Shown here in pieces: positions 1 through 64,000 of a DNA stretch of 64,000 nucleotides. The translations under genes were made by a program, and so were the position numbers. The DNA comes from Adhaeribacter aquaticus DSM 16391. GTDB taxonomy: Bacteria; Bacteroidota; Bacteroidia; Cytophagales; Hymenobacteraceae. The first letter of the stretch is position 1, and every line of letters begins with the position of its first letter. Below the pieces are notes generated by a model. That model had not been told where the DNA came from. It ran no database searches and saw nothing but the letters and a program-made list of their open reading frames with translations. The DNA lies in the NCBI RefSeq assembly GCF_000473365.1, contig NZ_KI421517.1, forward strand, positions 4,724,296-4,788,295, in the 5' to 3' direction.

Positions 1-183
1 GAGAAGGCAATAGAAATATCTAAACACAAAGGCGTAGATTATGTTTGGTTAGGGGTCTGGGAAGAAAATCCAAGAGCACTTCGATTTTATGAAAAAAATG
101 GTTTCGTGGAATTTGATAGGCACATTTTCAAACTGGGAAATGACGAGCAGACAGACATAATGATGAAACTGCAAATGAAATAA
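1..183 (+). CDS. GNAT acetyltransferase, C-terminal fragment
   Basis: An open frame runs in from before the window and stops at TAA 181-183, giving 60 residues. It contains the GNAT C-terminal signature: WLGVWEENPRALRFYEKNGF matches the motif-B region in which N-x-x-A-x-x-F-Y-x-x-x-G-F binds acetyl-CoA. GNAT enzymes move an acetyl group from acetyl-CoA to an amine; the substrate here is unknown. The gene appears to be the cargo of an integron-like cassette whose recombination site follows at about 189-261. Acetyltransferases are common cassette cargo. The N-terminus and start lie outside the window. Confidence 0.8.
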   Translation, partial: EKAIEISKHKGVDYVWLGVWEENPRALRFYEKNGFVEFDRHIFKLGNDEQTDIMMKLQMK

Positions 184-188
184 AAGTG

Positions 189-261
189 GCAGCAACTAAC
201 TTTGTGTAGAAATCACGTTTCGACCGACGGCCTTGCACGCCTCATGCACTAGACGTTGAGT
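189..261 (+). other. attC-like site closing the GNAT cassette (uncertain)
   Basis: The spacer between the GNAT stop and the DUF2185 gene ends in the consensus core GTTGAGT (255-261). Short complementary blocks (AAC then GTG near 198-206, CAC then GTT near 247-257) could form a stem. The matching first core cannot be verified because the start of this cassette is outside the window. Confidence 0.35.
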
Positions 262-274
262 GGAAATGGTAATT

Positions 275-574
275 ATGAAGCCAAAGATTTTTAAACTGGT
301 AGCTAGTCAGATAAAGAAACTGATACAACCCGCGGGCGGCTGTATTGCATCTGATAAAATAACGGTAGAAGAATTCCCTGTTGTGTACATGTATAGAGAA
401 GAGCATGACAGCGGTTGGCGGTTTTACTCAGGTACAGAAACACAAGAGTATATTGACAATGCGGATAACTTAACAATCTATAACGTGAATACGATTGCTA
501 ATTATGACTCTGCCATTATTCCATATTTAGAATTAGACGAAGGAACAGACAAGTTTAAATTCATAGAAGCGTAA
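275..574 (+). CDS. DUF2185 (Imm33-like) protein
   Basis: About 99 residues from ATG 275 (MKPKIFKLVAS). In-frame GTG 260 and ATG 266 are possible starts, but GTG 260 lies inside the recombination core, so 275 is preferred. The sequence carries the hallmarks of the DUF2185 family: GGCIASDKI, FPVVYMYRE, DSGWRFYSGTE, then an NVNTIANYD block. DUF2185 proteins are small cytoplasmic proteins of unknown biochemistry that include predicted immunity proteins of polymorphic-toxin systems. No toxin gene is adjacent, and it travels as a single-gene cassette between two attC-like sites. An orphan immunity role is inference only. Confidence 0.8.
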   Translation: MKPKIFKLVASQIKKLIQPAGGCIASDKITVEEFPVVYMYREEHDSGWRFYSGTETQEYIDNADNLTIYNVNTIANYDSAIIPYLELDEGTDKFKFIEA

Positions 575-589
575 AAAAAGAACATCAAT

Positions 590-655
590 ACTCAACCCAG
601 TGCATGCCCAACCTTCGCGAAGGCTTCAGGCTCCGCATGCACGCGGCCGTTGCCC
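590..655 (+). other. attC-like recombination site
   Basis: 66 bp beginning with core ACTCAAC (590-596), complementary to GTTGAGT at 255-261, and ending with core GTTGCCC (649-655), which belongs to the next cassette. Between them GTGCATGC (600-607) and GCATGCAC (635-642) are perfect inverted repeats, with a small inner palindrome CCTTCGCGAAGG (612-623). The order and size are those of an integron attC that folds as single-stranded DNA. Confidence 0.65.
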
Positions 656-677
656 TTAAGTACTAAGCAAACGTATC

Positions 678-1289
678 ATGCAAAAATTAAAACACGTGCG
701 GAAATTCATATTTCTCACTATACTAATAGTGTTGATGTTCTTCCCATCCTATTCTTATGGTCAAGAAATTAACTTTTCGAGGAATAGCTTAAAAGCTGGT
801 TTTGGATTAGGGATTAATGGTGGTGACAGAGAAACTGGTTTTGGGGCTTTATATTCCTTCGGATATCAAAGGTAATTTTGGAAAAATAGAATTAGAGTTA
901 GTCCTTATCTCATGATTGGCGGATTTACATCCATTGGTATAACAGATACGCGGGACCAATTTTATAGAGTGACATCCTTAGGTGTCAATGGGTTTTTGGA
1001 TGTTATAAAGTATAAATCCTTATCATTAATTATTGGCACGGGTGCTTTTGCCAATTATTCGAGGGGTTTACTGGGAACTGGAGGTGAGCTACATGGTGAT
1101 TCAGATTCAGAATATTTTTATAAAATGTATTATGGTGTGAATGTAGGAACAGGTTTTCGTATAGGCCCTAAAACAAGTCGCTTTGCTTTCGAACTAAAAC
1201 CCATTAATGTATACTTAGGCACTGACTACTTTACCCTCGGATTCATGCAAGTAAATATTGATATTAAATTGAGAACTGCTAAGCAATAA
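678..1289 (+). pseudogene. Secreted/outer-membrane beta-barrel-like protein, interrupted by in-frame TAA
   Basis: One frame runs 678-1289 (203 codons plus stop) but is broken by TAA at 873-875. Codons before and after the stop are in the same frame and read as one protein. The N-terminus is a clear signal peptide (basic MQKLKHVRKF, hydrophobic stretch, SYSYGQ). The rest is rich in alternating Gly, aromatic and polar residues such as GLGINGGD, SFGYQ, YGVNVGTGFRIG and FELKPINVYLG, resembling Bacteroidota small beta-barrel outer-membrane proteins. Without readthrough the product is 65 residues, essentially a signal peptide with a short tail. The family is not identified. It is the cargo of the second cassette. 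A sequencing error at 873-875 is the main alternative to a true nonsense mutation. Confidence 0.65.
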
Positions 1290-1323
1290 CCTGGATTTGC
1301 TTAAATTAAAAATAATAACCTAA

Positions 1324-1449
1324 GGGCAACAACAGAATAAAGCAAATGCCCCAATAGGTTTTAGCCATTATCTATAAAAGAAGTGTGGCTTTTCGTATTT
1401 TCAGCAAAGACCAGTCCAGGGCATCTGCTTTATTAAATGGACGTTAGCC
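1324..1449 (+). other. attC-like recombination site (long, 126 bp)
   Basis: Begins with GGGCAAC (1324-1330), complementary to GTTGCCC at 649-655; the match extends to 11 of 12 bases (1319-1330 against 649-660). Ends with GTTAGCC (1443-1449). A long inner stem pairs 1336-1351 (AATAAAGCAAATGCCC) with 1419-1434 (GGGCATCTGCTTTATT), with one mismatch. The length resembles the long attC sites of sedentary chromosomal integrons. Confidence 0.65.
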
Positions 1450-1466
1450 AATATAAAAAATATTAG

Positions 1467-2588
1467 ATGAAGAAAACGACACTATTCGTACTTGCTCTTT
1501 TGGTAGTTTCTTCAATTGTTGGGGCTATATTATGGAATAGCAGAGCATTAAATCAAAGACCTCAAGAGCCATCTAAACCCTTTTCTTACCACAATGAAGA
1601 GGTAAGATTCCAAAACGCTAAAGCGAATATTACATTAGCTGGTACATTAACTTTACCATCAAAGGCCGGGAATTATCCAGCCGTGATATTAATTACCGGA
1701 AGCGGTGCTCAAAATAGGGATGCAGAATTCTTTGGGCATAAACCTTTTCTTGTTATTTCAGACTATCTAACTAAGCATGGGATTGCTGTTTTAAGATATG
1801 ATGATAGAGGGTTTGGCCAATCCTCAGGGGATTTTATTTCAGCTACCCCCCTGGATTTTGCTTCTGATGTAGAAAGTGCCATTTCTTACCTGAAAACAAG
1901 AAAAGAGATAAATAAAAATAAGATTGGTTTAATAGGGCATAGTGAAGGCGGGATAGTTGCGCCCATTGTAGCGTCAAACTCTAAAGATGTAAGTTTTATT
2001 GTTTTACTTGCGGGCCTTGGGATTCAAGGCAAAAAAGCATTATTACAGCAATCGGAATTGACCCTAAAAACATCAGGCGCAAGCGAATCTGAAATACAAA
2101 ATACTAAAGAGATAAATGCTGGAATAGCTGAAATATTTGCGAAGCACCAAACCACAGAAGTCTTAAAAGCCGATTTAAACGAATTCATTCAAAAGAATAT
2201 AAAGGAGATACCAACCTATATAAAACCAACAGGCATAACAAAGGAAGAATTTATTGCTAAGCAAATAGAGTTCATTTCCTTGCCTGCATATCAATTTATT
2301 TGGAACTATGAGCCTGCACTTACATTAGAGAAAGTAAGTTGTCCGGTGTTAGCTTTAAATGGGGAAAAAGATTTGCAAGTGCTACCTAAAGAGAATTTGG
2401 AGGCAATAAATAATGCTCTAAAAAATGGCAATAATAAAAATGTAACAATAAAAGTGTTGCCGAATCTTAATCATTTTTTTCAGGAATCAAAAACTGGATC
2501 ACCTTATGAATATGCAACCATTGAACAAACCTTTTCACCAACAGCATTAGGAGAAATATTAAATTGGGTATCAGAACAGGTAGAATAA
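1467..2588 (+). CDS. Secreted alpha/beta hydrolase
   Basis: 373 residues. Residues 1-25 form a signal peptide or membrane anchor (MKKTTLFVLALLVVSSIVGA). The mature part is an alpha/beta-hydrolase: the oxyanion region LITGSGAQNRD, then VLRYDDRGFGQSSG, the nucleophile elbow GHSEGG (Ser), and a late GEKDLQV and LNHFFQ segment likely giving the acid and histidine. This matches exported serine hydrolases/acyl peptidases of Bacteroidota; the substrate (an ester or peptide) is unknown. The start is 23 bp after the cassette junction and a half attC follows the stop. Fully intact, and the largest cassette gene here. Confidence 0.85.
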   Translation: MKKTTLFVLALLVVSSIVGAILWNSRALNQRPQEPSKPFSYHNEEVRFQNAKANITLAGTLTLPSKAGNYPAVILITGSGAQNRDAEFFGHKPFLVISDYLTKHGIAVLRYDDRGFGQSSGDFISATPLDFASDVESAISYLKTRKEINKNKIGLIGHSEGGIVAPIVASNSKDVSFIVLLAGLGIQGKKALLQQSELTLKTSGASESEIQNTKEINAGIAEIFAKHQTTEVLKADLNEFIQKNIKEIPTYIKPTGITKEEFIAKQIEFISLPAYQFIWNYEPALTLEKVSCPVLALNGEKDLQVLPKENLEAINNALKNGNNKNVTIKVLPNLNHFFQESKTGSPYEYATIEQTFSPTALGEILNWVSEQVE

Positions 2589-2595
2589 TTACAAT

Positions 2596-2602
2596 GGCTA
2601 AC
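2596..2602 (+). other. Half attC core (GGCTAAC) ending the cassette array
   Basis: GGCTAAC is the exact reverse complement of GTTAGCC at 1443-1449, and the 8-nt match TGGCTAAC extends it. No second half-site or stem is recognisable before the next gene at 2637, so the attC of the hydrolase cassette looks truncated and marks the end of the array. Confidence 0.5.
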
Positions 2603-2636
2603 GGTGGAGCTATTTTAAACGACAGTAATGTAAACC

Positions 2637-2969
2637 ATGACAGAAGTAGAAAAATACATACAACAATTTCAACCTGCCGTTCAAGAAAAATTAAATGCAC
2701 TACGGCAAATTTTTTTTGAGGTGTTACCTGACACGGAAGAAAGTATTCGTTACAAAATGCCGGCTTTTAAAGTAGGTAAACGTCATCTCTACTATGCGGC
2801 TTACAAAAAACATATTGGTTTTTACCCGATTTACGGTTTGACAGAAATAGAAGATAAAGTTTCTGAATATAGAGCGAAAAAGACAAAAGACAGTCTACAT
2901 TTTATGCTTGACAGGCCCTTATCGATTGAATTGATTAAAAACATCATAAAACTAAAATCAAAACATTAA
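2637..2969 (+). CDS. DUF1801 (YdhG-like) family protein
   Basis: 110 residues, complete. The order of motifs is that of DUF1801: an N-terminal helix (EVEKYIQQFQPAVQEKLNAL), then IRYKMPAFK, a YYAAYKKHIGFYP block, and a terminal helix. Small cytoplasmic proteins of this fold (YdhG/YobI-like) have no settled biochemical role. The gene lies just past the half attC and 49 bp before a DUF2200 gene; these two families are often neighbours in stress or accessory regions. No recognisable operator. Confidence is in the family, not the function. Confidence 0.8.
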   Translation: MTEVEKYIQQFQPAVQEKLNALRQIFFEVLPDTEESIRYKMPAFKVGKRHLYYAAYKKHIGFYPIYGLTEIEDKVSEYRAKKTKDSLHFMLDRPLSIELIKNIIKLKSKH

Positions 2970-3018
2970 CAAAATTTACAAGAGACAATGAGGAAATTTT
3001 AAACTTTAAGGATAAGAA

Positions 3019-3381
3019 ATGGAGGTAACACTTGAACATAACCAAAGAATGGCAAAGATGACTTTTGCTTCTGTCTATCCGCATTACATTAGAAAAGTGG
3101 AGAAAAAAGGCAGAACAAAAGAGGAGTTGCATCTAGTAATTAAATGGCTAACAGGTTTTAATGACATTAAAATAAAAGAACTGATCGACAACAATGCAAC
3201 ATTTGAGACTTTTTTCAGTCAAGCAGATTTGAACCCGAACGCTCATCTGATAACTGGAGTAATATGTGGCTATCGAATAGAAGAAGTTAAAAATCCTTTA
3301 ACTAAAAAAGTACGGTATCTTGACAAGTTGGTGGATGAATTAGCGAAAGGGAAAAAGATGGAGAAGATTTTAAGAAAGTAA
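3019..3381 (+). CDS. DUF2200 family protein
   Basis: 120 residues. It shows the DUF2200 core: RMAKMTFASVYPHYIRKVEKKGRT, followed by ELHLVIKWLTGF and a region ending in the conserved ICGYRIEEVKNPLTKKVRYLDKLVDELAKG. Members are small soluble proteins with unknown function. The gene has an upstream AGGATAAGAAATGGAGG stretch. It is co-oriented with the DUF1801 gene and probably co-transcribed with it. Intact, with no odd features. Confidence 0.85.
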   Translation: MEVTLEHNQRMAKMTFASVYPHYIRKVEKKGRTKEELHLVIKWLTGFNDIKIKELIDNNATFETFFSQADLNPNAHLITGVICGYRIEEVKNPLTKKVRYLDKLVDELAKGKKMEKILRK

Positions 3382-3483
3382 AAAATTAATTTTGGCTATA
3401 AATAGAAACTTTTAATATTGTAAGTCCGTGATTAGTGGCACTTTTGTTACCGCACTAGCTCTACAAGGTACATGTTTGTCTTC

Positions 3484-3939
3484 TTACAAGGACAAATAAA
3501 AAGCCTTACGGGTATCAGAAAATAACCATTCCAGAGCCTCCGCTTTTGAAGTAAAGATTTCCACTTTGGTTTTACCCACCGGCTCTATCTGTCCCTGAAG
3601 ATCATCTCGTAAACGAAGCATATCCATTAACTCCAAGGTTAATCTACTGGTTATGCTGGCAATCTTACGGAATTGGGATTCTCTATAAAACATTTTCCTG
3701 TTTTTTAATAACCAATTCTGTTCGGCTATCTCCAGGTAGTTAATGGCACGTACATCACTTAAATGGTAGCGGTAGCCTGATAATAAATGATCACTTCCAA
3801 TTGTAACGGACATTTCTCGGAATTCCTTACCTGAAGGGTGGCGTAACCATTCGACTGAAATAAAATCGTTTAGGTCATCTGTTTGAATCCGAACCAAATC
3901 ATCTTCAAAAGCCAATTTTAAATGAAACACCGGAGTCAT
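3484..3939 (-). CDS. STAS/SpoIIAA-like small protein (paralogue 1)
   Basis: 151 residues. No catalytic motif. The layout resembles Bacteroidota STAS/SEC14-like proteins: an N-terminal beta-rich half, a central helix with the VRAINYLEIAEQNWLL segment, and a C-terminal helix EALEWLF that recurs in its relatives. It shares that tail and a central R-x-x-K-I-A segment with the genes at 4127 and 30688. It is divergent from 4127 across a 187-bp AT-rich spacer. STAS-like proteins usually act as switches in stress or signalling cascades; that role is inference, and no partner kinase is adjacent. Confidence 0.55.
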   Translation of the reverse strand: MTPVFHLKLAFEDDLVRIQTDDLNDFISVEWLRHPSGKEFREMSVTIGSDHLLSGYRYHLSDVRAINYLEIAEQNWLLKNRKMFYRESQFRKIASITSRLTLELMDMLRLRDDLQGQIEPVGKTKVEIFTSKAEALEWLFSDTRKAFYLSL

Positions 3940-4126
3940 AATGGACTGTTTAGAAAATTCTAAAGGTTAAGGTAAGCTATATATCTTATAATAATAAAAA
4001 ATTATATAGAAATTAGATAATAAATAAAATTTGAAATAGTTTAGTATTAGTGGCTTTGTGAATTTAAATCCTATGATTATAGTAAATTGACGTATATATT
4101 ATCTCTTTAATTGTCCAAGTCTTTAC

Positions 4127-4549
4127 ATGTTAGACAATTTGCTTCAGGTGTACCAAAATGATTTTGCAACCATAAGTCTGGTTGTAGAAGAGTTCCTGTT
4201 AGTTTTAGAATGGCGACGGCATGTTGACTTTGCTGAACGAAAAGAAGGACTTTTAATAGCCTTAACAATTTCAAAGGAAAATAAGATCAATTACTGGATT
4301 ATTGACGACTTGTACCATGGCTATATTTCATTTGAAGAAAAAGAGTGGTTATTATCAGAATGGATGCAAAGGATTTCCGGTTCTGGCATTCAGAAAATTG
4401 CTTATTTGGCCAGGGACTATTTTTCGGCTTTAGCGGTCAATTTAGACTTTAGAGTCAGAATTATAACTGAATATAAGGAACGTAGTAATATAGAGAATGA
4501 AATCTTTATTGATTATCCTACCGCTTTAACCTGGTTATTCCCGGAGTAA
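4127..4549 (+). CDS. STAS/SpoIIAA-like small protein (paralogue 2)
   Basis: 140 residues. Weakly similar in layout to 3484 and 30688: a beta-rich first half (ISLVVEEFLLVLEWRR), YWIIDDLYHGYISF, then IQKIAYLARDYFSALAVN and a final ALTWLFPE. The recurring closing motif A-L-x-W-L-F suggests one family. It sits divergently from the minus-strand paralogue. Function unknown; a regulatory ligand-binding or protein-interaction role is guesswork. Confidence 0.55.
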   Translation: MLDNLLQVYQNDFATISLVVEEFLLVLEWRRHVDFAERKEGLLIALTISKENKINYWIIDDLYHGYISFEEKEWLLSEWMQRISGSGIQKIAYLARDYFSALAVNLDFRVRIITEYKERSNIENEIFIDYPTALTWLFPE

Positions 4550-4719
4550 AAAATATTAATTATAAAAGCTGTCTTGTTTCAAGTTAACTTTCTACAACCA
4601 ATCCAAAATAAGCACCTGGATGTATAAACTTACAAGGATCGCCTCATTCCGCAAGGCAGCGACTTGTGGGGTAAATGCAGCCAATTTATAACTGGTAAAA
4701 CCTGGATTAAGTAAAAAGT

Positions 4720-5243
4720 AACCTTGGCCAGGAACTGAGTTTGATCTGCGACATAATACCCCTTCTGCTGATCGCACCAAAACAGAAGAAGATAATTCAG
4801 CTATCTATTTAATGACCAATATGATTCCCCAGGCTCCTATCAACAACCTGGAAATTTGGAAGAACCTGGAGAGTTACACCCGCAGGTTAATTCAGGCAGG
4901 TAATGAAGGGTATGTCATTATGGGTAGCTATAGGAAAGGAGGAACAGGCTCCAATGGTTCTGCTGAAACTATAGATCAAGGAAGGGTAACAATACCTAAG
5001 CAAATCTGGAGAGAAATCGTTGTGCTACCGAAAGGAGATAAGGATGTAAGCCAGGTTACTACCAGCACCCGTGTTATAGCTGTGAATACACCCAACATCA
5101 ACACCATTAATTCAGCCTGGAAAACCTACCGGACGACAGTGGATGCTATTGAAACTGCTACTGGTTATATTCTCCTATCTGAACTACCGGATAATATTGA
5201 GGATGCATTAGTGAGCAAGGTAGATACTGGTCCAACTAATTAG
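4720..5243 (+). pseudogene. DNA/RNA non-specific endonuclease (NUC family), decayed
   Basis: An open segment (4812-5243) encodes the C-terminal half of a secreted NUC-type nuclease: NMIPQAPINN, LESYTRRLIQAGNE, GRVTIPKQIWREIVVLP, VIAVNTPNINTINSAWKTYR and LVSKVDTGPTN. In the same frame upstream (4743 onward) the catalytic block reads DLRHNTPSADRT, where the family has D-R-G-H-x-x-P-S-A-D-R. The Arg and Gly of the active-site DRGH are lost. Farther upstream the frame is broken by stops and no signal peptide remains. It is therefore a remnant, not an enzyme. A second fragment of the same family lies at 35135-35310, inside the other end of the island. Confidence 0.75.
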
Positions 5244-5348
5244 ATCCCAATCTTCATTAACCTAAAAATTTTATTAAACTTATTTAATCGGTAAAACTTA
5301 ATGAACTAAAACATAAAGTAATGTGTGCAAATTGTGTGCAAACAAAAA

Positions 5349-5380
5349 AGCCATTTATAAGTTTTACCTTATAAATGGCT
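5349..5380 (-). terminator. Terminator hairpin left of attL
   Basis: AGCCATTTATAA (5349-5360) pairs with TTATAAATGGCT (5369-5380); on the minus strand the stem is followed by a T run. It stands just left of attL, where the terminator of tRNA-Arg would have been before the island inserted. Confidence 0.6.
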
Positions 5381-5387
5381 GATATTC

Positions 5388-5406
5388 AAGTGATCCCGTT
5401 TGGATT
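5388..5406. repeat. attL: 19-bp direct repeat of the tRNA-Arg 3' end
   Basis: AAGTGATCCCGTTTGGATT occurs here and again at 35544-35562, where it is the 3' end of the tRNA-Arg gene. Identity stops exactly at both edges (5387 C versus T; 5407 A versus C). A tRNA-end duplicate next to a tyrosine integrase is the standard mark of a site-specific island. Confidence 0.9.
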
Positions 5407-5461
5407 ACAATACACATGAAAATACCCCTTAAAATAGCATTCTAAGGACTTTTTAAAAGAA

Positions 5462-5483
5462 TTGTTCTACACGTTGTTCTACA
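5462..5483 (+). promoter_or_regulatory. Two TTGTTCTACA repeats, candidate integrase arm sites
   Basis: TTGTTCTACA occurs at 5462-5471 and 5474-5483 (12-bp period), between attL and the integrase start. The same decamer occurs three times at the right end (35437-35478). Short repeats placed symmetrically inside both att sites are what integrase or excisionase arm binding predicts. Confidence 0.5.
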
Positions 5484-5498
5484 TGTAATATTTAATTA

Positions 5499-5506
5499 TA
5501 TATTTG
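5499..5506 (+). promoter_or_regulatory. Bacteroidota -7 box TATATTTG upstream of integrase
   Basis: TATATTTG matches TAnnTTTG exactly, 27 nt before the integrase ATG. A TTG at 5474-5476 could serve as the -33 element, although the 22-nt gap is slightly long. It lies within one of the TTGTTCTACA repeats, so arm-site binding could repress the promoter. Confidence 0.4.
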
Positions 5507-5532
5507 TAATCAGCAACTTATGTTTACATAAA

Positions 5533-7011
5533 ATGAAAAAACCAAGCACCTCCACTTTTATCCGACTTAATCCTTCAAAGACTGGTGGAGCATTAAATGT
5601 GCTATATGTTTATGATAGAAAAAAGAAACCTTTTCCACTTAAAGAATCTGTTTTAATTTCTGAATGGGATGATAAATCTGAAACAGTAAATCTAATTAAT
5701 CAAAGAGCCAAGGAAATTAACAAAAAGAAAAGAGATTTAGAAACCGACCTTTTATATGTTGCTGGCTCTTTGATGGAAAATGGAATTGAACCTTACCCAG
5801 ATATAGTTACTCAGGAATACGAAAAATTTTTACTCGGTCGAAAACAGAAAAATAATTTTAAAAGAGGTTTAAAGGCAGTAGTACATTATGAGCTAGATGA
5901 AGTTGAATCCTCTTTAAAAGAATTAGAATTACAAAAACAAAATATTTTAAGCCAAAGAAAAACAATTTGGCGTGAAGCGGAAAAATATGGTTTTGAAATT
6001 CAGAATTCAAATTCGGAAGAAACTGCCTATTTTATGCTTTTATTAAAGGAATTTGTAATTGAAAAAGCAGGCTGCTGGATTGATGCAACACCTGAAGAAA
6101 AGAGATTACATAATGATGGCACAAAAAAAGGTTGGCGTAGTTGGGCCAACAATTTAATAAGCTGGACTAAATCCAGATTTTTCTCCAATTTAGAAACGGT
6201 TTTATCTTTCAAACAGTTGGATAAAACCATTTATGAGTCCTATGGCAATTATCTAATGAACCCTCAGGGCAAGCATAAGATGACAGACAATAGCTTTGGT
6301 GGACAGGTAAAAAACTGTATTACTTTTTTTAATTGGGTTACCTATGAAAAACATGTTCAAATTGATAATCGATATAAGAAACATTGGAAAAGATTAAGTG
6401 AAGAGAAACTAATTATAAATCTTTCTCCAAGTGAAATTGACCTTTTATGGAAAGAAGAGGTTAAGCCTCACCTAGAAAAATACCGAGATTTGGCTGTTTT
6501 TGGCTGCCTAACCTCTCTTCGAATTTCCGATATCAAAAATACCCAGGGTGTAGTCTTAGATGATAATGGCTTTTTGCGTGGACGTACCCAAAAAACTAAA
6601 GGAAACTATAAAATTGATACCAAATTAGATGGTAGGATAATTGAAATAGGTGAAAAGTATGAATGGAATCTTAACCTTTGTACTGAACAAACTTTTAATA
6701 AACAAATAAAGACTATATTAAAGTCATTATTTATAAAATATAATATTAACCAGCGAAAAATTAAGGAACCAAAATATAGATGGGGGAAACTTATTAAAGA
6801 CAATGATTTAAAGTATAAACATGAGCTATTTTCCTCCCATTGTTGCAGAAGGAGTTGGGTAACAAATATGAGTACTCGAGGTATTTCAGACAGAGTACTA
6901 ATGGAAATGATGGGAAGCACTAGTTTGTCTGAATTTAATAAATATAAAGCTGTTAAAACTATTCATATTAGAAATGAGGTTGAAAAAACAGCTATTTTAC
7001 AATCCAAATAA
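5533..7011 (+). CDS. Tyrosine recombinase (island integrase)
   Basis: 492 residues. An N-terminal arm-binding/SAM-like region of about 290 residues precedes the catalytic domain. Catalytic residues seen are Arg330 in TSLRISDI, His436-x-x-Arg439 in SSHCCRRSW, and Tyr471 in EFNKYKAV. The usual second His/Trp near GHSS is replaced (MGSTSLSEF), which is tolerated in some members. It resembles Bacteroidota conjugative-element and phage integrases. It cuts and joins DNA at att sites; position next to attL makes it the enzyme that inserted the island into tRNA-Arg. ATG 5533 is the only sensible start. Confidence 0.9.
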   Translation: MKKPSTSTFIRLNPSKTGGALNVLYVYDRKKKPFPLKESVLISEWDDKSETVNLINQRAKEINKKKRDLETDLLYVAGSLMENGIEPYPDIVTQEYEKFLLGRKQKNNFKRGLKAVVHYELDEVESSLKELELQKQNILSQRKTIWREAEKYGFEIQNSNSEETAYFMLLLKEFVIEKAGCWIDATPEEKRLHNDGTKKGWRSWANNLISWTKSRFFSNLETVLSFKQLDKTIYESYGNYLMNPQGKHKMTDNSFGGQVKNCITFFNWVTYEKHVQIDNRYKKHWKRLSEEKLIINLSPSEIDLLWKEEVKPHLEKYRDLAVFGCLTSLRISDIKNTQGVVLDDNGFLRGRTQKTKGNYKIDTKLDGRIIEIGEKYEWNLNLCTEQTFNKQIKTILKSLFIKYNINQRKIKEPKYRWGKLIKDNDLKYKHELFSSHCCRRSWVTNMSTRGISDRVLMEMMGSTSLSEFNKYKAVKTIHIRNEVEKTAILQSK

Positions 7012-7038
7012 ACAAGCAGAAAAGTACCTTCCATTGAA

Positions 7039-7362
7039 TCAATTATCATTTTCTGTTAAATCATCTAATCTTTTCTTAAGTAAGGGTACTGCTTCATCTA
7101 TCCAAAAATCGGTGCTGATATACCCGCTTGACATTCCTTCATGGCTATATTTTTCAAAGAACAATTTTTTACCAGGAACCAAACTTTCGCCAGTCAATTT
7201 GGTAGAAGCTTCTTTAAGCAAATTTTCAAATTGATCATCTGTTAGGGGAAGTTCAAACTTTTAAAAAGAACTTTTCAACTCTTTTCAGAGAAATTGGTCA
7301 CCCCGCAACCCCCATTGGCGTGGCTCTTCTTCAAAAATTTGACTTACTGAAAATAAATGCAT
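7039..7362 (-). pseudogene. Small conserved protein with two in-frame stops
   Basis: A single minus-strand frame of 107 codons starts at ATG 7360-7362 (MHLFSVSQIFEEE) and ends at 7039. It reads FEEEPRQWGLRGDQFL, stop TGA, KELKSSF, stop TAA, KFELPLTDDQFENLLKEAS, then KLTGESLVPGK, EGMSSGYISTDFW and AVPLLKKR. I recall a widespread small-protein family with EPxQWGLRGDPYLW at the start and GGMSSGxIxxxFW near the end. The TGA sits exactly where that family has Trp. The gene therefore looks inactivated by two nonsense changes. A 60-residue remnant from ATG 7221 could still be made. Function of the family is unknown to me. Confidence 0.6.
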
Positions 7363-7561
7363 TTTTATAATTTTAAAATTAATAAAATAGAAGATTCTAT
7401 TTACTAATTACCAAATGGTTAATAAACAATTATTTAGCATTCAAAATAAAATAGAAGTTAAAAATTATTAAAACTTTATCTTACGTAATTCACTAAATGC
7501 TTCCTCCATTTTTTTTAAATTCCAAAATTTTAAACACCCAATCTGTTTCATATTTTAACTC

Positions 7562-10111
7562 TTAATGCGGCAAATAAAACGTAAAGGTTGTACCTTCCCC
7601 TTTTTGGCTATGTACATTTATAGTACCTCCCATTGCTTCTATATGGGTTTTGGTTAAAAACAAACCAATACCTCTACCTTCTTGCTTAGTATGAAATCTT
7701 TTATAAAGATTGAACACCTGGCCCTTTGCCTTTTTCATGTCAAAACCAGAACCATTATCCGCAATGGTAAATTCCGCCATTTTCTGACCTTCTTCTATTT
7801 TATTATGAACGGCTACTTTTAATTGTAATTTTTGGTCTTCTGACTTGTATTTAATAGCATTAGAAAAAAGATTATATAAGATAGAATACAAGTAGCCTTT
7901 ATTGGCAATTACCATTGTGCCTTCTTTTAAATCTATTATTAATTTGGCATCTATTCGGGTTAACGTATCCTGATAAAATGAAGCCACCTGATCAATAATA
8001 GTCTTAACATCTACTTTTTCTTTTTCTAAGGTATCACTCTTATCCCGAATACCCAGAATAGTAGTCATATCCCATAAAACGTTATCTAACTGTTTTATGG
8101 AAGTGGATAAATTAGATAAGTAACTATTATATAGTTCATTATCCTTTTCAAGCTTATTTAAAGCATCCGCTATACCCATGACATTGGCTACAGGTGACCG
8201 CAAATTATGGGAAACAATATAAGTAAATTGTTGCAGGTCGCTATTTTTACGATAAAGGTCTTTTGCTAAAGCAGATAACTCTATTTGGGAATTCTTTAAT
8301 GCGGTGATATCTGTATGAACAATAATAAAATTTTTGATGGTACCATCTTCCTGAAATATAGTGGTAACATCTACATTCACCCATATTTCTTCTCCATCTT
8401 TTTTAATATTTAGAATCTCAAAAGATATCGGCTCACCCCGCATTAACTTGGGCGTAAGCGTGTGATACTTTGACTCATCTGTTTTATAGTTACTCAAAAA
8501 ATCATGTGGTCGCTTACCTAAAACCTCTGGTAAACCATAACCAAACAACCTGCTAAAACCTTCATTTACCCACTGTATTTCCCAGTCCTTATTTACAATC
8601 AAGACGCTATTATTGGTTTTACTGGCAACTAGAGATAATTTTGCTAGTTCCTCTTCTTCCTTTTTTCTTTTAGTGATATCACTTTGAATAGCAATAAATT
8701 GAATGACTTCTCCCTGATCGTTCAGAATAGGTGTTATCTCTTTATAGATCCAAAATGTATCTCCTGATTTTTTGTAGTTTAAGATTTCATCAGTAAATGG
8801 CTTTTTTGCTTTTAGCTTTTGGCTAACTCTGGCTACTGTGACTGGGTTAGTTTCTGGTCCTTGTAAAACTGCCCCTGGTTTCTTACCAATTACTTCTTGC
8901 AAAGAATAACCTGTCATTTTAACAAAACTATCATTTACCCATTCGGTAAAACCTTGAGCATTTGTAATTACAACACTATTAGTGGTTCTGCTAGCCACTA
9001 AGGACAACTTTTCATTTTCTTTTTTTATTCTCGTCTTTTCGGTTATATCCGTAAAATAAACCGACAGTCCTTCGGATGAAGGAAAGGCTTTTACCTCTAG
9101 CCAAATATCTTGCTGTGCATAAAAGGCTTCAAAATGAACCGATTTGCCTGTATCAGCAGCTAAATGATATTGTTGGTAAAAGACTTTCCCAACTTCATCA
9201 CTAAAAATATCCCAGATATTTTTGCCAATAAACATTGTGCGGTCGGTTTTTAATATATTATCAAACTCAGCATTGATGTAAGTAAACTTCCAGTTGGTAT
9301 CTAAAGTAAAAAAGGCATCCGTAATACTTTCAAAAATGGTATTTAGTTTATTAGCTTGCTGCTGAATAGTTTGATAAGCCTGCACCATAGGCGTTATATC
9401 TTTCAGAATTGTTTGAACAGCGATAATCTTGCCTTTAACTTTGATGGGGAACTTAATGGTATCGAAAGTCCTTAATCCCTTTTCTTTTGTATCTATAACT
9501 AAATCAGACCGCAAAGTATTGCCCTGCAAGGCTTCCTGAAAAGACCATTCTGAAATAGCTTTCAGATTTGGTGGCAGGAAAGCATCGGTTGGATGATTAA
9601 TGACTGCATCTTTTGCCACCCTAAATTCAGTATAAAAGTTTTGGTTTACTTCCGTAACCAAGCCTGCCTCATTTTCCAGGTATATAATATCAGGACTATT
9701 GTCAAAAAATGCTTTATAGCGTTCTTCCCTTTCTTCTAATCTGGCTCTGCTTTTTTTTTGCTCTTTTAAACAACGAGCAACACAAAACATGAGCTGTTCT
9801 TCCTCCGACCATTTTGCTGACCACAGAATTGGGATGGCTTCCCCACTTTTGTGGGAATAACAATTTTCAAAATTTGTTGGTGTAGAGCCTTGTAGAATCT
9901 GCCCTATGATTTGCTCCGTTAACTGAATATAGTCAGGGTGGATAAATTCCCGAAAGGAACGACCAATTAATTCCTTTGGATCATAGCCTAACAGACTTTT
10001 GCTAGCTTCATTTACATGGATGAAAGTACCATTTCCATCTATGGCACATAACATATCAAGTGAAATTTTAGCAAATTTCACCCAAATAGATGTGTTCTGC
10101 TCTATTTCCAT
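7562..10111 (-). CDS. Multi-PAS sensor histidine kinase
   Basis: 849 residues, no transmembrane segment, so cytoplasmic. Five PAS modules occupy roughly residues 10-620; typical phrases are AIDGNGTFIHVNEAS, TDAFFTLDTNWKFTYINAEF, VVITNAQGFTEWVNDSF and VLIVNKDWEIQWVNEGF. HisKA follows with the H-box SHNLRSPVANVMG (His near 635). The ATPase domain has the N-box LYNLFSNAIKY, G1 IADNGSGFD and G2 GRGIGLFLTKTHIEAMGGTI. It should autophosphorylate on His in response to a small ligand or redox cue bound by a PAS domain. No response regulator is adjacent, so the partner is elsewhere. It could sense conditions inside the host cell for the island, but this is inference. Confidence 0.9.
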   Translation of the reverse strand: MEIEQNTSIWVKFAKISLDMLCAIDGNGTFIHVNEASKSLLGYDPKELIGRSFREFIHPDYIQLTEQIIGQILQGSTPTNFENCYSHKSGEAIPILWSAKWSEEEQLMFCVARCLKEQKKSRARLEEREERYKAFFDNSPDIIYLENEAGLVTEVNQNFYTEFRVAKDAVINHPTDAFLPPNLKAISEWSFQEALQGNTLRSDLVIDTKEKGLRTFDTIKFPIKVKGKIIAVQTILKDITPMVQAYQTIQQQANKLNTIFESITDAFFTLDTNWKFTYINAEFDNILKTDRTMFIGKNIWDIFSDEVGKVFYQQYHLAADTGKSVHFEAFYAQQDIWLEVKAFPSSEGLSVYFTDITEKTRIKKENEKLSLVASRTTNSVVITNAQGFTEWVNDSFVKMTGYSLQEVIGKKPGAVLQGPETNPVTVARVSQKLKAKKPFTDEILNYKKSGDTFWIYKEITPILNDQGEVIQFIAIQSDITKRKKEEEELAKLSLVASKTNNSVLIVNKDWEIQWVNEGFSRLFGYGLPEVLGKRPHDFLSNYKTDESKYHTLTPKLMRGEPISFEILNIKKDGEEIWVNVDVTTIFQEDGTIKNFIIVHTDITALKNSQIELSALAKDLYRKNSDLQQFTYIVSHNLRSPVANVMGIADALNKLEKDNELYNSYLSNLSTSIKQLDNVLWDMTTILGIRDKSDTLEKEKVDVKTIIDQVASFYQDTLTRIDAKLIIDLKEGTMVIANKGYLYSILYNLFSNAIKYKSEDQKLQLKVAVHNKIEEGQKMAEFTIADNGSGFDMKKAKGQVFNLYKRFHTKQEGRGIGLFLTKTHIEAMGGTINVHSQKGEGTTFTFYLPH

Positions 10112-10278
10112 ACTTACAGATTATGAAGGTTAACGCACGACTATCTCATTAAAGCACTGAATCTAATTATTTACGGGTACATGGTAGTTAAGTCCACCGA
10201 AGTTGAAAGTAAAGATTACGCTTAGTGGTAGGTTTCTACTGGCTAACTAATTAAAGATCCCAATGATTAGCAGCTATG

Positions 10279-10629
10279 TTATTCAGCTAAATATATTCCT
10301 GGCCCTATATGTAAAGGCTTCTTATTCTTTAAAGCTTCTAAATCCTGTTGAACATAATTATATAATTGTTTTACAATAGCTGAATACAAACTATATTCTT
10401 TTAAATGCCAACAAATCTTTTCTAAACTTTTAACAGGAGGGATATTTTTATAACTAAAAATCAGAAACTTTAATTCATCTTCTAAAATAGAAAGTTCCTG
10501 ATAATAAGCTTTATAGTTCTTAATAGTTCTAATTAACTTTTTAATAACAAACTTTACTTTAGAATTAGAAACTTCATCAAGATTGCATTTTTTTGAAAAA
10601 CCGAGTATTTTTTGAAATTTTTTAAGCAT
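10279..10629 (-). CDS. Hypothetical protein, island family A (copy 1)
   Basis: 116 residues. No known domain recognised. It is clearly related to 33300-33629 and 34758-35078: all have L-I-x-T-I-x-x-Y about 30 residues in, a Y/F-x-E-L helix, a mid segment I-P-P-x-x-x-L-E-x-I, a helix with S-x-I-x-x-L and a terminal D-L-x-x-L-x-N-x-x-P-L...I-Y. The N-terminus here is Lys-rich (MLKKFQKILGF). Predicted mostly helical and soluble. It follows the histidine kinase gene on its upstream side with its own spacer. Function unknown. Confidence 0.6.
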   Translation of the reverse strand: MLKKFQKILGFSKKCNLDEVSNSKVKFVIKKLIRTIKNYKAYYQELSILEDELKFLIFSYKNIPPVKSLEKICWHLKEYSLYSAIVKQLYNYVQQDLEALKNKKPLHIGPGIYLAE

Positions 10630-10991
10630 AAAATAAAATATTCATGGTTTAGTATCAATCATCCTTTGATACATTATATATTTCATTAATAATTTTATTA
10701 TTTTAACAATCAACTTCGGTTAATCTACTTGTTAATTTAGATAAAAGAAACTTATCTATTCACATATTATGGCTAAATATTACTTAGGTTTTGCAAACTA
10801 TTTAATATCAGTTCCTTATTTTCACGATTTTGTAGCAAGATTATTACTTTTTAAAGCTTCATTTTGAGTTTAAGTAAACTAGATCAATATAATAACCCCT
10901 ACCCTCCCTATGTTTTTATAGCTATGATTAGGCTATATAACTCTTCTTTTCAGAATCTAAATAGGAAACTTCTATTTTGCAGTTATAAATT
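10630..10991. other. Intergenic, AT-rich, no gene seen
   Basis: 362 bp between divergent genes. Very AT-rich. I see no coding frame or strong hairpin. CATCCTTTGAT near 10661 also occurs near 33026 upstream of another island gene, a weak hint of a shared element. Confidence 0.3.
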
Positions 10992-11504
10992 ATGAAAATC
11001 AAATTAACCTTAGAATTAGTTGGCCGATATATCTTAGGATTAATAATGATTGCTTATGGGTTAATTAAAATAATTGATATCCAATTTAGGCTTGCACCTT
11101 TAGTTTATGATATTCCACTGGGTTCTTTAGATGGAGTTACATTAACCTGGGCATTTTTTGGTTATAAAACTTGGTTTACAATTCTATTAGGACTTATTGA
11201 GTTTGTATCTGGAACCCTATTACTTTTCACACGAACTAAATTAATAGGAAAAATATTAACTCTGCCAATCCTAATTGGAATTGCTCTGGTTAATAATGCT
11301 TTTGATTTTTTGCCTTATATGAAGGTCTTCACAGGATGTTTGTTACTTCTGAACATCTTATTGTTAGGAATGCATACAACTATATTTAAAATAATTATTA
11401 AACAAGTAATCTGTGGTCACTCTAAATATCCCCAAGCAGAGGTTTTAATTAACATTACCTTAGTTTCTATAATTACCTTTCTGGTAATTTATCATTTACT
11501 TTAA
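10992..11504 (+). CDS. DoxX-like four-helix membrane protein
   Basis: 170 residues with four to five hydrophobic helices: YILGLIMIAYGLIKII near 13-28, a helix around 58-80 (FTILLGLIEFVSGTLLLF), one near 86-102, one near 112-130 and one at the C-terminus. GLIMIAYGLIKI with a following short loop and the E-F-x-x-G-x-L-L-L segment resembles the DoxX/MauE family of inner-membrane proteins, often linked with redox or thiol reactions. No cysteine pair is obvious. It stands alone between convergent and divergent neighbours. The substrate is unknown. Confidence 0.5.
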   Translation: MKIKLTLELVGRYILGLIMIAYGLIKIIDIQFRLAPLVYDIPLGSLDGVTLTWAFFGYKTWFTILLGLIEFVSGTLLLFTRTKLIGKILTLPILIGIALVNNAFDFLPYMKVFTGCLLLLNILLLGMHTTIFKIIIKQVICGHSKYPQAEVLINITLVSIITFLVIYHLL

Positions 11505-11585
11505 TTGTTCCTGCGAAAGCATTAAGCCTAACCAAAACTAACTGGCTGATTATTCGAAGCTTATTCGTGATTTACGGTCTACATT

Positions 11586-12098
11586 TTAATAATCTAAATG
11601 ATTAATCATTTTTAAAGTATCTTCAACTTCAGTCGGCTTTTTTGTACCAATCAGAAGCTTTGAACCATTTGTGAAAATAATTTGTATTCCTTTGTTCCCA
11701 GAAACATTATAGGCTTTTCCGCTCCCAAATACACCAAACCTTAATCCCCAACCACCATATTCAGTAAGTGGGTGATAGTGCCTTACAAATGATTTTGATA
11801 TTTTATCCCAGGTATAGTTTTTAAAGGTTAATTGAAAAGGGAAAAAGCGCACATTGATTCCATCACTTGTTATTACAGTTTCCAGACGAGAACTTAAAAA
11901 TATTGCCGTAACCAAAAGGCTTATACCCGCAGCAATGCATAAGTCATTGGTATTTAAACCTTCACTACTTCCATGTTGTCCATATATCAATTGTTGATAT
12001 AAATTAAAAAGGAAACGAATATTAATACCCAAAAGTAGTAGCCAAAGCCAAATTTGATTGAATCGTTGGCGTTCAGTAAATAACCTTTCTTCTTCCAT
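11586..12098 (-). CDS. Membrane protein with PH-like domain (DUF6141-like)
   Basis: 170 residues. Two hydrophobic segments at about 17-35 (WLWLLLLGINIRFLFNLY) and 52-68 are followed by a beta-rich domain: ETVITSDGINVRFFPF, WDKISKSFVRHYHPLTEYGG, GLRFGVFGSGKAYNVSG and LLIGTKKPTEVEDTL. This is the layout of bacterial PH-domain membrane proteins; the EYGGWG and LIGTKKP phrases fit DUF6141. Role unknown. It converges with the DoxX-like gene and stands alone. Confidence 0.6.
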   Translation of the reverse strand: MEEERLFTERQRFNQIWLWLLLLGINIRFLFNLYQQLIYGQHGSSEGLNTNDLCIAAGISLLVTAIFLSSRLETVITSDGINVRFFPFQLTFKNYTWDKISKSFVRHYHPLTEYGGWGLRFGVFGSGKAYNVSGNKGIQIIFTNGSKLLIGTKKPTEVEDTLKMINHLDY

Positions 12099-12547
12099 TG
12101 GCTTAATTTCAATTAACGATAAAGACTAAATAATTGTAGTTAACACCGTTTATATTATTATTCTAAATGTGGTTACTAAAAAACAATATTGTTTATAATA
12201 AATATATTAAAACTTTTCTAAATATCCTTAATTATCAATTTTTTATACAAATAATCGTTCGGTTGTTTGATACCAAATTACAGGGGAGGTTGCCTAGTCC
12301 AAAAAGCATTTAGACTACATTTTTGGAATAGCTAATTATTTGGGAGGACTATTATTTGGTTTTTTTTTAAAAACAAAAATGCTTACCTCATTAAGAAAGT
12401 AAGCATTTACAAATTAATATGAATAACAATTTATTAATCTTTAAGAAGATTGATAAAATGAATAGATTCTTATATAACCTGCTCAAAAGTCTTTATATAC
12501 GATGAATTACCAATATTTTACTTAATAATTTAAACCCAAACGAACCA
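12099..12547. other. Intergenic with terminator
   Basis: 449 bp between two minus-strand genes. It holds the terminator at 12377-12408. The rest is AT-rich and shows no coding frame I can support. Confidence 0.4.
12377..12408 (-). terminator. Terminator of the CBASS-like operon
   Basis: AAATGCTTAC (12377-12386) pairs with GTAAGCATTT (12399-12408). On the minus strand the stem is followed by a long T-rich run. It lies 140 bp after the stop of the nucleotidyltransferase gene. Confidence 0.65.
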
Positions 12548-13840
12548 TCACCCATTTAATATTGGAACATCAATTCTGTCACGGGCTACACAAAAGCCAT
12601 CTTTAATTAAATAACATTCCACAAAATGAGAGCCTTCAAAGGTAGAGTTCTCCGTTCTATCTGTTCCATTTAGATTACTACTAATTATTTGACCTCTATG
12701 TACACCTCTTTCATATGCCAACTTTCCTTCATTCTTAACTTTCCAAAGAATTTCATAGGGTTGGGATACATCTGTTTGTTTAATAAAAAACCGAAGGTTT
12801 TTATTCTTCTTAAGCAGTACCATTTCTTTTAAAAGCCCAACTCTAAAACCTGCCTGTGTTACCTCGCAATCTATACTTAAGAAATTTTTTATATTAATCG
12901 GATATTTATCTTCTATAAACTCTTCTTTATTAGTGAAATTTAAGCTTAATTCTTTGATTTCTCTTGGATAAGGAAACTGGCTACCAAAAACTCTTCGCCA
13001 AATTTCATAAACTGTTTTACTTTCATTATTTTTTATTGCCTCAGATATTAGGTTATATGCTTTCTTAGCTTTTGAACTAAAGTTCGACTTTTTCTTATAC
13101 ACCTTTTGATTGCTTCCAGGAGCAAACCAAAACTTTCTATTACTATCCAGCTCTTTTAAATAATAGAAAAAACCTTGAACAAATTCATCATACTTATCAA
13201 AGCCCAAGGTTGCATAGTATGAATTTTGTTTAATAAAGTTGTAGGCAAATGTATCAATCAATAACCCATTAATTTTTACACCATTTTTGTTTTTCCAAGC
13301 TCTTGCTATCCTACATAGATTTACTAGATTACTCTTAGATGTTTTATCCAATTCTAAAATTGCCTTAGCTTCAGGAAGAGGATTTGTCTTTTTCCAACTA
13401 CCACCATAATTGGAATCAGGATAGGTAAAACTATTATCAGTTTCTTTAAATGCAGGGCAAACCTCAATGAAATCACTTTTAAATTCGACCACTACTACTT
13501 GCCCATCACCCCTAACCTTAGATTGAGAATAAGTTTTTGAGATAGAATTTCTTACATCTTGTAATAGCTGACTTTGCTTATTTCCAACCCTATTATTGTA
13601 TTGATAATATAACTCAGAAGGAAGTTCAAAGATTATATCTAAATCACTAACCCCATTTATGGCGGTATTTCTACCATAGCTACCGATATAAATTCCATTC
13701 TCTGTATTCGAATTCAAGCCATAGAAATCTAAATTTAGCCTTTTTGTTATAGTTGCAAATCGGGACTCAATATTAGTTTGGTTTTCAATGACTAAATTAT
13801 TTACAAATCCACCAAAGATTTTGGCTATATCCATTAACAA
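12548..13840 (-). CDS. CD-NTase (SMODS) nucleotidyltransferase with AGS-C sensor domain
   Basis: 430 residues. The N-terminal polymerase-beta-like domain has the signature G-S-Y-G-R (53-57) then SDLDIIFEL, with Asp66 and Asp68 as metal ligands. A third acidic residue is in FKSDFIEVCPAF near 123-126. The last ~110 residues (NLRFFIKQ, PYEILWKVKNEGKLA, RGVHRGQI, HFVECYLIKDG) match the AGS-C domain, a predicted sensor attached to adenylyl/guanylyl cyclases and SMODS enzymes. CD-NTases make cyclic di- or trinucleotide signals that switch on a partner effector during phage infection. Its start overlaps the SLATT gene by 44 bp (ATG 13834 is an alternative). No Cap2/Cap3 accessory genes, so a type I-like CBASS layout. 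Confidence 0.85.
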   Translation of the reverse strand: MLMDIAKIFGGFVNNLVIENQTNIESRFATITKRLNLDFYGLNSNTENGIYIGSYGRNTAINGVSDLDIIFELPSELYYQYNNRVGNKQSQLLQDVRNSISKTYSQSKVRGDGQVVVVEFKSDFIEVCPAFKETDNSFTYPDSNYGGSWKKTNPLPEAKAILELDKTSKSNLVNLCRIARAWKNKNGVKINGLLIDTFAYNFIKQNSYYATLGFDKYDEFVQGFFYYLKELDSNRKFWFAPGSNQKVYKKKSNFSSKAKKAYNLISEAIKNNESKTVYEIWRRVFGSQFPYPREIKELSLNFTNKEEFIEDKYPINIKNFLSIDCEVTQAGFRVGLLKEMVLLKKNKNLRFFIKQTDVSQPYEILWKVKNEGKLAYERGVHRGQIISSNLNGTDRTENSTFEGSHFVECYLIKDGFCVARDRIDVPILNG

Positions 13841-14405
13841 ATTGAATTATTAAAATTAAGAGTAAGATTAAAATTATTATTTTTAATGAGTTAGGTAATT
13901 TATCTTTAATAAATGAGAACTTCAACTGTTCATCTATCCATTCAATTTGCATTTCATAAAAAAATTTAAAATGAGCATACCACTGAGAAGTAAAAACCTG
14001 CTTACTTATTGATTTGGAATAAAATTCATATAGTAAATTTTGGTATTCATTTTCATAGGTCTCTAACCTAAAGCTTGAATCTGATTTAGCCTTATAGTAT
14101 AAATCTCTCATATTATTAAAAAGACGAGTTAGTCTGATACCTTCTTTCTCGTAATCATCAGTTTTATTTTTATATACTTCTAGATAAATTATCGCAATAC
14201 CCGCAAATATTAAAATAATTGATAATTCTTTATTATAGATTATATTTTCATAAGCTATTTGGAGAATACCAATAGCTAGCGAGATAAATCCTATCCAACT
14301 TGGCAATTTATTTATAATGTCAAATGATGCAAAGTTCTTTTTAGCACCAAATCCAATATCATATCCTTTAGTTGCTAGTGTTTTTAAAAAAACCTCTTTT
14401 GTCAT
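13797..14405 (-). CDS. SLATT-domain membrane effector
   Basis: 202 residues. Two adjacent hydrophobic helices near 36-55 (WIGFISLAIGILQIAYENII) and 60-78 are followed by a long charged helical stretch with R-L-x-x-L-F-x-N-M-R-D-L-Y and a hydrophobic helix near 172-190. This is the SLATT fold (SMODS and SLOG-associating two-TM effector). Such proteins are thought to form membrane pores when their partner CD-NTase makes a nucleotide signal, leading to abortive infection. It is the first gene of the operon and its end overlaps the CD-NTase gene, tying the two functions together. Which SLATT subfamily is not resolved by eye. Confidence 0.75.
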   Translation of the reverse strand: MTKEVFLKTLATKGYDIGFGAKKNFASFDIINKLPSWIGFISLAIGILQIAYENIIYNKELSIILIFAGIAIIYLEVYKNKTDDYEKEGIRLTRLFNNMRDLYYKAKSDSSFRLETYENEYQNLLYEFYSKSISKQVFTSQWYAHFKFFYEMQIEWIDEQLKFSFIKDKLPNSLKIIILILLLILIIQFVNGYSQNLWWICK

Positions 14406-14670
14406 ATTCTTGATTTAACAATTTAATGTTAGAACCTCTAAGTGAAATAAATTATTTAAAATTGTAGATACTAGCACTACTTCTCATTAATAAAAAATTT
14501 AACTAGGTTTATTTCTACACATTGAATATTTCAAAATTTTAAACATAGATAACAAATGTGTTTTCCCAAATTTTCAGTAAAATCATACAAATCGGTGAAT
14601 TCTCTAATTTTAAAATGAAAATTAGAACATTAATAAAATCAATTATAGAATTTTACTAGGTTACAAAGTA

Positions 14671-14696
14671 GTAAAGAAAACGAATGTTTTCTTTAC
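14671..14696. repeat. Perfect hairpin upstream of CBASS pair and resolvase
   Basis: GTAAAGAAAAC (14671-14681) and GTTTTCTTTAC (14686-14696) form a perfect 11-bp stem with a 4-nt loop in the 420-bp spacer (14406-14825) between the divergent SLATT and serine-recombinase genes. A further GTAAAGAAAC-type copy lies near 14752-14761. It could be an operator or a recombinase site; nothing else is seen in the spacer. Confidence 0.4.
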
Positions 14697-14825
14697 TTTC
14701 TTCTACCACTTTTTAAGTCCGCCTCATTTTATCACAAACAACATTAAAAAAGTAAAGAAACTTAGTTAAATATTCAAAGTAAAACAATATATTTACATAA
14801 CGAGATATTTAACCAAATTTACTTT

Positions 14826-15377
14826 ATGAAGATAGGGTACGCTAGAGTCTCCACATTAATCCAAAACCTAGATTTACAAAATGATGCTTTACTCCAAGCA
14901 GGTTGTGAAAAAATCTATACTGATAAAATTTCTGGAACTGTATCGGAAAGACCTGCTCTAACCAAAGTTAAGGAGATACTTAGGCGTGGAGATACTTTAT
15001 TAATATGGCGTTTAGACAGGCTTGGGCGGTCATTGAAAGACCTAATTGACTGGATGTATTATTTTGAACAAGAAGGGATAGCCCTAAAAAGCTTACAGGA
15101 AAATATTGATACCTCAACTGCCACAGGAAAACTTATCTTTCATATTTTTGCTTCAATGGCAGAGTTTGAAAAAAATCTGATAAAGGAAAGAACCATGGCG
15201 GGTCTTTCTGCTGCCAGAGCCAGAGGTCGTGAGGGTGGTCGCCCCAAAAAGATGAACAATGAGAAAAGAAATCTGGCTGTGAGGTTATATAAGGAAAAAC
15301 AACATTCAATTGATGCTATCTGTCAAATGATGGGCATATCAAAACCTACCTTGTATAGCTATGTCAAAGAAAGATGA
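14826..15377 (+). CDS. Serine recombinase (resolvase/invertase family)
   Basis: 183 residues. The catalytic domain opens with KIGYARVSTLIQN (nucleophile Ser9), continues with LLIWRLDRLGRSLKDL and the ASMAEFEKNLIKERT helix, and ends in a helix-turn-helix (HSIDAICQMMGISKPTLYSYVK). Length and order are those of the small Tn3-resolvase/Hin-Pin group, which bind inverted or direct crossover sites and rearrange DNA through a serine-DNA link. All arginines of the R-L-D-R-L-G-R motif are present. No transposase of the Tn3 type is nearby, so it could invert or resolve island DNA or be left from another element. Confidence 0.9.
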   Translation: MKIGYARVSTLIQNLDLQNDALLQAGCEKIYTDKISGTVSERPALTKVKEILRRGDTLLIWRLDRLGRSLKDLIDWMYYFEQEGIALKSLQENIDTSTATGKLIFHIFASMAEFEKNLIKERTMAGLSAARARGREGGRPKKMNNEKRNLAVRLYKEKQHSIDAICQMMGISKPTLYSYVKER

Positions 15378-15449
15378 ATTGAAAATTAAACCTTCTTACA
15401 TTTTTCTTAACCTTTAATAAATCCGAACATTAACTAAAATCCAGTTTAG

Positions 15450-15629
15450 TTAGTTTTCAGATTTATTATAATTTGGGTTTGTTATCAAATCTAGTTTTTC
15501 TGTTAACAATTTTAAGGACGTTTTTATAATGTCGTTCTTAGTCATCTTTCTCCTTAATTGTTTTAGCAGAATTAGCTGTATAGTTTCTATGGTTACATTA
15601 GTATCCTCGGCTATTTTAACACTTCGCAT
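15450..15629 (-). CDS. Small hypothetical protein (59 aa)
   Basis: A minus-strand frame from ATG 15627-15629 to TAA 15450-15452 encodes MRSVKIAEDTNVTIETIQLI..., 59 residues, helical and Lys-rich. The first half (VKIAEDTNVTIETIQLILLK) resembles a short helix-turn-helix such as that of DNA-binding regulators that begin with a K-I-A-E motif. It converges with the serine-recombinase gene, which ends 72 bp away. Its size and codon pattern make it plausible but unproven. Confidence 0.4.
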   Translation of the reverse strand: MRSVKIAEDTNVTIETIQLILLKQLRRKMTKNDIIKTSLKLLTEKLDLITNPNYNKSEN

Positions 15630-16050
15630 TTTTTAAGCAATTATTTTACTTATATATTAAATAACCACCTCCTAATTTTTAAAACTACTCTACTTTTCTA
15701 CCTTCCTCCAAATATTAAAAAAACAAAATGGGATTTGAACCCTAAATGAAGGACTATCACAAACAAGCTTACTATCCATTTTGATTATTAGATTTTATAA
15801 GGTGAATTAATACGAACAATATTATATTGCTCATATTAATCCACCTTATAATTGCCTTCCAGTTTAGAAATTTTTCGTCCTTGTTTAAGCTTTACTTAGA
15901 TTCTTTTAGCCTTTTTAGTCTTTAAATAATAAAAAGCTGAAAATTGAATTTTATTTTAAATACTAATCTAACTTTTATTTAAAACTTTATTATTATATAT
16001 TAAATGTTCAATACAATAGAACTCCTATAATTTCCTTTTAAAATGGCTTT
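15630..16050. other. Intergenic before the L,D-transpeptidase gene
   Basis: 421 bp. Contains the 18-bp imperfect hairpin at 15795-15851 and a short tRNA-T-arm-like string near 15729. AT-rich tail just before the ATG at 16051. No gene supported. Confidence 0.35.
15795..15851. repeat. Long imperfect hairpin (18-bp arms)
   Basis: TTATAAGGTGAATTAATA (15795-15812) pairs with TATTAATCCACCTTATAA (15834-15851), 17 of 18 positions, with a 21-nt loop. There is no T run, so it is not a classic terminator; it may be an operator or small-RNA element. Confidence 0.4.
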
Positions 16051-16569
16051 ATGACCAAGAAGATTATAAAACTATTTGCAGCCATTTTCTTTGTTGGACT
16101 TACTATTTACTACTTTTTTCCTGATAGAAAACTTCCAAATGAAACAAGAATTACCAAATTGGTTGTGCTAAAATCAGAAAGAAAATTATTAGTATATGAT
16201 AATAAAAAGCTGATTAAGACTTACAAGGTAGCTTTAGGAAGAAATCCTATTGGTGATAAAAAGGTGGAGGGCGATAAAAAAACGCCAGAAGGTATCTACT
16301 ACATAAATGATAAGAACCCTAACAGCGGGTATCATAAGAATCTAGGTATCTCCTACCCTAATGCTGATGATATAGCACAAGCCAAGAAATTGAGTAAATC
16401 TGTTGGTGGAGCCATTAAAATACATGGTTTAAAAAATGGCAGAGGATATATAGGTAAATTTCACCGATGGAAAGATTGGACATTAGGCTGCATTGCTTTA
16501 ACAAATTCTGAGATTGATGAACTTTATGGAGCTGTGAGATTAGGAACTCCAATAAATATTAAACCTTAG
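16051..16569 (+). CDS. L,D-transpeptidase (YkuD domain), membrane-anchored
   Basis: 172 residues. An N-terminal hydrophobic segment (IIKLFAAIFFVGLTIYYFF) is a signal anchor. The YkuD domain follows: KLVVLKSERKLLVYDNKKLI, KKTPEGIYYI, IKIHGLKNG and the catalytic W-T-L-G-C147-I-A-L-T-N. These periplasmic enzymes make 3-3 peptidoglycan cross-links or attach proteins to peptidoglycan, using a cysteine nucleophile and a histidine. The next gene of the glycosylase operon begins 33 bp downstream on the same strand, so this may be the first gene of that transcript, although its role would be unrelated. Confidence 0.85.
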   Translation: MTKKIIKLFAAIFFVGLTIYYFFPDRKLPNETRITKLVVLKSERKLLVYDNKKLIKTYKVALGRNPIGDKKVEGDKKTPEGIYYINDKNPNSGYHKNLGISYPNADDIAQAKKLSKSVGGAIKIHGLKNGRGYIGKFHRWKDWTLGCIALTNSEIDELYGAVRLGTPINIKP

Positions 16570-16602
16570 GTTAAGGAATTCAATTCCAAGAAAATAAACC
16601 GT

Positions 16603-17256
16603 ATGACATTAGATGCTTACCAATCTCTTTTACAAAGTTTGCCAGTAATGCAACAAAGCTTCACCACGAAGCGCAATAACTGGATTTATGCTGAAAAACA
16701 AATTGATTGGTTACAAGAGCTTAATAACCAATTGTTTCAAAAGCAACCTTACCTTGAACTGAGTAGACAAGACCTCTTTTCTTATATTGGCTCTATTCGA
16801 GAACTAATTGTTAAAATTATATATTGGGGATACCCCAATGGCATGCGTGGCAACAACTTTGTCAATATTATGAAAAATATTGAGGTACTGGAAGATGCCC
16901 TCAACAGCATCAAAATAAAAACTAACCTTAATCAAACAGACTATAAATCCTTAATTAAAGCTTTTGATGGCATTGAAGGTTTAGGTATGTCCACATTCAG
17001 CAAAATTTTATATTTCATGGGCATTAGGTTTAATGGCAACCCATCGCTGATTCTTGACCTCAGGCTCATAGATGTGTTTCAATGTGCCAAATTTGCCGAT
17101 TTTGTTGAACTAGAATGTATCCGATACGACAATACCAGAAAGCATTATCTTAACTACATCCGAACTATGAACGAATTAGCTGCAAGGCTTGGTACAAGCG
17201 GTGAGAGTATTGAGCAGTTTTTATTTATATTCGGAAACAATTTAAAAATTAATTAA
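16603..17256 (+). CDS. HhH/OGG-fold DNA-glycosylase-like protein
   Basis: 217 residues. A helical protein with a recognisable helix-hairpin-helix: FDGIEGLGMSTFSKIL (121-136; GLG hairpin followed by S-x-S-K134) and then SLILDLRLIDVF with Asp152. In OGG1-type glycosylases a Lys of the HhH and an Asp shortly after it are catalytic; Lys134 and Asp152 occupy comparable places. This points to the 8-oxoguanine-glycosylase-fold group found in bacterial accessory loci. The expected reaction is removal of an altered base from DNA. It starts the six-gene operon, 70 bp before the DUF262 gene. The N-terminal part is unassigned. Confidence 0.6.
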   Translation: MTLDAYQSLLQSLPVMQQSFTTKRNNWIYAEKQIDWLQELNNQLFQKQPYLELSRQDLFSYIGSIRELIVKIIYWGYPNGMRGNNFVNIMKNIEVLEDALNSIKIKTNLNQTDYKSLIKAFDGIEGLGMSTFSKILYFMGIRFNGNPSLILDLRLIDVFQCAKFADFVELECIRYDNTRKHYLNYIRTMNELAARLGTSGESIEQFLFIFGNNLKIN

Positions 17257-17326
17257 AAATACCAACTCACAGATTAGTACCGACAATATATCATCAAGTT
17301 GGTCTAAAAAATAAATTCTTATTTAT

Positions 17327-19018
17327 ATGGAAGCATCATCTACTATTAAGAAAGTTCTTGCAGGTAATAAAATCTTCGTTCCTTCATATCAGCGAGCTTA
17401 TTCATGGGATACAGAAAAAAAACCAACAGAAAAGAAAAAACAAGTAAATGATTTTGTGTCTGACTTAGATGACTATATTAGGAGTTCAACTACTACCCCT
17501 TATTACTTTGGTCATTTTCTGTTTCAGGAAAAACAGGAAGGGGAATATGGTGTAATTGATGGGCAGCAAAGATTAACTACTATTGCTATTTTCTTATCAG
17601 CACTCTTTACACATCTAAAAGCCTTGAGGAATTTAACTGATTCAGAAGAAGAAAGTTATGAGGATATGATAAAAAGAAGGTCAACTTACAGATTCACTAC
17701 AGTTGATTATGATAAGCAAGTATTTAAGGACTATGTAATAGACCATAATCGAGTAAACAAAAGTGGGCTGGCAACTGAATCTGCTAAACGTATTGTAACA
17801 GCCTATGATTACTTTGTTCAGCATCTTGAAACAAAGGATGAAAATTACCTTATTAAAATGCTTGATGCCATTCAGAATGCATCCTGCACTACCCACAATG
17901 TAAAAGATGAAGCTGAAGCTATTCAGATGTTTATCTTCCAGAACAATAGAGGTAAAAAGCCATCTAATTTAGAAATATTAAAAGCTGAATTTATGTTCAA
18001 TGTCCACTTATATGGTGGTGAAGAGAAATATGACATTATAGAAGAGATAAAAGATAGATTTAGAGAAATATATGAATCAATTTCTTCTATCGAGTATAAA
18101 GTTAATGAAGATGATGTTTTAGTATATACGCTTAGAGTTTATTTTAATTCTTTATGGGAAACCAATGCCATTGATAAAATCAGCAATATATTATCAGAAG
18201 GAAATCCAATAAGGTTTATCCAGGATTTTACACGTTCTTTGGCTGTAAGCTTTGGACATTTAAAATGTTTTTTTGGAAAAGACGAAAGGGAAAATATTGA
18301 AATTCACTCTCTTGTAACACTTGGAGGTATTGCTATAGCTATTCCTTTTATTATAAAAGCTTATAGCTTTGGATTGAGTACAAAACAAATCTGTAGTCTT
18401 TGCACTGCACTTGAAACCATTGTATTAAGACACCGCCTAATAGGAACAAGAGCAGACATAACTGCACGTTTGAATGAAGTTTATAAAAATTTTACCCAAG
18501 AGAACTTTGACATTAACCCAATTCTACATAGAATAGATGGGATGAAAAACGCACCTAACGATTCTTGGTGGTGGGCATACTGGAACAAGTCTGAGCTTAA
18601 GAAAGCTATTCAAGGTAAAGTCTCACATTCATCTGCTAAATACCTTCTCTGGAAATACGAGAATCACTTAGAGAGCCAGGGGAAAAATGGTTATACACCT
18701 AAACGATATGACGCAATCGAAAAGCCAGAATTAGAGCATATTGCACCACAAACTGAAAATCCTGCGGCTGGTTATTGTGCCTACGATGAAGAATTTAAAA
18801 ATCAATATATAGACTGCTTAGGAAACTATTTATTATTATCTAAATCCCACAACTGTTCAGTAGGTAATGAGCCATTTGTAGTTAAACGAAATACATACGA
18901 ACACCTTGCTCAGCAGCGGGAAATACAAAAAATGACAGCAGATAATCTAATATGGTCTAAAGAGTTAATAGAAAAGCGTAAGGATAAAATCACAAACTTT
19001 ATACTGGAGAATATTTAA
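17327..19018 (+). CDS. DUF262/DUF1524 (GmrSD-like) nuclease
   Basis: 563 residues. The N-terminal DUF262 domain has VPSYQRAYSWD (19-28), FGHFLFQ and the DGQQRLTT motif (78-85) of the ParB/Srx-like NTP-using fold. The C-terminal DUF1524 domain is an HNH-type nuclease, with LEHIAPQTEN near residue 470, LGNYLLLS and a closing N-x-x-x-G-N segment. Both halves of GmrS and GmrD are therefore in one chain, as in single-chain type IV modification-dependent restriction enzymes that cut glucosylated hydroxymethylcytosine phage DNA. Here it lies between an OGG-like gene and a GIY-YIG gene, supporting a role against modified DNA. The actual modification recognised is unknown. Confidence 0.85.
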   Translation: MEASSTIKKVLAGNKIFVPSYQRAYSWDTEKKPTEKKKQVNDFVSDLDDYIRSSTTTPYYFGHFLFQEKQEGEYGVIDGQQRLTTIAIFLSALFTHLKALRNLTDSEEESYEDMIKRRSTYRFTTVDYDKQVFKDYVIDHNRVNKSGLATESAKRIVTAYDYFVQHLETKDENYLIKMLDAIQNASCTTHNVKDEAEAIQMFIFQNNRGKKPSNLEILKAEFMFNVHLYGGEEKYDIIEEIKDRFREIYESISSIEYKVNEDDVLVYTLRVYFNSLWETNAIDKISNILSEGNPIRFIQDFTRSLAVSFGHLKCFFGKDERENIEIHSLVTLGGIAIAIPFIIKAYSFGLSTKQICSLCTALETIVLRHRLIGTRADITARLNEVYKNFTQENFDINPILHRIDGMKNAPNDSWWWAYWNKSELKKAIQGKVSHSSAKYLLWKYENHLESQGKNGYTPKRYDAIEKPELEHIAPQTENPAAGYCAYDEEFKNQYIDCLGNYLLLSKSHNCSVGNEPFVVKRNTYEHLAQQREIQKMTADNLIWSKELIEKRKDKITNFILENI

Positions 19019-19045
19019 TTATTGAGTAAAAGCTTCTTTTAATAT

Positions 19046-20626
19046 ATGTCAATTGTACTAAACGATGGCTACTGTCCAGAATGTCAGTTAAACAATGAGG
19101 ATGTTAGGCTTATGCTCAACAAGGATGATTTTTGGGAATGCCCAAAATCAAACCTTCAACTTGCAGGCTATGGAGTTGATGCAGCCATATTAAAATTCCG
19201 AGGAACAGGAAAGTTTAAAGATACTCCTATCTATGGCACAGACGAAATTTGCGGTGCAGTCCTTTCTCGGACTGAGGGTGATTCAATTTTGCCAAGTGAA
19301 TCTTTCTTTAACTCACTGGATGATTTTAAAAACTACCTACTAAATGAGGTTGAGCCTAATTTAAAATTAAGTCTGGAAAACCTAGCAATCACATACATTA
19401 ATTTCAAGTATGGTGGTGGTTCATACTTACCTTTTAAACGGCAGTCCAAGAACTTCAAAATAGATTTTGAGAACCAAAGCATTTTAAGAAAACTTGAAAA
19501 GCGGGATGCAGAAGAAGGTATGCTGTTTCAACAGTCCTACACACATTTGTACAGCCTATTGGTCAAATTATTCCAACACTATTACAATGGCAACATTGAT
19601 TGGCTACCAGAAATGGGCATGAGCCAGAACCAGGTTGCGCTTTGCAATAAGCATCTTCATAATGCACCTGAGCCAATTACTCATATAATTGACAAAGATA
19701 TAATAAAGCCAAGACTCTTAAATTTTATAGTTGACCTAATTGAAATCATTTACTGTGGTAAGCAGATTTCCACTTCATTCAATCAACTATCAAAAGATAC
19801 CGCTGTAACCTCTTATGCTGAGCAAATACTTACACTTCAAGAAATTTTAAACCTTAAGACAAACCTGTTTAATAATGCTAAGGTGAAGCTTGTACGGCAT
19901 AAGGATAGCAGGAAAGAATACCGTGAACTTATAAAAGATAAAGCAAAACTGCTTGAATATCAACGTGAACAGAGCAAGGAGGTGTTCAAAGACTGTGATT
20001 ATATCATTTCATTCATAGGTCAGGAAGGAACCAAGTCGCTCTTGTTTGGCATCTTTAAAGTTAATGGGGTAGAAAAGCTCGAAGATAGCTTCTACTATAA
20101 TTTAGAGCAGGTGCATGATATAGATTCTCTAGTAGACCGAGTGGTTATAGACTGGGGAGACAACGCCATCGCTTGGCACCAATGGTATCACAAACAACCA
20201 AAAGAAATCGTGCAGATTCTCCCAAAAGGCTATTTAGGCTCTTTCCCTGGTCTGCTAAACTTCGTGTTGGACTTTGAAGAGCTTGTGAAACTTGTTCAGA
20301 ACCCTGATGCAAATCAAGACTGGAAAAACCATCTTTCTGCTGTGAATGGCATTTATGTCATACTGGATTCCAGAACAGGTGAGCAGTATATAGGTTCAGC
20401 CTGCGGAGAAAATGGCATATGGCAAAGGTGGAGCGACTATGCAAAAACCTTTCATGGTGGCAATAAGAAACTTATTGAGCTTTGTCAAAAAGAATCTGAA
20501 TATTATAAGAACTTCCGCTTCTCCATCCTGCAATCACTTCCAAGTAACATTACAAAAAAAGAGATAGTAGCTATTGAGTACCTGTATATGCAAAAGCTTG
20601 GAACAAGAGCCAACGGATTAAATTAA
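19046..20626 (+). CDS. GIY-YIG nuclease with N-terminal Cys motif
   Basis: 526 residues. The C-terminal ~100 residues are a GIY-YIG nuclease: NGIYVILDSRTGEQYIGSA, then GIWQRWSDYAK, HGGNKKLIEL and a late Glu in EIVAIEYLYMQKLGTR. The N-terminus has a possible zinc ribbon (CPEC at 11-14, ECP near 31). About 350 residues between are unassigned, including FPGLLNFVLDFEELVKLV just before the nuclease, a segment I associate with phage and restriction-type GIY-YIG proteins. It should cut DNA with a divalent metal. It ends 1 bp before the glycosylase-like gene, so the two are translationally linked. Confidence 0.8.
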   Translation: MSIVLNDGYCPECQLNNEDVRLMLNKDDFWECPKSNLQLAGYGVDAAILKFRGTGKFKDTPIYGTDEICGAVLSRTEGDSILPSESFFNSLDDFKNYLLNEVEPNLKLSLENLAITYINFKYGGGSYLPFKRQSKNFKIDFENQSILRKLEKRDAEEGMLFQQSYTHLYSLLVKLFQHYYNGNIDWLPEMGMSQNQVALCNKHLHNAPEPITHIIDKDIIKPRLLNFIVDLIEIIYCGKQISTSFNQLSKDTAVTSYAEQILTLQEILNLKTNLFNNAKVKLVRHKDSRKEYRELIKDKAKLLEYQREQSKEVFKDCDYIISFIGQEGTKSLLFGIFKVNGVEKLEDSFYYNLEQVHDIDSLVDRVVIDWGDNAIAWHQWYHKQPKEIVQILPKGYLGSFPGLLNFVLDFEELVKLVQNPDANQDWKNHLSAVNGIYVILDSRTGEQYIGSACGENGIWQRWSDYAKTFHGGNKKLIELCQKESEYYKNFRFSILQSLPSNITKKEIVAIEYLYMQKLGTRANGLN

Positions 20627-20627
20627 A

Positions 20628-21296
20628 ATGATTATGCCAATAACAGACCATCAATTCCTTGACCTTTATCCTGTTAAAACAACGGATACAAAAATGATTG
20701 TGGGAACAATTCATCCACACTTAATCGAAAACTTCCGCATTCCTTTCTTTTATGGCAATGTTGGTAGCTTTTGGAATATACTTCATCATGCATTCCCCCA
20801 TTATAGTATTTTACAACATGATGATTTAGTCCTGGGTAATATCTTAGCAATGCTTGAATTAAATAATATATGGATTACTGATATAATTAGACAGTGTGAA
20901 AGAGAAAATGAAACCATCACGAAGGATGCCTTATTATATAATATAGTTCTTAACATAGAGCAAATTGAACTCGCCCTTGAGAATACAGAAATAAATACTA
21001 TATACTTCACCTCTGGTTTTGGTATAAATAATGCTGCTCAACTGTTTACACAAGCTTTTGGGATAAATTACTTAGAAAATTATAATGCAGCTATAAATGA
21101 GTTTACTATTCCTGAGAATCAGTTCGGAAGAGAAATAAGATGCATCGTATTGTATTCTCCATCAAACGCAGCCAATATTGGTATATCTCGTTCTATACCT
21201 TATCTTAATAACATCGAATACTATCAGCAGTTTCAAACGCCAGTCAAGCAGTTTAAAATTGACTATTACCAGAGCAAGTTTCAGCTTTTAAATTAG
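20628..21296 (+). CDS. Uracil/hypoxanthine-DNA-glycosylase-superfamily protein
   Basis: 222 residues. The N-terminal motif I-V-G-T-I-H-P (24-30) followed by FFYGNVGSFWNIL (40-52) matches the UDG superfamily, in particular the family-6/hypoxanthine glycosylase type (G-T-x-P ... Y-Y-x-x-x-x-N-x-F-W). A C-terminal YSPSNAAN (about 174-181) matches the L-x-S-x-S-P-A-N loop that inserts in DNA. The expected activity is excision of a deaminated or altered base. The polar residue after G-T differs from classical enzymes (His29 in place of the water-activating position), so the substrate may be unusual. Adjacent upstream gene ends one base before its ATG. Confidence 0.7.
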   Translation: MIMPITDHQFLDLYPVKTTDTKMIVGTIHPHLIENFRIPFFYGNVGSFWNILHHAFPHYSILQHDDLVLGNILAMLELNNIWITDIIRQCERENETITKDALLYNIVLNIEQIELALENTEINTIYFTSGFGINNAAQLFTQAFGINYLENYNAAINEFTIPENQFGREIRCIVLYSPSNAANIGISRSIPYLNNIEYYQQFQTPVKQFKIDYYQSKFQLLN

Positions 21297-21312
21297 ATAT
21301 CAACATCATATT

Positions 21313-22161
21313 TTGGTAACAGACAACCAAACAAACTTCCTATTTCTTGCTGATAGTTTACCAAAAAAGTATCCTGATTTTTACCAACGGTTTGAAAAAA
21401 TATTAACTGATAATAACATCCATTTTTCATCGCTTCTTGGCACTAAAGATATATGGTGTCGGGATTATATGCCTATTCAGGTAAATGCTGATAAGTATGT
21501 ACAGTTTATTTATAATCCAGATTATCTGCAAAGCAAAAAGTGGCAGAAAACGATTTCTGATGTAGATGCCATTTGTGAAGCTATTGGTATTAGGCCATTA
21601 AAATCAAACATTAAATTTGATGGTGGAAATTTAGTTCGGTCTGCTAATAAGATAATTATGTGCGACAAGGTGTTTAGAGAGAACCCTCAGATACCAGAAA
21701 AACAATTGATAAAAGATTTAGAAGAACTTCTTGAGGTAGAACATTTAATCTTTATTCCAACTGATTCATCCGACACTATTGGCCATGCCGATGGCATGGT
21801 TAGATTTTTGGATGATAAAACTGTTTTAATAAATAATTACTCCAAAGAAAATCCACAATTTCAGCGGACATTCAGATTAGCACTTCATAATGCGGGTTTA
21901 GATTGGATAGAAATTCCATACAATCCATATGGTAATAAAAAGCTAATTCAGGCTAATGGTAGTTATATTAATTACCTTCAGGTGGAAAATGTTGTTATTA
22001 TACCATCTTTTGGAATAGAAAAAGATATTCAGACATTAAGTAAATTTAAACAACTTTTCCCAAATTATAAGGTGTCAAATATTGATTGTAATGATATTGC
22101 CAATGAAGGTGGCATTTTAAATTGTGTATCTTGGAATTTGGTTAAAATTGCTCCTTTATGA
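21313..22161 (+). CDS. Agmatine deiminase/peptidylarginine deiminase-fold enzyme
   Basis: 282 residues. All family landmarks are present: DIWCRDY (Asp46, Arg50, Asp51), KFDGGN (Asp103), GHADG (His158, Asp160) and the C-terminal GGILNC271VS nucleophile. Enzymes of this fold hydrolyse a guanidino group (agmatine, peptidyl- or free arginine) to a ureido group and release ammonia. No signal peptide, so cytoplasmic, and shorter than agmatine deiminases (about 350 residues). The start is TTG at 21313 with no in-frame ATG upstream. Its presence inside a defence-type operon, overlapped by the next gene, is unexpected: it may alter an arginine, polyamine or guanidino-modified base. Confidence 0.8.
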   Translation: MVTDNQTNFLFLADSLPKKYPDFYQRFEKILTDNNIHFSSLLGTKDIWCRDYMPIQVNADKYVQFIYNPDYLQSKKWQKTISDVDAICEAIGIRPLKSNIKFDGGNLVRSANKIIMCDKVFRENPQIPEKQLIKDLEELLEVEHLIFIPTDSSDTIGHADGMVRFLDDKTVLINNYSKENPQFQRTFRLALHNAGLDWIEIPYNPYGNKKLIQANGSYINYLQVENVVIIPSFGIEKDIQTLSKFKQLFPNYKVSNIDCNDIANEGGILNCVSWNLVKIAPL

Positions 22162-22988
22162 CAAATCCATTAGAAGAAGAATTAGATATCTTTTTAGAAA
22201 ATATTGCCTTAACCAGTTCAATGTTTTACCAAACTTCAACCCATCTTAATAATCAAAAAAAATATCTAATTAAAAATTTTCAAGGTCAAAACCCAGAGCA
22301 AATGATTATGGGTTATGCCTTGAATATAGGTGATTTAACTGGCCCAACCGATAATGGATACAAGCTTATTTACCCAACTGGTAAATACCAACAGATTAAG
22401 GTTAAGGAAATAGAAGAAAGTATCAACCTTTTAGTTAAAAGGGATGGGATGAGATGTGTAGCAAATTGTTATGAAGTACTGGAATCCTTTCTTTTTGATA
22501 TTTCAGCAATATATGCTTTTAAAAATCCTCAAGATTTCGCTCAGGTAATTAAGAAATCCAACTTTACGCCCGACATTAATCTTAATTTTTTTAAGGAATA
22601 CCTTAGGAAAAACTTTAGGGGTAGGAATAACAAAGAAATCTTAAAACTTATAAAAGGTTTATCACCATCCTTCAATGCTTCTGAAATGCCAGTTAAGCAT
22701 AACATATCTGAATGGTACCAAGTAATAACTCAAGTAAGACATGCCATTACTCATTCATTATTTAAAATAGACAAGGAAAAGGCACACTTTACACCACACC
22801 AAAAGGAGATACTGGTTTTATATTTTTCATTTAAAGAGGAAAACCAATATTATTTATTGGAAATGACAGAAGAAGAAGCTAAAAAGCAAATGCAATTAGT
22901 CGCAGAATATGGCTTTCACATCTTTAAATGTCTAAGTATGGAAAAATCTTATGATTGGCAAGTTCTTAAGTATATGAAGAAAGACTGA
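22158..22988 (+). CDS. Hypothetical protein with RX4H (HEPN-like) motif
   Basis: 276 residues, largely helical. The segment EWYQVITQVRHAITHS contains R194-x4-H199, the arrangement of the HEPN RNase motif, placed at the start of the last third as in many HEPN proteins. An earlier CYEVLESFLFDISAI helix could be the partner helix. HEPN RNases cut tRNA, rRNA or mRNA and mediate growth arrest in defence systems. The gene overlaps the deiminase by 4 bp (ATGA), so the two are coupled. I do not recognise the exact family; the motif alone can occur by chance. Confidence 0.5.
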   Translation: MTNPLEEELDIFLENIALTSSMFYQTSTHLNNQKKYLIKNFQGQNPEQMIMGYALNIGDLTGPTDNGYKLIYPTGKYQQIKVKEIEESINLLVKRDGMRCVANCYEVLESFLFDISAIYAFKNPQDFAQVIKKSNFTPDINLNFFKEYLRKNFRGRNNKEILKLIKGLSPSFNASEMPVKHNISEWYQVITQVRHAITHSLFKIDKEKAHFTPHQKEILVLYFSFKEENQYYLLEMTEEEAKKQMQLVAEYGFHIFKCLSMEKSYDWQVLKYMKKD

Positions 22989-22992
22989 TAAA

Positions 22993-23220
22993 TTATATAG
23001 ATTTTTTAAGCCTTTGCTGAATATAAATTTCGGCTTCTTCAATAAGCTGCTTTACATCCTCCATACCATTGGCAATCTCTTCTCTAAAACTGTCATCTAA
23101 TAGTGCATAATATACACCACCAACTTCTCGCTCTTGGTATTGATCGTTATTGGGTAAAGATTCAAAAAAATCATCTAGGTATTTACCAACTGTTTCTTCC
23201 GTAAATTTTGGCATAGTCAA
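22993..23220 (-). CDS. Small acidic hypothetical protein (75 aa)
   Basis: 75 residues starting MTMPKFTEETVGKYLDDFFESL and ending in a Lys-rich helix. Acidic, helical and soluble; no known domain recognised. It lies 4 bp from the stop of the RX4H gene on the opposite strand. Together with the 78-residue gene at 23296 it may form a small minus-strand transcript ending at the defence operon. Function unknown. Confidence 0.5.
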   Translation of the reverse strand: MTMPKFTEETVGKYLDDFFESLPNNDQYQEREVGGVYYALLDDSFREEIANGMEDVKQLIEEAEIYIQQRLKKSI

Positions 23221-23295
23221 ATTTTTATTTTTTATGGACGTTTAGCTCATCCTTAAGTTGTATTATTTAACAATTAAGATAACATATTTATTATT

Positions 23296-23532
23296 TTAAT
23301 CATCAGACTTAAGAAAGCTCTGTATAGTATTTAATTTTTGCATGACTTTCCAATTATTAAATTCATCATACAACTTCTTAATATCTGGATTGTTATCAGC
23401 TAAACTGCCACTATTATCCTGGATTAATAACAAAGATTTATTAAGATAAAGCTGAACTCCTGTATATCCTTTCATACAGCAATATTTATCAACAAACCTT
23501 TCGTATAAGCTTTTGGGAGATGAATTAGACAT
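23296..23532 (-). CDS. Small hypothetical protein (78 aa)
   Basis: 78 residues starting MSNSSPKSLYERFVDKYCCMKG with a Cys-Cys pair, then predicted helices and SFLKSDD at the end. No family recognised. It is 75 bp upstream of the 75-residue gene on the same strand and stands about 100 bp from the IS element. Probably real on length and composition, but without functional clue. Confidence 0.5.
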   Translation of the reverse strand: MSNSSPKSLYERFVDKYCCMKGYTGVQLYLNKSLLLIQDNSGSLADNNPDIKKLYDEFNNWKVMQKLNTIQSFLKSDD

Positions 23533-23700
23533 AATAATTAATATTTTAATTATATATTAATTCTATACTGCTACCTCAATAGATCAAAACTTTTAATAGC
23601 TAGAATAAGATATAATTTAAAGTAAATGAGAATATAAATGTAAGTACCCCCTTTTTCGGACAGCCTAAAGTAGACTTTTCTATCTTAACTACTACTATAA

Positions 23701-24588
23701 TCAGGAAGTAGGAATGTGGTAAACTTTCGGCGGTGGGATAAGGTACCGGGGTAAGTTTTCCATATTTCCACTTTCATTTTTTGCTGGCCATTGGCTGGGA
23801 GTTAAGTTGCCTAATGCTTCATGCGGCCTTCTGGTATTATATTCTTCTACCCACTGCCCCGTTAATTGCCGGACTTCTTCCAGGTCAAAAAACAGATAAG
23901 CATCGAGTATCTCCCGGCGATAACTGCCGTTAAAGCGTTCAATATATCCATTCTGCATCGGTTTTCCGGGCTGGGTATATTGTATTTGAATTTCCTCCTT
24001 TTTACACCAACTACTGAAATCAGCACTGGTAAATTCCGGGCCATTATCTACCCGGATTGTCGCTGGCTTGCCGCGCCAGTCAATTAGTTGCTCCAAGGTG
24101 CGTACCACTCTTTTAGCTGTAATAGAAGTGGCAATTTCGATAACTAATGCTTCTCTATTACAATCATCTATAATGTTCAGTGTCCTGAATTTATTACCCG
24201 AAGCTAAGCTGTCACTCATGAAATCCATACTCCAGCTACTATTCAGCACTGCTTGCGCTTGCAATGGCTGCTTGACCCGGGCCGGCAATCTTCTTTTCCC
24301 CCTTTTCTTTTTGTTTAGCTTTAAGAGTTTATAAACCCGGTACACCCGCTTGTGATTCCACGTCTTGCCTGCCCTTTTCAGGTAGGCTAGCAGCTTACGA
24401 AACCCATAAACCGGATGCTTATCGGCTAATGCTTGTAATGCACTGATGACCTCGGTATCATCTTTACAGCTCTGATAATAAAACTGGGAACGGGCCAGGC
24501 TGCTTAACCCGCAAGCCCTGGTAACAGGTAAGCCATAGTCCGAAATTAATTCTTCAGCTAGTTGCTTTTTCCCCCAGGGCCCCAGCCT
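23701..24588 (-). CDS. IS3-family transposase OrfB (DDE catalytic part)
   Basis: The open frame of 295 codons has no strong start of its own at the 5' end; it is best made as OrfAB by -1 frameshifting. It begins KRLGPWGKKQLAEE and continues HPVYGFRKLLAYLKR, then the DDE integrase core: WSMDFMSDSLASG with the first Asp, NIIDDCNREAL, VDNGPEFTS with the second Asp, and a Glu in FNGSYRREILD followed by HEALGNLTPSQW. A GTG at 24345 would give only a 214-residue truncated form. All catalytic acids are intact, so the element may be active. Confidence 0.85.
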   Translation of the reverse strand, partial: RLGPWGKKQLAEELISDYGLPVTRACGLSSLARSQFYYQSCKDDTEVISALQALADKHPVYGFRKLLAYLKRAGKTWNHKRVYRVYKLLKLNKKKRGKRRLPARVKQPLQAQAVLNSSWSMDFMSDSLASGNKFRTLNIIDDCNREALVIEIATSITAKRVVRTLEQLIDWRGKPATIRVDNGPEFTSADFSSWCKKEEIQIQYTQPGKPMQNGYIERFNGSYRREILDAYLFFDLEEVRQLTGQWVEEYNTRRPHEALGNLTPSQWPAKNESGNMENLPRYLIPPPKVYHIPTS

Positions 24589-24872
24589 TTTTTTGTGATA
24601 ACCTCTTTCAAAATGCTGTGGTCCAGGCTTAAATCAGCAAACATTTTCTTTAGCCGGGCATTCTCTTCTTCCAGTTCTTTCAGCCGCTTTACATCCGAGG
24701 CTTCTAATCCCCCATACCGGCTCTTCCATTTGTAAAACGTCGCCCGACTTATTTCCAGCTCACGACAAATGTCCTCGGTCTTCCGACCAGCTTCATTTTC
24801 TTTGATAGATTTTACTATCTGACTTTCACTAATTCTGCTCTTTTTCATCTTTTCTAGTTTAAAAATAAACAC
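24558..24872 (-). CDS. IS3-family transposase OrfA
   Basis: 104 residues. An N-terminal helix-turn-helix of the Tnp_IS3/IS911 type (SESQIVKSIKENEAG, ICRELEISRATFYKWKSRYGGL) is followed by a leucine-zipper helix (VKRLKELEEENARLKKMFADLSL). It recognises the inverted repeats and dimerises. It overlaps orfB; the T7 run on the plus strand at 24588-24594 gives A7 in the message for the programmed shift that makes OrfAB. The likely true start is the MKKSRISESQ methionine a few codons inside. Confidence 0.85.
   Translation of the reverse strand: MFIFKLEKMKKSRISESQIVKSIKENEAGRKTEDICRELEISRATFYKWKSRYGGLEASDVKRLKELEEENARLKKMFADLSLDHSILKEVITKKGWGPGGKSN
24588..24594 (-). promoter_or_regulatory. Programmed -1 frameshift run (A7)
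   Basis: On the minus strand the run is A AAA AAA followed by GG. Slipping back one base turns orfA ACA-AAA-AAA-GGC into the orfB frame AAA-AAA-AGG-CTG. This is the common IS3-family slippery heptamer. Confidence 0.7.
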
Positions 24873-24987
24873 TTTTTGTCTACTTTTAAACTGTCTCGAT
24901 TTTAGGGATACTTACATAAACTACATACTAAATTCCATATTCCCATTTACTTTAAATAAATACTATTACTTCAACTATTTAAAATAA

Positions 24988-25185
24988 TTATTGCCTGTCT
25001 AAATTATCGCACTCACATTTTCCAGTACATTGGCATCTCTTTTTAGGCTTACCACAGGTACATTCACCAATACATTGGCAATATTGGTCTTCTTTTTGGT
25101 TTGCTATTATTTCTAAGTTTGTATTTTTAGAATCTAAAACTTCTAAGCTATTTCCCTGATTATCAATTTGTAAATTATTTTCCAT
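24988..25185 (-). CDS. Cys-rich small protein with duplicated CxCxxxCxC module
   Basis: 65 residues if started at ATG 25185 (MENNLQIDNQGNSLEVLDSK); a longer frame reaches 25299. The last 33 residues hold two copies of C-x-C-x-x-x-C-x-C (CQCIGECTC and CQCTGKCEC) separated by a short basic GKPKKR linker: eight cysteines in all. Such spacing is typical of metal-binding knuckles or metallothionein-like peptides, and could also be a modified peptide. The N-terminal half is acidic and Asn-rich, like a leader. A 31-residue frame ends 86 bp upstream. The family is not recognised. Confidence 0.55.
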   Translation of the reverse strand: MENNLQIDNQGNSLEVLDSKNTNLEIIANQKEDQYCQCIGECTCGKPKKRCQCTGKCECDNLDRQ

Positions 25186-25270
25186 TATATTATTTAATTT
25201 ATATTTATATCTATTATACAATGGAATTCCAATAAGTTTTAAATAATATAATTTAAATTTTATTTCTTTA

Positions 25271-25366
25271 CTATGCTGCCATTTTAGTACAAACTCCATT
25301 ACTATTCTGGTTTGTTATCACCTCAACATCTAAGGTCGGCTTTGTAGAACATTGTGATTTTACCAT
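25271..25366 (-). CDS. Possible micro-ORF (31 aa) upstream of Cys-rich gene
   Basis: From ATG 25364-25366 to TAG 25271-25273: MVKSQCSTKPTLDVEV followed by ITNQNSNGVCTKMAA. It is preceded by GAGGAAATAAAA, an unusually good Shine-Dalgarno for this group. Two cysteines. It overlaps the long version of the Cys-rich frame, supporting the shorter start there. It could be a small peptide of the same locus. Very short, so tentative. Confidence 0.3.
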   Translation of the reverse strand: MVKSQCSTKPTLDVEVITNQNSNGVCTKMAA

Positions 25367-25541
25367 TTTTATTTCCTCAACTAAAACTTGAATATTTTAT
25401 AGGGTATCCAACAATTGTAACTGGTGCTTCAATCTAACCACAATTGTTTGAAAGGCTGCCTTAGCAAAACTTAGTATTAGTAGCCTCAGCTTTCGTGGTA
25501 TTAAACAGATGCCGATAAATACATTGGGATAACCTGTGTAC

Positions 25542-25754
25542 CTAAATATCTTTAAGAATATTATTTATCTTCTTTTTTCTTGCAAATGCTTTAACCTCTC
25601 GGTCAAACCAGTCTTCTTCTTCAGAACTATTACTGATACATATAAAGGGATCTAAGATTAATGAACCAATGGTAGAGAATCGAAAGCTATCATATGGGTT
25701 TTTAAACATGCTATCAGTAGTTATCTGGATTTTCTTTTTTGGTATGTTTTTCAT
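25542..25754 (-). CDS. Small hypothetical protein (70 aa)
   Basis: 70 residues, starting MKNIPKKKIQITTDSMF and ending VKAFARKKKINNILKDI; basic at both ends with an acidic centre (SEEEDWFDRE). The sequence MFKNPYDSFRFSTIGSLILD has no match I can name. It lies upstream of the Cys-rich locus on the same strand and may be transcribed with it. Function unknown. Confidence 0.45.
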   Translation of the reverse strand: MKNIPKKKIQITTDSMFKNPYDSFRFSTIGSLILDPFICISNSSEEEDWFDREVKAFARKKKINNILKDI

Positions 25755-26181
25755 AACTGAATATTAATTTCTACGATATATTCAGATTTTATCCATACCT
25801 CAATAGCTACAGCATTTACCTACATCAGCATCTACAACTCTTACCTGGTACTTCAATTTTATACAAGATAATGATATATAATAGATTTAATTACTATAAT
25901 AAATAGGTTACCTGATTAGAATTGATCATCAATTACCTAATCTTCCTCTATCATAAAATTAAATTAGTGTACTCACATAAGAGAGCATTTCTACTATTTT
26001 ACTACTTCTTACTTTTAATAGTTAATTGAATAATATAAAATAATAAAATATTAAATAAATATAATTTAAATAGATAATTATAAAGAAATATCAAAGAATA
26101 ATTAAACTTTAAAGAGATTCATTATATAATATATACTTAGTCTATCCAGATAGATTAAGATAAAAATGAATATCTAATAAA
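25755..26181. other. Intergenic, very AT-rich
   Basis: 427 bp between divergent genes. Extremely AT-rich with runs of TAATAAAATATTAAA-type sequence just before the polymerase-like gene. This could be an easily melted region, conceivably an origin, but I see no iterons. Confidence 0.3.
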
Positions 26182-27840
26182 GTGAATAATAATGATTTAG
26201 AATTTTATATACCACATAATATAAATATAAGAGACCTTTTAAAAAAAGAAGGTAAAGGACTACGCTACATTGATTGCCAAATAGATAAGTATCACTGGTT
26301 TTTGGATGCTTTATATAAAAGAAGTATTGTGAATAAAAGGTATAGTACTGGTGATTTCATACCAATAAACCACAAAAAGTTGGGGGAACTACTAGGCTCC
26401 AGATACATAGTCCATATTAAAAAGTTTTTTTTGAGCCAGGGAATTATTGAAAGTGATGGAGACTATGAGATAGACAACAAATGTTTAGGCTTTAGATTAA
26501 CTCCTGAATATCAGGTTCGTCATATTAAATTATTACAAGATGATGATAGCACCTTTATTAAAAACCTAAAAACATTCCATCAGAAACAAATTACTAAAAT
26601 GGATGAAATCACCAGGTACACTTATGATCAGTTAAATAATATTGGTATTTACCGAGAAGAAGCCGAGAAATATGTCGAAGATTGGTATCATCAGAATTAT
26701 CTGGTAGAAAACCCCAAACTGGTAATGAAATTAGCCAAGCTGAACAAAAAACGAAGAAAAAGGGAGAATAAAGCAAAAGTTAATAATCAAGCTATAAAAC
26801 ATTTAGTTCTTACCTATTACCAGTTACTGGAAATCATGCGTGATAGCTATTTATTCCAGATCAAAGCTATAGATGAAAAAACATGGCTCCCAAAACGAGA
26901 TGATAAAGGCTTAAGAATCCATACCTATCTAAGTAATGCATGGAAAGAGCTACGTCAGTTCTTATATGTGAAATCTAATCCTGCTATTCAACTGGTTTCT
27001 TTGGATTGTAGCAACTCTCAGCCATATACCTTGGTGAAAATACTATTAGAGTATTTTAATGGGTTAGACTTATATTCTGGCGAATACGAGGACACTCTGC
27101 TTTATATCGAACTAGTAACTACAGGAAAGCTTTACTCTTTCATGTGTCAAAAGTTGAGCATTACCGACCCAGAAGAGATAACTGAGTTCAAGGTACAGAT
27201 GTTTGAGAAAATATTTTATTGCGCAAATGAGGAAGGCTACGATACTAAAGCAGCAGAAACATTCCGCAACTTTTTTCCAACGGTTTACCAAATTATCATG
27301 CATGAGAAAATGTTTGATTACAATAAATGGGTTAATCAAATGCAAATGGTTGACAGTTCTACGACCTCAAACGAAGCTTTATTTGAACATAAACTTAAAT
27401 TAGCCAAGAAAAATGCTTACAAGCAATTAAGCATACAAATGCAACGTGTTGAAAGTAAGGCTATTCTGGACACCTCAGTAAGTTTACTGAAAGATAAATA
27501 TGGCACTACGGTGTGGTTCGGCAGTATACATGATGCGATTTTGTGTCCGATGGAATTAGCGGATGAAGTACGCCAACTGATGCTAGAATCTTTTACTAGT
27601 GTAGTAGGTATACCACCACATATTAAATCGCCAGAAAAGGTTAATGTTTTGAAGGTAAGGAAAGAGGTTGATACCTATTCTGAATTACCTGACACAACGC
27701 CATTAGCGGAGCTACAGCAGCGTTTTGAAACACTGTTTGCATCAACTGCATATAATAAAAATATTGAGCGTAGAGTGCCTGAAACCGATTTTTATGTAAA
27801 AAAACGTAAAGCTTATATTGAGTATGGTATCGAATGGTGA
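26182..27840 (+). CDS. Divergent family-A DNA-polymerase-like protein
   Basis: 552 residues, GTG start. Residues 1-270 have a winged-helix-like start and a Lys/Arg-rich helix (KLNKKRRKRENKAKV). From 270 on the motifs of Pol I appear in order. Motif A is SLD275CSNSQP, where Pol I has D705-Y-S-Q-I-E. The fingers helix is EFK337VQMF341EKIF345Y, with K, F and F/Y spaced as in Pol I (K758, F762, Y766). Motif C is IH450D451AI (Pol I H881-D882-E). D275 and D451 are 176 residues apart, and 177 in Pol I. There are no exonuclease domains. Two exchanges (Glu710 to Gln, Glu883 to Ala) make activity uncertain. Possibly a replication protein of the island. I know no name for the family. Confidence 0.55.
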   Translation: MNNNDLEFYIPHNINIRDLLKKEGKGLRYIDCQIDKYHWFLDALYKRSIVNKRYSTGDFIPINHKKLGELLGSRYIVHIKKFFLSQGIIESDGDYEIDNKCLGFRLTPEYQVRHIKLLQDDDSTFIKNLKTFHQKQITKMDEITRYTYDQLNNIGIYREEAEKYVEDWYHQNYLVENPKLVMKLAKLNKKRRKRENKAKVNNQAIKHLVLTYYQLLEIMRDSYLFQIKAIDEKTWLPKRDDKGLRIHTYLSNAWKELRQFLYVKSNPAIQLVSLDCSNSQPYTLVKILLEYFNGLDLYSGEYEDTLLYIELVTTGKLYSFMCQKLSITDPEEITEFKVQMFEKIFYCANEEGYDTKAAETFRNFFPTVYQIIMHEKMFDYNKWVNQMQMVDSSTTSNEALFEHKLKLAKKNAYKQLSIQMQRVESKAILDTSVSLLKDKYGTTVWFGSIHDAILCPMELADEVRQLMLESFTSVVGIPPHIKSPEKVNVLKVRKEVDTYSELPDTTPLAELQQRFETLFASTAYNKNIERRVPETDFYVKKRKAYIEYGIEW

Positions 27841-27869
27841 TGAATAACAAAAAGGTATACAACTAATTT

Positions 27870-27914
27870 GGTGGGTTCAAACAAGACATTTTTACATTTT
27901 TTGTTTGAACCACC
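27870..27914. terminator. Bidirectional hairpin between convergent genes
   Basis: GGTGGGTTCAAACAA (27870-27884) pairs with TTGTTTGAACCACC (27901-27914) with a single bulged base. The loop is T-rich. It stands midway between the stop of the polymerase-like gene and the stop of the minus-strand gene. Confidence 0.65.
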
Positions 27915-27962
27915 TAACAGCTTCATTTAATATTAGAATACCCATGGTTGTAAAATCAAAGA

Positions 27963-28907
27963 TTAATTTGCAGTTAAAGCTATTTGGTGCTGCTCAGCTT
28001 TTGCATACAACTGTTTAAAATCGTTTTTATGAAGATGGTAGAAGGTAATCTGTTGCGGATATGGATACTTACCTTCATTTTCTTCCAAAAAGGTTAAAAA
28101 ATCATCATAATTATGCGCCAACCAAGGAGAAAGACCTAAAGCGTTGACTTTTTTATTTCTACAGAATTGAAGTATCTGATCAAAACTATAATTTTTTAGA
28201 AACTCCACTTTCGGAGCTACACTTTTTAAGTTTTCAGTTTCTAGTGGGGAACACCTAACGAATAAAACATCTAAAACTTCATAATCTTCCCAGATGTTCA
28301 TATGCTGAACAGATATTTTTCTTCTTCCACAATTAAATGATACAGGTACACCAGATGATTTGGTTACCTTCCACACGCAAAACTCCTTTCCTTTTACCTT
28401 ATAATAGTCTGAAAATACGTTAGGGTCTATATAACTACTATCTTCTTCACCTAAAAGAACTGCCTGCTGTGGAAGGTTGAACAATTTTTTCCATTTTCTT
28501 CGTCCGTAAGAATTTGGGCAAGCAATATGCAGGTACTCGTCTTTTATGATAGGTAAAATATTACTAAAGCTCCAATTCCCATGAATTGAGTACCAACCCG
28601 CCCCTTCTGAAAGTCCTTCATTGATACAAACAAAGGCATCAAATTTAATTCCTATATTTTTGAAAAAAGCTGTAGCTTGAATTGCATTAAGACCAACAGA
28701 AATTACCTTACCATTAATTGATAATATATCTTTGAAACACCTATCCACAAGTACTATATTATCAAAAGGAAGGTCAGCATATTGCTTTTTAATCTTTGTA
28801 CCAGAAGCATAATAGATTAAATTACGACCATTTATTAAACGCTCTTTTAAAATAACGCTTAATTCTAAATAGTCATTTTTAGAAAAATCAGTAATTGTTT
28901 TATGCAT
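27963..28907 (-). CDS. Hypothetical protein, Rossmann-like (314 aa)
   Basis: 314 residues. The opening after a short N-terminus, RNLIYYASGTKIKKQYADL and NIVLVDRCF, looks like the first strands of a Rossmann-type nucleotide-binding fold, as in some methyltransferases. Later blocks (HGNWSFSNILPIIKDEYLHIACP, LGEEDSSYIDP, SFNCGRRKISVQHMN) fit no family I can name. No catalytic motif can be assigned. It converges with the polymerase-like gene and stands alone. Island-specific gene of unknown function. Confidence 0.5.
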   Translation of the reverse strand: MHKTITDFSKNDYLELSVILKERLINGRNLIYYASGTKIKKQYADLPFDNIVLVDRCFKDILSINGKVISVGLNAIQATAFFKNIGIKFDAFVCINEGLSEGAGWYSIHGNWSFSNILPIIKDEYLHIACPNSYGRRKWKKLFNLPQQAVLLGEEDSSYIDPNVFSDYYKVKGKEFCVWKVTKSSGVPVSFNCGRRKISVQHMNIWEDYEVLDVLFVRCSPLETENLKSVAPKVEFLKNYSFDQILQFCRNKKVNALGLSPWLAHNYDDFLTFLEENEGKYPYPQQITFYHLHKNDFKQLYAKAEQHQIALTAN

Positions 28908-29217
28908 AGAGTAGAATTAACAATTAAAGTTGATTAGCTATAAATTCTTGAAAAGTAAAATTACACAAAATCAACATAATTAACTAGAAAATACCCATAT
29001 AACATCCAGGTTTTCAACTATTTACATTAGATTAACTAAAGTACCAACATTATTTCAATATAGCTAAACCACCTTGCATTTAACTTCATTTATCATTTAG
29101 AAAAAATCTGTGCGACTAAAAAATAGTTAATTTGAGATGCTGTAGATTGTACTTCACTACGGATCATTTTAAAAAGAATAAAATAATCTTATCTTAGACT
29201 GACCTAATCTATTTGAT
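28908..29217. other. Intergenic between divergent genes
   Basis: 310 bp of AT-rich sequence without a convincing open frame or strong hairpin. It should contain the promoters of both flanking genes. Confidence 0.3.
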
Positions 29218-29877
29218 ATGAAGAACATCATCGCCTTTGCTGACGAGTACGGTAACAATTCTTTCAACTTTGAAGAACAAGGTACCCACTTCATTGTAGC
29301 GAGCGTGATTGTTCCTAAAGATAAATTAAATGATATTGAATCATCAGTAGAGAAGATTCGGCAGAAATATTTTCAAAAAGGTGAAATAAAATCTAGTGGT
29401 GTAGCCAACAACCATAAAAGACGATTAATTGTGCTGCATGAATTAACACAACTGGACTTTAATATTTATGCTGTGGTAGTCAATAAAAAACAATTATATG
29501 GCGAAGGCTTTAAATATAAAGGCTCTTTCTATAAGTATTGCAATGGCTTGGTTTATCGGGAACTCTATAAAACATTTCCCAACCTGGAATTAGTAGTAGA
29601 TGAACATGGCACCAACGACTTCATGCGTGGTTTTAAAAGGTATGTTCACCGATACCATGTTCCTACGTTATTTGATTCTTCTGAATTTAGCTTTAAGAGT
29701 AGTCCAGACAGTGTGATGATTCAATTAGCTGATTTTATAGCAGGAACATTGAGCAGATGTTTTGATGAAAGTAAAATAACAGTAGAAAGTAACTCTTTTC
29801 TGGAAGTACTAAAGCCAAAAACCAGTAGCATCAACTACTTTCCACCCGTTTCTAATAGTTATCAGATTCAATTATAA
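29218..29877 (+). CDS. DUF3800 family protein (RNase H-like fold)
   Basis: 219 residues. The N-terminal IIAFADEYGNN corresponds to the D-E-S-G start of DUF3800 proteins, with Tyr in place of Ser. HFIVASVIVP and IKSSGVANNHKRR follow. The late LELVVDEHGTND and SPDSVMIQLADFIAGTLSRCF give the second and third acidic positions of a predicted RNase H-like fold. DUF3800 genes are frequent in phages, islands and toxin-like loci; a nuclease role is predicted, not proven. It has its own promoter region and no tight partner. Confidence 0.85.
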   Translation: MKNIIAFADEYGNNSFNFEEQGTHFIVASVIVPKDKLNDIESSVEKIRQKYFQKGEIKSSGVANNHKRRLIVLHELTQLDFNIYAVVVNKKQLYGEGFKYKGSFYKYCNGLVYRELYKTFPNLELVVDEHGTNDFMRGFKRYVHRYHVPTLFDSSEFSFKSSPDSVMIQLADFIAGTLSRCFDESKITVESNSFLEVLKPKTSSINYFPPVSNSYQIQL

Positions 29878-30101
29878 GTAGAAGATAAAGCCTATGATAA
29901 TGTAATAGCTGAACTGTGTGTAATAGAATCAGAGAGTTCATCAACACCAAAGAAGTTAAGAGCCAAGCTGATATAGATCAGATAAACAACGCCTAACTCC
30001 TGTTATTATACTTTAATCATTTTAGCCATAAAAAGTTTATTACAACAAAATATTGCTAACACAAATATTGTTATGCTCATCCTTATCAATATCAGATAGG
30101 T

Positions 30102-30359
30102 TTAACATTCATCAAAAAGAGGACCTATATCAATATAGCTAAGGTATTTATTTAAAATATCTAAATCCTCGGATACAATTATTTGGCGGATATGAGTTAA
30201 ACTTGTAGAACGCCAAACCTCTACAAAGAATTTATTTATCTGAAAAATTGACTTTGTTATGTTGCCTTCGTCCACAGTAGCTAAATGAACTCCTTCTGTC
30301 AATAAAATTTTTAATTTATTGATGTTATCAAATTCAATATATTCTTCAATACAAACCAC
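30102..30359 (-). CDS. Hypothetical protein, island family B (copy 1)
   Basis: 85 residues. It is a paralogue of 32720-32968: both read M-x-x-I-x-E-Y, D-x-I-x-K-L-x-x-L-L-x-x-G, then IF, FYVE/FFVE, T-x-I-R-x-I, E-D-x-x-I-L-x-x-Y-L-x-x-I-D-I. The pattern is mixed alpha-beta, acidic and soluble. In both places a tiny divergent gene of another family follows to the right (30484 and 33126), so the pair was duplicated as a unit. Function unknown. Confidence 0.6.
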   Translation of the reverse strand: MVCIEEYIEFDNINKLKILLTEGVHLATVDEGNITKSIFQINKFFVEVWRSTSLTHIRQIIVSEDLDILNKYLSYIDIGPLFDEC

Positions 30360-30483
30360 TGTATAGGTATTAATACGTATTTAAAGTCTTTTATAGGATA
30401 TTATACTTACGTAAAAAGTAGTAGTTAGGACACAAACTTTAACATTTTATTTTGTAAGATTGTCCTTCTAACATATGGTTTTT

Positions 30484-30567
30484 ATGAAAAGTAAATTAAG
30501 TTATAAAGAAGCTTCGGTTAAAATAGACGTATTGAAGGATGTACAACCTAATAGTATAAATACCTAA
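30484..30567 (+). CDS. Micro-ORF, family C, apparently truncated (27 aa)
   Basis: ATG 30484 to TAA 30565-30567 encodes MKSKLSYKEASVKIDVLKDV and 7 more residues. It resembles the start of the 46-residue protein at 33126 (MRYQLKYKEAAEKVEELKNA): Y-K-E-A-x-x-K-x-x-x-L-K. It ends early, so it may be a shortened copy. It is too short to be certain on its own, but its position matches its relative. Confidence 0.4.
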   Translation: MKSKLSYKEASVKIDVLKDVQPNSINT

Positions 30568-30687
30568 AGGACTAACTAAATAGGTAAGCTTATGATTATC
30601 TCGGTAATTAAATTAGCTATACTCCTAAATATCGAGTTCATTATATTTTTGAATGTAAAAGAGCAAATAAACGAACACTAGTTCCAG

Positions 30688-31104
30688 CTATTTTAATTTG
30701 TTCATTAGCCAATCCAAAGCTTGTTCTTTATCAGTAAAGTTTTTTAGTTCAAAGTGAATAAGACCTACTGCTTGTAAGCCGTTGAGTTTAGTTTGAGCAT
30801 GATTCTCGATGCTTATATTAGGGTTTGCCAGTCTGGCAACTTTTTGAACACGTGTATTCTGCAACCCTTTTACTAAGTAAGTAATAATAGCTTCACTTTC
30901 TTTATCTCCAACTGTTAATTTGGAGCTTGAAGAATCAAATAAAAGTTTTTTTATATCATAATTCCGAACTGTACCAATTAAAATATCTATACTGTTTTGA
31001 ATTTCTGGTAGCTGGTAGGCAAATAAATTTGGGTAAACCATTACTCCTATATCATTTGCAGGGTTGTATTCCAACTTTATGATTGAGTTATTAAATAAAA
31101 TCAT
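30688..31104 (-). CDS. STAS/SpoIIAA-like small protein (paralogue 3)
   Basis: 138 residues. The layout parallels 3484 and 4127: a beta-rich first half (SIIKLEYNPANDIGVMVYPNLF), a central YDIKKLLFDSS strand as in STAS folds, VQKVARLANPN, and the end EQALDWLMNKLK. The motif A-L-D-W-L is shared by all three. This copy lies inside the island; the others lie outside it. A switch or sensor role is possible but not supported by a partner gene. Confidence 0.55.
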   Translation of the reverse strand: MILFNNSIIKLEYNPANDIGVMVYPNLFAYQLPEIQNSIDILIGTVRNYDIKKLLFDSSSSKLTVGDKESEAIITYLVKGLQNTRVQKVARLANPNISIENHAQTKLNGLQAVGLIHFELKNFTDKEQALDWLMNKLK

Positions 31105-31299
31105 TAAAATTTAATTATTCTTAGATGCAAGTAGATTATTCCTAAATCCTTTTGAAATGATAACCCTTATTTGAGGAACCTTATAAAGATTTACGATAGA
31201 AAAATTGCAATTACAATTTTCAAGTAAATATAATTATTATTAGCATTAAGAAAGCAAAATTTACTTTATTTTAATTTTTTAGATGCTTCTGAAAATTTA

Positions 31300-31671
31300 T
31301 CAGTTCAACTTAACAGAACCAATTAGTTCATCCATTAATTTGATTAAATCTTTTTTAAAAATTGCTATAATTGTATCAGGTCTGTGACCCTGTTTCATAA
31401 AGCTGATAATACCTTCTACACTATTCTCGGTTATGTCTAATACCTCTTCCTGTTTAGTCGGATGTAATTTATGAAAAGCAATAATTACTTTTAAACTACC
31501 ATCTGAAATTGGAAATGGTTCTGGTTTCAGCAGTGAACATTCTAAAGAATCATCTTTCAAAGTCACATAGTCGGATGGGGAGAGTGGATTCATAAATCTC
31601 TTAAATCCCAGTTCAGGAGCTAACTCAATTAAGCCATTTCGTTCAAAAACCTTAGCTAAGTATTCTTTCAT
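31300..31671 (-). CDS. Hypothetical protein (123 aa)
   Basis: 123 residues: MKEYLAKVFERNGLIELAPELG, then SPSDYVTLKDDSLECSLLKPEPFP, and a closing helical part with VIIAFHKLHPTKQEEVLD. Mixed alpha-beta and soluble. No family recognised. It belongs to the same minus-strand stretch of small island genes as 30688. Likely real on length and composition, function unknown. Confidence 0.5.
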   Translation of the reverse strand: MKEYLAKVFERNGLIELAPELGFKRFMNPLSPSDYVTLKDDSLECSLLKPEPFPISDGSLKVIIAFHKLHPTKQEEVLDITENSVEGIISFMKQGHRPDTIIAIFKKDLIKLMDELIGSVKLN

Positions 31672-31950
31672 TAAATATTGATTAAAGGGATAACATTATT
31701 TAGATATGTTATTATGTATTAAAACCAGATAGTGTGACATATTCAAAAACAATGCCCTTTTAGTAAAGCTTTATTAAACAATAATAAATTCTTAATATTA
31801 AAAATTTTTAAAGATAGTTTATTTAAAAACCAAAATATTATTAATTATATTGGAATCAAGGATAATCCCAAAGAACAGATTAAACCAAGTAGAATTTGAA
31901 AGTATACAAACCAATAAAGTAATTAAGTAGTTTATACAATTATGGTTTCT

Positions 31951-32003
31951 TTGTTTTCCCAGAAAGGGTAATTAAGATATAATTTTCCTTTCTGGGAAAA
32001 CAA
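31951..32003. repeat. 17-bp perfect inverted repeat
   Basis: TTGTTTTCCCAGAAAGG (31951-31967) and CCTTTCTGGGAAAACAA (31987-32003) are exact reverse complements around a 19-nt AT-rich loop. Too long a loop for a typical terminator; candidate operator, recombination site or structured RNA. Confidence 0.55.
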
Positions 32004-32200
32004 TTGAAAATTTACGGGTTATACTACATTCCCAATTTTTTAATTAAGAAAATGGTTTAACTTGCAATTCTGGTTTATTATAAATATTAATTCATATAAT
32101 TAATCCGTTTTTCAGCTTCCTTGTATAACCTTTTGATTATGCAAAATTAGTATTTATAAATATGAATACTTTGTTCTAATAGCTTTTTGTATTTTTAGTA

Positions 32201-32236
32201 AACAAAAAAGGGTAGATTTTTCTACCCTTTTTTGTT
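32201..32236. terminator. Bidirectional terminator-like hairpin
   Basis: AACAAAAAAGGGTAGA (32201-32216) and TCTACCCTTTTTTGTT (32221-32236) are perfect complements with a TTTT loop. The stem ends in A and T runs, so it works as a terminator in either direction. No gene reads into it within 480 bp on either side, hence the ncRNA suspicion. Confidence 0.65.
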
Positions 32237-32719
32237 ATCCATGATTTCTGATTTATCACTACGATGTTGGTAACCACAAATTAAAAGTAAAGCGAACAAG
32301 GTAAAGACTCCCATACTATAATCTTAAGAATTAATTTATTCTATTTGTATAGAAACTATTTACGTGAGCAACTTTTACTGGTTAAGAATATACAGCTACT
32401 TTGCTGTTAATTTTTATTATTTGATTGTTGAAAGGAGGTAATAAATAATTAGAACAGGAAGTTATTTGATATCTTAATGGCAGAAATGGCAGACCAATAC
32501 TGCTGATTTTTACACTTTTTAGAAATGAAAAACGGAAGAGATTCTATCATTTTTCCGTTTAAAATCTATATTTAAAAGACAGGCTTACGCCTAAAATTAA
32601 ATATTTTTTAAAAAACAACAACTTTAATACCGTTGAAAAGGCAGTTGTGAAAGGATCTTGAGCTAAAATTTAAATAAACTACTAATATCCATTTTGATTA
32701 AAAGATGAAATGCATAGAA

Positions 32720-32968
32720 TTAAAGAATACTATCAATATCAATATCATCTAAATAGTTATCCAGAATAGACGAATCTTCCGTTATACAAATGTTTCTAAT
32801 GGTTGTATAACGTTCAGGGCGTGACATCTCTACATAGAAATCATATAACTTAAAGATGGTTTTTAAACCATTGCATTCTTTCTTATTCGCTAATGGAATT
32901 CCATCTATTAACAATAGTTGAAGTTTGGTGATGTAATCAAGCTGTAGGTATTCATTAATATACCACAT
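32720..32968 (-). CDS. Hypothetical protein, island family B (copy 2)
   Basis: 82 residues: MWYINEYLQLDYITKLQLLL, DGIPLA, IFKLYDFYVEM, YTTIRNICITEDSSILDNYL and DDIDIDSIL. It is paralogous to 30102-30359 over the whole length. The divergent small gene at 33126 lies to its right just as 30484 lies next to copy 1. Acidic, soluble and alpha-beta. Function unknown; the repeated divergent arrangement hints at a two-gene module, possibly toxin-antitoxin-like or regulatory. Confidence 0.6.
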   Translation of the reverse strand: MWYINEYLQLDYITKLQLLLIDGIPLANKKECNGLKTIFKLYDFYVEMSRPERYTTIRNICITEDSSILDNYLDDIDIDSIL

Positions 32969-33125
32969 GATATATCTAATTATTAATTTAAATCTTCCAA
33001 TACGAGGTACGATTTTCTAATTAACCATCCTTTGATTAATTACTCTAAAACTTAAGTAATGTTTATTTTATGGTTAAACCATTTTTTAGTTAATCGTATA
33101 AATCTAGCCAAATCATCTAATTATT

Positions 33126-33266
33126 ATGCGCTACCAACTAAAGTATAAAGAAGCGGCAGAGAAGGTGGAAGAGTTGAAGAATGCCAAACCCAACACGAAA
33201 GAAGCATTACTACTAAAGAAGATTATAACTGCTCTAGTTAAATATCATAAGGAGAAGCAGCATTAA
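33126..33266 (+). CDS. Small basic protein, family C (46 aa)
   Basis: ATG 33126 to TAA 33264-33266, 46 residues: MRYQLKYKEAAEKVEELKNA then PNTKEALLLKKIITALVKYHKEKQH. A basic amphipathic helix with coiled-coil character. A shorter relative is at 30484. It sits 157 bp from the start of the family-B gene, divergently. Its conservation beside family B argues that it is translated. Function unknown. Confidence 0.5.
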   Translation: MRYQLKYKEAAEKVEELKNAKPNTKEALLLKKIITALVKYHKEKQH

Positions 33267-33299
33267 ATATAGAAATAGTAAAAAGGAAGATTAATTGAA

Positions 33300-33629
33300 T
33301 CAGGTCCAATAGATTTCTGGTTGGGAATCTAGGGGTGTATTGTTTTTTATGGCTGCTACATCATTAGCAAATTCAAAGTGCAGCTTTCTGATAATATAGG
33401 AATTCAACCCCAAATCCTTCAGTATATCACAGATACTGTCCAGACGTTTTAATGGTGGTAAATTATTTTCCATTTCCAGTAACAACTGAATATTTTTACT
33501 TAGAGCAGGCAACTCACTGAAGCTTGTGGAATAGGCATTAATGGTGTGCAATAATCGTTCAAGAACAATTATTGAGCTTTCGCTAAAAAGATTTGAGGAA
33601 GAAGATGACATTGGTTCTTGGATTATCAT
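33300..33629 (-). CDS. Hypothetical protein, island family A (copy 2)
   Basis: 109 residues. After a Ser-rich start (MSSSSSNLFSESS) it follows the family-A pattern shared with 10279 and 34758: ERLLHTINAYSTSFSELPAL, NNLPPLKRLDSICDIL, LNSYIIRKLHFEFANDV and the closing PEIYW. ATG 33611 (MSSSSS) is an alternative start to 33629. The protein is likely an all-helical bundle. It converges with the small basic gene at 33126, whose stop is 33 bp away. Function unknown. Confidence 0.6.
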   Translation of the reverse strand: MIIQEPMSSSSSNLFSESSIIVLERLLHTINAYSTSFSELPALSKNIQLLLEMENNLPPLKRLDSICDILKDLGLNSYIIRKLHFEFANDVAAIKNNTPLDSQPEIYWT

Positions 33630-34424
33630 ACTTGATATTAGTAAACAAAGACCACCAATACTCTTTAATTAAAGATAATAATTTTATCTAAATTTTGTAA
33701 TTTATTTATTGAAATATATTCAAAATTAAGTATTTATGCAGATTTATATATTTAAATACTTATTTCCAGGGCAGGACAGCTATTTTATAGCTATCCGTAA
33801 TCTTCTATCTTAATTTCTGTTAACCTGCTTTGTAGCAAGCAACTTATTATTCAACATTTCCTAAGTAGGATTTTCAATCCATTCTCACCTTTTTACAAAT
33901 AAGAAAAAAGAAAAGTTCAGCACCTGTCAAAGCAAGATAGTAAATCATGTAAAACCTTTATTCTTGAGAAATTTAAAATCAAATATCAATGGCTTTACCC
34001 CAGGCTAACAACTAAATTATACTATAATCAAAAATCCTTGATTTCGAAATACCAGAAGCTCTTGAAACCGTAAAATGCTTAAATTGCTTTATTTTAGCTT
34101 TATGGAAGGCGAATCACTTAAAACAGCAATTTATCTGGAAACTTTAACAAAAAGCTATAGCAGTATTATCCAATTTAACTTCTGAAACTTTATAGTTAAT
34201 AATCGGTAATAGCAAGTATGTAAACTGTCTTTTTCAAACGGGGTACTTTAAAAGACATTTCTTAGATTACATAATGTAAATTGGTGAGACTAAAAGGGTA
34301 GCTATTATAACAGCTACCCTTTTTTCCAAAAGCTTATGTTAGGTATTTATACAGATTATTATAACTTTGTAAATGTATTAATACTTACTTAAAATACGTA
34401 GAACTATATATAGGAGTTTTAATT
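33630..34424. other. 795-bp gene-poor stretch with terminator
   Basis: No frame above 30 residues looks real. The only clear element is the terminator-like hairpin at 34292-34323. The rest is AT-rich intergenic DNA with scattered short frames that lack family support. Confidence 0.35.
34292..34323. terminator. Terminator-like hairpin
   Basis: AAAAGGGTAGCT (34292-34303) pairs with AGCTACCCTTTT (34312-34323) around an 8-nt loop, followed by more T residues. It shares the AAAGGGTAG/CTACCCTTT core with the hairpin at 32201-32236. Confidence 0.6.
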
Positions 34425-34634
34425 TTGATCACTTTAACTGAACAGGAGATTCTTTCTTTTAACAAAAAGCAAATTGAAGAGAACCTTTTATATACCAGGT
34501 ATTTATTGGCACGTGAACAAAAAGTAACTGAAAGTGAAAAGTTTATCCAGTACATCGAGCTGTTAGAAAAACAAAAAGCTAAGTTAGAACAGAAAGAAAC
34601 CTCTTCGGATTTATCTGTAGCTGAAATAGAATAA
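34425..34634 (+). CDS. Small coiled-coil protein (69 aa)
   Basis: 69 residues from TTG 34425 (MITLTEQEILSFNKKQIEEN), preceded by AGGAG eight bases upstream, a good ribosome site that supports this unusual start. The body is a charged coiled-coil (KFIQYIELLEKQKAKLEQKE). No family is recognised. It lies 123 bp before the third family-A gene on the same strand, so they may be co-transcribed. Function unknown. Confidence 0.5.
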   Translation: MITLTEQEILSFNKKQIEENLLYTRYLLAREQKVTESEKFIQYIELLEKQKAKLEQKETSSDLSVAEIE

Positions 34635-34757
34635 TACGCTTCTGAACCCTCTCCTGCCCTAGATAAATGTACTTCCCAAAACATCTTACAATATAAAACT
34701 ACTTTAATATAGGTCTTTTTATTTTTTTAAAACCCAAATTTCCTGCTTTATTTACCT

Positions 34758-35078
34758 ATGGGAACCATTAGTCAAAATGCTGACCAACTTTTAAAAGTAA
34801 GTTTTGATATTATTATTAACCGCTTAATTAATACCATAAATGCTTATGAAGCAGGGTACGATGAATTATTCTGGTTGAAAATAGATATTGTAAAATATTT
34901 AAAAACCCACCATCACTTACCTCTAGTGGAGCAATTAGAGAATATTTCTAAAATCACTGAAATAAAAGGTAGCACATCTTTTTTCATCAGAAAATTAAGT
35001 TCTGAATTAGCTATTGATTTGCAAAGTTTAATAAACAACCAGGATATAAATACCCAACAAACTATATACTGGCAGTAG
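34758..35078 (+). CDS. Hypothetical protein, island family A (copy 3)
   Basis: 106 residues: NRLINTINAYEAGYDELFWL, HHLPLVEQLENISKI, STSFFIRKLSSELAIDLQSL and a closing TIYWQ. It aligns along its length with 33300 (shared L-I/L-x-T-I-N-A-Y and I-R-K-L) and more loosely with 10279. ATG 34758 follows directly on an AT-rich leader. It is the last intact gene before the right att region. Three copies in one island imply a function kept by selection or repeated capture, but none is known. Confidence 0.6.
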   Translation: MGTISQNADQLLKVSFDIIINRLINTINAYEAGYDELFWLKIDIVKYLKTHHHLPLVEQLENISKITEIKGSTSFFIRKLSSELAIDLQSLINNQDINTQQTIYWQ

Positions 35079-35134
35079 TTTAAATTTTTAGTTAAATCAG
35101 GCGAACAGTAATTAAGTTAAGTTCTATCCTATTA

Positions 35135-35310
35135 TTAGGTTGGTCCTGTATCTACTTTACTTTCTAAAGCATTCTCAATATTATCTGGTAGTTCAGCAAG
35201 CAAATTATAGCCAGTTGCAGTTTCGATGGCATCTACTGTTATTCTGTATGTAGCTCACGAAGGATTCACTGTATTAATATTTGGTGTATTTACTGCTATA
35301 ACCAACATGA
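35135..35310 (-). pseudogene. Second NUC endonuclease remnant
   Basis: On the minus strand the sequence reads VIAVNTPNINTVNPS, stop TGA, ATYRITVDAIETATGYNLL, AELPDNIENALESK and VDTGPT, ending at TAA 35135-35137. It matches the last ~55 residues of the pseudogene at 4720-5243 almost word for word. The family Trp codon has become TGA and everything upstream is lost. Its place just inside the right island end, opposite in orientation to the left copy, is notable. Confidence 0.7.
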
Positions 35311-35436
35311 AGGTAAAGTATTGTCTGATCTGAAATCGTCCTGGTAAAATGAGAAATATTCACCTTTAAGAGTTAAAGCTTTTTATAATTAGATAAAATA
35401 TTAATATAAAATTTTAAAAGAATAGGCAAGAAGACG

Positions 35437-35481
35437 TGTAGAACAAAGGCAAACACATGTAGAACAAATTGTTCTACATGT
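35437..35481. promoter_or_regulatory. Three TGTAGAACAA repeats with 27-bp palindrome, candidate arm sites
   Basis: TGTAGAACAA at 35437-35446 and 35458-35467, and its inverse TTGTTCTACA at 35469-35478. The last two form a perfect palindrome, ACATGTAGAACAA (35455-35467), one base, then TTGTTCTACATGT (35469-35481). The decamer is the one repeated at the left end. It begins 63 bp inside attR. Confidence 0.55.
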
Positions 35482-35499
35482 CATATTTTATAAAACAAA

Positions 35500-35530
35500 A
35501 AACCCTCTATACGCATCGTAAAGAGGGTTT
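35500..35530 (-). terminator. Terminator of tRNA-Arg supplied by the island
   Basis: AAACCCTCT (35500-35508) pairs with AGAGGGTTT (35522-35530); read on the minus strand the stem is followed by a T run. It is directly downstream of the tRNA-Arg 3' end and would replace the original terminator now left at 5349-5380. Confidence 0.65.
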
Positions 35531-35543
35531 AAATTTAATTACT

Positions 35544-35562
35544 AAGTGATCCCGTTTGGATT
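35544..35562. repeat. attR: 19-bp repeat overlapping tRNA-Arg 3' end
   Basis: AAGTGATCCCGTTTGGATT, identical to 5388-5406. It covers the acceptor stem end and part of the T-arm of tRNA-Arg, so the tRNA remains intact after insertion. Confidence 0.9.
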
Positions 35563-35620
35563 CGAACCAAAGACCTACTGCTTAGAAGGCAGTTGCTCTA
35601 TCCAGCTGAGCTACGAGACC
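35547..35620 (-). tRNA. tRNA-Arg (anticodon TCT)
   Basis: 74 nt. Acceptor GGTCTCG pairs with CGGGATC plus discriminator A. The anticodon stem ACTGC/GCAGT encloses CTTCTAA with anticodon TCT. The T-loop is the normal GGTTCGAATCC type. No encoded CCA. Its 3' end is the target of the island. Confidence 0.95.
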
Positions 35621-35630
35621 ATCAAAAAAA

Positions 35631-35703
35631 AATTACGAACCGGAATTTAGAAATTAGGAATATCTTGAGAGAAGTATCGTAATTCTAATTCTAATTCGTA
35701 ATT
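35631..35703. repeat. Imperfect palindrome between tRNA genes
   Basis: AATTACGAA (35631-35639) and TTCGTAATT (35695-35703) are perfect outer arms, with loosely matching TAATTC-type repeats inside. It resembles a short intergenic repeat of the host and could act as a processing or termination element. Weak evidence. Confidence 0.3.
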
Positions 35704-35712
35704 CAATTTTCG

Positions 35713-35786
35713 TCGGGGTGGCAGGATTCGAACCTACGACCTCCACATCCCAAATGTGGCGCGATACCGGGCTACGCTACACCCCG
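35713..35786 (-). tRNA. tRNA-Pro (anticodon TGG)
   Basis: 74 nt. Acceptor CGGGGTG/CACCCCG plus A. The anticodon stem CCACA/TGTGG encloses TTTGGGA with anticodon TGG. Standard T-arm. Same strand as the flanking tRNA genes, likely one transcript. Confidence 0.95.
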
Positions 35787-35896
35787 AACTTCCGGATTAA
35801 GTTTTAAACTTTCGTTTGTTTCTTAATCGCGGTGCAAACTTACTAGCTTTTTTTTAGAAACAAAATTTATTTCAAAAAAAATTTTTGCCTTAATGG

Positions 35897-35984
35897 CGGA
35901 GGGGGGGGGATTCGAACCCCCGGTACCCTTTAGAGGTACGACAGTTTAGCAAACTGTTGGTTTCAGCCACTCACCCACCTCTCC
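35897..35984 (-). tRNA. tRNA-Ser (anticodon GCT)
   Basis: 88 nt with the long variable arm of serine tRNAs (GTACCTCTAAAGGGTAC). The anticodon loop TTGCTAA gives GCT. The acceptor GGAGAGG faces CCCCTCC with one A-C mismatch at the fifth pair, next to a run of nine G on the plus strand, so a base-call problem is possible. Confidence 0.92.
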
Positions 35985-36221
35985 AGAGGTACCTCTTTCG
36001 GTTAAAGAGTGTGCAAATATACAAACACAAATTCCATTTCTACAACCTTTTTTACGCAATTCAACAATATTTTTCGGTATTTTTCATAACCGAACTTGTT
36101 AATTATTGATAACGAACTATTTCAGAATGGAAATCTTTATAAAGTTTTTTGATTTTTTTTCTCCGTTACCTGTTCTACCACCAATTTATCAGAATTAAAA
36201 CCGCTATCAGTTTCCTTTCTG

Positions 36222-36229
36222 TATATTTG
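36222..36229 (+). promoter_or_regulatory. -7 box TATATTTG before batB
   Basis: Exact TAnnTTTG match 33 bp before ATG 36263. It falls inside the longer frame that begins with TTG 36149, which argues for the ATG 36263 start. No clear -33 element. Confidence 0.4.
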
Positions 36230-36262
36230 TTCCTGGCAAAATTACGTTTTGAGAATAATTAC

Positions 36263-37234
36263 ATGAGTTGGTATCAAACCCTTTCCTGGTTAGAAATTAT
36301 TTTCGTTACTATTTTTATTCTTTTGTATGTAGGCTACATTATAAGAATAAAAAAGCTTGCCCTATATTTTAAACAAAAAGCCAATACAGTTTATTTTAAA
36401 CTGGGGCTTCGCTCCTTTTATTTTATTTTGCTGCTGGTAGCACTTTTGGGTCCGTCTTTTGGAGCCATGACAAAAGAAATAAAAACACTTGGGAAAGATA
36501 TTTTCATTCTCGTTGACCTATCAGCTTCTATGGATGCGAATGATGTATCCCCTTCCCGCCTAGAGAAAATAAAGTTTGAATTAAACCAGCTAATACCCGC
36601 CTTAAATGCCGACCGGATAGGTTTGATTACGTTTACTTCGGAAGCTTATTTGCAATGCCCGCTCACCTATGATGAAAGTGCACTACTTTTATTTACGCGT
36701 ATCTTAAATACACAGCAACTCCCGGTTGGTGGCGCTAATTACTTCCTCCCGTTGGAAATGGCTTTGCAAAGGTTTCAGAACCGGATAAAAAACCCACTGG
36801 AACAAAATAAAGCTCGGGTAGTTTTGTTAATAAGTGATGGGGAAGATTTTAGTCCGAACCTGGGCCCGCTGTTACAACGCATGGTAAATAACAATATTCA
36901 GGTATTTACTTTAGGAGTGGGTACCCAAAATGGCAGTTCTATACCAGTAGGCAAAAGTTATAAAAAAGACGACAATGGCAATTTAGTAATTAGCCACTTA
37001 CAGCCTGATAGGTTAAAAGATATTGCCCGAATTGCCGGAGGCCAATATTATGAAGTAAACGAAAAAGTTAATCAAACGGAAAAACTACTTCAGGAAATCA
37101 ATAACCTGCTAGGTACTCACCGCGAAACCCGCTCCATAGACATAACAGCCAATAAATATATGTACCCGTTGCTTTTAGCGTTACTATTAATAGTGGCAGA
37201 TGTTTTAATTACTGTTGCAGTGATAAAAATATGA
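36263..37234 (+). CDS. batB: BatB-type VWA membrane protein
   Basis: 323 residues from ATG 36263 (MSWYQTLSWLEIIFVTIF). A longer frame from TTG 36149 is less likely because a promoter-like box lies inside it. Membrane helices at both ends (SLRSFYFILLLVALLGP-type and the terminal MYPLLLALLLIVADVLI) frame a VWA domain with the MIDAS motif DLSASMDAND. TFTSEAYLQCPLTYD and ISDGEDF are typical of Bat proteins. BatB is part of the Bacteroides aerotolerance complex at the inner membrane, thought to bind metal and partners through VWA. It overlaps the next gene by 4 bp. BatA, BatD and BatE are not seen here. Confidence 0.85.
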   Translation: MSWYQTLSWLEIIFVTIFILLYVGYIIRIKKLALYFKQKANTVYFKLGLRSFYFILLLVALLGPSFGAMTKEIKTLGKDIFILVDLSASMDANDVSPSRLEKIKFELNQLIPALNADRIGLITFTSEAYLQCPLTYDESALLLFTRILNTQQLPVGGANYFLPLEMALQRFQNRIKNPLEQNKARVVLLISDGEDFSPNLGPLLQRMVNNNIQVFTLGVGTQNGSSIPVGKSYKKDDNGNLVISHLQPDRLKDIARIAGGQYYEVNEKVNQTEKLLQEINNLLGTHRETRSIDITANKYMYPLLLALLLIVADVLITVAVIKI

Positions 37235-38208
37235 AGATTTACCTGGCCCTGTTTTTTCTGCTAACTTTATTGGGAGACAATTTAAAAAAAGCCTCGCGGA
37301 TAAATAATGCGGTAATCCGGGCAAATAAACTTTATAATCAAAAGAATTATGAGGAAGCCGCTTTATTCTATAAATCTATCCGAGATTCTTTAGGGGTGCC
37401 TGATGAACCACTTTTATTAAACCTGGCCCATGCCACTTTCCAGAGCAACAACTTTTTGCAGGCCCAAAAATATTATACGATATTAACTAAAAGTAAAAAA
37501 CCAGAAATACAGTCTGCTGCTATTACGCAACTGGGCGTACTATTTTTCAAGAAAAACAACCCGGAAAAAGCACTTTATTATTTTAAAAAAGCTTTGATAC
37601 TTTCTCCTACTAATGAGGTAGCCCGCTATAATTACGAGCTTACCCGAAAGTACCTGGATCAAAGCCCGTCCCCTTCCTTTTCTGGTAACAATCGGAATAA
37701 CCGGAAAAAAGTACCCAACAACCCAAAAAGTCCTGAAAATGAAACTAGTCAGGGAGCAACCAGCCCCAACGAAACTGGAAACGAAGGCACCACAAATGAC
37801 CTGGAAAATGCCGGCGATAATGCTGAAACGCAAAAACCAGACGGAACAACCAATAACAAAAACAGCGAAAAAAATAACCTTGAGTCAGGCCCTTCGGGTG
37901 CTAACGGAGAAAAAAAACCAATTGGTAGCGGTGCAAATCTTGGCCAAGACAAAGGTATATCTTCAAAAGAAAATGAGACTAGCAACAGGCTAAACAACTT
38001 CAGAAACCCAGGAAAAGGAGGCGCCGAAGAGGCATCAGAGAGGGAAAGGCAGATGCAAACATTAAGGTTGAGGTTGCGTGACAGTAATATTTCACCGGAA
38101 AAAGCAACTATGTTACTGGAGGCCATGCGTAATATGGAATTACAGTACTTACAGCAACTCCCTAAAAAACAAACCAAAACAGCTTCTAATTCAGGTCCTG
38201 ATTGGTAA
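37231..38208 (+). CDS. batC: BatC-type TPR protein
   Basis: 325 residues. Short signal peptide (YLALFFLLTLLGDN), then about three TPR units (NKLYNQKNYEEAALFYKSI, LLNLAHATFQSNNFLQAQKY, LGVLFFKKNNPEKALYYFKKAL). A long low-complexity Asn/Gly/Glu/Lys linker (about 150-270) follows. The end, RLRDSNISPEKATMLLEAMRNME, recurs in BatC-like proteins. It starts within the batB stop (ATGA overlap), indicating coupled translation. It likely docks to VWA partners in the periplasm. The Asn-rich linker causes large shadow frames that are not genes. Confidence 0.8.
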   Translation: MKIYLALFFLLTLLGDNLKKASRINNAVIRANKLYNQKNYEEAALFYKSIRDSLGVPDEPLLLNLAHATFQSNNFLQAQKYYTILTKSKKPEIQSAAITQLGVLFFKKNNPEKALYYFKKALILSPTNEVARYNYELTRKYLDQSPSPSFSGNNRNNRKKVPNNPKSPENETSQGATSPNETGNEGTTNDLENAGDNAETQKPDGTTNNKNSEKNNLESGPSGANGEKKPIGSGANLGQDKGISSKENETSNRLNNFRNPGKGGAEEASERERQMQTLRLRLRDSNISPEKATMLLEAMRNMELQYLQQLPKKQTKTASNSGPDW

Positions 38209-38405
38209 GTTTGATTTTTATTACGGAGAAGTAAACCTTATATAGCTGATTTAAAACCAGCTTATTTAGTCACCCCAGCAGTATGTAGTTTTAGTAATAG
38301 TGGAGATTGCATCGTGAACCTTTGTGGATGGTTGAAGAATACAAGCGCCCTCCTTATTTGAAAGGAGACTATCAAAACCGTTTAACCTGTTAATTAAAAA
38401 CTTTA

Positions 38406-39584
38406 ATGAAAGAAGTTTATATAATTTCTGCGGTACGCACACCAATCGGAAGTTTTGGAGGTGCTTTAGCTAGTTTATCAGCCACCCAATTAGGAGCTAT
38501 TGCCATTAAAGGAGCACTGGAAAAAGTAAGCGTTGCCCCTGCCGAAGTTGATGAAATAATAATGGGTAACGTATTATCAGCCAACCTGGGGCAGGCACCA
38601 GCCCGCCAGGCAGCCATTTATGCCGGTCTAGGTTACGAGGTTGAATGTACTACCGTTAATAAAGTATGTGCTTCGGGTACGAAAGCCATTATGTTTGCCG
38701 CCCAAGCCATAATGTTAGGCCATAAAGAGGTAATTGTGGCCGGCGGCATGGAAAGCATGAGCAACGTACCTTTTTACCTGGACAAAGCCCGGTTTGGAAA
38801 CAAATTAGGTCATGGCCAGATGATTGATGGCTTATTAAAGGATGGGCTTTGGGATGTGTATAATGATTTTCATATGGGTAGCGCTGCCGAAAATACGGCC
38901 CGTGAGATGGGAATTACCCGAGAGATGCAGGATGCTTTTGCTATTGAATCCTACCGACGTAGTGCCGCAGCAGCCCAAGCCGGCTATTTAAAAGATGAAA
39001 TTATACCGGTAGAAATTCCGCAACGTGGTAAAGCCCCTTTGCTGATAACCGAAGATGAAGAATACGCGAAGGTAGATTTTGATAAGATAGCTTCCTTAAA
39101 ACCAGTTTTTGATAAAGAAGGCACAATTACGGCTGCCAATGCTTCTACCTTAAACGATGGTGCAGCGGCTGTTTTATTAATGAGCCGGGAAAAAGCAGAA
39201 GCCCTGGGAGTAAAGCCTGTTGCCCGCATAATAGGTTTTGCCGATGCTGAACAGGAACCGAAATGGTTTACCACCTCCCCTGCCCTGGCCATTCCTAAAG
39301 CCCTGAAGCACGCTGGCATTACACCCGATGCAGTAGATTATTATGAAATAAATGAGGCCTTTGCGGTAGTATCGCTGGCGAATAACCAGAAATTAAATTT
39401 AGAAAACCACAACGTTAATATTTTTGGCGGAGCAGTTTCGCTGGGGCATCCATTAGGCGCATCCGGGGCTCGCATTGTTACTACGCTTTGCAATGTACTG
39501 GAAAAGAAAAATGGCCAAATTGGTGTAGCCGGTATTTGTAATGGCGGCGGTGGCGCCTCGGCTTTAGTTATTCAAAAACTTTAA
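38406..39584 (+). CDS. Acetyl-CoA C-acetyltransferase (thiolase)
   Basis: 392 residues, the normal length. Catalytic Cys88 lies in NKVCASGTKA. The His of NEAFAVV and the GHPLGASGARI and CNGGGGAS loops, with the second Cys, complete the active site. It condenses two acetyl-CoA to acetoacetyl-CoA or runs the reverse thiolysis in fatty-acid, ketone or PHB-type metabolism. It has its own spacer of 197 bp after batC, so it is probably a separate transcript. Strong match to the AtoB/PhaA group; which physiological branch it serves cannot be told from the window. Confidence 0.93.
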   Translation: MKEVYIISAVRTPIGSFGGALASLSATQLGAIAIKGALEKVSVAPAEVDEIIMGNVLSANLGQAPARQAAIYAGLGYEVECTTVNKVCASGTKAIMFAAQAIMLGHKEVIVAGGMESMSNVPFYLDKARFGNKLGHGQMIDGLLKDGLWDVYNDFHMGSAAENTAREMGITREMQDAFAIESYRRSAAAAQAGYLKDEIIPVEIPQRGKAPLLITEDEEYAKVDFDKIASLKPVFDKEGTITAANASTLNDGAAAVLLMSREKAEALGVKPVARIIGFADAEQEPKWFTTSPALAIPKALKHAGITPDAVDYYEINEAFAVVSLANNQKLNLENHNVNIFGGAVSLGHPLGASGARIVTTLCNVLEKKNGQIGVAGICNGGGGASALVIQKL

Positions 39585-39798
39585 GCATTTATAAAATAAA
39601 CTATTACCGGTATAAATTTTGTTAACGCTGATTACATAAGTACTGGTTTAGAAACCGTTAATGTATGAGGAGAATCTAATTAGATTAATGGAATCAGTTT
39701 GCTTACCAGGTTTGCACCTTTTATATTTTTAAAAGTAAGCGGTTCGGTAAAAGACAGGCAACATACTAAACCTGCAACAATAGGAAAGGTAATATAGA

Positions 39799-41244
39799 AT
39801 GAAATTTTTGATTCGGATAGTAACTATAGTAGTTGTATTAGTATTAGTTAGCCAGTTTCCAGGCTATGCGCAGCAGCTAAAAAAAATAGTTACTTACCAC
39901 GATACGCTTAGAACTAAAGTTAAACAGGTTTATTTTATTGTGCCTCCCGATACCTTGCCCCATGGTAAGTACCAGCGATTTTACAGAAGCGGCAAAATTG
40001 AGGCCATTGGCAAATTTGTAAAAGGAAAGCAGGATAGCATCTATACCGAATTTTTTGAGAATGGTCAAAAGAAAGTAGAAGTACGGTACTTAGATAATTT
40101 AAAGCAGGGCCCTTTTAAAACCTATTATGCCACTGGTAAAACACTTCAGGAAGGCACTTATTTAGATGACCAGCAAAACGGAAAGCTAACCACCTACTTT
40201 GAAAACGGCAAACCTAAAATTGAAGCTTCTTTTGTAAAAGGTACTCCTGAAGGGCTGGTAAAGGAATTTCACGAAAATGGCACGTTAAAATCTTCAGTGG
40301 CTTATAGCCAAAATAAGCAACACGGTCCGGCCCTTTCTTATTACCCAAACGGGACCAAACGTACTGAAGGAATATTTAAAAATGGTGTTCTGGATGGCCA
40401 GTTTAAAACTTATTATGATAATGGACAGCTGGAAACAGAATCCTTTAATCAGAATGGGAAAAGATCCGGAATATACAAAACGTATTATAAATCTGGTAAG
40501 CTAAAATCAGAGGTTACCTATAAAGCAGTAGGTATCGAAAGTCCGAAAGAGGCTAAACGGGTTAGCACCAGCATTGTGTTAGGCCGACCAGCCTTTGAGA
40601 ATAAATATACTACGAGCCAAATGGATGGTGTGGCCAAAACGTATTATGAAAACGGGCAATTGCTCAGCAGCATCCAATATAAAAATGGCGTAAAAGATGG
40701 ACTGTCTCAGTATTTTTATGAGGATGGTAAACTTAAACAGGAAATTAAATTTTCGGATGGAGCCGCTACCCGAAAAATCACGTCTTATTATCCTTCCGGA
40801 AACTTACAGGAAGAACAATACTTTAAAGAAAACCAGAAAATTAATGATTGGAAATCTTATTTCGACACCCCTGCCAAGGCTTTAAAGACAAAAGAAACTT
40901 ATAAGGCAAACAAATTAGAAGGAGAACGATTGGTTTACTATGATAATGGCCAAATCCAGGAAAAAGCCACCTACACAAACGGTAAAATCTTAGGTCAGGT
41001 AGTTCAGTATTATCCGTCTGGCAAAATAAAAGCCGAAACAGAATATAAAAATGGGTTAAAGGCTGGCTTTTATCGTCAATACTATGAAAATGGCAAGCCA
41101 GAGATTACTGGTTCCTTCCGCAACAACAAGCAAACAGGCACCTGGAAATACTTGGATCAGGAGGGAAAAACAGTAAAATCAGAGGTGTACCGCAACGGCC
41201 TTACTGTCACTGATAATAAGGCTACTACTTCGGCTACTGAATAA
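39799..41244 (+). CDS. Secreted MORN/YwqK-repeat protein
   Basis: 481 residues with a signal peptide (IRIVTIVVVLVLVSQFPGYAQ). The rest is about 15-18 repeats of roughly 22 residues with the pattern Y-Y-x-N-G-x-x-x-x-E-x-x-Y-x-N-G-x-x-x-G, for example YFENGKPKIEASFVKG and YYDNGQLETESFNQNG. This is the YwqK (toxin_YwqK) MORN-variant repeat. Annotated antitoxin-like by homology to Bacillus YwqK, but in Bacteroidota these exported proteins have no known toxin partner and none is adjacent. It likely forms an extended beta-sheet solenoid at the cell surface. Confidence 0.85.
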   Translation: MKFLIRIVTIVVVLVLVSQFPGYAQQLKKIVTYHDTLRTKVKQVYFIVPPDTLPHGKYQRFYRSGKIEAIGKFVKGKQDSIYTEFFENGQKKVEVRYLDNLKQGPFKTYYATGKTLQEGTYLDDQQNGKLTTYFENGKPKIEASFVKGTPEGLVKEFHENGTLKSSVAYSQNKQHGPALSYYPNGTKRTEGIFKNGVLDGQFKTYYDNGQLETESFNQNGKRSGIYKTYYKSGKLKSEVTYKAVGIESPKEAKRVSTSIVLGRPAFENKYTTSQMDGVAKTYYENGQLLSSIQYKNGVKDGLSQYFYEDGKLKQEIKFSDGAATRKITSYYPSGNLQEEQYFKENQKINDWKSYFDTPAKALKTKETYKANKLEGERLVYYDNGQIQEKATYTNGKILGQVVQYYPSGKIKAETEYKNGLKAGFYRQYYENGKPEITGSFRNNKQTGTWKYLDQEGKTVKSEVYRNGLTVTDNKATTSATE

Positions 41245-41294
41245 TTATCCGGCGACAGCACCAAAATATTTTTCGGCAAAATTAAATTCTTGTG

Positions 41295-41302
41295 TACTTT
41301 CG
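41295..41302 (+). promoter_or_regulatory. Candidate -7 box (TACTTTCG) of the biotin operon
   Basis: One mismatch from TAnnTTTG, 20 bp before the bioB ATG at 41323. Weak -33 (TTTTTCGG near 41268). A repressor operator (BirA or BioR type) is not recognisable by eye. Confidence 0.35.
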
Positions 41303-41322
41303 TAATAGGAAAGTTTAACATT

Positions 41323-42321
41323 ATGAGCCTGGAAAGCTTGCAAACGGATATTAGAAATAACTGGACCATTGGAGAAATAAAGGATATTTACGAAAAGCCA
41401 TTGTTGGAACTAGTGTTTGAAGCGTCCAACGTGCATCGAAAATACCATACGGGTAGTGAAGTTCAGGTTTGCACTTTACTCTCGGTTAAAACTGGCGGTT
41501 GCCCGGAAGATTGTGCTTATTGCCCGCAGGCTGCCCGCTACCATACCGATGTAAAAACGCATGCTTTGTTACAGGAAGAAACGGTATTGCAGGCGGCCCA
41601 AAGAGCCAAAGACTCCGGTTCTACCCGTTTTTGTATGGGAGCTGCCTGGCGCGAAGTACGCGATAACCGCGATTTTGATCGGGTACTGGGTATGGTTACC
41701 AAAGTAAACGATATAGGTCTGGAAGTTTGCTGTACTTTAGGTATGCTAAACGAATACCAGGCCCAACGTCTGAAAGAAGCTGGCTTATATGCCTACAACC
41801 ACAACCTGGATACTTCCAGCGATCATTACGAAAGCATTATTACTACCCGCAAATACGAAGATCGGTTAGACACCCTGGAGCACGTGCGCAAAGCCGGGAT
41901 TTCGGTTTGCAGCGGCGGCATTATTGGGTTAGGCGAAACGGACCAGGACCGGATAGAAATGCTGCATGTACTTTCTAACTTGCCTGAGCATCCGGAATCG
42001 GTTCCGGTAAATGCCCTGGTACCAGTAAAAGGCACTCCCTTGGAAGATCAACCCCGGCTATCGGTTTGGGAAATGATTCGCATGATTGCTACCGCCCGCA
42101 TCACGATGCCGCGCACCATGGTGCGTTTATCAGCTGGCCGGACCGAAATGAGTTTACCGGAACAAGCTTTATGTTTTATGGCAGGTGCCAACTCTATTTT
42201 CTCCGGCGAAAAATTATTAACAACTCCTAATCCTGGGCTTAACGACGATCAGTTAATGTTCCAGTTATTAGGATTATCACCTCGTAAAGCTTTTAAAGAA
42301 GCAAAAGAAGTAGTTGCTTAA
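41323..42321 (+). CDS. bioB: Biotin synthase BioB
   Basis: 332 residues from ATG 41323 ([14 protein letters not shown]); an upstream GTG in frame is unlikely. Radical-SAM cysteines C60-x3-C64-x2-C67 ([10 protein letters not shown]) bind the 4Fe-4S cluster. [17 protein letters not shown] and VRLSAGR are conserved BioB motifs; the latter supports the 2Fe-2S ligand Arg. It inserts sulfur into dethiobiotin, the last step of biotin synthesis. It is followed after 4 bp by bioF, first gene of the bioB-F-D-A-KAS operon. Confidence 0.95.
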
Positions 42322-42325
42322 AAAT

Positions 42326-43453
42326 ATGGAGCTGCCCCTTAACTTGCAGCGAAAATTAACGGAACGCCAGAATCAGGGTATTCTCCGGCAGTTAAAAACT
42401 ACCGCGCATACCATTGATTTTTGCTCAAATGATTACCTGGGATTAGCCCGTTCCGAAGCTTTGAAAAAAGCAGTAGAAGGAGAACTAACCCGATATGCAG
42501 AAGTGCCGGCCGGAGCTACCGGTTCCCGCTTACTTTCCGGTAACTTTGCTTATACCGAAGAACTGGAAAGCTTTTTAGCCCAATTTCACCAAGCCGAAGC
42601 GGCTCTATTATTTAATTCTGGCTTTGTGGCTAATACCGGTTTCTTTTCTGCCGTTCCGCAACGGGGCGATACCATCCTGTACGATGATACCAGCCACGCC
42701 TCCATGAAAGATGGCATCCGGTTAAGCTTTGCCAAAGCCTATTCTTTCCGGCACAACTCCCTGGATGATTTAAGAGCCAAATTTACGCATGCTACTGGTA
42801 ATGTTTATGTAGCCGTAGAATCACTTTATTCTATGGATGGCGATTATGCCCCTCTAGTAGAAATAGCTGAAATCTGTCAGGAAAAAGGAGCTTACCTGGT
42901 GGTGGATGAAGCACATTCCAATGGTTTGTTTGGCCAAAATGGAGAAGGCTTGGTGCAGGAGTTAAACCTACAGGATCGGGTGTTTGCCCGGGTTATGACT
43001 TTTGGCAAAGCATTGGGATGCCATGGTGCCGTAATTGTGGGTTCGGCAGCCCTCAAGCAATTCCTGGTAAATTTTAGCCGACCGTTTATTTATACCACAG
43101 CCCTTCCCCTGCATGCTGTTTTAACTATAAAATGTGCCTACCAGCTTTTACCGTCTTTACATACGGAACGGGTGAAAGTAAAACATTTATCTAATTACCT
43201 GAAAAGCTGTATTGCTCCTTTCCCGGAATTTACTATAAACCCGGAAGATAGCCCGATTCATGCGGTGCAGACCAAATCTATAGCCCAATTAAAAAATATA
43301 GCAAACCAGGCACAAAAAGCCGGATTTGATGTACGGCCTGTTTTTAGCCCAACGGTGCCCGAAGGCAAAGAACGCTTGCGAATTATAGTACATGCCTATA
43401 ATTCAGAGGCGGAGATAGATAAACTGGCCCAAACCATAGCCGATACTTTATGA
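42326..43453 (+). CDS. bioF: 8-amino-7-oxononanoate synthase BioF
   Basis: 375 residues from ATG 42326 (MELPLNLQRKL); the TTG 42314 frame would overlap bioB. PLP-binding motifs: NSGFVANTGFF, DDTSHASMKDG, DEAHSNGLFG and the Lys in TFGKALGCHGA. FCSNDYLGLA and RPFIYTTALP are typical of alpha-oxoamine synthases. It joins pimeloyl-ACP/CoA with alanine, making KAPA. Overlaps bioD by 4 bp, so tightly coupled. No oddities. Confidence 0.94.
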   Translation: MELPLNLQRKLTERQNQGILRQLKTTAHTIDFCSNDYLGLARSEALKKAVEGELTRYAEVPAGATGSRLLSGNFAYTEELESFLAQFHQAEAALLFNSGFVANTGFFSAVPQRGDTILYDDTSHASMKDGIRLSFAKAYSFRHNSLDDLRAKFTHATGNVYVAVESLYSMDGDYAPLVEIAEICQEKGAYLVVDEAHSNGLFGQNGEGLVQELNLQDRVFARVMTFGKALGCHGAVIVGSAALKQFLVNFSRPFIYTTALPLHAVLTIKCAYQLLPSLHTERVKVKHLSNYLKSCIAPFPEFTINPEDSPIHAVQTKSIAQLKNIANQAQKAGFDVRPVFSPTVPEGKERLRIIVHAYNSEAEIDKLAQTIADTL

Positions 43454-44067
43454 AAAAATTATTTGTAACCGGTATAGGAACTGAAATAGGTAAAACTGTT
43501 TCTGCCGCCATTTTAACCGAAGCTTTGCAAGCTGATTATTGGAAGCCCGTGCAATCGGGTAGCGAAACCGACAGCGATGCCGGCACCGTAAAAAGCTTAA
43601 TTTCCAATACCTCTTCGGTTTTTCACCCGGAAAGTTATTTGCTAAAAGCTCCCCTCTCGCCGCATGCCGCAGCCGAGTTAGAAAACATAACCATTGATCC
43701 TAACCAGATTCACCTTCCAGAAACAGATAATCACCTGGTTATAGAAGGTGCCGGAGGTTTATTCGTTCCCCTGAATAATAATTATCTGATCGTGGATCTG
43801 ATTCAGCAGCTACAGGCTGAGGTGGTGGTGGTTTCTAAAAATTATTTAGGTAGTATAAACCATACGTTATTGACCATTGAAGCTTTAAATGCCCGCCAGA
43901 TTCCGATTGCCGGTATTATTTTTAATGGTGATAAAAATAATCAGACCGAGGACTTAATTTTAAGGTACACAGGACTGCGGCCGTTATTACATATAAGCCC
44001 GGAGGCTACACTTACACCGGCAGTAGTACAAAAATATGCGGCACTGGTAAAACCTAATCTTATTTAA
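43450..44067 (+). CDS. bioD: Dethiobiotin synthetase BioD
   Basis: 205 residues. The P-loop is GIGTEIGKTVSAA (8-20); KPVQSGSETDSD and PLSPHAAAE follow, then IEGAGGLFVPLN, all diagnostic of BioD. It carboxylates DAPA using ATP and CO2 to close the ureido ring of dethiobiotin. It starts in the bioF stop region and ends 1 bp before bioA. Shorter than enteric BioD (about 225) but complete. Confidence 0.94.
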   Translation: MKKLFVTGIGTEIGKTVSAAILTEALQADYWKPVQSGSETDSDAGTVKSLISNTSSVFHPESYLLKAPLSPHAAAELENITIDPNQIHLPETDNHLVIEGAGGLFVPLNNNYLIVDLIQQLQAEVVVVSKNYLGSINHTLLTIEALNARQIPIAGIIFNGDKNNQTEDLILRYTGLRPLLHISPEATLTPAVVQKYAALVKPNLI

Positions 44068-44068
44068 C

Positions 44069-45355
44069 ATGTTAAATTTAGCGCAACGCGACCAGGCTGT
44101 TATCTGGCATCCGTACACCCAAATGCAAACAGCTAGCCCGCCTTTGCCTATTGTAAAAGGAGAAGGGGCTCTTTTATATGATGAAGCGGGTAACACCTAT
44201 ATAGATGCCGTATCGTCATGGTGGGTAAATACGCATGGGCATTGCCACCCGCACATTATGCAACGGATAAACCAGCAGTTGCAAAAGCTAGATCATGTTA
44301 TTTTTGCAGGATTTACCCATAGCCCAGCAGTAGAATTAGCTGAAAACCTACTCCAAATATTACCGGATAACCAAAAGCGTATATTTTATTCGGATAATGG
44401 CTCTACGGCTGTTGAGGTAGCTTTAAAAATGGCTTTTCAGTTTTGGGCTAATCAAGGTTTTAAAAAAGATAAAATAATTGCTTTCCGGGAAAGTTACCAC
44501 GGCGATACCTTTGGGGCCATGTCAGTTAGTAGTCGCAGTGCATTTACCCAGCCCTTTTTCCAGTACTTGTTTGATGTTTTATTTATTGATGTACCCATTC
44601 CTGGAAAAGAAGAAGATTGTTTAAAGCAACTTACCGAATATAGCCAACGACCTGATGTAGCCGCTTTTATTTTTGAACCACTGGTATTGGGTACTGCCGG
44701 TATGGTTATGTATAAGCCGAAGGTACTGGATGAGCTCTTACAAATTTGTAAGGAAAATCAGATTATTACCATTGCCGATGAAGTAATGACGGGCTTTGGC
44801 CGCACCGGTGAATATTTTGCTTCATATTACCTGCAGCATCAGCCTGATATTTTCTGTTTATCAAAGGGACTGACAGGCGGCACAATGGCATTAGGAGTAA
44901 CATCATGTGCTGAATTTATTTATAATGCCTTCCTAAGTCAGGATAAATCAAAAACTTTTTTTCATGGCCACTCCTTTACTGCTAACCCCATAGCGTGTGC
45001 TACCGCAATAGCCAGTTTAGAAGTTCTTTTATTTCCGGAAACGAAAGAAAATATTAACCGGATTATAGCGCAACACCAGGCTTTTTCAGCCATCATCAAA
45101 AATCATCCGTTTTGTAAAGAGGTAAGGCAAACAGGAACCATAATTGCCATAGAGTTCGAGACCGGCCTAACCTCTTATTTTAATAATATTCGGGATGTTC
45201 TTTATAACCTCGCAATGGAGAATCAAGTCCTGCTCCGCCCGCTGGGTAATATAATTTATGTATTACCTCCATATTGCATCAGTACAGAGCAGCTGCAAAT
45301 AGTTTATGCTGTTATTCTGAAAATGGCAGATTTATTAGAACAAAATAAAAATTAA
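44069..45355 (+). CDS. bioA: Adenosylmethionine-8-amino-7-oxononanoate aminotransferase BioA
   Basis: 428 residues. IWHPYTQMQ at the start and DAVSSWWVNTHGHCHP are BioA signatures. YSDNGSTAVEVALKM, SYHGDTFGAMSVS, DEVMTGFGRTG and the PLP Lys in LSKGLTGGTMALG follow. It transfers an amino group from SAM to KAPA, giving DAPA. It begins 1 bp after bioD and ends 1 bp before the ketoacyl synthase, consistent with one polycistronic message. Confidence 0.94.
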   Translation: MLNLAQRDQAVIWHPYTQMQTASPPLPIVKGEGALLYDEAGNTYIDAVSSWWVNTHGHCHPHIMQRINQQLQKLDHVIFAGFTHSPAVELAENLLQILPDNQKRIFYSDNGSTAVEVALKMAFQFWANQGFKKDKIIAFRESYHGDTFGAMSVSSRSAFTQPFFQYLFDVLFIDVPIPGKEEDCLKQLTEYSQRPDVAAFIFEPLVLGTAGMVMYKPKVLDELLQICKENQIITIADEVMTGFGRTGEYFASYYLQHQPDIFCLSKGLTGGTMALGVTSCAEFIYNAFLSQDKSKTFFHGHSFTANPIACATAIASLEVLLFPETKENINRIIAQHQAFSAIIKNHPFCKEVRQTGTIIAIEFETGLTSYFNNIRDVLYNLAMENQVLLRPLGNIIYVLPPYCISTEQLQIVYAVILKMADLLEQNKN

Positions 45356-45356
45356 G

Positions 45357-46556
45357 TTGCCACAGGAAGAATCTATTGTTATCCGGGGATTCGGCTCTAT
45401 TTCTCCGCTTGGGTCGGATGCCAAAACTATTGCTAAAGCTTATCAGCAGGGTACTCCTGCTTTTCAGGTGCAGCAGTATAATGGGCACCCGACACCAGTA
45501 GGTAATTTAAAACCTGAAACTGCAGAAAAATTAAACCAGCTGCAAGCCGAAAAGCGCACCTACCAGGCTTTGGATAAAACAGTGCTGATGGCTATGTATG
45601 CGGCCCGCCAGGCTGTAACCGCCGCGGGCTGGACCCACGAAAAAAACATTGCGGTAAATATTGGTTCTTCGCGCGGGGCAACCGGTTTGTTTGAAGGGTT
45701 TGTGGAAGAGTTTTTAAGCACCGGTACCCTGCCAGCCCATACTTCTCCGGTTACTACTTTGGGTAATATTTCTTCGTGGGTAGCCAATGATTTACAAGCA
45801 AGTGGTCCGGTAATCAGCCATTCGGTTACCTGTAGCACCGCCTTACAGGCTATTGCAAATGGCTTCGCCTGGTTGAAATCCGGCATGGCCACCAAGTTTT
45901 TGGCAGGGGGCTCCGAAGCCCCGCTAACACCCTTTACAGTGGCCCAAATGAAAGCGGTTGGTATTTATTCGTCGGGATCAGATGCTATCTTTCCCTGCCG
46001 GCCTTTTAACCTGGAAAAGAAAAACACTTTTACCCTGGGTGAAGGAGCTGCCGTTTTTGCGCTGGAGTTAGTAACTAAAGAAAAGCTGGATCAGGAGATT
46101 GAATCCTCCCTGATTTTGGAATCTATTGGGTTTGGGTTTGAGACAATTCCAAGCAAGTCCGGCATTTCGAAAGAAGGCACTAATTTTAAACTAGCCATGG
46201 AGGATGCCTTACATAAACTTCCGGAAAATGAAAATATTGATTTGATTATCATGCATGCCCCTGGCACTGTGGCCGGTGATGCGGCAGAACTAAACGCCGT
46301 AGCCGCCGTTTTTGGCGCTGATCAATTACCTACTATTACTTCCAATAAATTCCTGATTGGCCATACCTTAGGTGCTTCTGCTGCCTTAAGCCTGGAATAT
46401 GCCATTGCTATACTCGAATGCCAGACTTACTTGCCACTTCCCTATCCGACTATTATTCAGCAAAAAAACATAAAACCAATAAAGCGGATCATGTTAAATG
46501 CCGCTGGGTTTGGAGGTAATGCAGTAAGCTTAATTATTAGCCGCAAATCCTTTTAA
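45357..46556 (+). CDS. Beta-ketoacyl-ACP synthase-like protein, biotin operon
   Basis: 399 residues from a TTG start at 45357 (MPQEESIVIRGFGSISPLG), one base after bioA. The KAS active site is VTCSTALQAIA (Cys), the first His region HAPGTVAGDAAE and the second LIGHTLGASAALSLE. It condenses malonyl-ACP with an acyl-ACP. The tail position in a bio operon suggests work on the pimeloyl chain, alongside the usual FabF. BioC and BioH/BioG are missing from the window, so the way pimeloyl-ACP is initiated is open. Related proteins are found in Bacteroidota bio clusters. Confidence 0.85.
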   Translation: MPQEESIVIRGFGSISPLGSDAKTIAKAYQQGTPAFQVQQYNGHPTPVGNLKPETAEKLNQLQAEKRTYQALDKTVLMAMYAARQAVTAAGWTHEKNIAVNIGSSRGATGLFEGFVEEFLSTGTLPAHTSPVTTLGNISSWVANDLQASGPVISHSVTCSTALQAIANGFAWLKSGMATKFLAGGSEAPLTPFTVAQMKAVGIYSSGSDAIFPCRPFNLEKKNTFTLGEGAAVFALELVTKEKLDQEIESSLILESIGFGFETIPSKSGISKEGTNFKLAMEDALHKLPENENIDLIIMHAPGTVAGDAAELNAVAAVFGADQLPTITSNKFLIGHTLGASAALSLEYAIAILECQTYLPLPYPTIIQQKNIKPIKRIMLNAAGFGGNAVSLIISRKSF

Positions 46557-47076
46557 CCTAAAGCCTTTTTAATATTTCTACTTTAGTAAAGTCCTTAAAC
46601 CTTAATTAAATTCTTAACTAACAGATTTCCAACTATATAAACATCCAACTTTACTTTAGTACCGCCTCAACCTTTTTCCACTTTAAAAACAGTCATTTAT
46701 CGAAGGTTAAACAAAAGTGACTTTTGCTGGTTTAACATGAAAATCATTTGAAAATTCATATTAAATATTAATTAAAACCAACTGGTAAATTTTATATTTT
46801 AATAAAGTATCCTAGGTGTTTTTTAAACTTTTTTGAGAGAATATTGCTTATCAATAAAAAAAAATCATTTAATAGAATATTTGATAAAAAAGTTTCAAAT
46901 ATATTTTTTATTTATTATAATTTTATATAAATAATATAAACTAGAATAATCATTATTATAATTCAATTTTATTAACCTGTTACAAAGCATTTAACGAGCC
47001 GAAAGATTGGTTCACCGAAAAGAATCATTTAAAAACCATATAAAAATTATTATTGTTAAAAATTTACCCATAATTA
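46557..47076. other. Intergenic AT-rich leader before T9SS protein
   Basis: 520 bp. Strongly AT-rich, with long A and T runs between 46850 and 46950. It should hold the promoter of the large secreted-protein gene; no clear box or hairpin. No coding frame. Confidence 0.35.
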
Positions 47077-50000
47077 ATGAAAACAAATTTTACCCGATCC
47101 AAAAACAGGCGTTTTTCATTACTTTCCTGTTTTAGTTTTCTTTTAATGGCTTTTTTCTTTTTATTATTATTAAATAATGAAGCATTAGCGCAAACCCCAG
47201 GATTTATTCTTCAGAAAGCACTTAGCCCAGGGCCAACAGTTCTCGACCCCAACGGTGATGGCTATGTATCTAAATCAGCCACTGGGTTTCCTGCTGCTAA
47301 TGGAACAACCGTAAGCGGATATAATCCTGATATGGGAACCAATAGTGAAATCCCATACCGGTTTTTCCCTCAAATGCCTTCTCCTAATGGACCTGAACCC
47401 TTAGCTGATTTAACAACCGGATCTAATGGAGGACATACAGACCTTGCTAATGTACCTTTAGCAATGTATTATGTAAGTTCTACTCAATCTGTTTTGTTCC
47501 GAGTGAGATTAGGCGGTAATTCTACTGCCTCCAAAGGTTATAGTTTTTTATTAGATACAGATGGGGTTTTTAACAAACTTAAATTAGCTAATGGTACTCT
47601 AATAGATTACGCAACACCATCCAAAGTAATAAATTTAGGTTTTGAGTTTGAAGTTGTTCTGGCTTTAAACTTTGATGTAAATATATACCGACACAGAGGT
47701 AGCGGGGATCAAAGCGACCCCATGTCCAGCAATATAATCTGGCGGGGTAGTGCCAACGGTGGGTATAACAGGTATTTTCAGAAATCAGTTGCTGCTACAC
47801 GTGCTGGTGGCGATGCTGATTATTTCTTTGACTTCTATGTACCACTATCAGCATTTAGTGCCGACGGCGGACCTGGAATAAATCCAGATACACCTATGCG
47901 TATGAGTGGCTCAACGGTTACAAGCGCCCAAACCGGTTTAGAAGGAACTATTTCAGATATTGGTGGTGTAGATGATAAAAAATTTGCCAATGATAAAATT
48001 AGGATTTGGAAGGAAATTGTTCCTAAATTCCCTCCTACTTCGCTTAATCAATTAGAAAATGGTGATTTTTGCCAATCATTGGCTCCAAGCGCTCCGGTTA
48101 TCAATACCAATACCCCAATTAGAACTACCACCACAACCATTACTGGTACTTCCACAGAAAATGGAGGAACTGTTAAGCTTTACAGAAATGGGGTTGAAAT
48201 AAACTCGGCTTCGCCTGTAATAGTTAGTAACGGCAGCTGGTCTTTTAACTTGCCTACAGGTACATCCTTAATAGCCGGAGATAAAATTACGACAAAAGTT
48301 GTGCTCGCTGCAAACGGCTCCTGTCCGGAGCTCATATCAGTTTCGTCCAACACAGTATCTGTAGGAACGGTTCAGGTTGGAACATGTACTACCTCCACAC
48401 CACCAATTGTTTCGTCTAAAACTAATAAAGATGCTGTTAATGGTACTACTATTTATCCTGGTGCTACCATTAGAATATATAAAGATGGTGTTTTCTTTGG
48501 AACTACTACCTCCAGTACCACTCTAACAGGAAATACTTATAGCTGGACATATAATAATACAACCTATGCCCGAGATTTAGCATATCCAAGAAATGGCACT
48601 GGCGCTACTTCAAAAGATTATGCTACTATTAATGCTTCCGTAACTCCGGTTAATAGTTGTGAGTCTGGAAGATCGAATAGTTTATATGTAAATACAGATA
48701 CTGGAACTCCTGCAACAACTGGTTCGGCTCAAACTACTCAAACACCAACAATAGCCACCAGTTTCATTTGTACTTCTACCAGTACTATTTCTGGAACGTC
48801 AGAACCAGGAGCTCTTATATTCTTATATGTGAATGGAGTACCTGTAAAAAAATTAGCAGATGGCGGGATAGGGACAGCAAATGCAGACGTAAACAATGCA
48901 ACTATAAATTTCATCACCCCTGATGCTATTGCTGCCGGTGCTCCATTAAACTCAACCACTGATATTACAAATAACGCAGCCTGGTCCGTAGATCTTTCCT
49001 TGTATGGGCTTACTGGTGGCGAAAAGATTAGTTTCAGGGCTATTGTTCCAAATAATTCAATTGGAAGTGGCAGTAGATCAAATTACCCAAGTGGTTTTGA
49101 AGGACTCTCAGCTCCAACAACTGAAATAACAGTAGGTACAAATTGTACAACGGCTACTCCTACCATTCCTACTACCAAAAATTCCGTCCCAGTTATTTAT
49201 TGCCCAACCAGCACTACCATTTCGGGTACCTCTACCGAAGCAAACGGCACCTTGGTTACGGTATACAGAAGAGACAGTACTGATCCCGACAATCCGGCTC
49301 CCAATCCAGCTACCGATACCCGCATTACCGATGCCGCTACCGTTACCAATGGTGACTGGTCTGCACTGGTTCTGGGAAGTGCCAATTTACAAGGTGGCAA
49401 CGTACTTTATGCTGTTGCCCAGGCAACTGGCGGGAAGTTACCAAGCGCAGCATCGGCTACCGTCACAGTTTCTACTCCGGCTACAGCTGCCATTTTAGGT
49501 TTAAAGCTTACGTCACCCATCCAGCAAGGGGCTACTACTATATCGGGCACCAGCACTACCAACGGGACTGTTTTTGTATATATAGACGGCATAAAAATAG
49601 GCGGTACTGCCACGGTAACAGGAGCAACCAGCACTACCCCGGTTCCCTGGACTATAAATATTACTCCTGCTAATCAACTAAACTTGGCAACGGGCGTTCC
49701 AGTAACGGCCTCTATTACTACCGGTACAGGTTGCGGCGAGAGCGGACAAACGGCCGCTGTTTTAGTATCGTGTAACCCGCCTTCTACCAATCCTACTATT
49801 TCTCCGTTAAGCCAGATTGTTTGTAGCGGCAATACCGCTCTTATTTCGGTAGCTAATTCCGAAGATGGTGTTATTTACCAGATTTACAATGGCACTTCGG
49901 CCAGTGGAGCATCGGTATTGGGTAACGGCGGCACTATTGTGTTACGCTCCGCAATCTTAACCGGTGTGGGTACTACCGTAAACTTAAAGGTAAGAGCCTA

Positions 50001-53000
50001 CAGGAGTGATGGTTCTTGTGAAATAACATTGAACGGAAGCTCCAGTGTAACTATTAGTGAAGGCCTCACCAATTATACTGTAAGTTCATTGGCGGCCGCG
50101 GCTTGTACCAACAGTACGGCTACCATTAATTTATCCGGTTCGCAAACGGGTGTTAATTACCAGTTACAGATTTTAAATAAAAGTACTTATCCCTACACTT
50201 ATGTAAACAGTGGCACGGCAATAGCGGGTACCGGTAATGCTTTATCTTTTACCACGCCAGCTTTATCAACTACCTCCACTTTTAAGATAGTAGCTAATAA
50301 CGGCAACTGCTCGATTGATATGGGTGATCCGGTAGATATTAACGTTACCCCTGTCAGAACCAACTTAGCGGTAACCCCAACCAGCCAGACCATTTGCGGA
50401 ACTGCGAATACTGTTAATGTTAAAGTATTGGGTTCGCAGGTAGGCGTACAATATCAGATTTTTAACGTAATTACAGGGGCAATAAGCGGCACAGCAGTTA
50501 CGGGTACCGGCGGTGAAATAACTTTAACCTCTGCTCCTCTGACCGGCACCGTAGGTTCTACTATTAACTTCGGAATACAAGCCACTCCGGTGAGCCCGGC
50601 TGATTGCTCTCCCACCAGTTTAACCCAAACCTTTACCGTTACCGTTGCCGGCGGAGCTCCTTTAGCAACGCCAACGGTATCGGTGGTTAGCCCAATTTGT
50701 AGCGGCAGTGTTGCCACGGTAACAGTAGGTAATACAGAATCAGGCGTTTCGTACCAGGTGCAGTTAATATCGGGCACAAACTATATAAATGTAGGTTCTG
50801 CCGTACCGGGTAATGGCAGCACCATTACTTTAACTACTAATGCCCTTACCTCCGGTACTTATAATTTAAGAGTTCTGGCTACCAACAGTTGCAGCAGTAC
50901 ACCTTTAACCCAAACGGCATCGCTAACTGTAAACAACCGGCCTACCGCTAATAACTTAAGCCCGGTAACGCAAACAGTTTGTCCCAATACCAGCGCCAGC
51001 ATTATTTTATCAAATTCAGAAGCCGGTAATACGTACCAGCTACAGCGGTTAGTGAACGGCAGTTATGTAAATGTTACCGGAACGGGCACTTCTTTTACTC
51101 CTACGGCTACTGGCAATGCCTTGACCTTTACTACTCCTGCCTTATCTACAAATAGTTATTTTAAAGTAGTGGCCACTAATGGTTCCTGTACCACGGATAT
51201 GGGAGAACCGGTTTATGTCAGTGTATTGCCGGCTACTATTACCGCTACTCCGGTTACTAAATTAGTTTGTGCCAATCAAACTGCCAGCGTTACCTTGTTC
51301 TCTTCGCAAAGCGGCGTGAGTTACCAAATATTTAATGGCACTACGGCTTCCGGAGCAGCCGTTACCGGCACCGGCGGCGATATTACCTTAACTACGGCTG
51401 CCTTAACTGCTTCCGGCTCTTTTACTATCCGGGCCACTACGGCGGCGGGCTGTATACAGAACTATACAAACGCATTTAGTATTACGGTACCCGCAACCGC
51501 GCCTTCAGCAAGTTTAACCGTATCGACTACCACGACTACAGTTTGCGTTGGCAATACCGCCGCTATAACAGTGGCCGCATCTCAGCAGGATATTATCTAC
51601 CAGTTACAACTGGAATCCGGCACTTCGCCTAACTTTACGTATGCTAACCAGGGTACACCAGTTACTGGCAACGGCAGTACTATTACCCTGAATACCTATG
51701 CGCTGGCTGCCGGTACTTATACTTTCCGGGTGATTGCTTCTGATGGATGTAATAGTACTGCACTTACTCAGAAAGTTGTGGTAACGGTCAATCCGGAGAT
51801 CAACGTATCTTTAGCGGTATCACCAGCTACCCAAACCGTATGTAGCGGCAGCACGGCCTCCGTTTCTGTTTCTTCCCCTCAAATAGGGGTTACTTACAGC
51901 TTATATAATATTACAACCAATGCCTATAGCGGTAATGCCGTTCGAGTAACTGAAAATACAACCTCTATTACTTTAACAACCGGTACCCTGAACACAACCG
52001 GCACCAATAACCTGAAGGTAGTTGTTACTAACGGCTGCAGCCGCTCTGAATTAACTCAGGTCGTTGCAGTAACTGCTTCAACGCCTCCAGCTACCTTTGC
52101 CTTAACATCACCAAGCAGCCAAATAATCTGTAGCGGTTCTTCTGCCACAATATCGCTGGCAGGCTCTGAATCTGGAGTAACTTACAGGTTATATAATGGG
52201 AATACACCAATAGGCGACCCAATTCTTGGAAATGGAAGTGAGATATTTTTATCCACCGGCTCAATTCCAAGTGGTACTTATACATTAAAAGTAACAGGGT
52301 CTAAAGAATGTGGTCCTATAGATATAGGGACAACTACTATAACCGCAGACAATTCCTGTGGGCTAACTTATACGGTACAGCCTCCCTACATGAAGGATTC
52401 TTATGTTACAAATGAAATAATTGCGACGCCTGAATTGTCGGGTTGGAATTATACCGGTCCATTAACCTATGAGATATTAGAAGGAGAACCTTTATCAGGT
52501 ACTTCTTTAGATTTAAAATCTGGACAAATCTATGTTTCGAATACTACCACCCTTTTATCTGGAACTAGAAATTTAAGAATTCTGGCAAAAGATAACACCG
52601 GAACTACCAGAACTTCTTACATGACTTATTCAGTAAATGATGCAACTAACGGCGAAGGAAATACCAGAACAGCACCAGTTACAGTTCTTCCGGTAACTTT
52701 GGTATATTTTAAAGCATCGGTTTTTAATTCTGGATCAGGACAAGTAAAATTAACATGGGCAACCGCTTCTGAAGAAAACAATGAATACTTCAATGTTGAA
52801 AGAAGTTTTGACGGAACGAAATTTAATACGGTAGCTAAAATAAAAGGAGCTGGTACAAGCAAGGTATTGTTAAAGTATGATTATATAGACCAAGTAAATA
52901 CCAACAATTCTAACTTGTATTACAGGTTAAAACAGGTGGATTTTTCAGGTAAAATTGAATATAGTAAGGTTATAGCAGTTAAGCCTTCTAGTAAAATCAT

Positions 53001-53253
53001 AGAAGAATATTTAATTACCTATCCAAACCCTGCTAAAGATAAGGTTACAATTAAATTCTTAAATGTTGACCAGGATATGGTTCAGATTGAATTGCGTGAC
53101 TTAGCTGGCAAAGTTGTTTTACAGCAAACGAATTCGCTGAAGGAAAACCTGGAAGTAAGTGTAAATACAGAATCTTTACCGAATGGTATCTACCTGGTAG
53201 TAGCTAAGTTTGCCGACAATCAAGTAGTAACCAGATTAATAGTAGAGAAATAA
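47077..53253 (+). CDS. Giant secreted repeat protein with T9SS sorting domain
   Basis: 2058 residues. Signal peptide 1-38 (hydrophobic LLMAFFFLLLLNN, then ALAQ). N-terminal ~330-residue domain with PTVLDPNGDGYVSKSATG. Next about four Ig-like units starting T-I-S-G-T-S (for example TTITGTSTENGGTVKLY and TISGTSTEANGTLVTVY). Then nine ~100-130-residue repeats that begin Q-x-x-C-x-G-x-x-A-x-I-S-V and contain G-V-x-Y-Q, as in CSGNTALISVANSEDGVIYQ. The end is VTLVYFKASV, then a type-A T9SS sorting domain (YPNPAKDKVTIKF ... GIYLVVAKF ... LIVEK). It should be exported by Sec, passed through the type IX system and attached to the surface, as an adhesin or gliding-type filament. The strong terminator at 53273 ends it. 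Confidence 0.9.
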   Translation: MKTNFTRSKNRRFSLLSCFSFLLMAFFFLLLLNNEALAQTPGFILQKALSPGPTVLDPNGDGYVSKSATGFPAANGTTVSGYNPDMGTNSEIPYRFFPQMPSPNGPEPLADLTTGSNGGHTDLANVPLAMYYVSSTQSVLFRVRLGGNSTASKGYSFLLDTDGVFNKLKLANGTLIDYATPSKVINLGFEFEVVLALNFDVNIYRHRGSGDQSDPMSSNIIWRGSANGGYNRYFQKSVAATRAGGDADYFFDFYVPLSAFSADGGPGINPDTPMRMSGSTVTSAQTGLEGTISDIGGVDDKKFANDKIRIWKEIVPKFPPTSLNQLENGDFCQSLAPSAPVINTNTPIRTTTTTITGTSTENGGTVKLYRNGVEINSASPVIVSNGSWSFNLPTGTSLIAGDKITTKVVLAANGSCPELISVSSNTVSVGTVQVGTCTTSTPPIVSSKTNKDAVNGTTIYPGATIRIYKDGVFFGTTTSSTTLTGNTYSWTYNNTTYARDLAYPRNGTGATSKDYATINASVTPVNSCESGRSNSLYVNTDTGTPATTGSAQTTQTPTIATSFICTSTSTISGTSEPGALIFLYVNGVPVKKLADGGIGTANADVNNATINFITPDAIAAGAPLNSTTDITNNAAWSVDLSLYGLTGGEKISFRAIVPNNSIGSGSRSNYPSGFEGLSAPTTEITVGTNCTTATPTIPTTKNSVPVIYCPTSTTISGTSTEANGTLVTVYRRDSTDPDNPAPNPATDTRITDAATVTNGDWSALVLGSANLQGGNVLYAVAQATGGKLPSAASATVTVSTPATAAILGLKLTSPIQQGATTISGTSTTNGTVFVYIDGIKIGGTATVTGATSTTPVPWTINITPANQLNLATGVPVTASITTGTGCGESGQTAAVLVSCNPPSTNPTISPLSQIVCSGNTALISVANSEDGVIYQIYNGTSASGASVLGNGGTIVLRSAILTGVGTTVNLKVRAYRSDGSCEITLNGSSSVTISEGLTNYTVSSLAAAACTNSTATINLSGSQTGVNYQLQILNKSTYPYTYVNSGTAIAGTGNALSFTTPALSTTSTFKIVANNGNCSIDMGDPVDINVTPVRTNLAVTPTSQTICGTANTVNVKVLGSQVGVQYQIFNVITGAISGTAVTGTGGEITLTSAPLTGTVGSTINFGIQATPVSPADCSPTSLTQTFTVTVAGGAPLATPTVSVVSPICSGSVATVTVGNTESGVSYQVQLISGTNYINVGSAVPGNGSTITLTTNALTSGTYNLRVLATNSCSSTPLTQTASLTVNNRPTANNLSPVTQTVCPNTSASIILSNSEAGNTYQLQRLVNGSYVNVTGTGTSFTPTATGNALTFTTPALSTNSYFKVVATNGSCTTDMGEPVYVSVLPATITATPVTKLVCANQTASVTLFSSQSGVSYQIFNGTTASGAAVTGTGGDITLTTAALTASGSFTIRATTAAGCIQNYTNAFSITVPATAPSASLTVSTTTTTVCVGNTAAITVAASQQDIIYQLQLESGTSPNFTYANQGTPVTGNGSTITLNTYALAAGTYTFRVIASDGCNSTALTQKVVVTVNPEINVSLAVSPATQTVCSGSTASVSVSSPQIGVTYSLYNITTNAYSGNAVRVTENTTSITLTTGTLNTTGTNNLKVVVTNGCSRSELTQVVAVTASTPPATFALTSPSSQIICSGSSATISLAGSESGVTYRLYNGNTPIGDPILGNGSEIFLSTGSIPSGTYTLKVTGSKECGPIDIGTTTITADNSCGLTYTVQPPYMKDSYVTNEIIATPELSGWNYTGPLTYEILEGEPLSGTSLDLKSGQIYVSNTTTLLSGTRNLRILAKDNTGTTRTSYMTYSVNDATNGEGNTRTAPVTVLPVTLVYFKASVFNSGSGQVKLTWATASEENNEYFNVERSFDGTKFNTVAKIKGAGTSKVLLKYDYIDQVNTNNSNLYYRLKQVDFSGKIEYSKVIAVKPSSKIIEEYLITYPNPAKDKVTIKFLNVDQDMVQIELRDLAGKVVLQQTNSLKENLEVSVNTESLPNGIYLVVAKFADNQVVTRLIVEK

Positions 53254-53272
53254 TCTTCTTACTTAGAACTTT

Positions 53273-53305
53273 AAAAAGCGCCTCATTAGCAGGCGCTTTT
53301 TTTTT
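53273..53305 (+). terminator. Strong intrinsic terminator
   Basis: AAAAAGCGCCT pairs with AGGCGCTTTTT around CATTAGC and is followed by a run of T, 20 bp after the stop of the giant gene. Confidence 0.85.
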
Positions 53306-53469
53306 GTAGTCGGTGCCCCTAATTTTTTTACCAATCTCCTTAATATTTTCAATTTAAAACAGGTAAATACTATAAAACCTTATTTTTACGTTTTAATGAA
53401 AGCTACCTGAACGGAATCAGATAATTTCGGTTTAAAACCTGAAAAAACACCTTTATTGCTTACGAGCAG

Positions 53470-54585
53470 ATGAAAAAGATATTATTTACCTTACTTTTCC
53501 TTTTTTCTTCCTTATCTATTTTTGCCCAAAGCTTAGCTAACGCCGATTTTAACCAGGGAAATAGACATTTTGATGCGGGCAATTACAAAGAAGCCATAAC
53601 CGCTTATTCCAAATCTATTTACATAGAACCTTCTTTTGCGCAGGCTTATAACAACCGGGGCTTAGCTAAACTGGAGTTGAACGATATTAAAGGAGCCTTA
53701 ACTGATTTTAATAAAGTATTAAGTTTAGATCCTAAAAATGCTGAAGCCTACCGAAACCGGGCCACCCTGAAAATACGCCAGAACGATTTTGCCGGCGCTT
53801 TAACTGACTACGATAAGGGATTAACTTTAAGCCCTTCGGATGCAGACATGTATTACAACCGGGGAGTCGCTAAATTAAATTTAAACCGGCCAAAGGAGGC
53901 TTTAGCCGATTTCGAGAAAAGTATTAAGTTTAATCCGGATGCTCCTGATTCTTATTTAGAACGGGCTCATTTAAGATTAGCCGCCAACGATGCCGCTGGT
54001 GCCATCGCCGATTATTCAATGGTAACCAAAAAAGCTCCCACCTCAGAAGTTTATTTATTCCGGGCTCAGGCTTATGAAAAAATGGGAAAGCCTACTGAAG
54101 CCTTAGCCGATTACAATAATGCCATTGGCTTAGCCAGCAACTCTGTTGGTGCCTATTTTAACCGTAGCTTGTTACGATTTAACCAACGCGATTACGCTGG
54201 CTGTGTACAAGACCTGAATAAAGTTATTAGTATAAACCCTCGGATGGCAGAGGCTTATGCCAACCGGGCCATGGCGCAAAGCCAGCTAGGCAAAACCAAA
54301 GAAGCCTTAACTGATTATAACAAAGCTCTCTCCTTAAAGCCCAATGATGCTGCTAACCTGGTAGAAAGAGGCGGCATAAAAATGGATTTAAAAGATTATA
54401 CGGGAGCTATTGCCGATTTTTCCCAAGCCATTACCCTTAATCCTAAGTTAGCTAATGCCTACTACGGAAGGGGGCACAGCAAAGTATTACTAAACCAGGG
54501 CGCAACGGCCTGTGCTGATTTACAAAAAGCCCAGCAACTTGGCTCCAACCAGGCCGCCAGCTTATTAGCCAAAACATGTAAGTAG
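53470..54585 (+). CDS. Secreted TPR-repeat protein
   Basis: 371 residues with a signal peptide (ILFTLLFLFSSLSIFAQ). About ten TPR units fill the rest: for example GNRHFDAGNYKEAITAYSKSI, YNNRGLAKLELNDIKGALTDF and YYNRGVAKLNLNRPKEALADF, each with the N-R-G and A-L-x-D-F/Y motifs. The last unit is shorter and ends in GATACADLQKAQQLGS. It is a periplasmic scaffold for protein interactions; the partner is unknown. No tight neighbour (65 bp to the esterase). Typical for Cytophagales. Confidence 0.88.
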   Translation: MKKILFTLLFLFSSLSIFAQSLANADFNQGNRHFDAGNYKEAITAYSKSIYIEPSFAQAYNNRGLAKLELNDIKGALTDFNKVLSLDPKNAEAYRNRATLKIRQNDFAGALTDYDKGLTLSPSDADMYYNRGVAKLNLNRPKEALADFEKSIKFNPDAPDSYLERAHLRLAANDAAGAIADYSMVTKKAPTSEVYLFRAQAYEKMGKPTEALADYNNAIGLASNSVGAYFNRSLLRFNQRDYAGCVQDLNKVISINPRMAEAYANRAMAQSQLGKTKEALTDYNKALSLKPNDAANLVERGGIKMDLKDYTGAIADFSQAITLNPKLANAYYGRGHSKVLLNQGATACADLQKAQQLGSNQAASLLAKTCK

Positions 54586-54650
54586 CCGGTACCGCAATCT
54601 GAATCAGAATAAATATATTTGGTTTATTATTCACCAAGTATATAATTCTT

Positions 54651-55541
54651 ATGCACCCACTAAAACTACTTCTAACAGGCGTTTTCTTTTGTTTTCTCCT
54701 TGCCGTCCAGGCCCAGGTACCAGCAGGCCTGGTACAGGAAAGTCTCAAAATGAAAAGCAAACTTTTAGGTACAGAAGTAAAGTACACTATTTATTTACCT
54801 GCCGATTATAATACGTCTCAGCGTAATTACCCGGTGGTATATTTATTACATGGCGGCGGCGATGACGATACAGGCTGGGTTCAGTTTGGCGAAATCCAGC
54901 GTTATGCAGATCAGGCCATTGCATCCGGGGAAATTCCACCGATGATTATTATAACCCCTGATGCCAAACGCACCTACTACATTAACGATTATCAGGGTAA
55001 AGTCCGGTACGAAGATATGTTTGTACAAGAACTAATACCTTTCATAGATTCTAAATATCGAACCCGTCCGGAAAAAAGATACCGCGGTATTTCGGGTTTA
55101 AGCATGGGCGGCTATGGTGCTTTAATGTACTCCATGCGCCACCCCGAACTGTTTTCCAGCTGTGCCGCTTTTAGTGCTGCTGTTCGCACGGATGAAGAAA
55201 TAGCCTCTATGGAAGCTAACCGGTACGAAACGGGTTTAGGTAAATTATTTGGCGAAGCCCTGCAAAAAGAAGCCCGCCTTACCCCCCACTACCGCCAGTA
55301 CAGTATTCTGGATATAATAAAAACCAAACCAGTAGAAGAACTTAAAAAAGTTAAGTATTATTTAGATTGTGGAGACGATGATTTTTTAACTATCGGTAAC
55401 GCCCTACTGCACGCTGAAATGACAAAATATAGTATTCCGCATGAGTTTAGAGTACGGGATGGTGCCCATACTTGGACCTATTGGCGAACCGGCATTATCA
55501 ACGGGCTAAAATTTATTGGCGACGGATTTAGACAAATTTAA
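54651..55541 (+). CDS. Secreted esterase of the alpha/beta-hydrolase fold (FrmB/antigen-85-like)
   Basis: 296 residues with signal peptide (LKLLLTGVFFCFLLAVQAQ). KYTIYLPADYN, PVVYLLHGGGDDDTGW, YRGISGLSMGGYGALMYS (nucleophile Ser), DCGDDDF (acid) and RDGAHTWTYWR (His) form the catalytic set of the esterase_D family related to feruloyl esterases and antigen 85. It should cleave ester bonds of oligosaccharide or acyl substrates in the periplasm. The substrate is open. The downstream DUF1080 gene is 135 bp away on the same strand; a sugar-related role would fit. Confidence 0.88.
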   Translation: MHPLKLLLTGVFFCFLLAVQAQVPAGLVQESLKMKSKLLGTEVKYTIYLPADYNTSQRNYPVVYLLHGGGDDDTGWVQFGEIQRYADQAIASGEIPPMIIITPDAKRTYYINDYQGKVRYEDMFVQELIPFIDSKYRTRPEKRYRGISGLSMGGYGALMYSMRHPELFSSCAAFSAAVRTDEEIASMEANRYETGLGKLFGEALQKEARLTPHYRQYSILDIIKTKPVEELKKVKYYLDCGDDDFLTIGNALLHAEMTKYSIPHEFRVRDGAHTWTYWRTGIINGLKFIGDGFRQI

Positions 55542-55675
55542 CTCCGGCACTGATACCAGCAGGCTTTAATCTTCTTAAAGATTGTTATTGCAGTATACTT
55601 TATTATTAATATTATTGTGTATTCTACAAGAATACCAAAGACCAAGACACAGATTAATTTTAATTAAAGCAAAAA

Positions 55676-56473
55676 ATGCACACCACCATTTCTACTTCAT
55701 TTCTAAAAAAATTATCGGCTGCGGCTTTAGTAACAGGTTTAGTTTTATGTTCTGAAGCAAATGCCCAAACACAGGAAACCGTGCCTACTCCTCCCAAAAT
55801 GCGTCCGGAAATGACAGAATTCTGGGAACCAGAAATCAAAGTAATAACTCCGGGTAACGGTACCACGACTGCTCCTTCCGACGCCATTATTTTATTTGGA
55901 GGAAAAGATTTAGCAGAATGGAAAGGAAAGGATGGCGAAGCGAAGTGGAAAGTACAAAACGGCACCTTTACGGTGGCGAAAGGAACCGGTGATATTTCTA
56001 CCAAACGGGAATTTGGCGATTATCAGTTACACATAGAATGGCAGATTCCAACGGACATTCAGGGAAAAAGCCAGGCCCGTGGCAATAGCGGTATTTTTAT
56101 GCAAAGCCGTTACGAGCTTCAGGTGTTAGATTCTTATAATAACCGGACCTATTCAAATGGTCAGGCAGGAAGTATTTATAAGCAACACCCTCCGTTGGTA
56201 AACGCCATGCGTAAGCCCGGAGATTGGAACGTGTATGATGTAATATATACAGCTCCCCGTTTCAAAGAAGATGGTTCTGTATTTACCCCAGCCCGTATAA
56301 CTGTTTTACATAACGGAGTACTGGTACAGAACAATTCTGAGATAAAAGGCCCTACCGAATACATTGGTTTACCTTCTTATAAAGCGCATAGCAAAGCCCC
56401 TATTACTTTACAAGATCACGGCGACCCAAGCAAACCTATAAGCTACCGGAATATCTGGTTACGCGAACTATAA
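55676..56473 (+). CDS. DUF1080 (3-keto-disaccharide hydrolase) protein
   Basis: 265 residues with signal peptide (AALVTGLVLCSEANAQ). The DUF1080 LamG-like beta-sandwich is marked by FGGKDLAEWKGKDGEAKWKV, FGDYQLHIEWQIP, RGNSGIFMQSRYELQVLDS, GSIYKQHPPLVNAMRKPGDWN and YRNIWLREL. Members hydrolyse 3-keto-glycosides or act as periplasmic sugar-binding proteins. All hallmark blocks are intact. It ends one base into the following terminator. The neighbour esterase may share a carbohydrate role. Confidence 0.9.
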   Translation: MHTTISTSFLKKLSAAALVTGLVLCSEANAQTQETVPTPPKMRPEMTEFWEPEIKVITPGNGTTTAPSDAIILFGGKDLAEWKGKDGEAKWKVQNGTFTVAKGTGDISTKREFGDYQLHIEWQIPTDIQGKSQARGNSGIFMQSRYELQVLDSYNNRTYSNGQAGSIYKQHPPLVNAMRKPGDWNVYDVIYTAPRFKEDGSVFTPARITVLHNGVLVQNNSEIKGPTEYIGLPSYKAHSKAPITLQDHGDPSKPISYRNIWLREL

Positions 56474-56512
56474 TAAATAAAGGCTCCTCCACAAAAGGGG
56501 CCTTTATTTATT
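56472..56512 (+). terminator. Intrinsic terminator after DUF1080 gene
   Basis: AATAAATAAAGGC (56472-56484) pairs with GCCTTTATTTATT (56500-56512) with an inner CTCC/GGGG region; the A/T runs make it work in both directions. Confidence 0.75.
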
Positions 56513-56622
56513 AAGCGAAATAACAAATTGAACACTATAAATTCTTCATTCAAAACAAACAAAAACGGTAACAGCTCCAGACCGTTTAACTACCACATTA
56601 CGGTATTACTGGCACCAGTTCT

Positions 56623-57921
56623 ATGGTTAAAGTCTCTCGTTTATTTATTAAAGTTATTACAATAAGCTTTATTTGTTTTCTGTTCAAAACACAAGCACTC
56701 AATGCTCAGAAACAAGACTTAACTAACTTTATTGCTCCAACAGAGGTAGCTCCAGGTCTTAAACCAGACCGCATTATTTTAACCTGGCAAACCGATCCTT
56801 CCACCTCCCAAACCGTTACCTGGCGAACATCCACAGTTGTAAAAACTCCTGTGGCAGAGATATTACCTATCGGTTCTTCATCGGCTACCAAAACCTTTAA
56901 GGCTAAAACCCAAAAGCTAAAATCAGAAAATAGCGGAACACTTTTTCATGCTGTTAATTTTACTAATCTGCAGCCTAATACCCAGTACCAATACCGCGTT
57001 GGCGACGGCACTAACTGGAGCAATTGGTTTAGGTTCGAAACGGCCAATGACCAACCAGAACCTTTCAGCTTTATTTATTTAGGCGATGCCCAGAATGAGT
57101 TAGCTACCAGTTGGGCTAAAACGGTACAGGCCACTCATACTAAAGCTCCGCAAGCAAAATTTGTACTCCACATTGGCGATCAGGTGAATAGTCCCGAATC
57201 GGAAACGGAGTGGCAGGATTGGTTTACAGCCGGAGCAGCTATTTTTACCACCAAATCACATCTGGTTATTCCTGGTAACCATGAATATGCCCGTAAATTG
57301 GGGCTCCCTAAGCTAACCAGGTTCTGGAACCCCCAGTTTAATTTTCCTAAAAACGGACCTAAAGGATTTAAAGACGTAGCCTATTATACCGATTACCAGG
57401 ATGTTCGAATAATTACTTTAAACTCTTACTGGTTTATATATGGCCAGGCCCACTGGCTGGAAGAGGTCTTAAGAAGCAACACTAAAAAATGGACTATTGT
57501 CGCCTGCCACTATCCGGTTTTTTCTGCTTCGCGGGCAAAGGATACCAAAAGCCTGATAAAATATTGGAAACCTTTGTTTGATAAGTATAAAGTAGATTTG
57601 GTATTACAGGGGCATGATCATACCTATGCCCGCGGCTTTGGCCTAACCAGTAAAGGAGAAAAACAATATGTAAATACGAGTCCTGTATACGTGGTATCCA
57701 TAAGTGGCCCTAAAGCGTATCGGAGGAATGTTCAGAAACCATGGCCAACCCGAACCAGCCAACAAGGTCAGTTATTTCAGGTTATTTCTTTCGAGGAAAA
57801 CAAATTGCTATACAAGTCTTACTCGGTATCCGATGCTCTTATTGATGCCTTTGAATTAACAAAAGCAAAAGATGGCACAAAAGCGATTAAAGAATTATTA
57901 CCCCTCAATACTACTAATTAA
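56623..57921 (+). CDS. Secreted purple-acid-phosphatase-like metallophosphoesterase
   Basis: 432 residues. Signal peptide (VITISFICFLFKTQALNAQ). Residues ~45-145 form a fibronectin-III-like purple-acid-phosphatase N domain (LTWQTDPSTSQTVTWRTS). The catalytic domain has IYLGDAQ, LHIGDQVN, IPGNHEYA, VACHYPVFS and LQGHDHTYARG, which hold the Asp, Asn and His metal ligands of dimetal phosphatases. It should release phosphate from organic esters in the periplasm. The first motif is G-D-A-Q where many have G-D-x-G, a small deviation. No Pho regulator is nearby. Confidence 0.88.
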   Translation: MVKVSRLFIKVITISFICFLFKTQALNAQKQDLTNFIAPTEVAPGLKPDRIILTWQTDPSTSQTVTWRTSTVVKTPVAEILPIGSSSATKTFKAKTQKLKSENSGTLFHAVNFTNLQPNTQYQYRVGDGTNWSNWFRFETANDQPEPFSFIYLGDAQNELATSWAKTVQATHTKAPQAKFVLHIGDQVNSPESETEWQDWFTAGAAIFTTKSHLVIPGNHEYARKLGLPKLTRFWNPQFNFPKNGPKGFKDVAYYTDYQDVRIITLNSYWFIYGQAHWLEEVLRSNTKKWTIVACHYPVFSASRAKDTKSLIKYWKPLFDKYKVDLVLQGHDHTYARGFGLTSKGEKQYVNTSPVYVVSISGPKAYRRNVQKPWPTRTSQQGQLFQVISFEENKLLYKSYSVSDALIDAFELTKAKDGTKAIKELLPLNTTN

Positions 57922-57974
57922 CCATTGTATCCAAATTTAATTGATTTGCGATAAAAACTATAAACCTTACAACT

Positions 57975-58919
57975 ATGAAAGCAATTGTTTTAACAGAACC
58001 AGGTGGCATAGAGAATTTAACCATCACCGAAATAGAAAGACCTGCCATCCAAAAGGATGAAGTACTGGTAAAAGTGAAGGCTATCAGCTTAAACCCGGTT
58101 GATGTTAAGTCTCGGTCCGGCAAGGGCGTGTATGGGCGTATTAAAGAGGGAAAGCCACTGATTTTAGGTTGGGACATTTCCGGAGAAGTAACCCAGGTAG
58201 GCGAAGACGTTACTTCTTTTAAACCCGGTGATGAAGTTTTTGGCATGGTCAATTTTCCAGGTCACGGAAAAGCTTATGCCGAATATGTTGCCGCACCTGC
58301 CAATCATTTAGCTATAAAACCAACCAAGATTTCCCATGCTGAAGCGGCCGCGGCAACTTTAGCTAATTTAACTGCCTGGCAGGTACTGGTACAACAAGCG
58401 CATCTTAAAACCGGGCAACGGGTGCTTATTCATGCGGCGGCTGGCGGGGTAGGCCATTTTGCTGTACAAATTGCCAAACATTATGGAGCTACTGTTATAG
58501 GTACTGCTTCTGCAGCCAATGCTGATTTCTTAAAAAACATAGGAGTTGATGAGCACCTGGATTATACACAAACCAATTTTGAAACGGCTGCCCATAATAT
58601 TGATATTGTACTGGATCCGTTAGGAGGAGACAATACACGTAAATCTTTAGAGGTTTTAAAAGCAGGCGGTTATTTGATTTCTATTGTAGGCGGCGTTACA
58701 GAAGAAATAAAAAACCTGGCGGAGCAAAAAGGAATTTCTGCAGCTAATTACCTGGTTCAATCTTCCGGGTCTGATATGGAACAACTGGCTCAATTATTAC
58801 AATCAGGCGAGATAAAGGCACATGTTTACCAGGAATATCCTTTTGAAAATATAGGGGAAGCGCATCAACAAGTAGAAACTGCTAAAACGCGGGGTAAAGT
58901 GGTGGTTCTGGTAGATTAA
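57975..58919 (+). CDS. NADP-dependent quinone oxidoreductase-like (zinc-less MDR)
   Basis: 314 residues. GroES-like N-terminal domain (VKVKAISLNPVDVKSRSG), then the Rossmann motif IHAAAGGVGHFAVQIAKHYGA. VLDPLGGDN and GKVVVLVD end it. No structural zinc cysteines, so it belongs to the quinone reductase / zeta-crystallin type of MDR enzymes, which reduce quinones or enones with NADPH. Starts 53 bp after the phosphatase stop on the same strand. The natural substrate is unknown. Confidence 0.88.
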   Translation: MKAIVLTEPGGIENLTITEIERPAIQKDEVLVKVKAISLNPVDVKSRSGKGVYGRIKEGKPLILGWDISGEVTQVGEDVTSFKPGDEVFGMVNFPGHGKAYAEYVAAPANHLAIKPTKISHAEAAAATLANLTAWQVLVQQAHLKTGQRVLIHAAAGGVGHFAVQIAKHYGATVIGTASAANADFLKNIGVDEHLDYTQTNFETAAHNIDIVLDPLGGDNTRKSLEVLKAGGYLISIVGGVTEEIKNLAEQKGISAANYLVQSSGSDMEQLAQLLQSGEIKAHVYQEYPFENIGEAHQQVETAKTRGKVVVLVD

Positions 58920-59077
58920 TCTCCAAATTAAACTAGTTTCTGTAGCCTAAACCATACCAATTGTAAAAGTTATTTAAAAATTTGTAATTATAACTCTTTT
59001 ACCGAAAAAAAAGGATTTAAAAGGGGTATTTTGAATAAATTTTTGTAATTTGGCGAGAAACCAAACACCTTAAACAT

Positions 59078-59560
59078 ATGGCCATTTTTAAGCTGCAAAT
59101 TAACGGCCGGAGCTACCAGGCCGACGTAGAGCCGGATACCCCACTATTATGGGTACTGCGCGACCACCTGGGGCTGGTCGGAACAAAGTACGGCTGCGGA
59201 ATAGCCCAGTGTGGGGCGTGTACCGTCCACATTAACGGCGAAGCAACCCGCTCCTGTGTTTACCCAGTCTCTGCCATTGGTACTTCCAAAGTAGTAACCA
59301 TTGAAGGACTGTCTGCCAACGGCGACCATCCGCTGCAATTAGCCTGGGATGAAGTTGACGTATCGCAGTGTGGCTATTGCCAGGCTGGGCAGATTATGAC
59401 AGCAGCAGCCCTGCTGAAAAAGAATCCGAAGCCTACTGCAGAAGAAATTGAATCTGGCATGACGGGCAACATTTGCCGTTGCGGTACTTATCACCGCATC
59501 CGCGAAGCCGTAAAACTAGCTTCTACCAAAACAGCTTCAACCACCACTAAGAAAAGTTAA
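59078..59560 (+). CDS. iorA: 2Fe-2S subunit of a molybdo-hydroxylase (IorA-like)
   Basis: 160 residues. The plant-type 2Fe-2S cluster is ligated by C-x4-C-x2-C in YGCGIAQCGACTVHI with a later Cys in RSCVYP. The second cluster has CGYCQAG and ICRCGTYHRI. This is the small subunit of isoquinoline 1-oxidoreductase and aldehyde-type xanthine-oxidase enzymes. It is 2 bp from the large-subunit gene. It carries electrons from the molybdenum site to a quinone or cytochrome. No FAD subunit lies next to it, as in the IorAB type. Confidence 0.9.
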   Translation: MAIFKLQINGRSYQADVEPDTPLLWVLRDHLGLVGTKYGCGIAQCGACTVHINGEATRSCVYPVSAIGTSKVVTIEGLSANGDHPLQLAWDEVDVSQCGYCQAGQIMTAAALLKKNPKPTAEEIESGMTGNICRCGTYHRIREAVKLASTKTASTTTKKS

Positions 59561-59562
59561 TT

Positions 59563-61713
59563 ATGGCGACCACAACAGATAAAAGCAGACGCGATTTCAT
59601 GAAATTGGCCGCTACCGCTGGTGGAGGCCTTTTATTAGGTTTCGGCTGGACCAGTGCGGCCGCTGATTCCATTTCTGTTTTAGGTGAAGCTGCCGGAGCA
59701 GCTGCCGGTGGAGTAGAATTTAACAGTTATCTATCCATTGGATCTGATGGCATCGTAACCATCTTTTCTCCTAACCCGGAACTAGGTCAAAATATTAAAA
59801 CATCCTTCCCTATGGTTGTAGCCGAGGAATTGGATGTAGATTGGAAAAAAGTAAAAGTAGTTCAGGCTCCGTTAGACGCTAAAAAATTCGATCGCCAGTT
59901 AACCGGTGGTAGCGGCGCGGTACCTCATTCTTGGAAACGTTTACGCACAGCTGGTGCCACGGCCAAGCAAATGCTGAAAGAAGCTGCTGCTAAACGCTGG
60001 AATGTTTCCGTAAATGATTTAACTACTGAAAATAGTACTGTTATTCATAAAGCTTCTGGTCGTAAATTATCGTACGGCGAGTTAGCAATGGATGCTTCTA
60101 AACTGCCGGTGCCTACTGATGTTCAGTTAAAAGACCGCAAGGATTTTAAAATAATTGGTAAGCCGGTTAGAAACGTAGAGCAAAAAAATATTGTAACCGG
60201 TAAGCCTTTATTTGGTCTTGATGTATACCGCGAAGGTATGCTGCATGCCATGATTCAGCGCCCGGCTTTTGGCATGAAAGTAAAATCAGTAGATGCCGCA
60301 GCAGCGAAAGCAATGCCAGGCATTGTTGATGTTGTTACTTTCAAGAACAATGTGGCAATCGTAGGTAAATCTACCTGGCAAGTTAAAAAAGCGCGTCAGG
60401 CAGTTAAAATAGCTTACGAAAAAGCTGATAATATAGAAAGTACCCCCGACCACGATCGTTTATTTAAACAATTACTGGATACCAGTAACGAGGTTGTGGT
60501 TCGTCGGAAAGATGGTGATGTAGAGGCGGCATTCAAAAGTGCAGCTAAAGTAATTAAGAGCGAATACCAGTGTCCGTTCCTGTCGCATAGCCCAATGGAA
60601 CCAATGAACTTTTTTGCACACGTTCGTCCGGACGGTGTAGAATTGGTTGGTCCTACGCAAACGCCGGAACGTGCCCGTACCGAAACAGCTAAGTTATTAG
60701 GTGTGGCACCTGAAAAAATCACGCTTGAAATTACCCGTTTAGGTGGTGGTTTCGGTCGTCGGTTACAGGCTGACTATGTATTGGAAGCTGCTGAACTATC
60801 GAGTTTGGTAAAGGCTCCGGTAAAAGTAATCTGGACCCGGGAAGATGACATGACTGGCGGAAGCTACCGTCCGGCTGTACGCTACCGGTTTGAAGCTGCG
60901 CTGGATGCACAAAACAACCTGATTGGTTATAAATTACGCGGGGTAGGCATAAACTCCGGTAATCCAACCCGGGAAGATAACTTCCCATCTGGTGCCGTAG
61001 AAAACTTATTAATTGATTCGGTTGAGCATAAATCTCCAATTACAACCGGACCTTGGCGTGCTCCAATTACTAACTTTTTGGCGTTTGCTGAGCAATCGTT
61101 CCTGGACGAAGTAGCCCAGGCCGCCGGAAAAGACCCGGTGAAATTCCGGCTGGATTTATTGACAAAAGCTAAAGCCAAACCAACTGGTGCCATTAAATAC
61201 GATATTGACCGTATGCGGGGCGTTATTGAGTTAGCAGCTGAAAAATCAGGTTGGGGTAAAAAACAAGGCGTTTTTCAGGGCTTCAGTGTTTATTTCTCCC
61301 ACGCTTCTTACGTAGCTCAGGTTGGTGAAGTAGCCATGGTAAAAGGCAAACCGGTATTAAAGAAAATTTACGCAGCCGGCGATTGTGGTATTGTTATTAA
61401 CCCAAGTGGTGCCCGGCAGCAAATGATGGGCGGTATTGTAGATGGTTTAGGTCATGCCATGTACAGTAAGCTTACTTTTAAAGATGGTTTAGCTCAGGAA
61501 AACAACTTCAACAATTACCGTTTAATCCGGATGAATGAAATTCCGGAAATTGAATGCCACTTTGTAGATAATGGTATTGATCCAACTGGTTTAGGCGAAC
61601 CGGCCTTACCGCCTACTGGTGGTGCCGTAGCCAATGCAATTTTTAAAGCAACTGGCAAACGAGTAAAGAATCAGCCTTTTATTGACGAAGAAGTATTTAA
61701 AACTGTTTCTTAA
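59563..61713 (+). CDS. iorB: Molybdopterin-binding subunit (IorB-like), Tat-exported
   Basis: 716 residues. The Tat signal SRRDFMKLAATAGGGLLLGF sends the folded enzyme to the periplasm. The Mo-cofactor-binding segments GGGFGRRLQADYV, REDDMTGGSYRPA, GPWRAPITNF and the late VINPSGARQQMMGGIVDGLG and GLGEPALPPTGGAVANA (with the active-site Glu) are complete. The family oxidises aldehydes or N-heterocycles. The start at 59563 is 2 bp after iorA, so the pair is one operon ended by the hairpin at 61731. Substrate unknown. Confidence 0.9.
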   Translation: MATTTDKSRRDFMKLAATAGGGLLLGFGWTSAAADSISVLGEAAGAAAGGVEFNSYLSIGSDGIVTIFSPNPELGQNIKTSFPMVVAEELDVDWKKVKVVQAPLDAKKFDRQLTGGSGAVPHSWKRLRTAGATAKQMLKEAAAKRWNVSVNDLTTENSTVIHKASGRKLSYGELAMDASKLPVPTDVQLKDRKDFKIIGKPVRNVEQKNIVTGKPLFGLDVYREGMLHAMIQRPAFGMKVKSVDAAAAKAMPGIVDVVTFKNNVAIVGKSTWQVKKARQAVKIAYEKADNIESTPDHDRLFKQLLDTSNEVVVRRKDGDVEAAFKSAAKVIKSEYQCPFLSHSPMEPMNFFAHVRPDGVELVGPTQTPERARTETAKLLGVAPEKITLEITRLGGGFGRRLQADYVLEAAELSSLVKAPVKVIWTREDDMTGGSYRPAVRYRFEAALDAQNNLIGYKLRGVGINSGNPTREDNFPSGAVENLLIDSVEHKSPITTGPWRAPITNFLAFAEQSFLDEVAQAAGKDPVKFRLDLLTKAKAKPTGAIKYDIDRMRGVIELAAEKSGWGKKQGVFQGFSVYFSHASYVAQVGEVAMVKGKPVLKKIYAAGDCGIVINPSGARQQMMGGIVDGLGHAMYSKLTFKDGLAQENNFNNYRLIRMNEIPEIECHFVDNGIDPTGLGEPALPPTGGAVANAIFKATGKRVKNQPFIDEEVFKTVS

Positions 61714-61730
61714 TAAATAGCCCTCTATTA

Positions 61731-61757
61731 AAAGCCCGGAATAACCTTCCGGGCTTT
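61731..61757. terminator. Bidirectional terminator iorB / ferredoxin reductase
   Basis: AAAGCCCGGA (61731-61740) pairs with TCCGGGCTTT (61748-61757), with T runs on each outer side for both strands. It separates the convergent genes. Confidence 0.85.
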
Positions 61758-61769
61758 TTTATTTTAAGT

Positions 61770-62815
61770 TTAACCGAGAAATATCAACTCCACATTACCT
61801 CCTACCGGAAACCCAACACAGGTTAATGTTAGGCCCTGAGCTACTTCCTTGTCAGTTAATACTTCGTTATAAGCCATCCAAACCTGACCATTAGTACAAG
61901 TAGCCACGCAATTTCCACAGACACCGGCTTCGCAACTATAAGGCAAAACAGCACCTGCTTTCTTAGCAGCTTTTAATATAGAACCTGGGTATTGTACTTC
62001 TACTTCAAACTGCTGTTTTTTAAAATAGATAATTGCCTGATGAAGGCCTTTATCAGGGGGTTCTGCTTTAATGATTGGTTTCTCAGTATTAAAATTCTCG
62101 CGTTTAATATTGTCGGGAGGTACTCCTACCTCATGCAAGGCGTAATTTGCCATGCGCATGTAATTTAAAGGACCACAAATATAAAATAAGATTTCTGCAT
62201 AAGGGGCTACAGCATATTGCGCTATTAATAATTTTAGTAAGTCTTTATGTAAACGGGCCCGGCTTAAATTAGTAGCATTACTAAACAAGTATTCAATTTT
62301 AAACCTTTCCGGAAAACTTGCCTGTAGATTATCCAACTCTTCTTTAAACATAGTTCTTTCTAAAGAACTATTGCTGTAAATTAAAACAATGGCTATAGTT
62401 GGGTTTAAGGTCAGAAGGGTTTTTAATAAAGAAAAAATAGGCGTTATGCCATTGCCTGCCGCCAGCATAAAAACCTGGCGGTAATTAGCTACATTCTTGG
62501 GCAAAGTAAAAAAACCAGCTGCCCCGGAAGTGAGTACTTGATCGCCAACCTTGGCCCGATCTATTAATAAACGGGAGAGAATTCCATTTTCTATTCGTTT
62601 TACGCCAACAGCTAGCAGCTCTCCCAGTTCCGGACTGGAAATAATAGAATACGACCTCCTGATTTCCTCCTGTTGGGACTGGTGTACCAACGTTAAATAT
62701 TGACCAGATTGAAAGGTCAGGCTGGCTGCGTCTTCCCCTTCGAAAAAAAAAGTTTAACGCCTTCCACTTCCTCTTTAATTCTGGTGATAGTAAGTGGGGT
62801 ATATAAAGAAGCCAT
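61770..62815 (-). pseudogene. Ferredoxin-NADP reductase family protein with frameshift
   Basis: The protein is of the PaaE/Hmp-like ferredoxin-reductase family: FAD part (RRSYSIISSP), NAD part (MLAAGNGITPIFSLLK) and a C-terminal 2Fe-2S with CEAGVCGNC and a last Cys in TLTCVGFP. The start is ATG 62813-62815 (MASLYTPLTITRIKEE). After VKLFF the frame breaks in a run of nine A (plus 62743-62751): ten would restore FFEGEDAASLTFQSGQYLTLVHQ. Downstream from 62690 the frame is intact. Either a real inactivation, a slippery tract, or an assembly error. Co-oriented with the MFS gene upstream, 93 bp away. The full-length protein would move electrons between NADPH and a redox partner. Confidence 0.75.
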
Positions 62816-62908
62816 AGCCTCTGCTTTAGGTTTTCTATAGAATACATTTATATACGATTCCTTACTAAGTAGTTTACCTAAACTTAAAGAAGAAGCAGAG
62901 AATATGGG

Positions 62909-64000
62909 TTATTTAGTTTTTTCTTTAGAAAGTGTGGACAGATTAGCAAGGTGAACAACCAATGCTAAGGTTGATAAAATAAAGCCCACTCCTACTACAC
63001 CGTACCATTTCCAATAGTACCAGGCCCGGGTAGATAACAGGGTTCCCAGAGCATTACCCGTAAAATAAATAACCATGTATACCGTATTTAACCTGTTACG
63101 TGCTTCGGGACGTAAGCTAAAAATTAAAGTCTGGTTGCTCACATGGGTTGCCTGAACACCCATATCCAATAAAATTACGCCAATTACGAGGCCAATAATA
63201 CTAGCCGTTGACAACCCGAAAATGAAATAAGAAACAATAATTAAAATAATATTAATGGTGGTAAATTTCTGCGCATTTCCTTTGTCGGCTATTTTACCCA
63301 TAAACGGAACTGCAATGGCGCCAACGGCTCCTACTAAACCGAAAGAGCCAGCCACATCGCTCCCGGCATTAAAAGGTGGTTCTCGTAGCAAAAAAACCAA
63401 GGTAGTCCAGAAGCCGCCAAAACAGGCGCAGCATAGGGCTCCGCGTAAAGTAACAATGCGTAATATTGGTTCTTCCTTTATTAAATGAATTAGGGATACC
63501 ATTAAACTTTTATAAGAACCTTTGTAATCTGGATAAACTTCCGGAAGTAACAAGTATAAAACAATCCATAATAAAGCCATTAATCCCGCTGCAATCAGAA
63601 ACATGGCTCGCCAGCCCCAATGGGCACCAACAAAACCACTTAAAGTCCGGGATAATAAAATACCAATCAGGAGGCCACTCATGACAAACCCAACAGCCTG
63701 TCCCCTTGCTTTTGGCTTAGCCAGGTGTGCAGCCATAGGCACCAGCAACTGAGGAATAACAGACGTAGCCCCAATCAGGAAACTAGCCAGCATTAAGAAA
63801 TGAATAGTAGGAGCATAGGCCGCCAAAAGCAAAGCAATAATAATCAGAACAAAATCAGTCATGATTAGTCTTTTCCGCTTCAGCATATCGGCTAGGGGTA
63901 CGATAAACAGCATTCCGGTAGCATACCCGATTTGGGTAAGCATAGCAATAATACCGGCCCGAGCTTCTGAAATCTGAAAATCTTCAGAAATTTGCCCTAA
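62909..64000 (-). CDS. MFS transporter (partial at window end)
   Basis: The 3' end is at 62909; the frame continues past 64000, so the N-terminus is missing. About 363 residues are seen, with ten to eleven hydrophobic helices. The loop after the second visible helix reads PLADMLKRKRLIMTDF, the MFS signature between TM2 and TM3 (G-x-L-x-D-x-x-x-R-K/R). GLLIGILLSRTLSGFVGAHWGWR is the TM5 region and VPFMGKIADKGN the second-half loop. Major facilitator exporters of the drug/sugar-efflux type; substrate unknown. It precedes the broken ferredoxin reductase on the same strand. Confidence 0.9.
   Translation of the reverse strand, partial: LGQISEDFQISEARAGIIAMLTQIGYATGMLFIVPLADMLKRKRLIMTDFVLIIIALLLAAYAPTIHFLMLASFLIGATSVIPQLLVPMAAHLAKPKARGQAVGFVMSGLLIGILLSRTLSGFVGAHWGWRAMFLIAAGLMALLWIVLYLLLPEVYPDYKGSYKSLMVSLIHLIKEEPILRIVTLRGALCCACFGGFWTTLVFLLREPPFNAGSDVAGSFGLVGAVGAIAVPFMGKIADKGNAQKFTTINIILIIVSYFIFGLSTASIIGLVIGVILLDMGVQATHVSNQTLIFSLRPEARNRLNTVYMVIYFTGNALGTLLSTRAWYYWKWYGVVGVGFILSTLALVVHLANLSTLSKEKTK

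Follow-up and report, generated by a model that had tools for sequence, protein, structure and literature searches.

A short agmatine-deiminase-like protein with exchangeable DNA-glycosylase and nuclease partners hints at an undescribed way to attack foreign DNA

Base-excising defence is a recent addition to the known repertoire, represented by Brig1–3 (PMC13160076, PMC11078745). In the closest described arrangement, BapA, an enzyme modelled as two β-barrels, strips glucose from 5hmC, and Brig3, encoded in an overlapping operon, then excises the base (PMC13160076). Going by the main texts of the two Brig papers, BapA is the only base-preparing helper enzyme described, and the word 'deiminase' does not occur in them (PMC13160076, PMC11078745). 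A different design is found in CMoRE, a type IV restriction enzyme of the GIY-YIG kind that acts as a single protein on modified cytosine (PMC12923530).

The locus analysed here lies in a window of 64,000 nucleotides from Adhaeribacter aquaticus DSM 16391. Compared by fold and setting with the main-text accounts of Brig, it likewise places a UDG-superfamily glycosylase in a defence locus, and it shares with Brig3–BapA a two-gene overlapping operon containing an enzyme that edits a modified base, although in our case the editing is a proposal. Unlike Brig3–BapA as described there, its second enzyme is a PAD-family deiminase and not a glucosyl hydrolase. The partners also include AAG-fold, HNH-like and GIY-YIG proteins, in contrast to Brig, the hosts, going by record titles, are mostly Bacteroidota and the function is predicted. 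ADP-ribosylglycohydrolase genes are reported near Brig loci, and one of the deiminases collected here (L075) is fused to such a domain. Compared by its published description, CMoRE also joins a GIY-YIG nuclease to another domain and targets modified phage bases; its GIY-YIG domain is N-terminal, whereas that of gene 3 below is C-terminal and part of a multi-gene locus. From sequence comparisons and structure models we tentatively infer that a short deiminase and an exchangeable DNA-attacking enzyme may form an anti-phage or anti-mobile-element module. The literature searched gave no description of this deiminase–partner pair. The genes are as follows:

16051..16569, + strand: YkuD L,D-transpeptidase-like gene (PF03734, 4.6e-22), 33 bp upstream of gene 1
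16603..17256, + strand: gene 1, OGG-like HhH protein (PF21790, 4.3e-26); not a constant member
17327..19018, + strand: gene 2, GmrSD-like DUF262/DUF1524 protein (GmrSD_N 1e-30, GmrSD_C 3e-15); a neighbour, not constant
19046..20626, + strand: gene 3, N-terminal domain (residues ~1–245) and C-terminal UzuA/GIY-YIG domain (261–526); core
20628..21296, + strand: gene 4, UDG-superfamily, hypoxanthine-DNA-glycosylase-like protein; core
21313..22161, + strand: gene 5, short PAD/agmatine-deiminase-like protein with a TTG start (PAD_porph, 6.9e-32); constant member of the pair
22158..22988, + strand: gene 6, protein with an RX4H motif and perhaps of HEPN type; not constant

The six co-oriented reading frames, separated by gaps of 70, 27, 1 and 16 bp and then overlapping by 4 bp, lie where a preliminary description of this DNA had placed them. 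Its view of a defence setting was borne out by profile searches, which located CBASS genes at 12548–14405 of the window, ending 2.2 kb upstream of gene 1. The YkuD gene is probably the first gene of the same transcription unit; a relative with 63.5% identity precedes the UzuA/GIY gene in genome G196 (tblastn). The functional core of the locus is genes 3–5 (UzuA/GIY-YIG, UDG-superfamily and short deiminase), which recur contiguously in G240, and the UDG-like and deiminase genes come after the UzuA/GIY gene in the window, G240 and G196.

Uzume is a single-gene system reportedly described by Millman et al. in 2022. Residues 261–526 of gene 3 align with UzuA along almost its whole length (PADLOC PDLC03973, 1.1e-90, profile positions 2–276 of 278), which supports the earlier GIY-YIG assignment, although the Pfam GIY-YIG match (E 0.0012) is below the cut-off. 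Unlike Uzume, gene 3 is not a stand-alone single gene: the protein has 526 aa, with an N-terminal domain that is extra relative to the two UzuA models matched (278 and 310 positions), and UDG-like and deiminase genes come after it. A relative with 69% identity lies directly upstream of the UDG and PAD genes in G240, and G196 has a 65% copy. In Adhaeribacter soli (L083), the N-terminal domain (58% identity) is joined to an HNH-like domain ahead of the PAD gene.

Gene 4 had no convincing match in Pfam, NCBIfam, PADLOC or PHROG, and none to TIGR04274 at E ≤ 1. It matches the A8 hypoxanthine-DNA-glycosylase-like profile (hhalign 97.5%, E 5.3e-12), of which the four members scanned all match TIGR04274 (9e-27 to 9e-5). 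A modest structure model (pLDDT 65.6) retrieved TDG (Z 11.2), 2l3f (Z 11.0) and MUG (10.2) from the PDB, with UDG-superfamily entries, including family 4 UDG, in the lead (Z 11.2–9.1). Profile and model thus support a UDG-superfamily protein, as had been proposed, with base excision as its predicted activity. G063 encodes a relative with 44% identity as a fusion with the deiminase, and the UDG-like gene of G196 reaches gene 4 by profile only (1.2e-9), tblastn giving no match. As the sole query, gene 4 found 8 of 291 order genomes, strongly in only three including its own, but matched no plasmid or phage record, and an initial scan of genomes yielded no locus; the A1 profile has matches in 15 of 395 phylum genomes. 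Four loci of family f26 (3–4 kb read) carry a solo homologue of about 206–241 aa and no deiminase.

Gene 5 is clearly homologous to both agmatine deiminases and PADs (PF04371; 1xkn, 1.4e-26). Its GME-type residues D51, D103, H158, D160 and C271 are all present, the first four being invariant and C271 nearly so among 22 relatives (gene 5 numbering). The preliminary description, which had named R50, H158 and C271, was right about the fold family and the presence of all three, but R50 is not conserved and is V in several relatives. Among short deiminases no smaller than 230 aa, the motifs GHxD (104/105), GxxN/HC (104/105) and DGGN (103/105) are nearly universal, so that the active-site signature is intact and activity is predicted. 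In family profile and catalytic residues gene 5 resembles agmatine deiminase and Porphyromonas-type PAD. It differs from agmatine deiminase in belonging to a separate clade of ~280 aa, as against 335–378 aa in the 20 long agmatine deiminases used as controls, and in its DNA-enzyme partners; against the AguA equivalog TIGR03380 it scored 59.4 bits, the cut-off being 381.8. The clade occurs in 25 of 291 order genomes, including its own. A single pattern search of the genome collection yielded 503 stretches encoding deiminase relatives.

Removal of 9 of 111 loci as identical or contained copies left 102 distinct short deiminases, near-copies such as L148/L153 being kept. Seventy of the 102 adjoin or are fused to an AAG-fold (35), HNH-like (21) or UDG-like (14) partner, a count that is partly circular and says little about remoter relatives, since the partner profiles were built partly from the same loci and the 80 named loci are the top 80 of 503. 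The partner is upstream in 62, downstream in 5 and fused in 3, where adjacency disregards strand and distance and at least one partner (L112) is on the opposite strand. None of the 20 long agmatine deiminases has an AAG-, HNH- or UDG-type gene within three genes (Fisher 3e-9 for 70/102 versus 0/20, a value uncorrected for common descent or for the partial circularity of the profiles). By blastp alone, 64 of the 80 named loci (the best 80 of the 503 stretches) have a same-strand gene no more than 70 bp upstream of the deiminase; of these 64 genes, 52 group into an AAG-like (28), an HNH-like (16) and a UDG-like (8) cluster, and an overlap with the deiminase of exactly 4 bp is seen in 32. The fusions comprise UDG–PAD in G063 and HNH–PAD in G027 and Rufibacter latericius (L082). 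The glycosylase–nuclease–deiminase link suspected earlier is real and recurs across genomes. The deiminase as the constant element, with a glycosylase or nuclease partner exchangeable across genomes, did not figure in the preliminary description.

A strictly obligate pair was considered and rejected, because AAG-like genes are found alone and 32 of the 102 deiminases lack a recognised partner; some of the latter adjoin SRAP, McrBC or GIY-YIG/DUF4357 genes. The AAG-like protein occurs in 19 of 291 genomes, in 6 of them beside a short deiminase, and the 10 solo AAG-like loci inspected have no deiminase within two genes. Seventy random proteins encoded 2–4 genes from a short deiminase in the named loci matched 168 PADLOC models at E ≤ 1e-15, many of them redundant (the 25 shown were each matched by two of the 70 proteins), compared with 2 models for 70 neighbours of long agmatine deiminases.

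The partner is exchanged across genomes while the deiminase stays constant, as judged from sequence. The deiminases of L056 and L126 are 88.2% identical and have unrelated partners, UDG in the former and HNH in the latter, and those of L059 and L084 (80.2% identical) also have unrelated partners. Parsimony requires 20 partner changes on a quick deiminase tree, in which 35 of 93 inner branches are open, three rows are long (L078, L186, L185) and six of the 102 deiminases are left off as too short. Well-supported branches alone force 6 changes for AAG, 6 for HNH and 10 for UDG, each against all other rows. Compared with shuffles, AAG, HNH and 'none' are clustered on the tree (0/500 as low), whereas UDG is not (73/500).

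The partner types assigned by profiles and models are UDG-like, AAG-fold and HNH-like, with GIY-YIG at a small number of loci. For the largest class, the model of one member (pLDDT 84.8) has a predicted fold like that of AAG, or 3-methyladenine DNA glycosylase (Z 12.7 to human AAG; seven AAG entries at Z 12.7–11.8, then the next, unrelated fold at 4.7). The match to an AAG profile is modest (64%, E 6.4e-5), with ETEAY- and LIRA-like motifs aligned. These partners differ from AAG in that none of 28 members matches PF02245 at E ≤ 1, and 11 of 14 of the relatives' genomes have canonical AAG genes as well. An Asp at the AAG position that we take to be N169, which would have pointed to a base bearing an exocyclic amine, was not borne out: the profile alignment gives Gly there. 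Among the HNH-like partners, 12 of 17 match PF01844 at E ≤ 0.1 (best 3.5e-4), and the usual catalytic H appears, by motif, to be Arg in all 17 (R89 of L130).

In the broadest reading, which we regard as evenly poised between right and wrong, a pentein-fold deiminase would convert a guanidine- or amidine-bearing base, or an ordinary purine, of invading DNA or nucleotides for destruction by a linked, interchangeable glycosylase or nuclease. Our best explanation, to which we give somewhat less than even odds, is narrower and inferred by analogy with BapA and Brig3, in which glucose removal precedes excision. The accessory deiminase would edit or unmask a hypermodified base in foreign DNA by hydrolysis of its guanidine or amidine group, and 2'-deoxyarchaeosine, which bears an amidine, is a candidate. 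The partner would recognise the edited base and excise it (UDG and AAG types) or cut the strand there (GIY-YIG and HNH types), and host DNA would be spared because it does not contain the base. In the window, abasic sites would arise through the UDG-like protein of gene 4, with the GIY-YIG domain of gene 3 as the cutting enzyme. For phages of these hosts, the scheme postulates a guanidino or amidine base. To our knowledge, pentein-fold enzymes act on small molecules or proteins, and none on DNA.

The deiminase might instead make the lesion itself, turning adenine into hypoxanthine or guanine into xanthine in foreign DNA or the nucleotide pool, with the partner excising or cutting there. Some UDG partners do fall in the DNA-deoxyinosine glycosylase family (TIGR04274: L122 clears the cut-off at 9.2e-27, L114 narrowly misses it, and the matches of L091 and L119 are weak), and deaminated purines are a substrate class common to the unrelated UDG and AAG folds, AAG enzymes also removing hypoxanthine. 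Chemically, the type of carbon that GME enzymes attack would have amidine- or guanidine-like counterparts in purines. We nevertheless think this unlikely: we know of no pentein enzyme that deaminates nucleobases, host DNA would itself be endangered unless some rule told self from non-self, and the specificity of the partners could have shifted, as in Brig enzymes. A toxin–antitoxin or regulatory pair, with a partner that poisons the host and is held in check by the deiminase, for instance through deimination of partner arginines, strikes us as quite improbable. It would suit the two-gene order with 4-bp overlaps and the partner mostly first, as well as the mobile-element look, by eye, of some loci, but near-identical deiminases (88.2%) with unrelated UDG and HNH folds fit partner-specific binding poorly and make the partner protein an unlikely target, and some chains fuse both. 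We also give little credence to a metabolic deiminase, acting on agmatine, arginine or a guanidino compound, that clusters with DNA enzymes via defence or mobile islands. The homology to agmatine deiminases and PADs is clear and some loci adjoin type I RM, McrBC and GmrSD genes; the immediate proximity of the partners, with overlaps of 4 bp, the three fusions and the 0/20 among long controls exceed island-level clustering.

Very unlikely, finally, is the joint action of two glycosylases, two nucleases, the deiminase and an RX4H effector as one six-gene defence system, as envisaged in the preliminary description, or as a seven-gene one. The genes are co-oriented and tightly spaced, and a 32-residue C-terminal OGG remnant between the YkuD and UzuA/GIY genes of G196 (L059:1570–1665; tblastn) suggests former OGG linkage there too. 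However, in the 194 order-level genomes sampled, neither OGG PF21790 nor gene 6 turned up outside the own one. Tblastn over the ~19-kb loci around the deiminases of G240 and G063 matched neither gene 1 nor gene 6, and nor did blastp up to four genes away from the deiminase at the 80 named loci (best 80 of 503). In gene 1, K134 and D152 are both present, and the GmrSD-like assignment holds for gene 2, whose DUF262 and DUF1524 domains carry the DGQQR and HNH-like LEHxxP (LEHIAP) motifs of GmrSD; its best PADLOC model is HEC-06 (2.6e-46), and the deiminase has GmrSD-type genes nearby at a few further loci (L134, L139, L140, L075, L009). Gene 6 does carry the RX4H motif, as RHAITH (R194-x4-H), but the motif alone is weak, arising by chance in 14.8% of 2000 shuffles, and HEPN is a candidate assignment only, the best match, HEPN_MAE_28990 (E 0.027), being below the cut-off.

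If the deiminase does edit bases ahead of excision or cutting, this would be, as far as we know, the first DNA-base role for the pentein superfamily. It would also amount to a general immune principle of two steps, 'edit, then excise', with interchangeable executioners across Bacteroidota. It would also predict a base modification not yet recognised in Bacteroidota phages, and new DNA-editing chemistry. Should the deiminase prepare bases for several unrelated enzymes, it would serve as a handle by which many defence loci that now lack annotation could be found. Even otherwise, a constant deiminase with an exchanged DNA-attacking partner is a strong anomaly that lends itself to direct testing.

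Some loci resemble mobile elements by eye, on the strength of neighbours similar to ParB and exonucleases. Two viral contigs (L183, L184) of the four that have a relative carry an AAG-like protein together with the deiminase.

The six genes at 16603-22988 on the + strand lie as the preliminary description had them, with gaps of 70, 27, 1, 16 and -4 bp, and the residues checked are all present (K134 and D152 in OGG-like gene 1; R50, H158 and C271 in the short deiminase, gene 5; RHAITH in the RX4H protein, gene 6). Family searches likewise matched genes 1, 2 and 5 to OGG (PF21790), GmrSD_N/C and PAD_porph, respectively. The GIY-YIG match of gene 3 is weak, and the C-terminal half of this protein aligns nearly full-length with PADLOC UzuA (1.1e-90). 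Gene 4 gave no convincing match in family searches, but its predicted UDG-like nature was upheld both by profile comparison with hypoxanthine-DNA-glycosylase-like proteins (97.5%, E 5.3e-12) and by structure search, in which TDG, 2l3f and MUG best matched a model of modest confidence. The run is flanked by the following features, with the CBASS pair ending ~1.6 kb before YkuD.

12548-13840, - strand: CBASS-type oligonucleotide cyclase (PADLOC 4.1e-167)
13797-14405, - strand: CBASS-type SLATT_6 2TM effector, overlapping the cyclase gene
33 bp upstream of gene 1: YkuD gene, first gene of the run
23701-24872, - strand: fragments of IS3-like transposase immediately beyond the downstream end of gene 6, with an rve domain in 23701-24345

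While the observed gene run stands, its reading as one six-gene defence system is unsupported. Among 194 genomes searched, OGG (PF21790) and gene 6 were each seen only in their own genome, and both are missing from the locus of G240, a genome of the same family, where the UzuA/GIY, UDG-like and deiminase genes are consecutive (69, 68 and 61% identity). In a second genome, G196, the order is YkuD, OGG remnant, UzuA/GIY, a PD-(D/E)XK gene, a UDG-like gene and the deiminase; this UDG-like gene is a different one, reachable from gene 4 by profile only. In a third, G063, UDG-like and deiminase parts are fused in a single 492-aa protein. Because of these arrangements and the confinement of OGG and gene 6, comparative gene order identifies genes 3-5 as the putative functional core. 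The G196 remnant (L059:1570-1665, between YkuD and UzuA/GIY) preserves the C-terminal 32 residues of OGG at 56% identity, suggesting that OGG was formerly linked there. A 552-aa protein without a Pfam match, encoded at 26182-27840 of the window, has relatives ~2-7 kb from the deiminase in G240 and G196, and its gene is probably part of a shared mobile element.

18203-18715 of L009 (the G240 locus): relative of the 552-aa protein
8098-9417 of L059 (the G196 locus): relative of the 552-aa protein

A search profile of four deiminases, run against 291 genomes of the order, gave matches below E 1e-44 in 25 (own included); after these, matches resume at 5.6e-29, where the usual ~350-aa deiminases start. 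We examined 26 neighbourhoods (L056-L081) together with L009 and L010; L080 and L081 are lower-scoring outsiders, and the in-clade loci number 26 (L056-L079, L009, L010). In 17 of them a profile-confirmed partner adjoins the deiminase or is fused to it.

UDG-like partner, in-clade: L009, L010 (fused), L056, L059, L079
HNH-like partner, in-clade: L057, L058, L060, L072, L073, L078 (fused)
AAG-like partner, in-clade: L061, L062, L068, L070, L071, L077

When named genomes were scanned with a profile of 22 rows, relatives were encoded in 503 stretches; the best 80 of these were retained, nearly all from Bacteroidota as judged from titles. In 64 of these best 80, a same-strand gene lies no more than 70 bp upstream of the deiminase, with an exact 4-bp overlap in 32; 52 of the 64 fall into three blastp clusters (AAG-like 28, HNH-like 16, UDG-like 8). 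A profile survey of 111 loci, some from genomes in both sets, was reduced to 102 distinct deiminases. Of these, 70 have a directly adjacent or fused partner (AAG 35, HNH 21, UDG 14; upstream 62, downstream 5, fused 3), a count that is partly circular, as the partner profiles were drawn in part from the same loci; the other 32 have none by the AAG, HNH and UDG profiles. With the same profiles, none of 20 long agmatine deiminases has a partner-type gene within three genes. Conservation of the deiminase-plus-DNA-enzyme pair is well supported. Conserved 92-103-aa proteins of one family are encoded downstream of the deiminase in L090, L093, L110 and L152, and by eye a similar gene lies upstream in L146.

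By sequence and modelling, the partners look like base-excising or DNA-cutting enzymes. None of the 28 AAG-like members matches PF02245, but a model of one (pLDDT 84.8) matches human AAG at Z 12.7 (next fold 4.7), and the class aligns with bacterial AAG in hhalign (E 6.4e-5, 64%). All four UDG-like partners scanned match TIGR04274, DNA-deoxyinosine glycosylase (9.2e-27, a score above the model's cut-off, 8.2e-22, 1.7e-7 and 9.4e-5). The HNH-like partners retain CxxC...CxxCNN (four Cys plus CNN), and 12 of 17 match PF01844 weakly; by motif, all 17 (e.g. L130:6582-7001) carry an apparently invariant Arg instead of the usual catalytic His. The AAG-like family, for which there is no matching Pfam model, also occurs solo (L162-L171), by eye adjoining glutamyl- and glutaminyl-tRNA-synthetase-like genes in L162, L165, L170 and L171.

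On a quickly built tree that holds 96 deiminases and has many weak inner branches, parsimony requires partner type to change 20 times across the rows with a partner. Pairwise identities depend less on the tree: deiminases with different partners are 88.2% (L056, UDG; L126, HNH), 80.2% (L059, UDG; L084, HNH) and 70.5% (L099, AAG; L060, HNH) identical. Swapping also extends inside the gene-3-type protein, since in L083 an HNH-like domain replaces the UzuA/GIY half and follows the N-terminal domain of gene 3 (58% identity). As close deiminases tolerate unrelated partners, a deiminase acting on its partner protein would be unexpected; its substrate is therefore probably common to all partners, namely DNA, a base or a nucleotide. 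GME-type residues are preserved in nearly all short deiminases, and a substrate with a guanidine- or amidine-like group is therefore expected.

The nearest worked-out system in the accessible text is Brig3-BapA, whose genes overlap in one operon, with CBASS and an ADP-ribosylglycohydrolase gene close by; BapA takes glucose off 5hmC, after which the base is excised by Brig3 (PMC13160076). By analogy, the preferred proposal is that the deiminase would play the role of BapA on a base with an amidine or guanidine group. Deoxyarchaeosine carries an amidine. It occurs in phage 9g, according to the accessible parts of two reports (PMC6884629, PMC5567051), and nothing in the present data links it to these hosts. 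The main rival to this proposal holds that the deiminase itself produces a deaminated purine; in its favor, hypoxanthine is a substrate class common to AAG and hypoxanthine-DNA glycosylase. We found no description of the deiminase-DNA-enzyme pair in literature on phage defence, glycosylases and deiminases, with subscription papers largely outside our reach; the word 'deiminase' does not appear in the accessible main texts on Brig1, Brig3, DefensePredictor and base-excision restriction.

Several deiminases have other neighbors or domains. Those of L151, L155, L156, L157 and L160 (Prevotella and other Bacteroidales) have no recognized DNA partner and carry an extra N-terminal segment of ~145-160 aa that, by eye, opens with a likely transmembrane stretch. 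In L075 (3886-5838, - strand), behind a GmrSD_N protein, the deiminase carries a fused ADP-ribosylglycohydrolase domain (PF03747, 2.9e-29); genes of this type are also found near Brig loci in the accessible text. A SRAP gene (PF02586, 5.6e-70), of the HMCES/YedK abasic-site type, directly follows the short deiminase in L066 (4316-5870, - strand). In a second locus of the same genome (L067), a single small gene separates McrB and McrC genes from another deiminase copy downstream of them.
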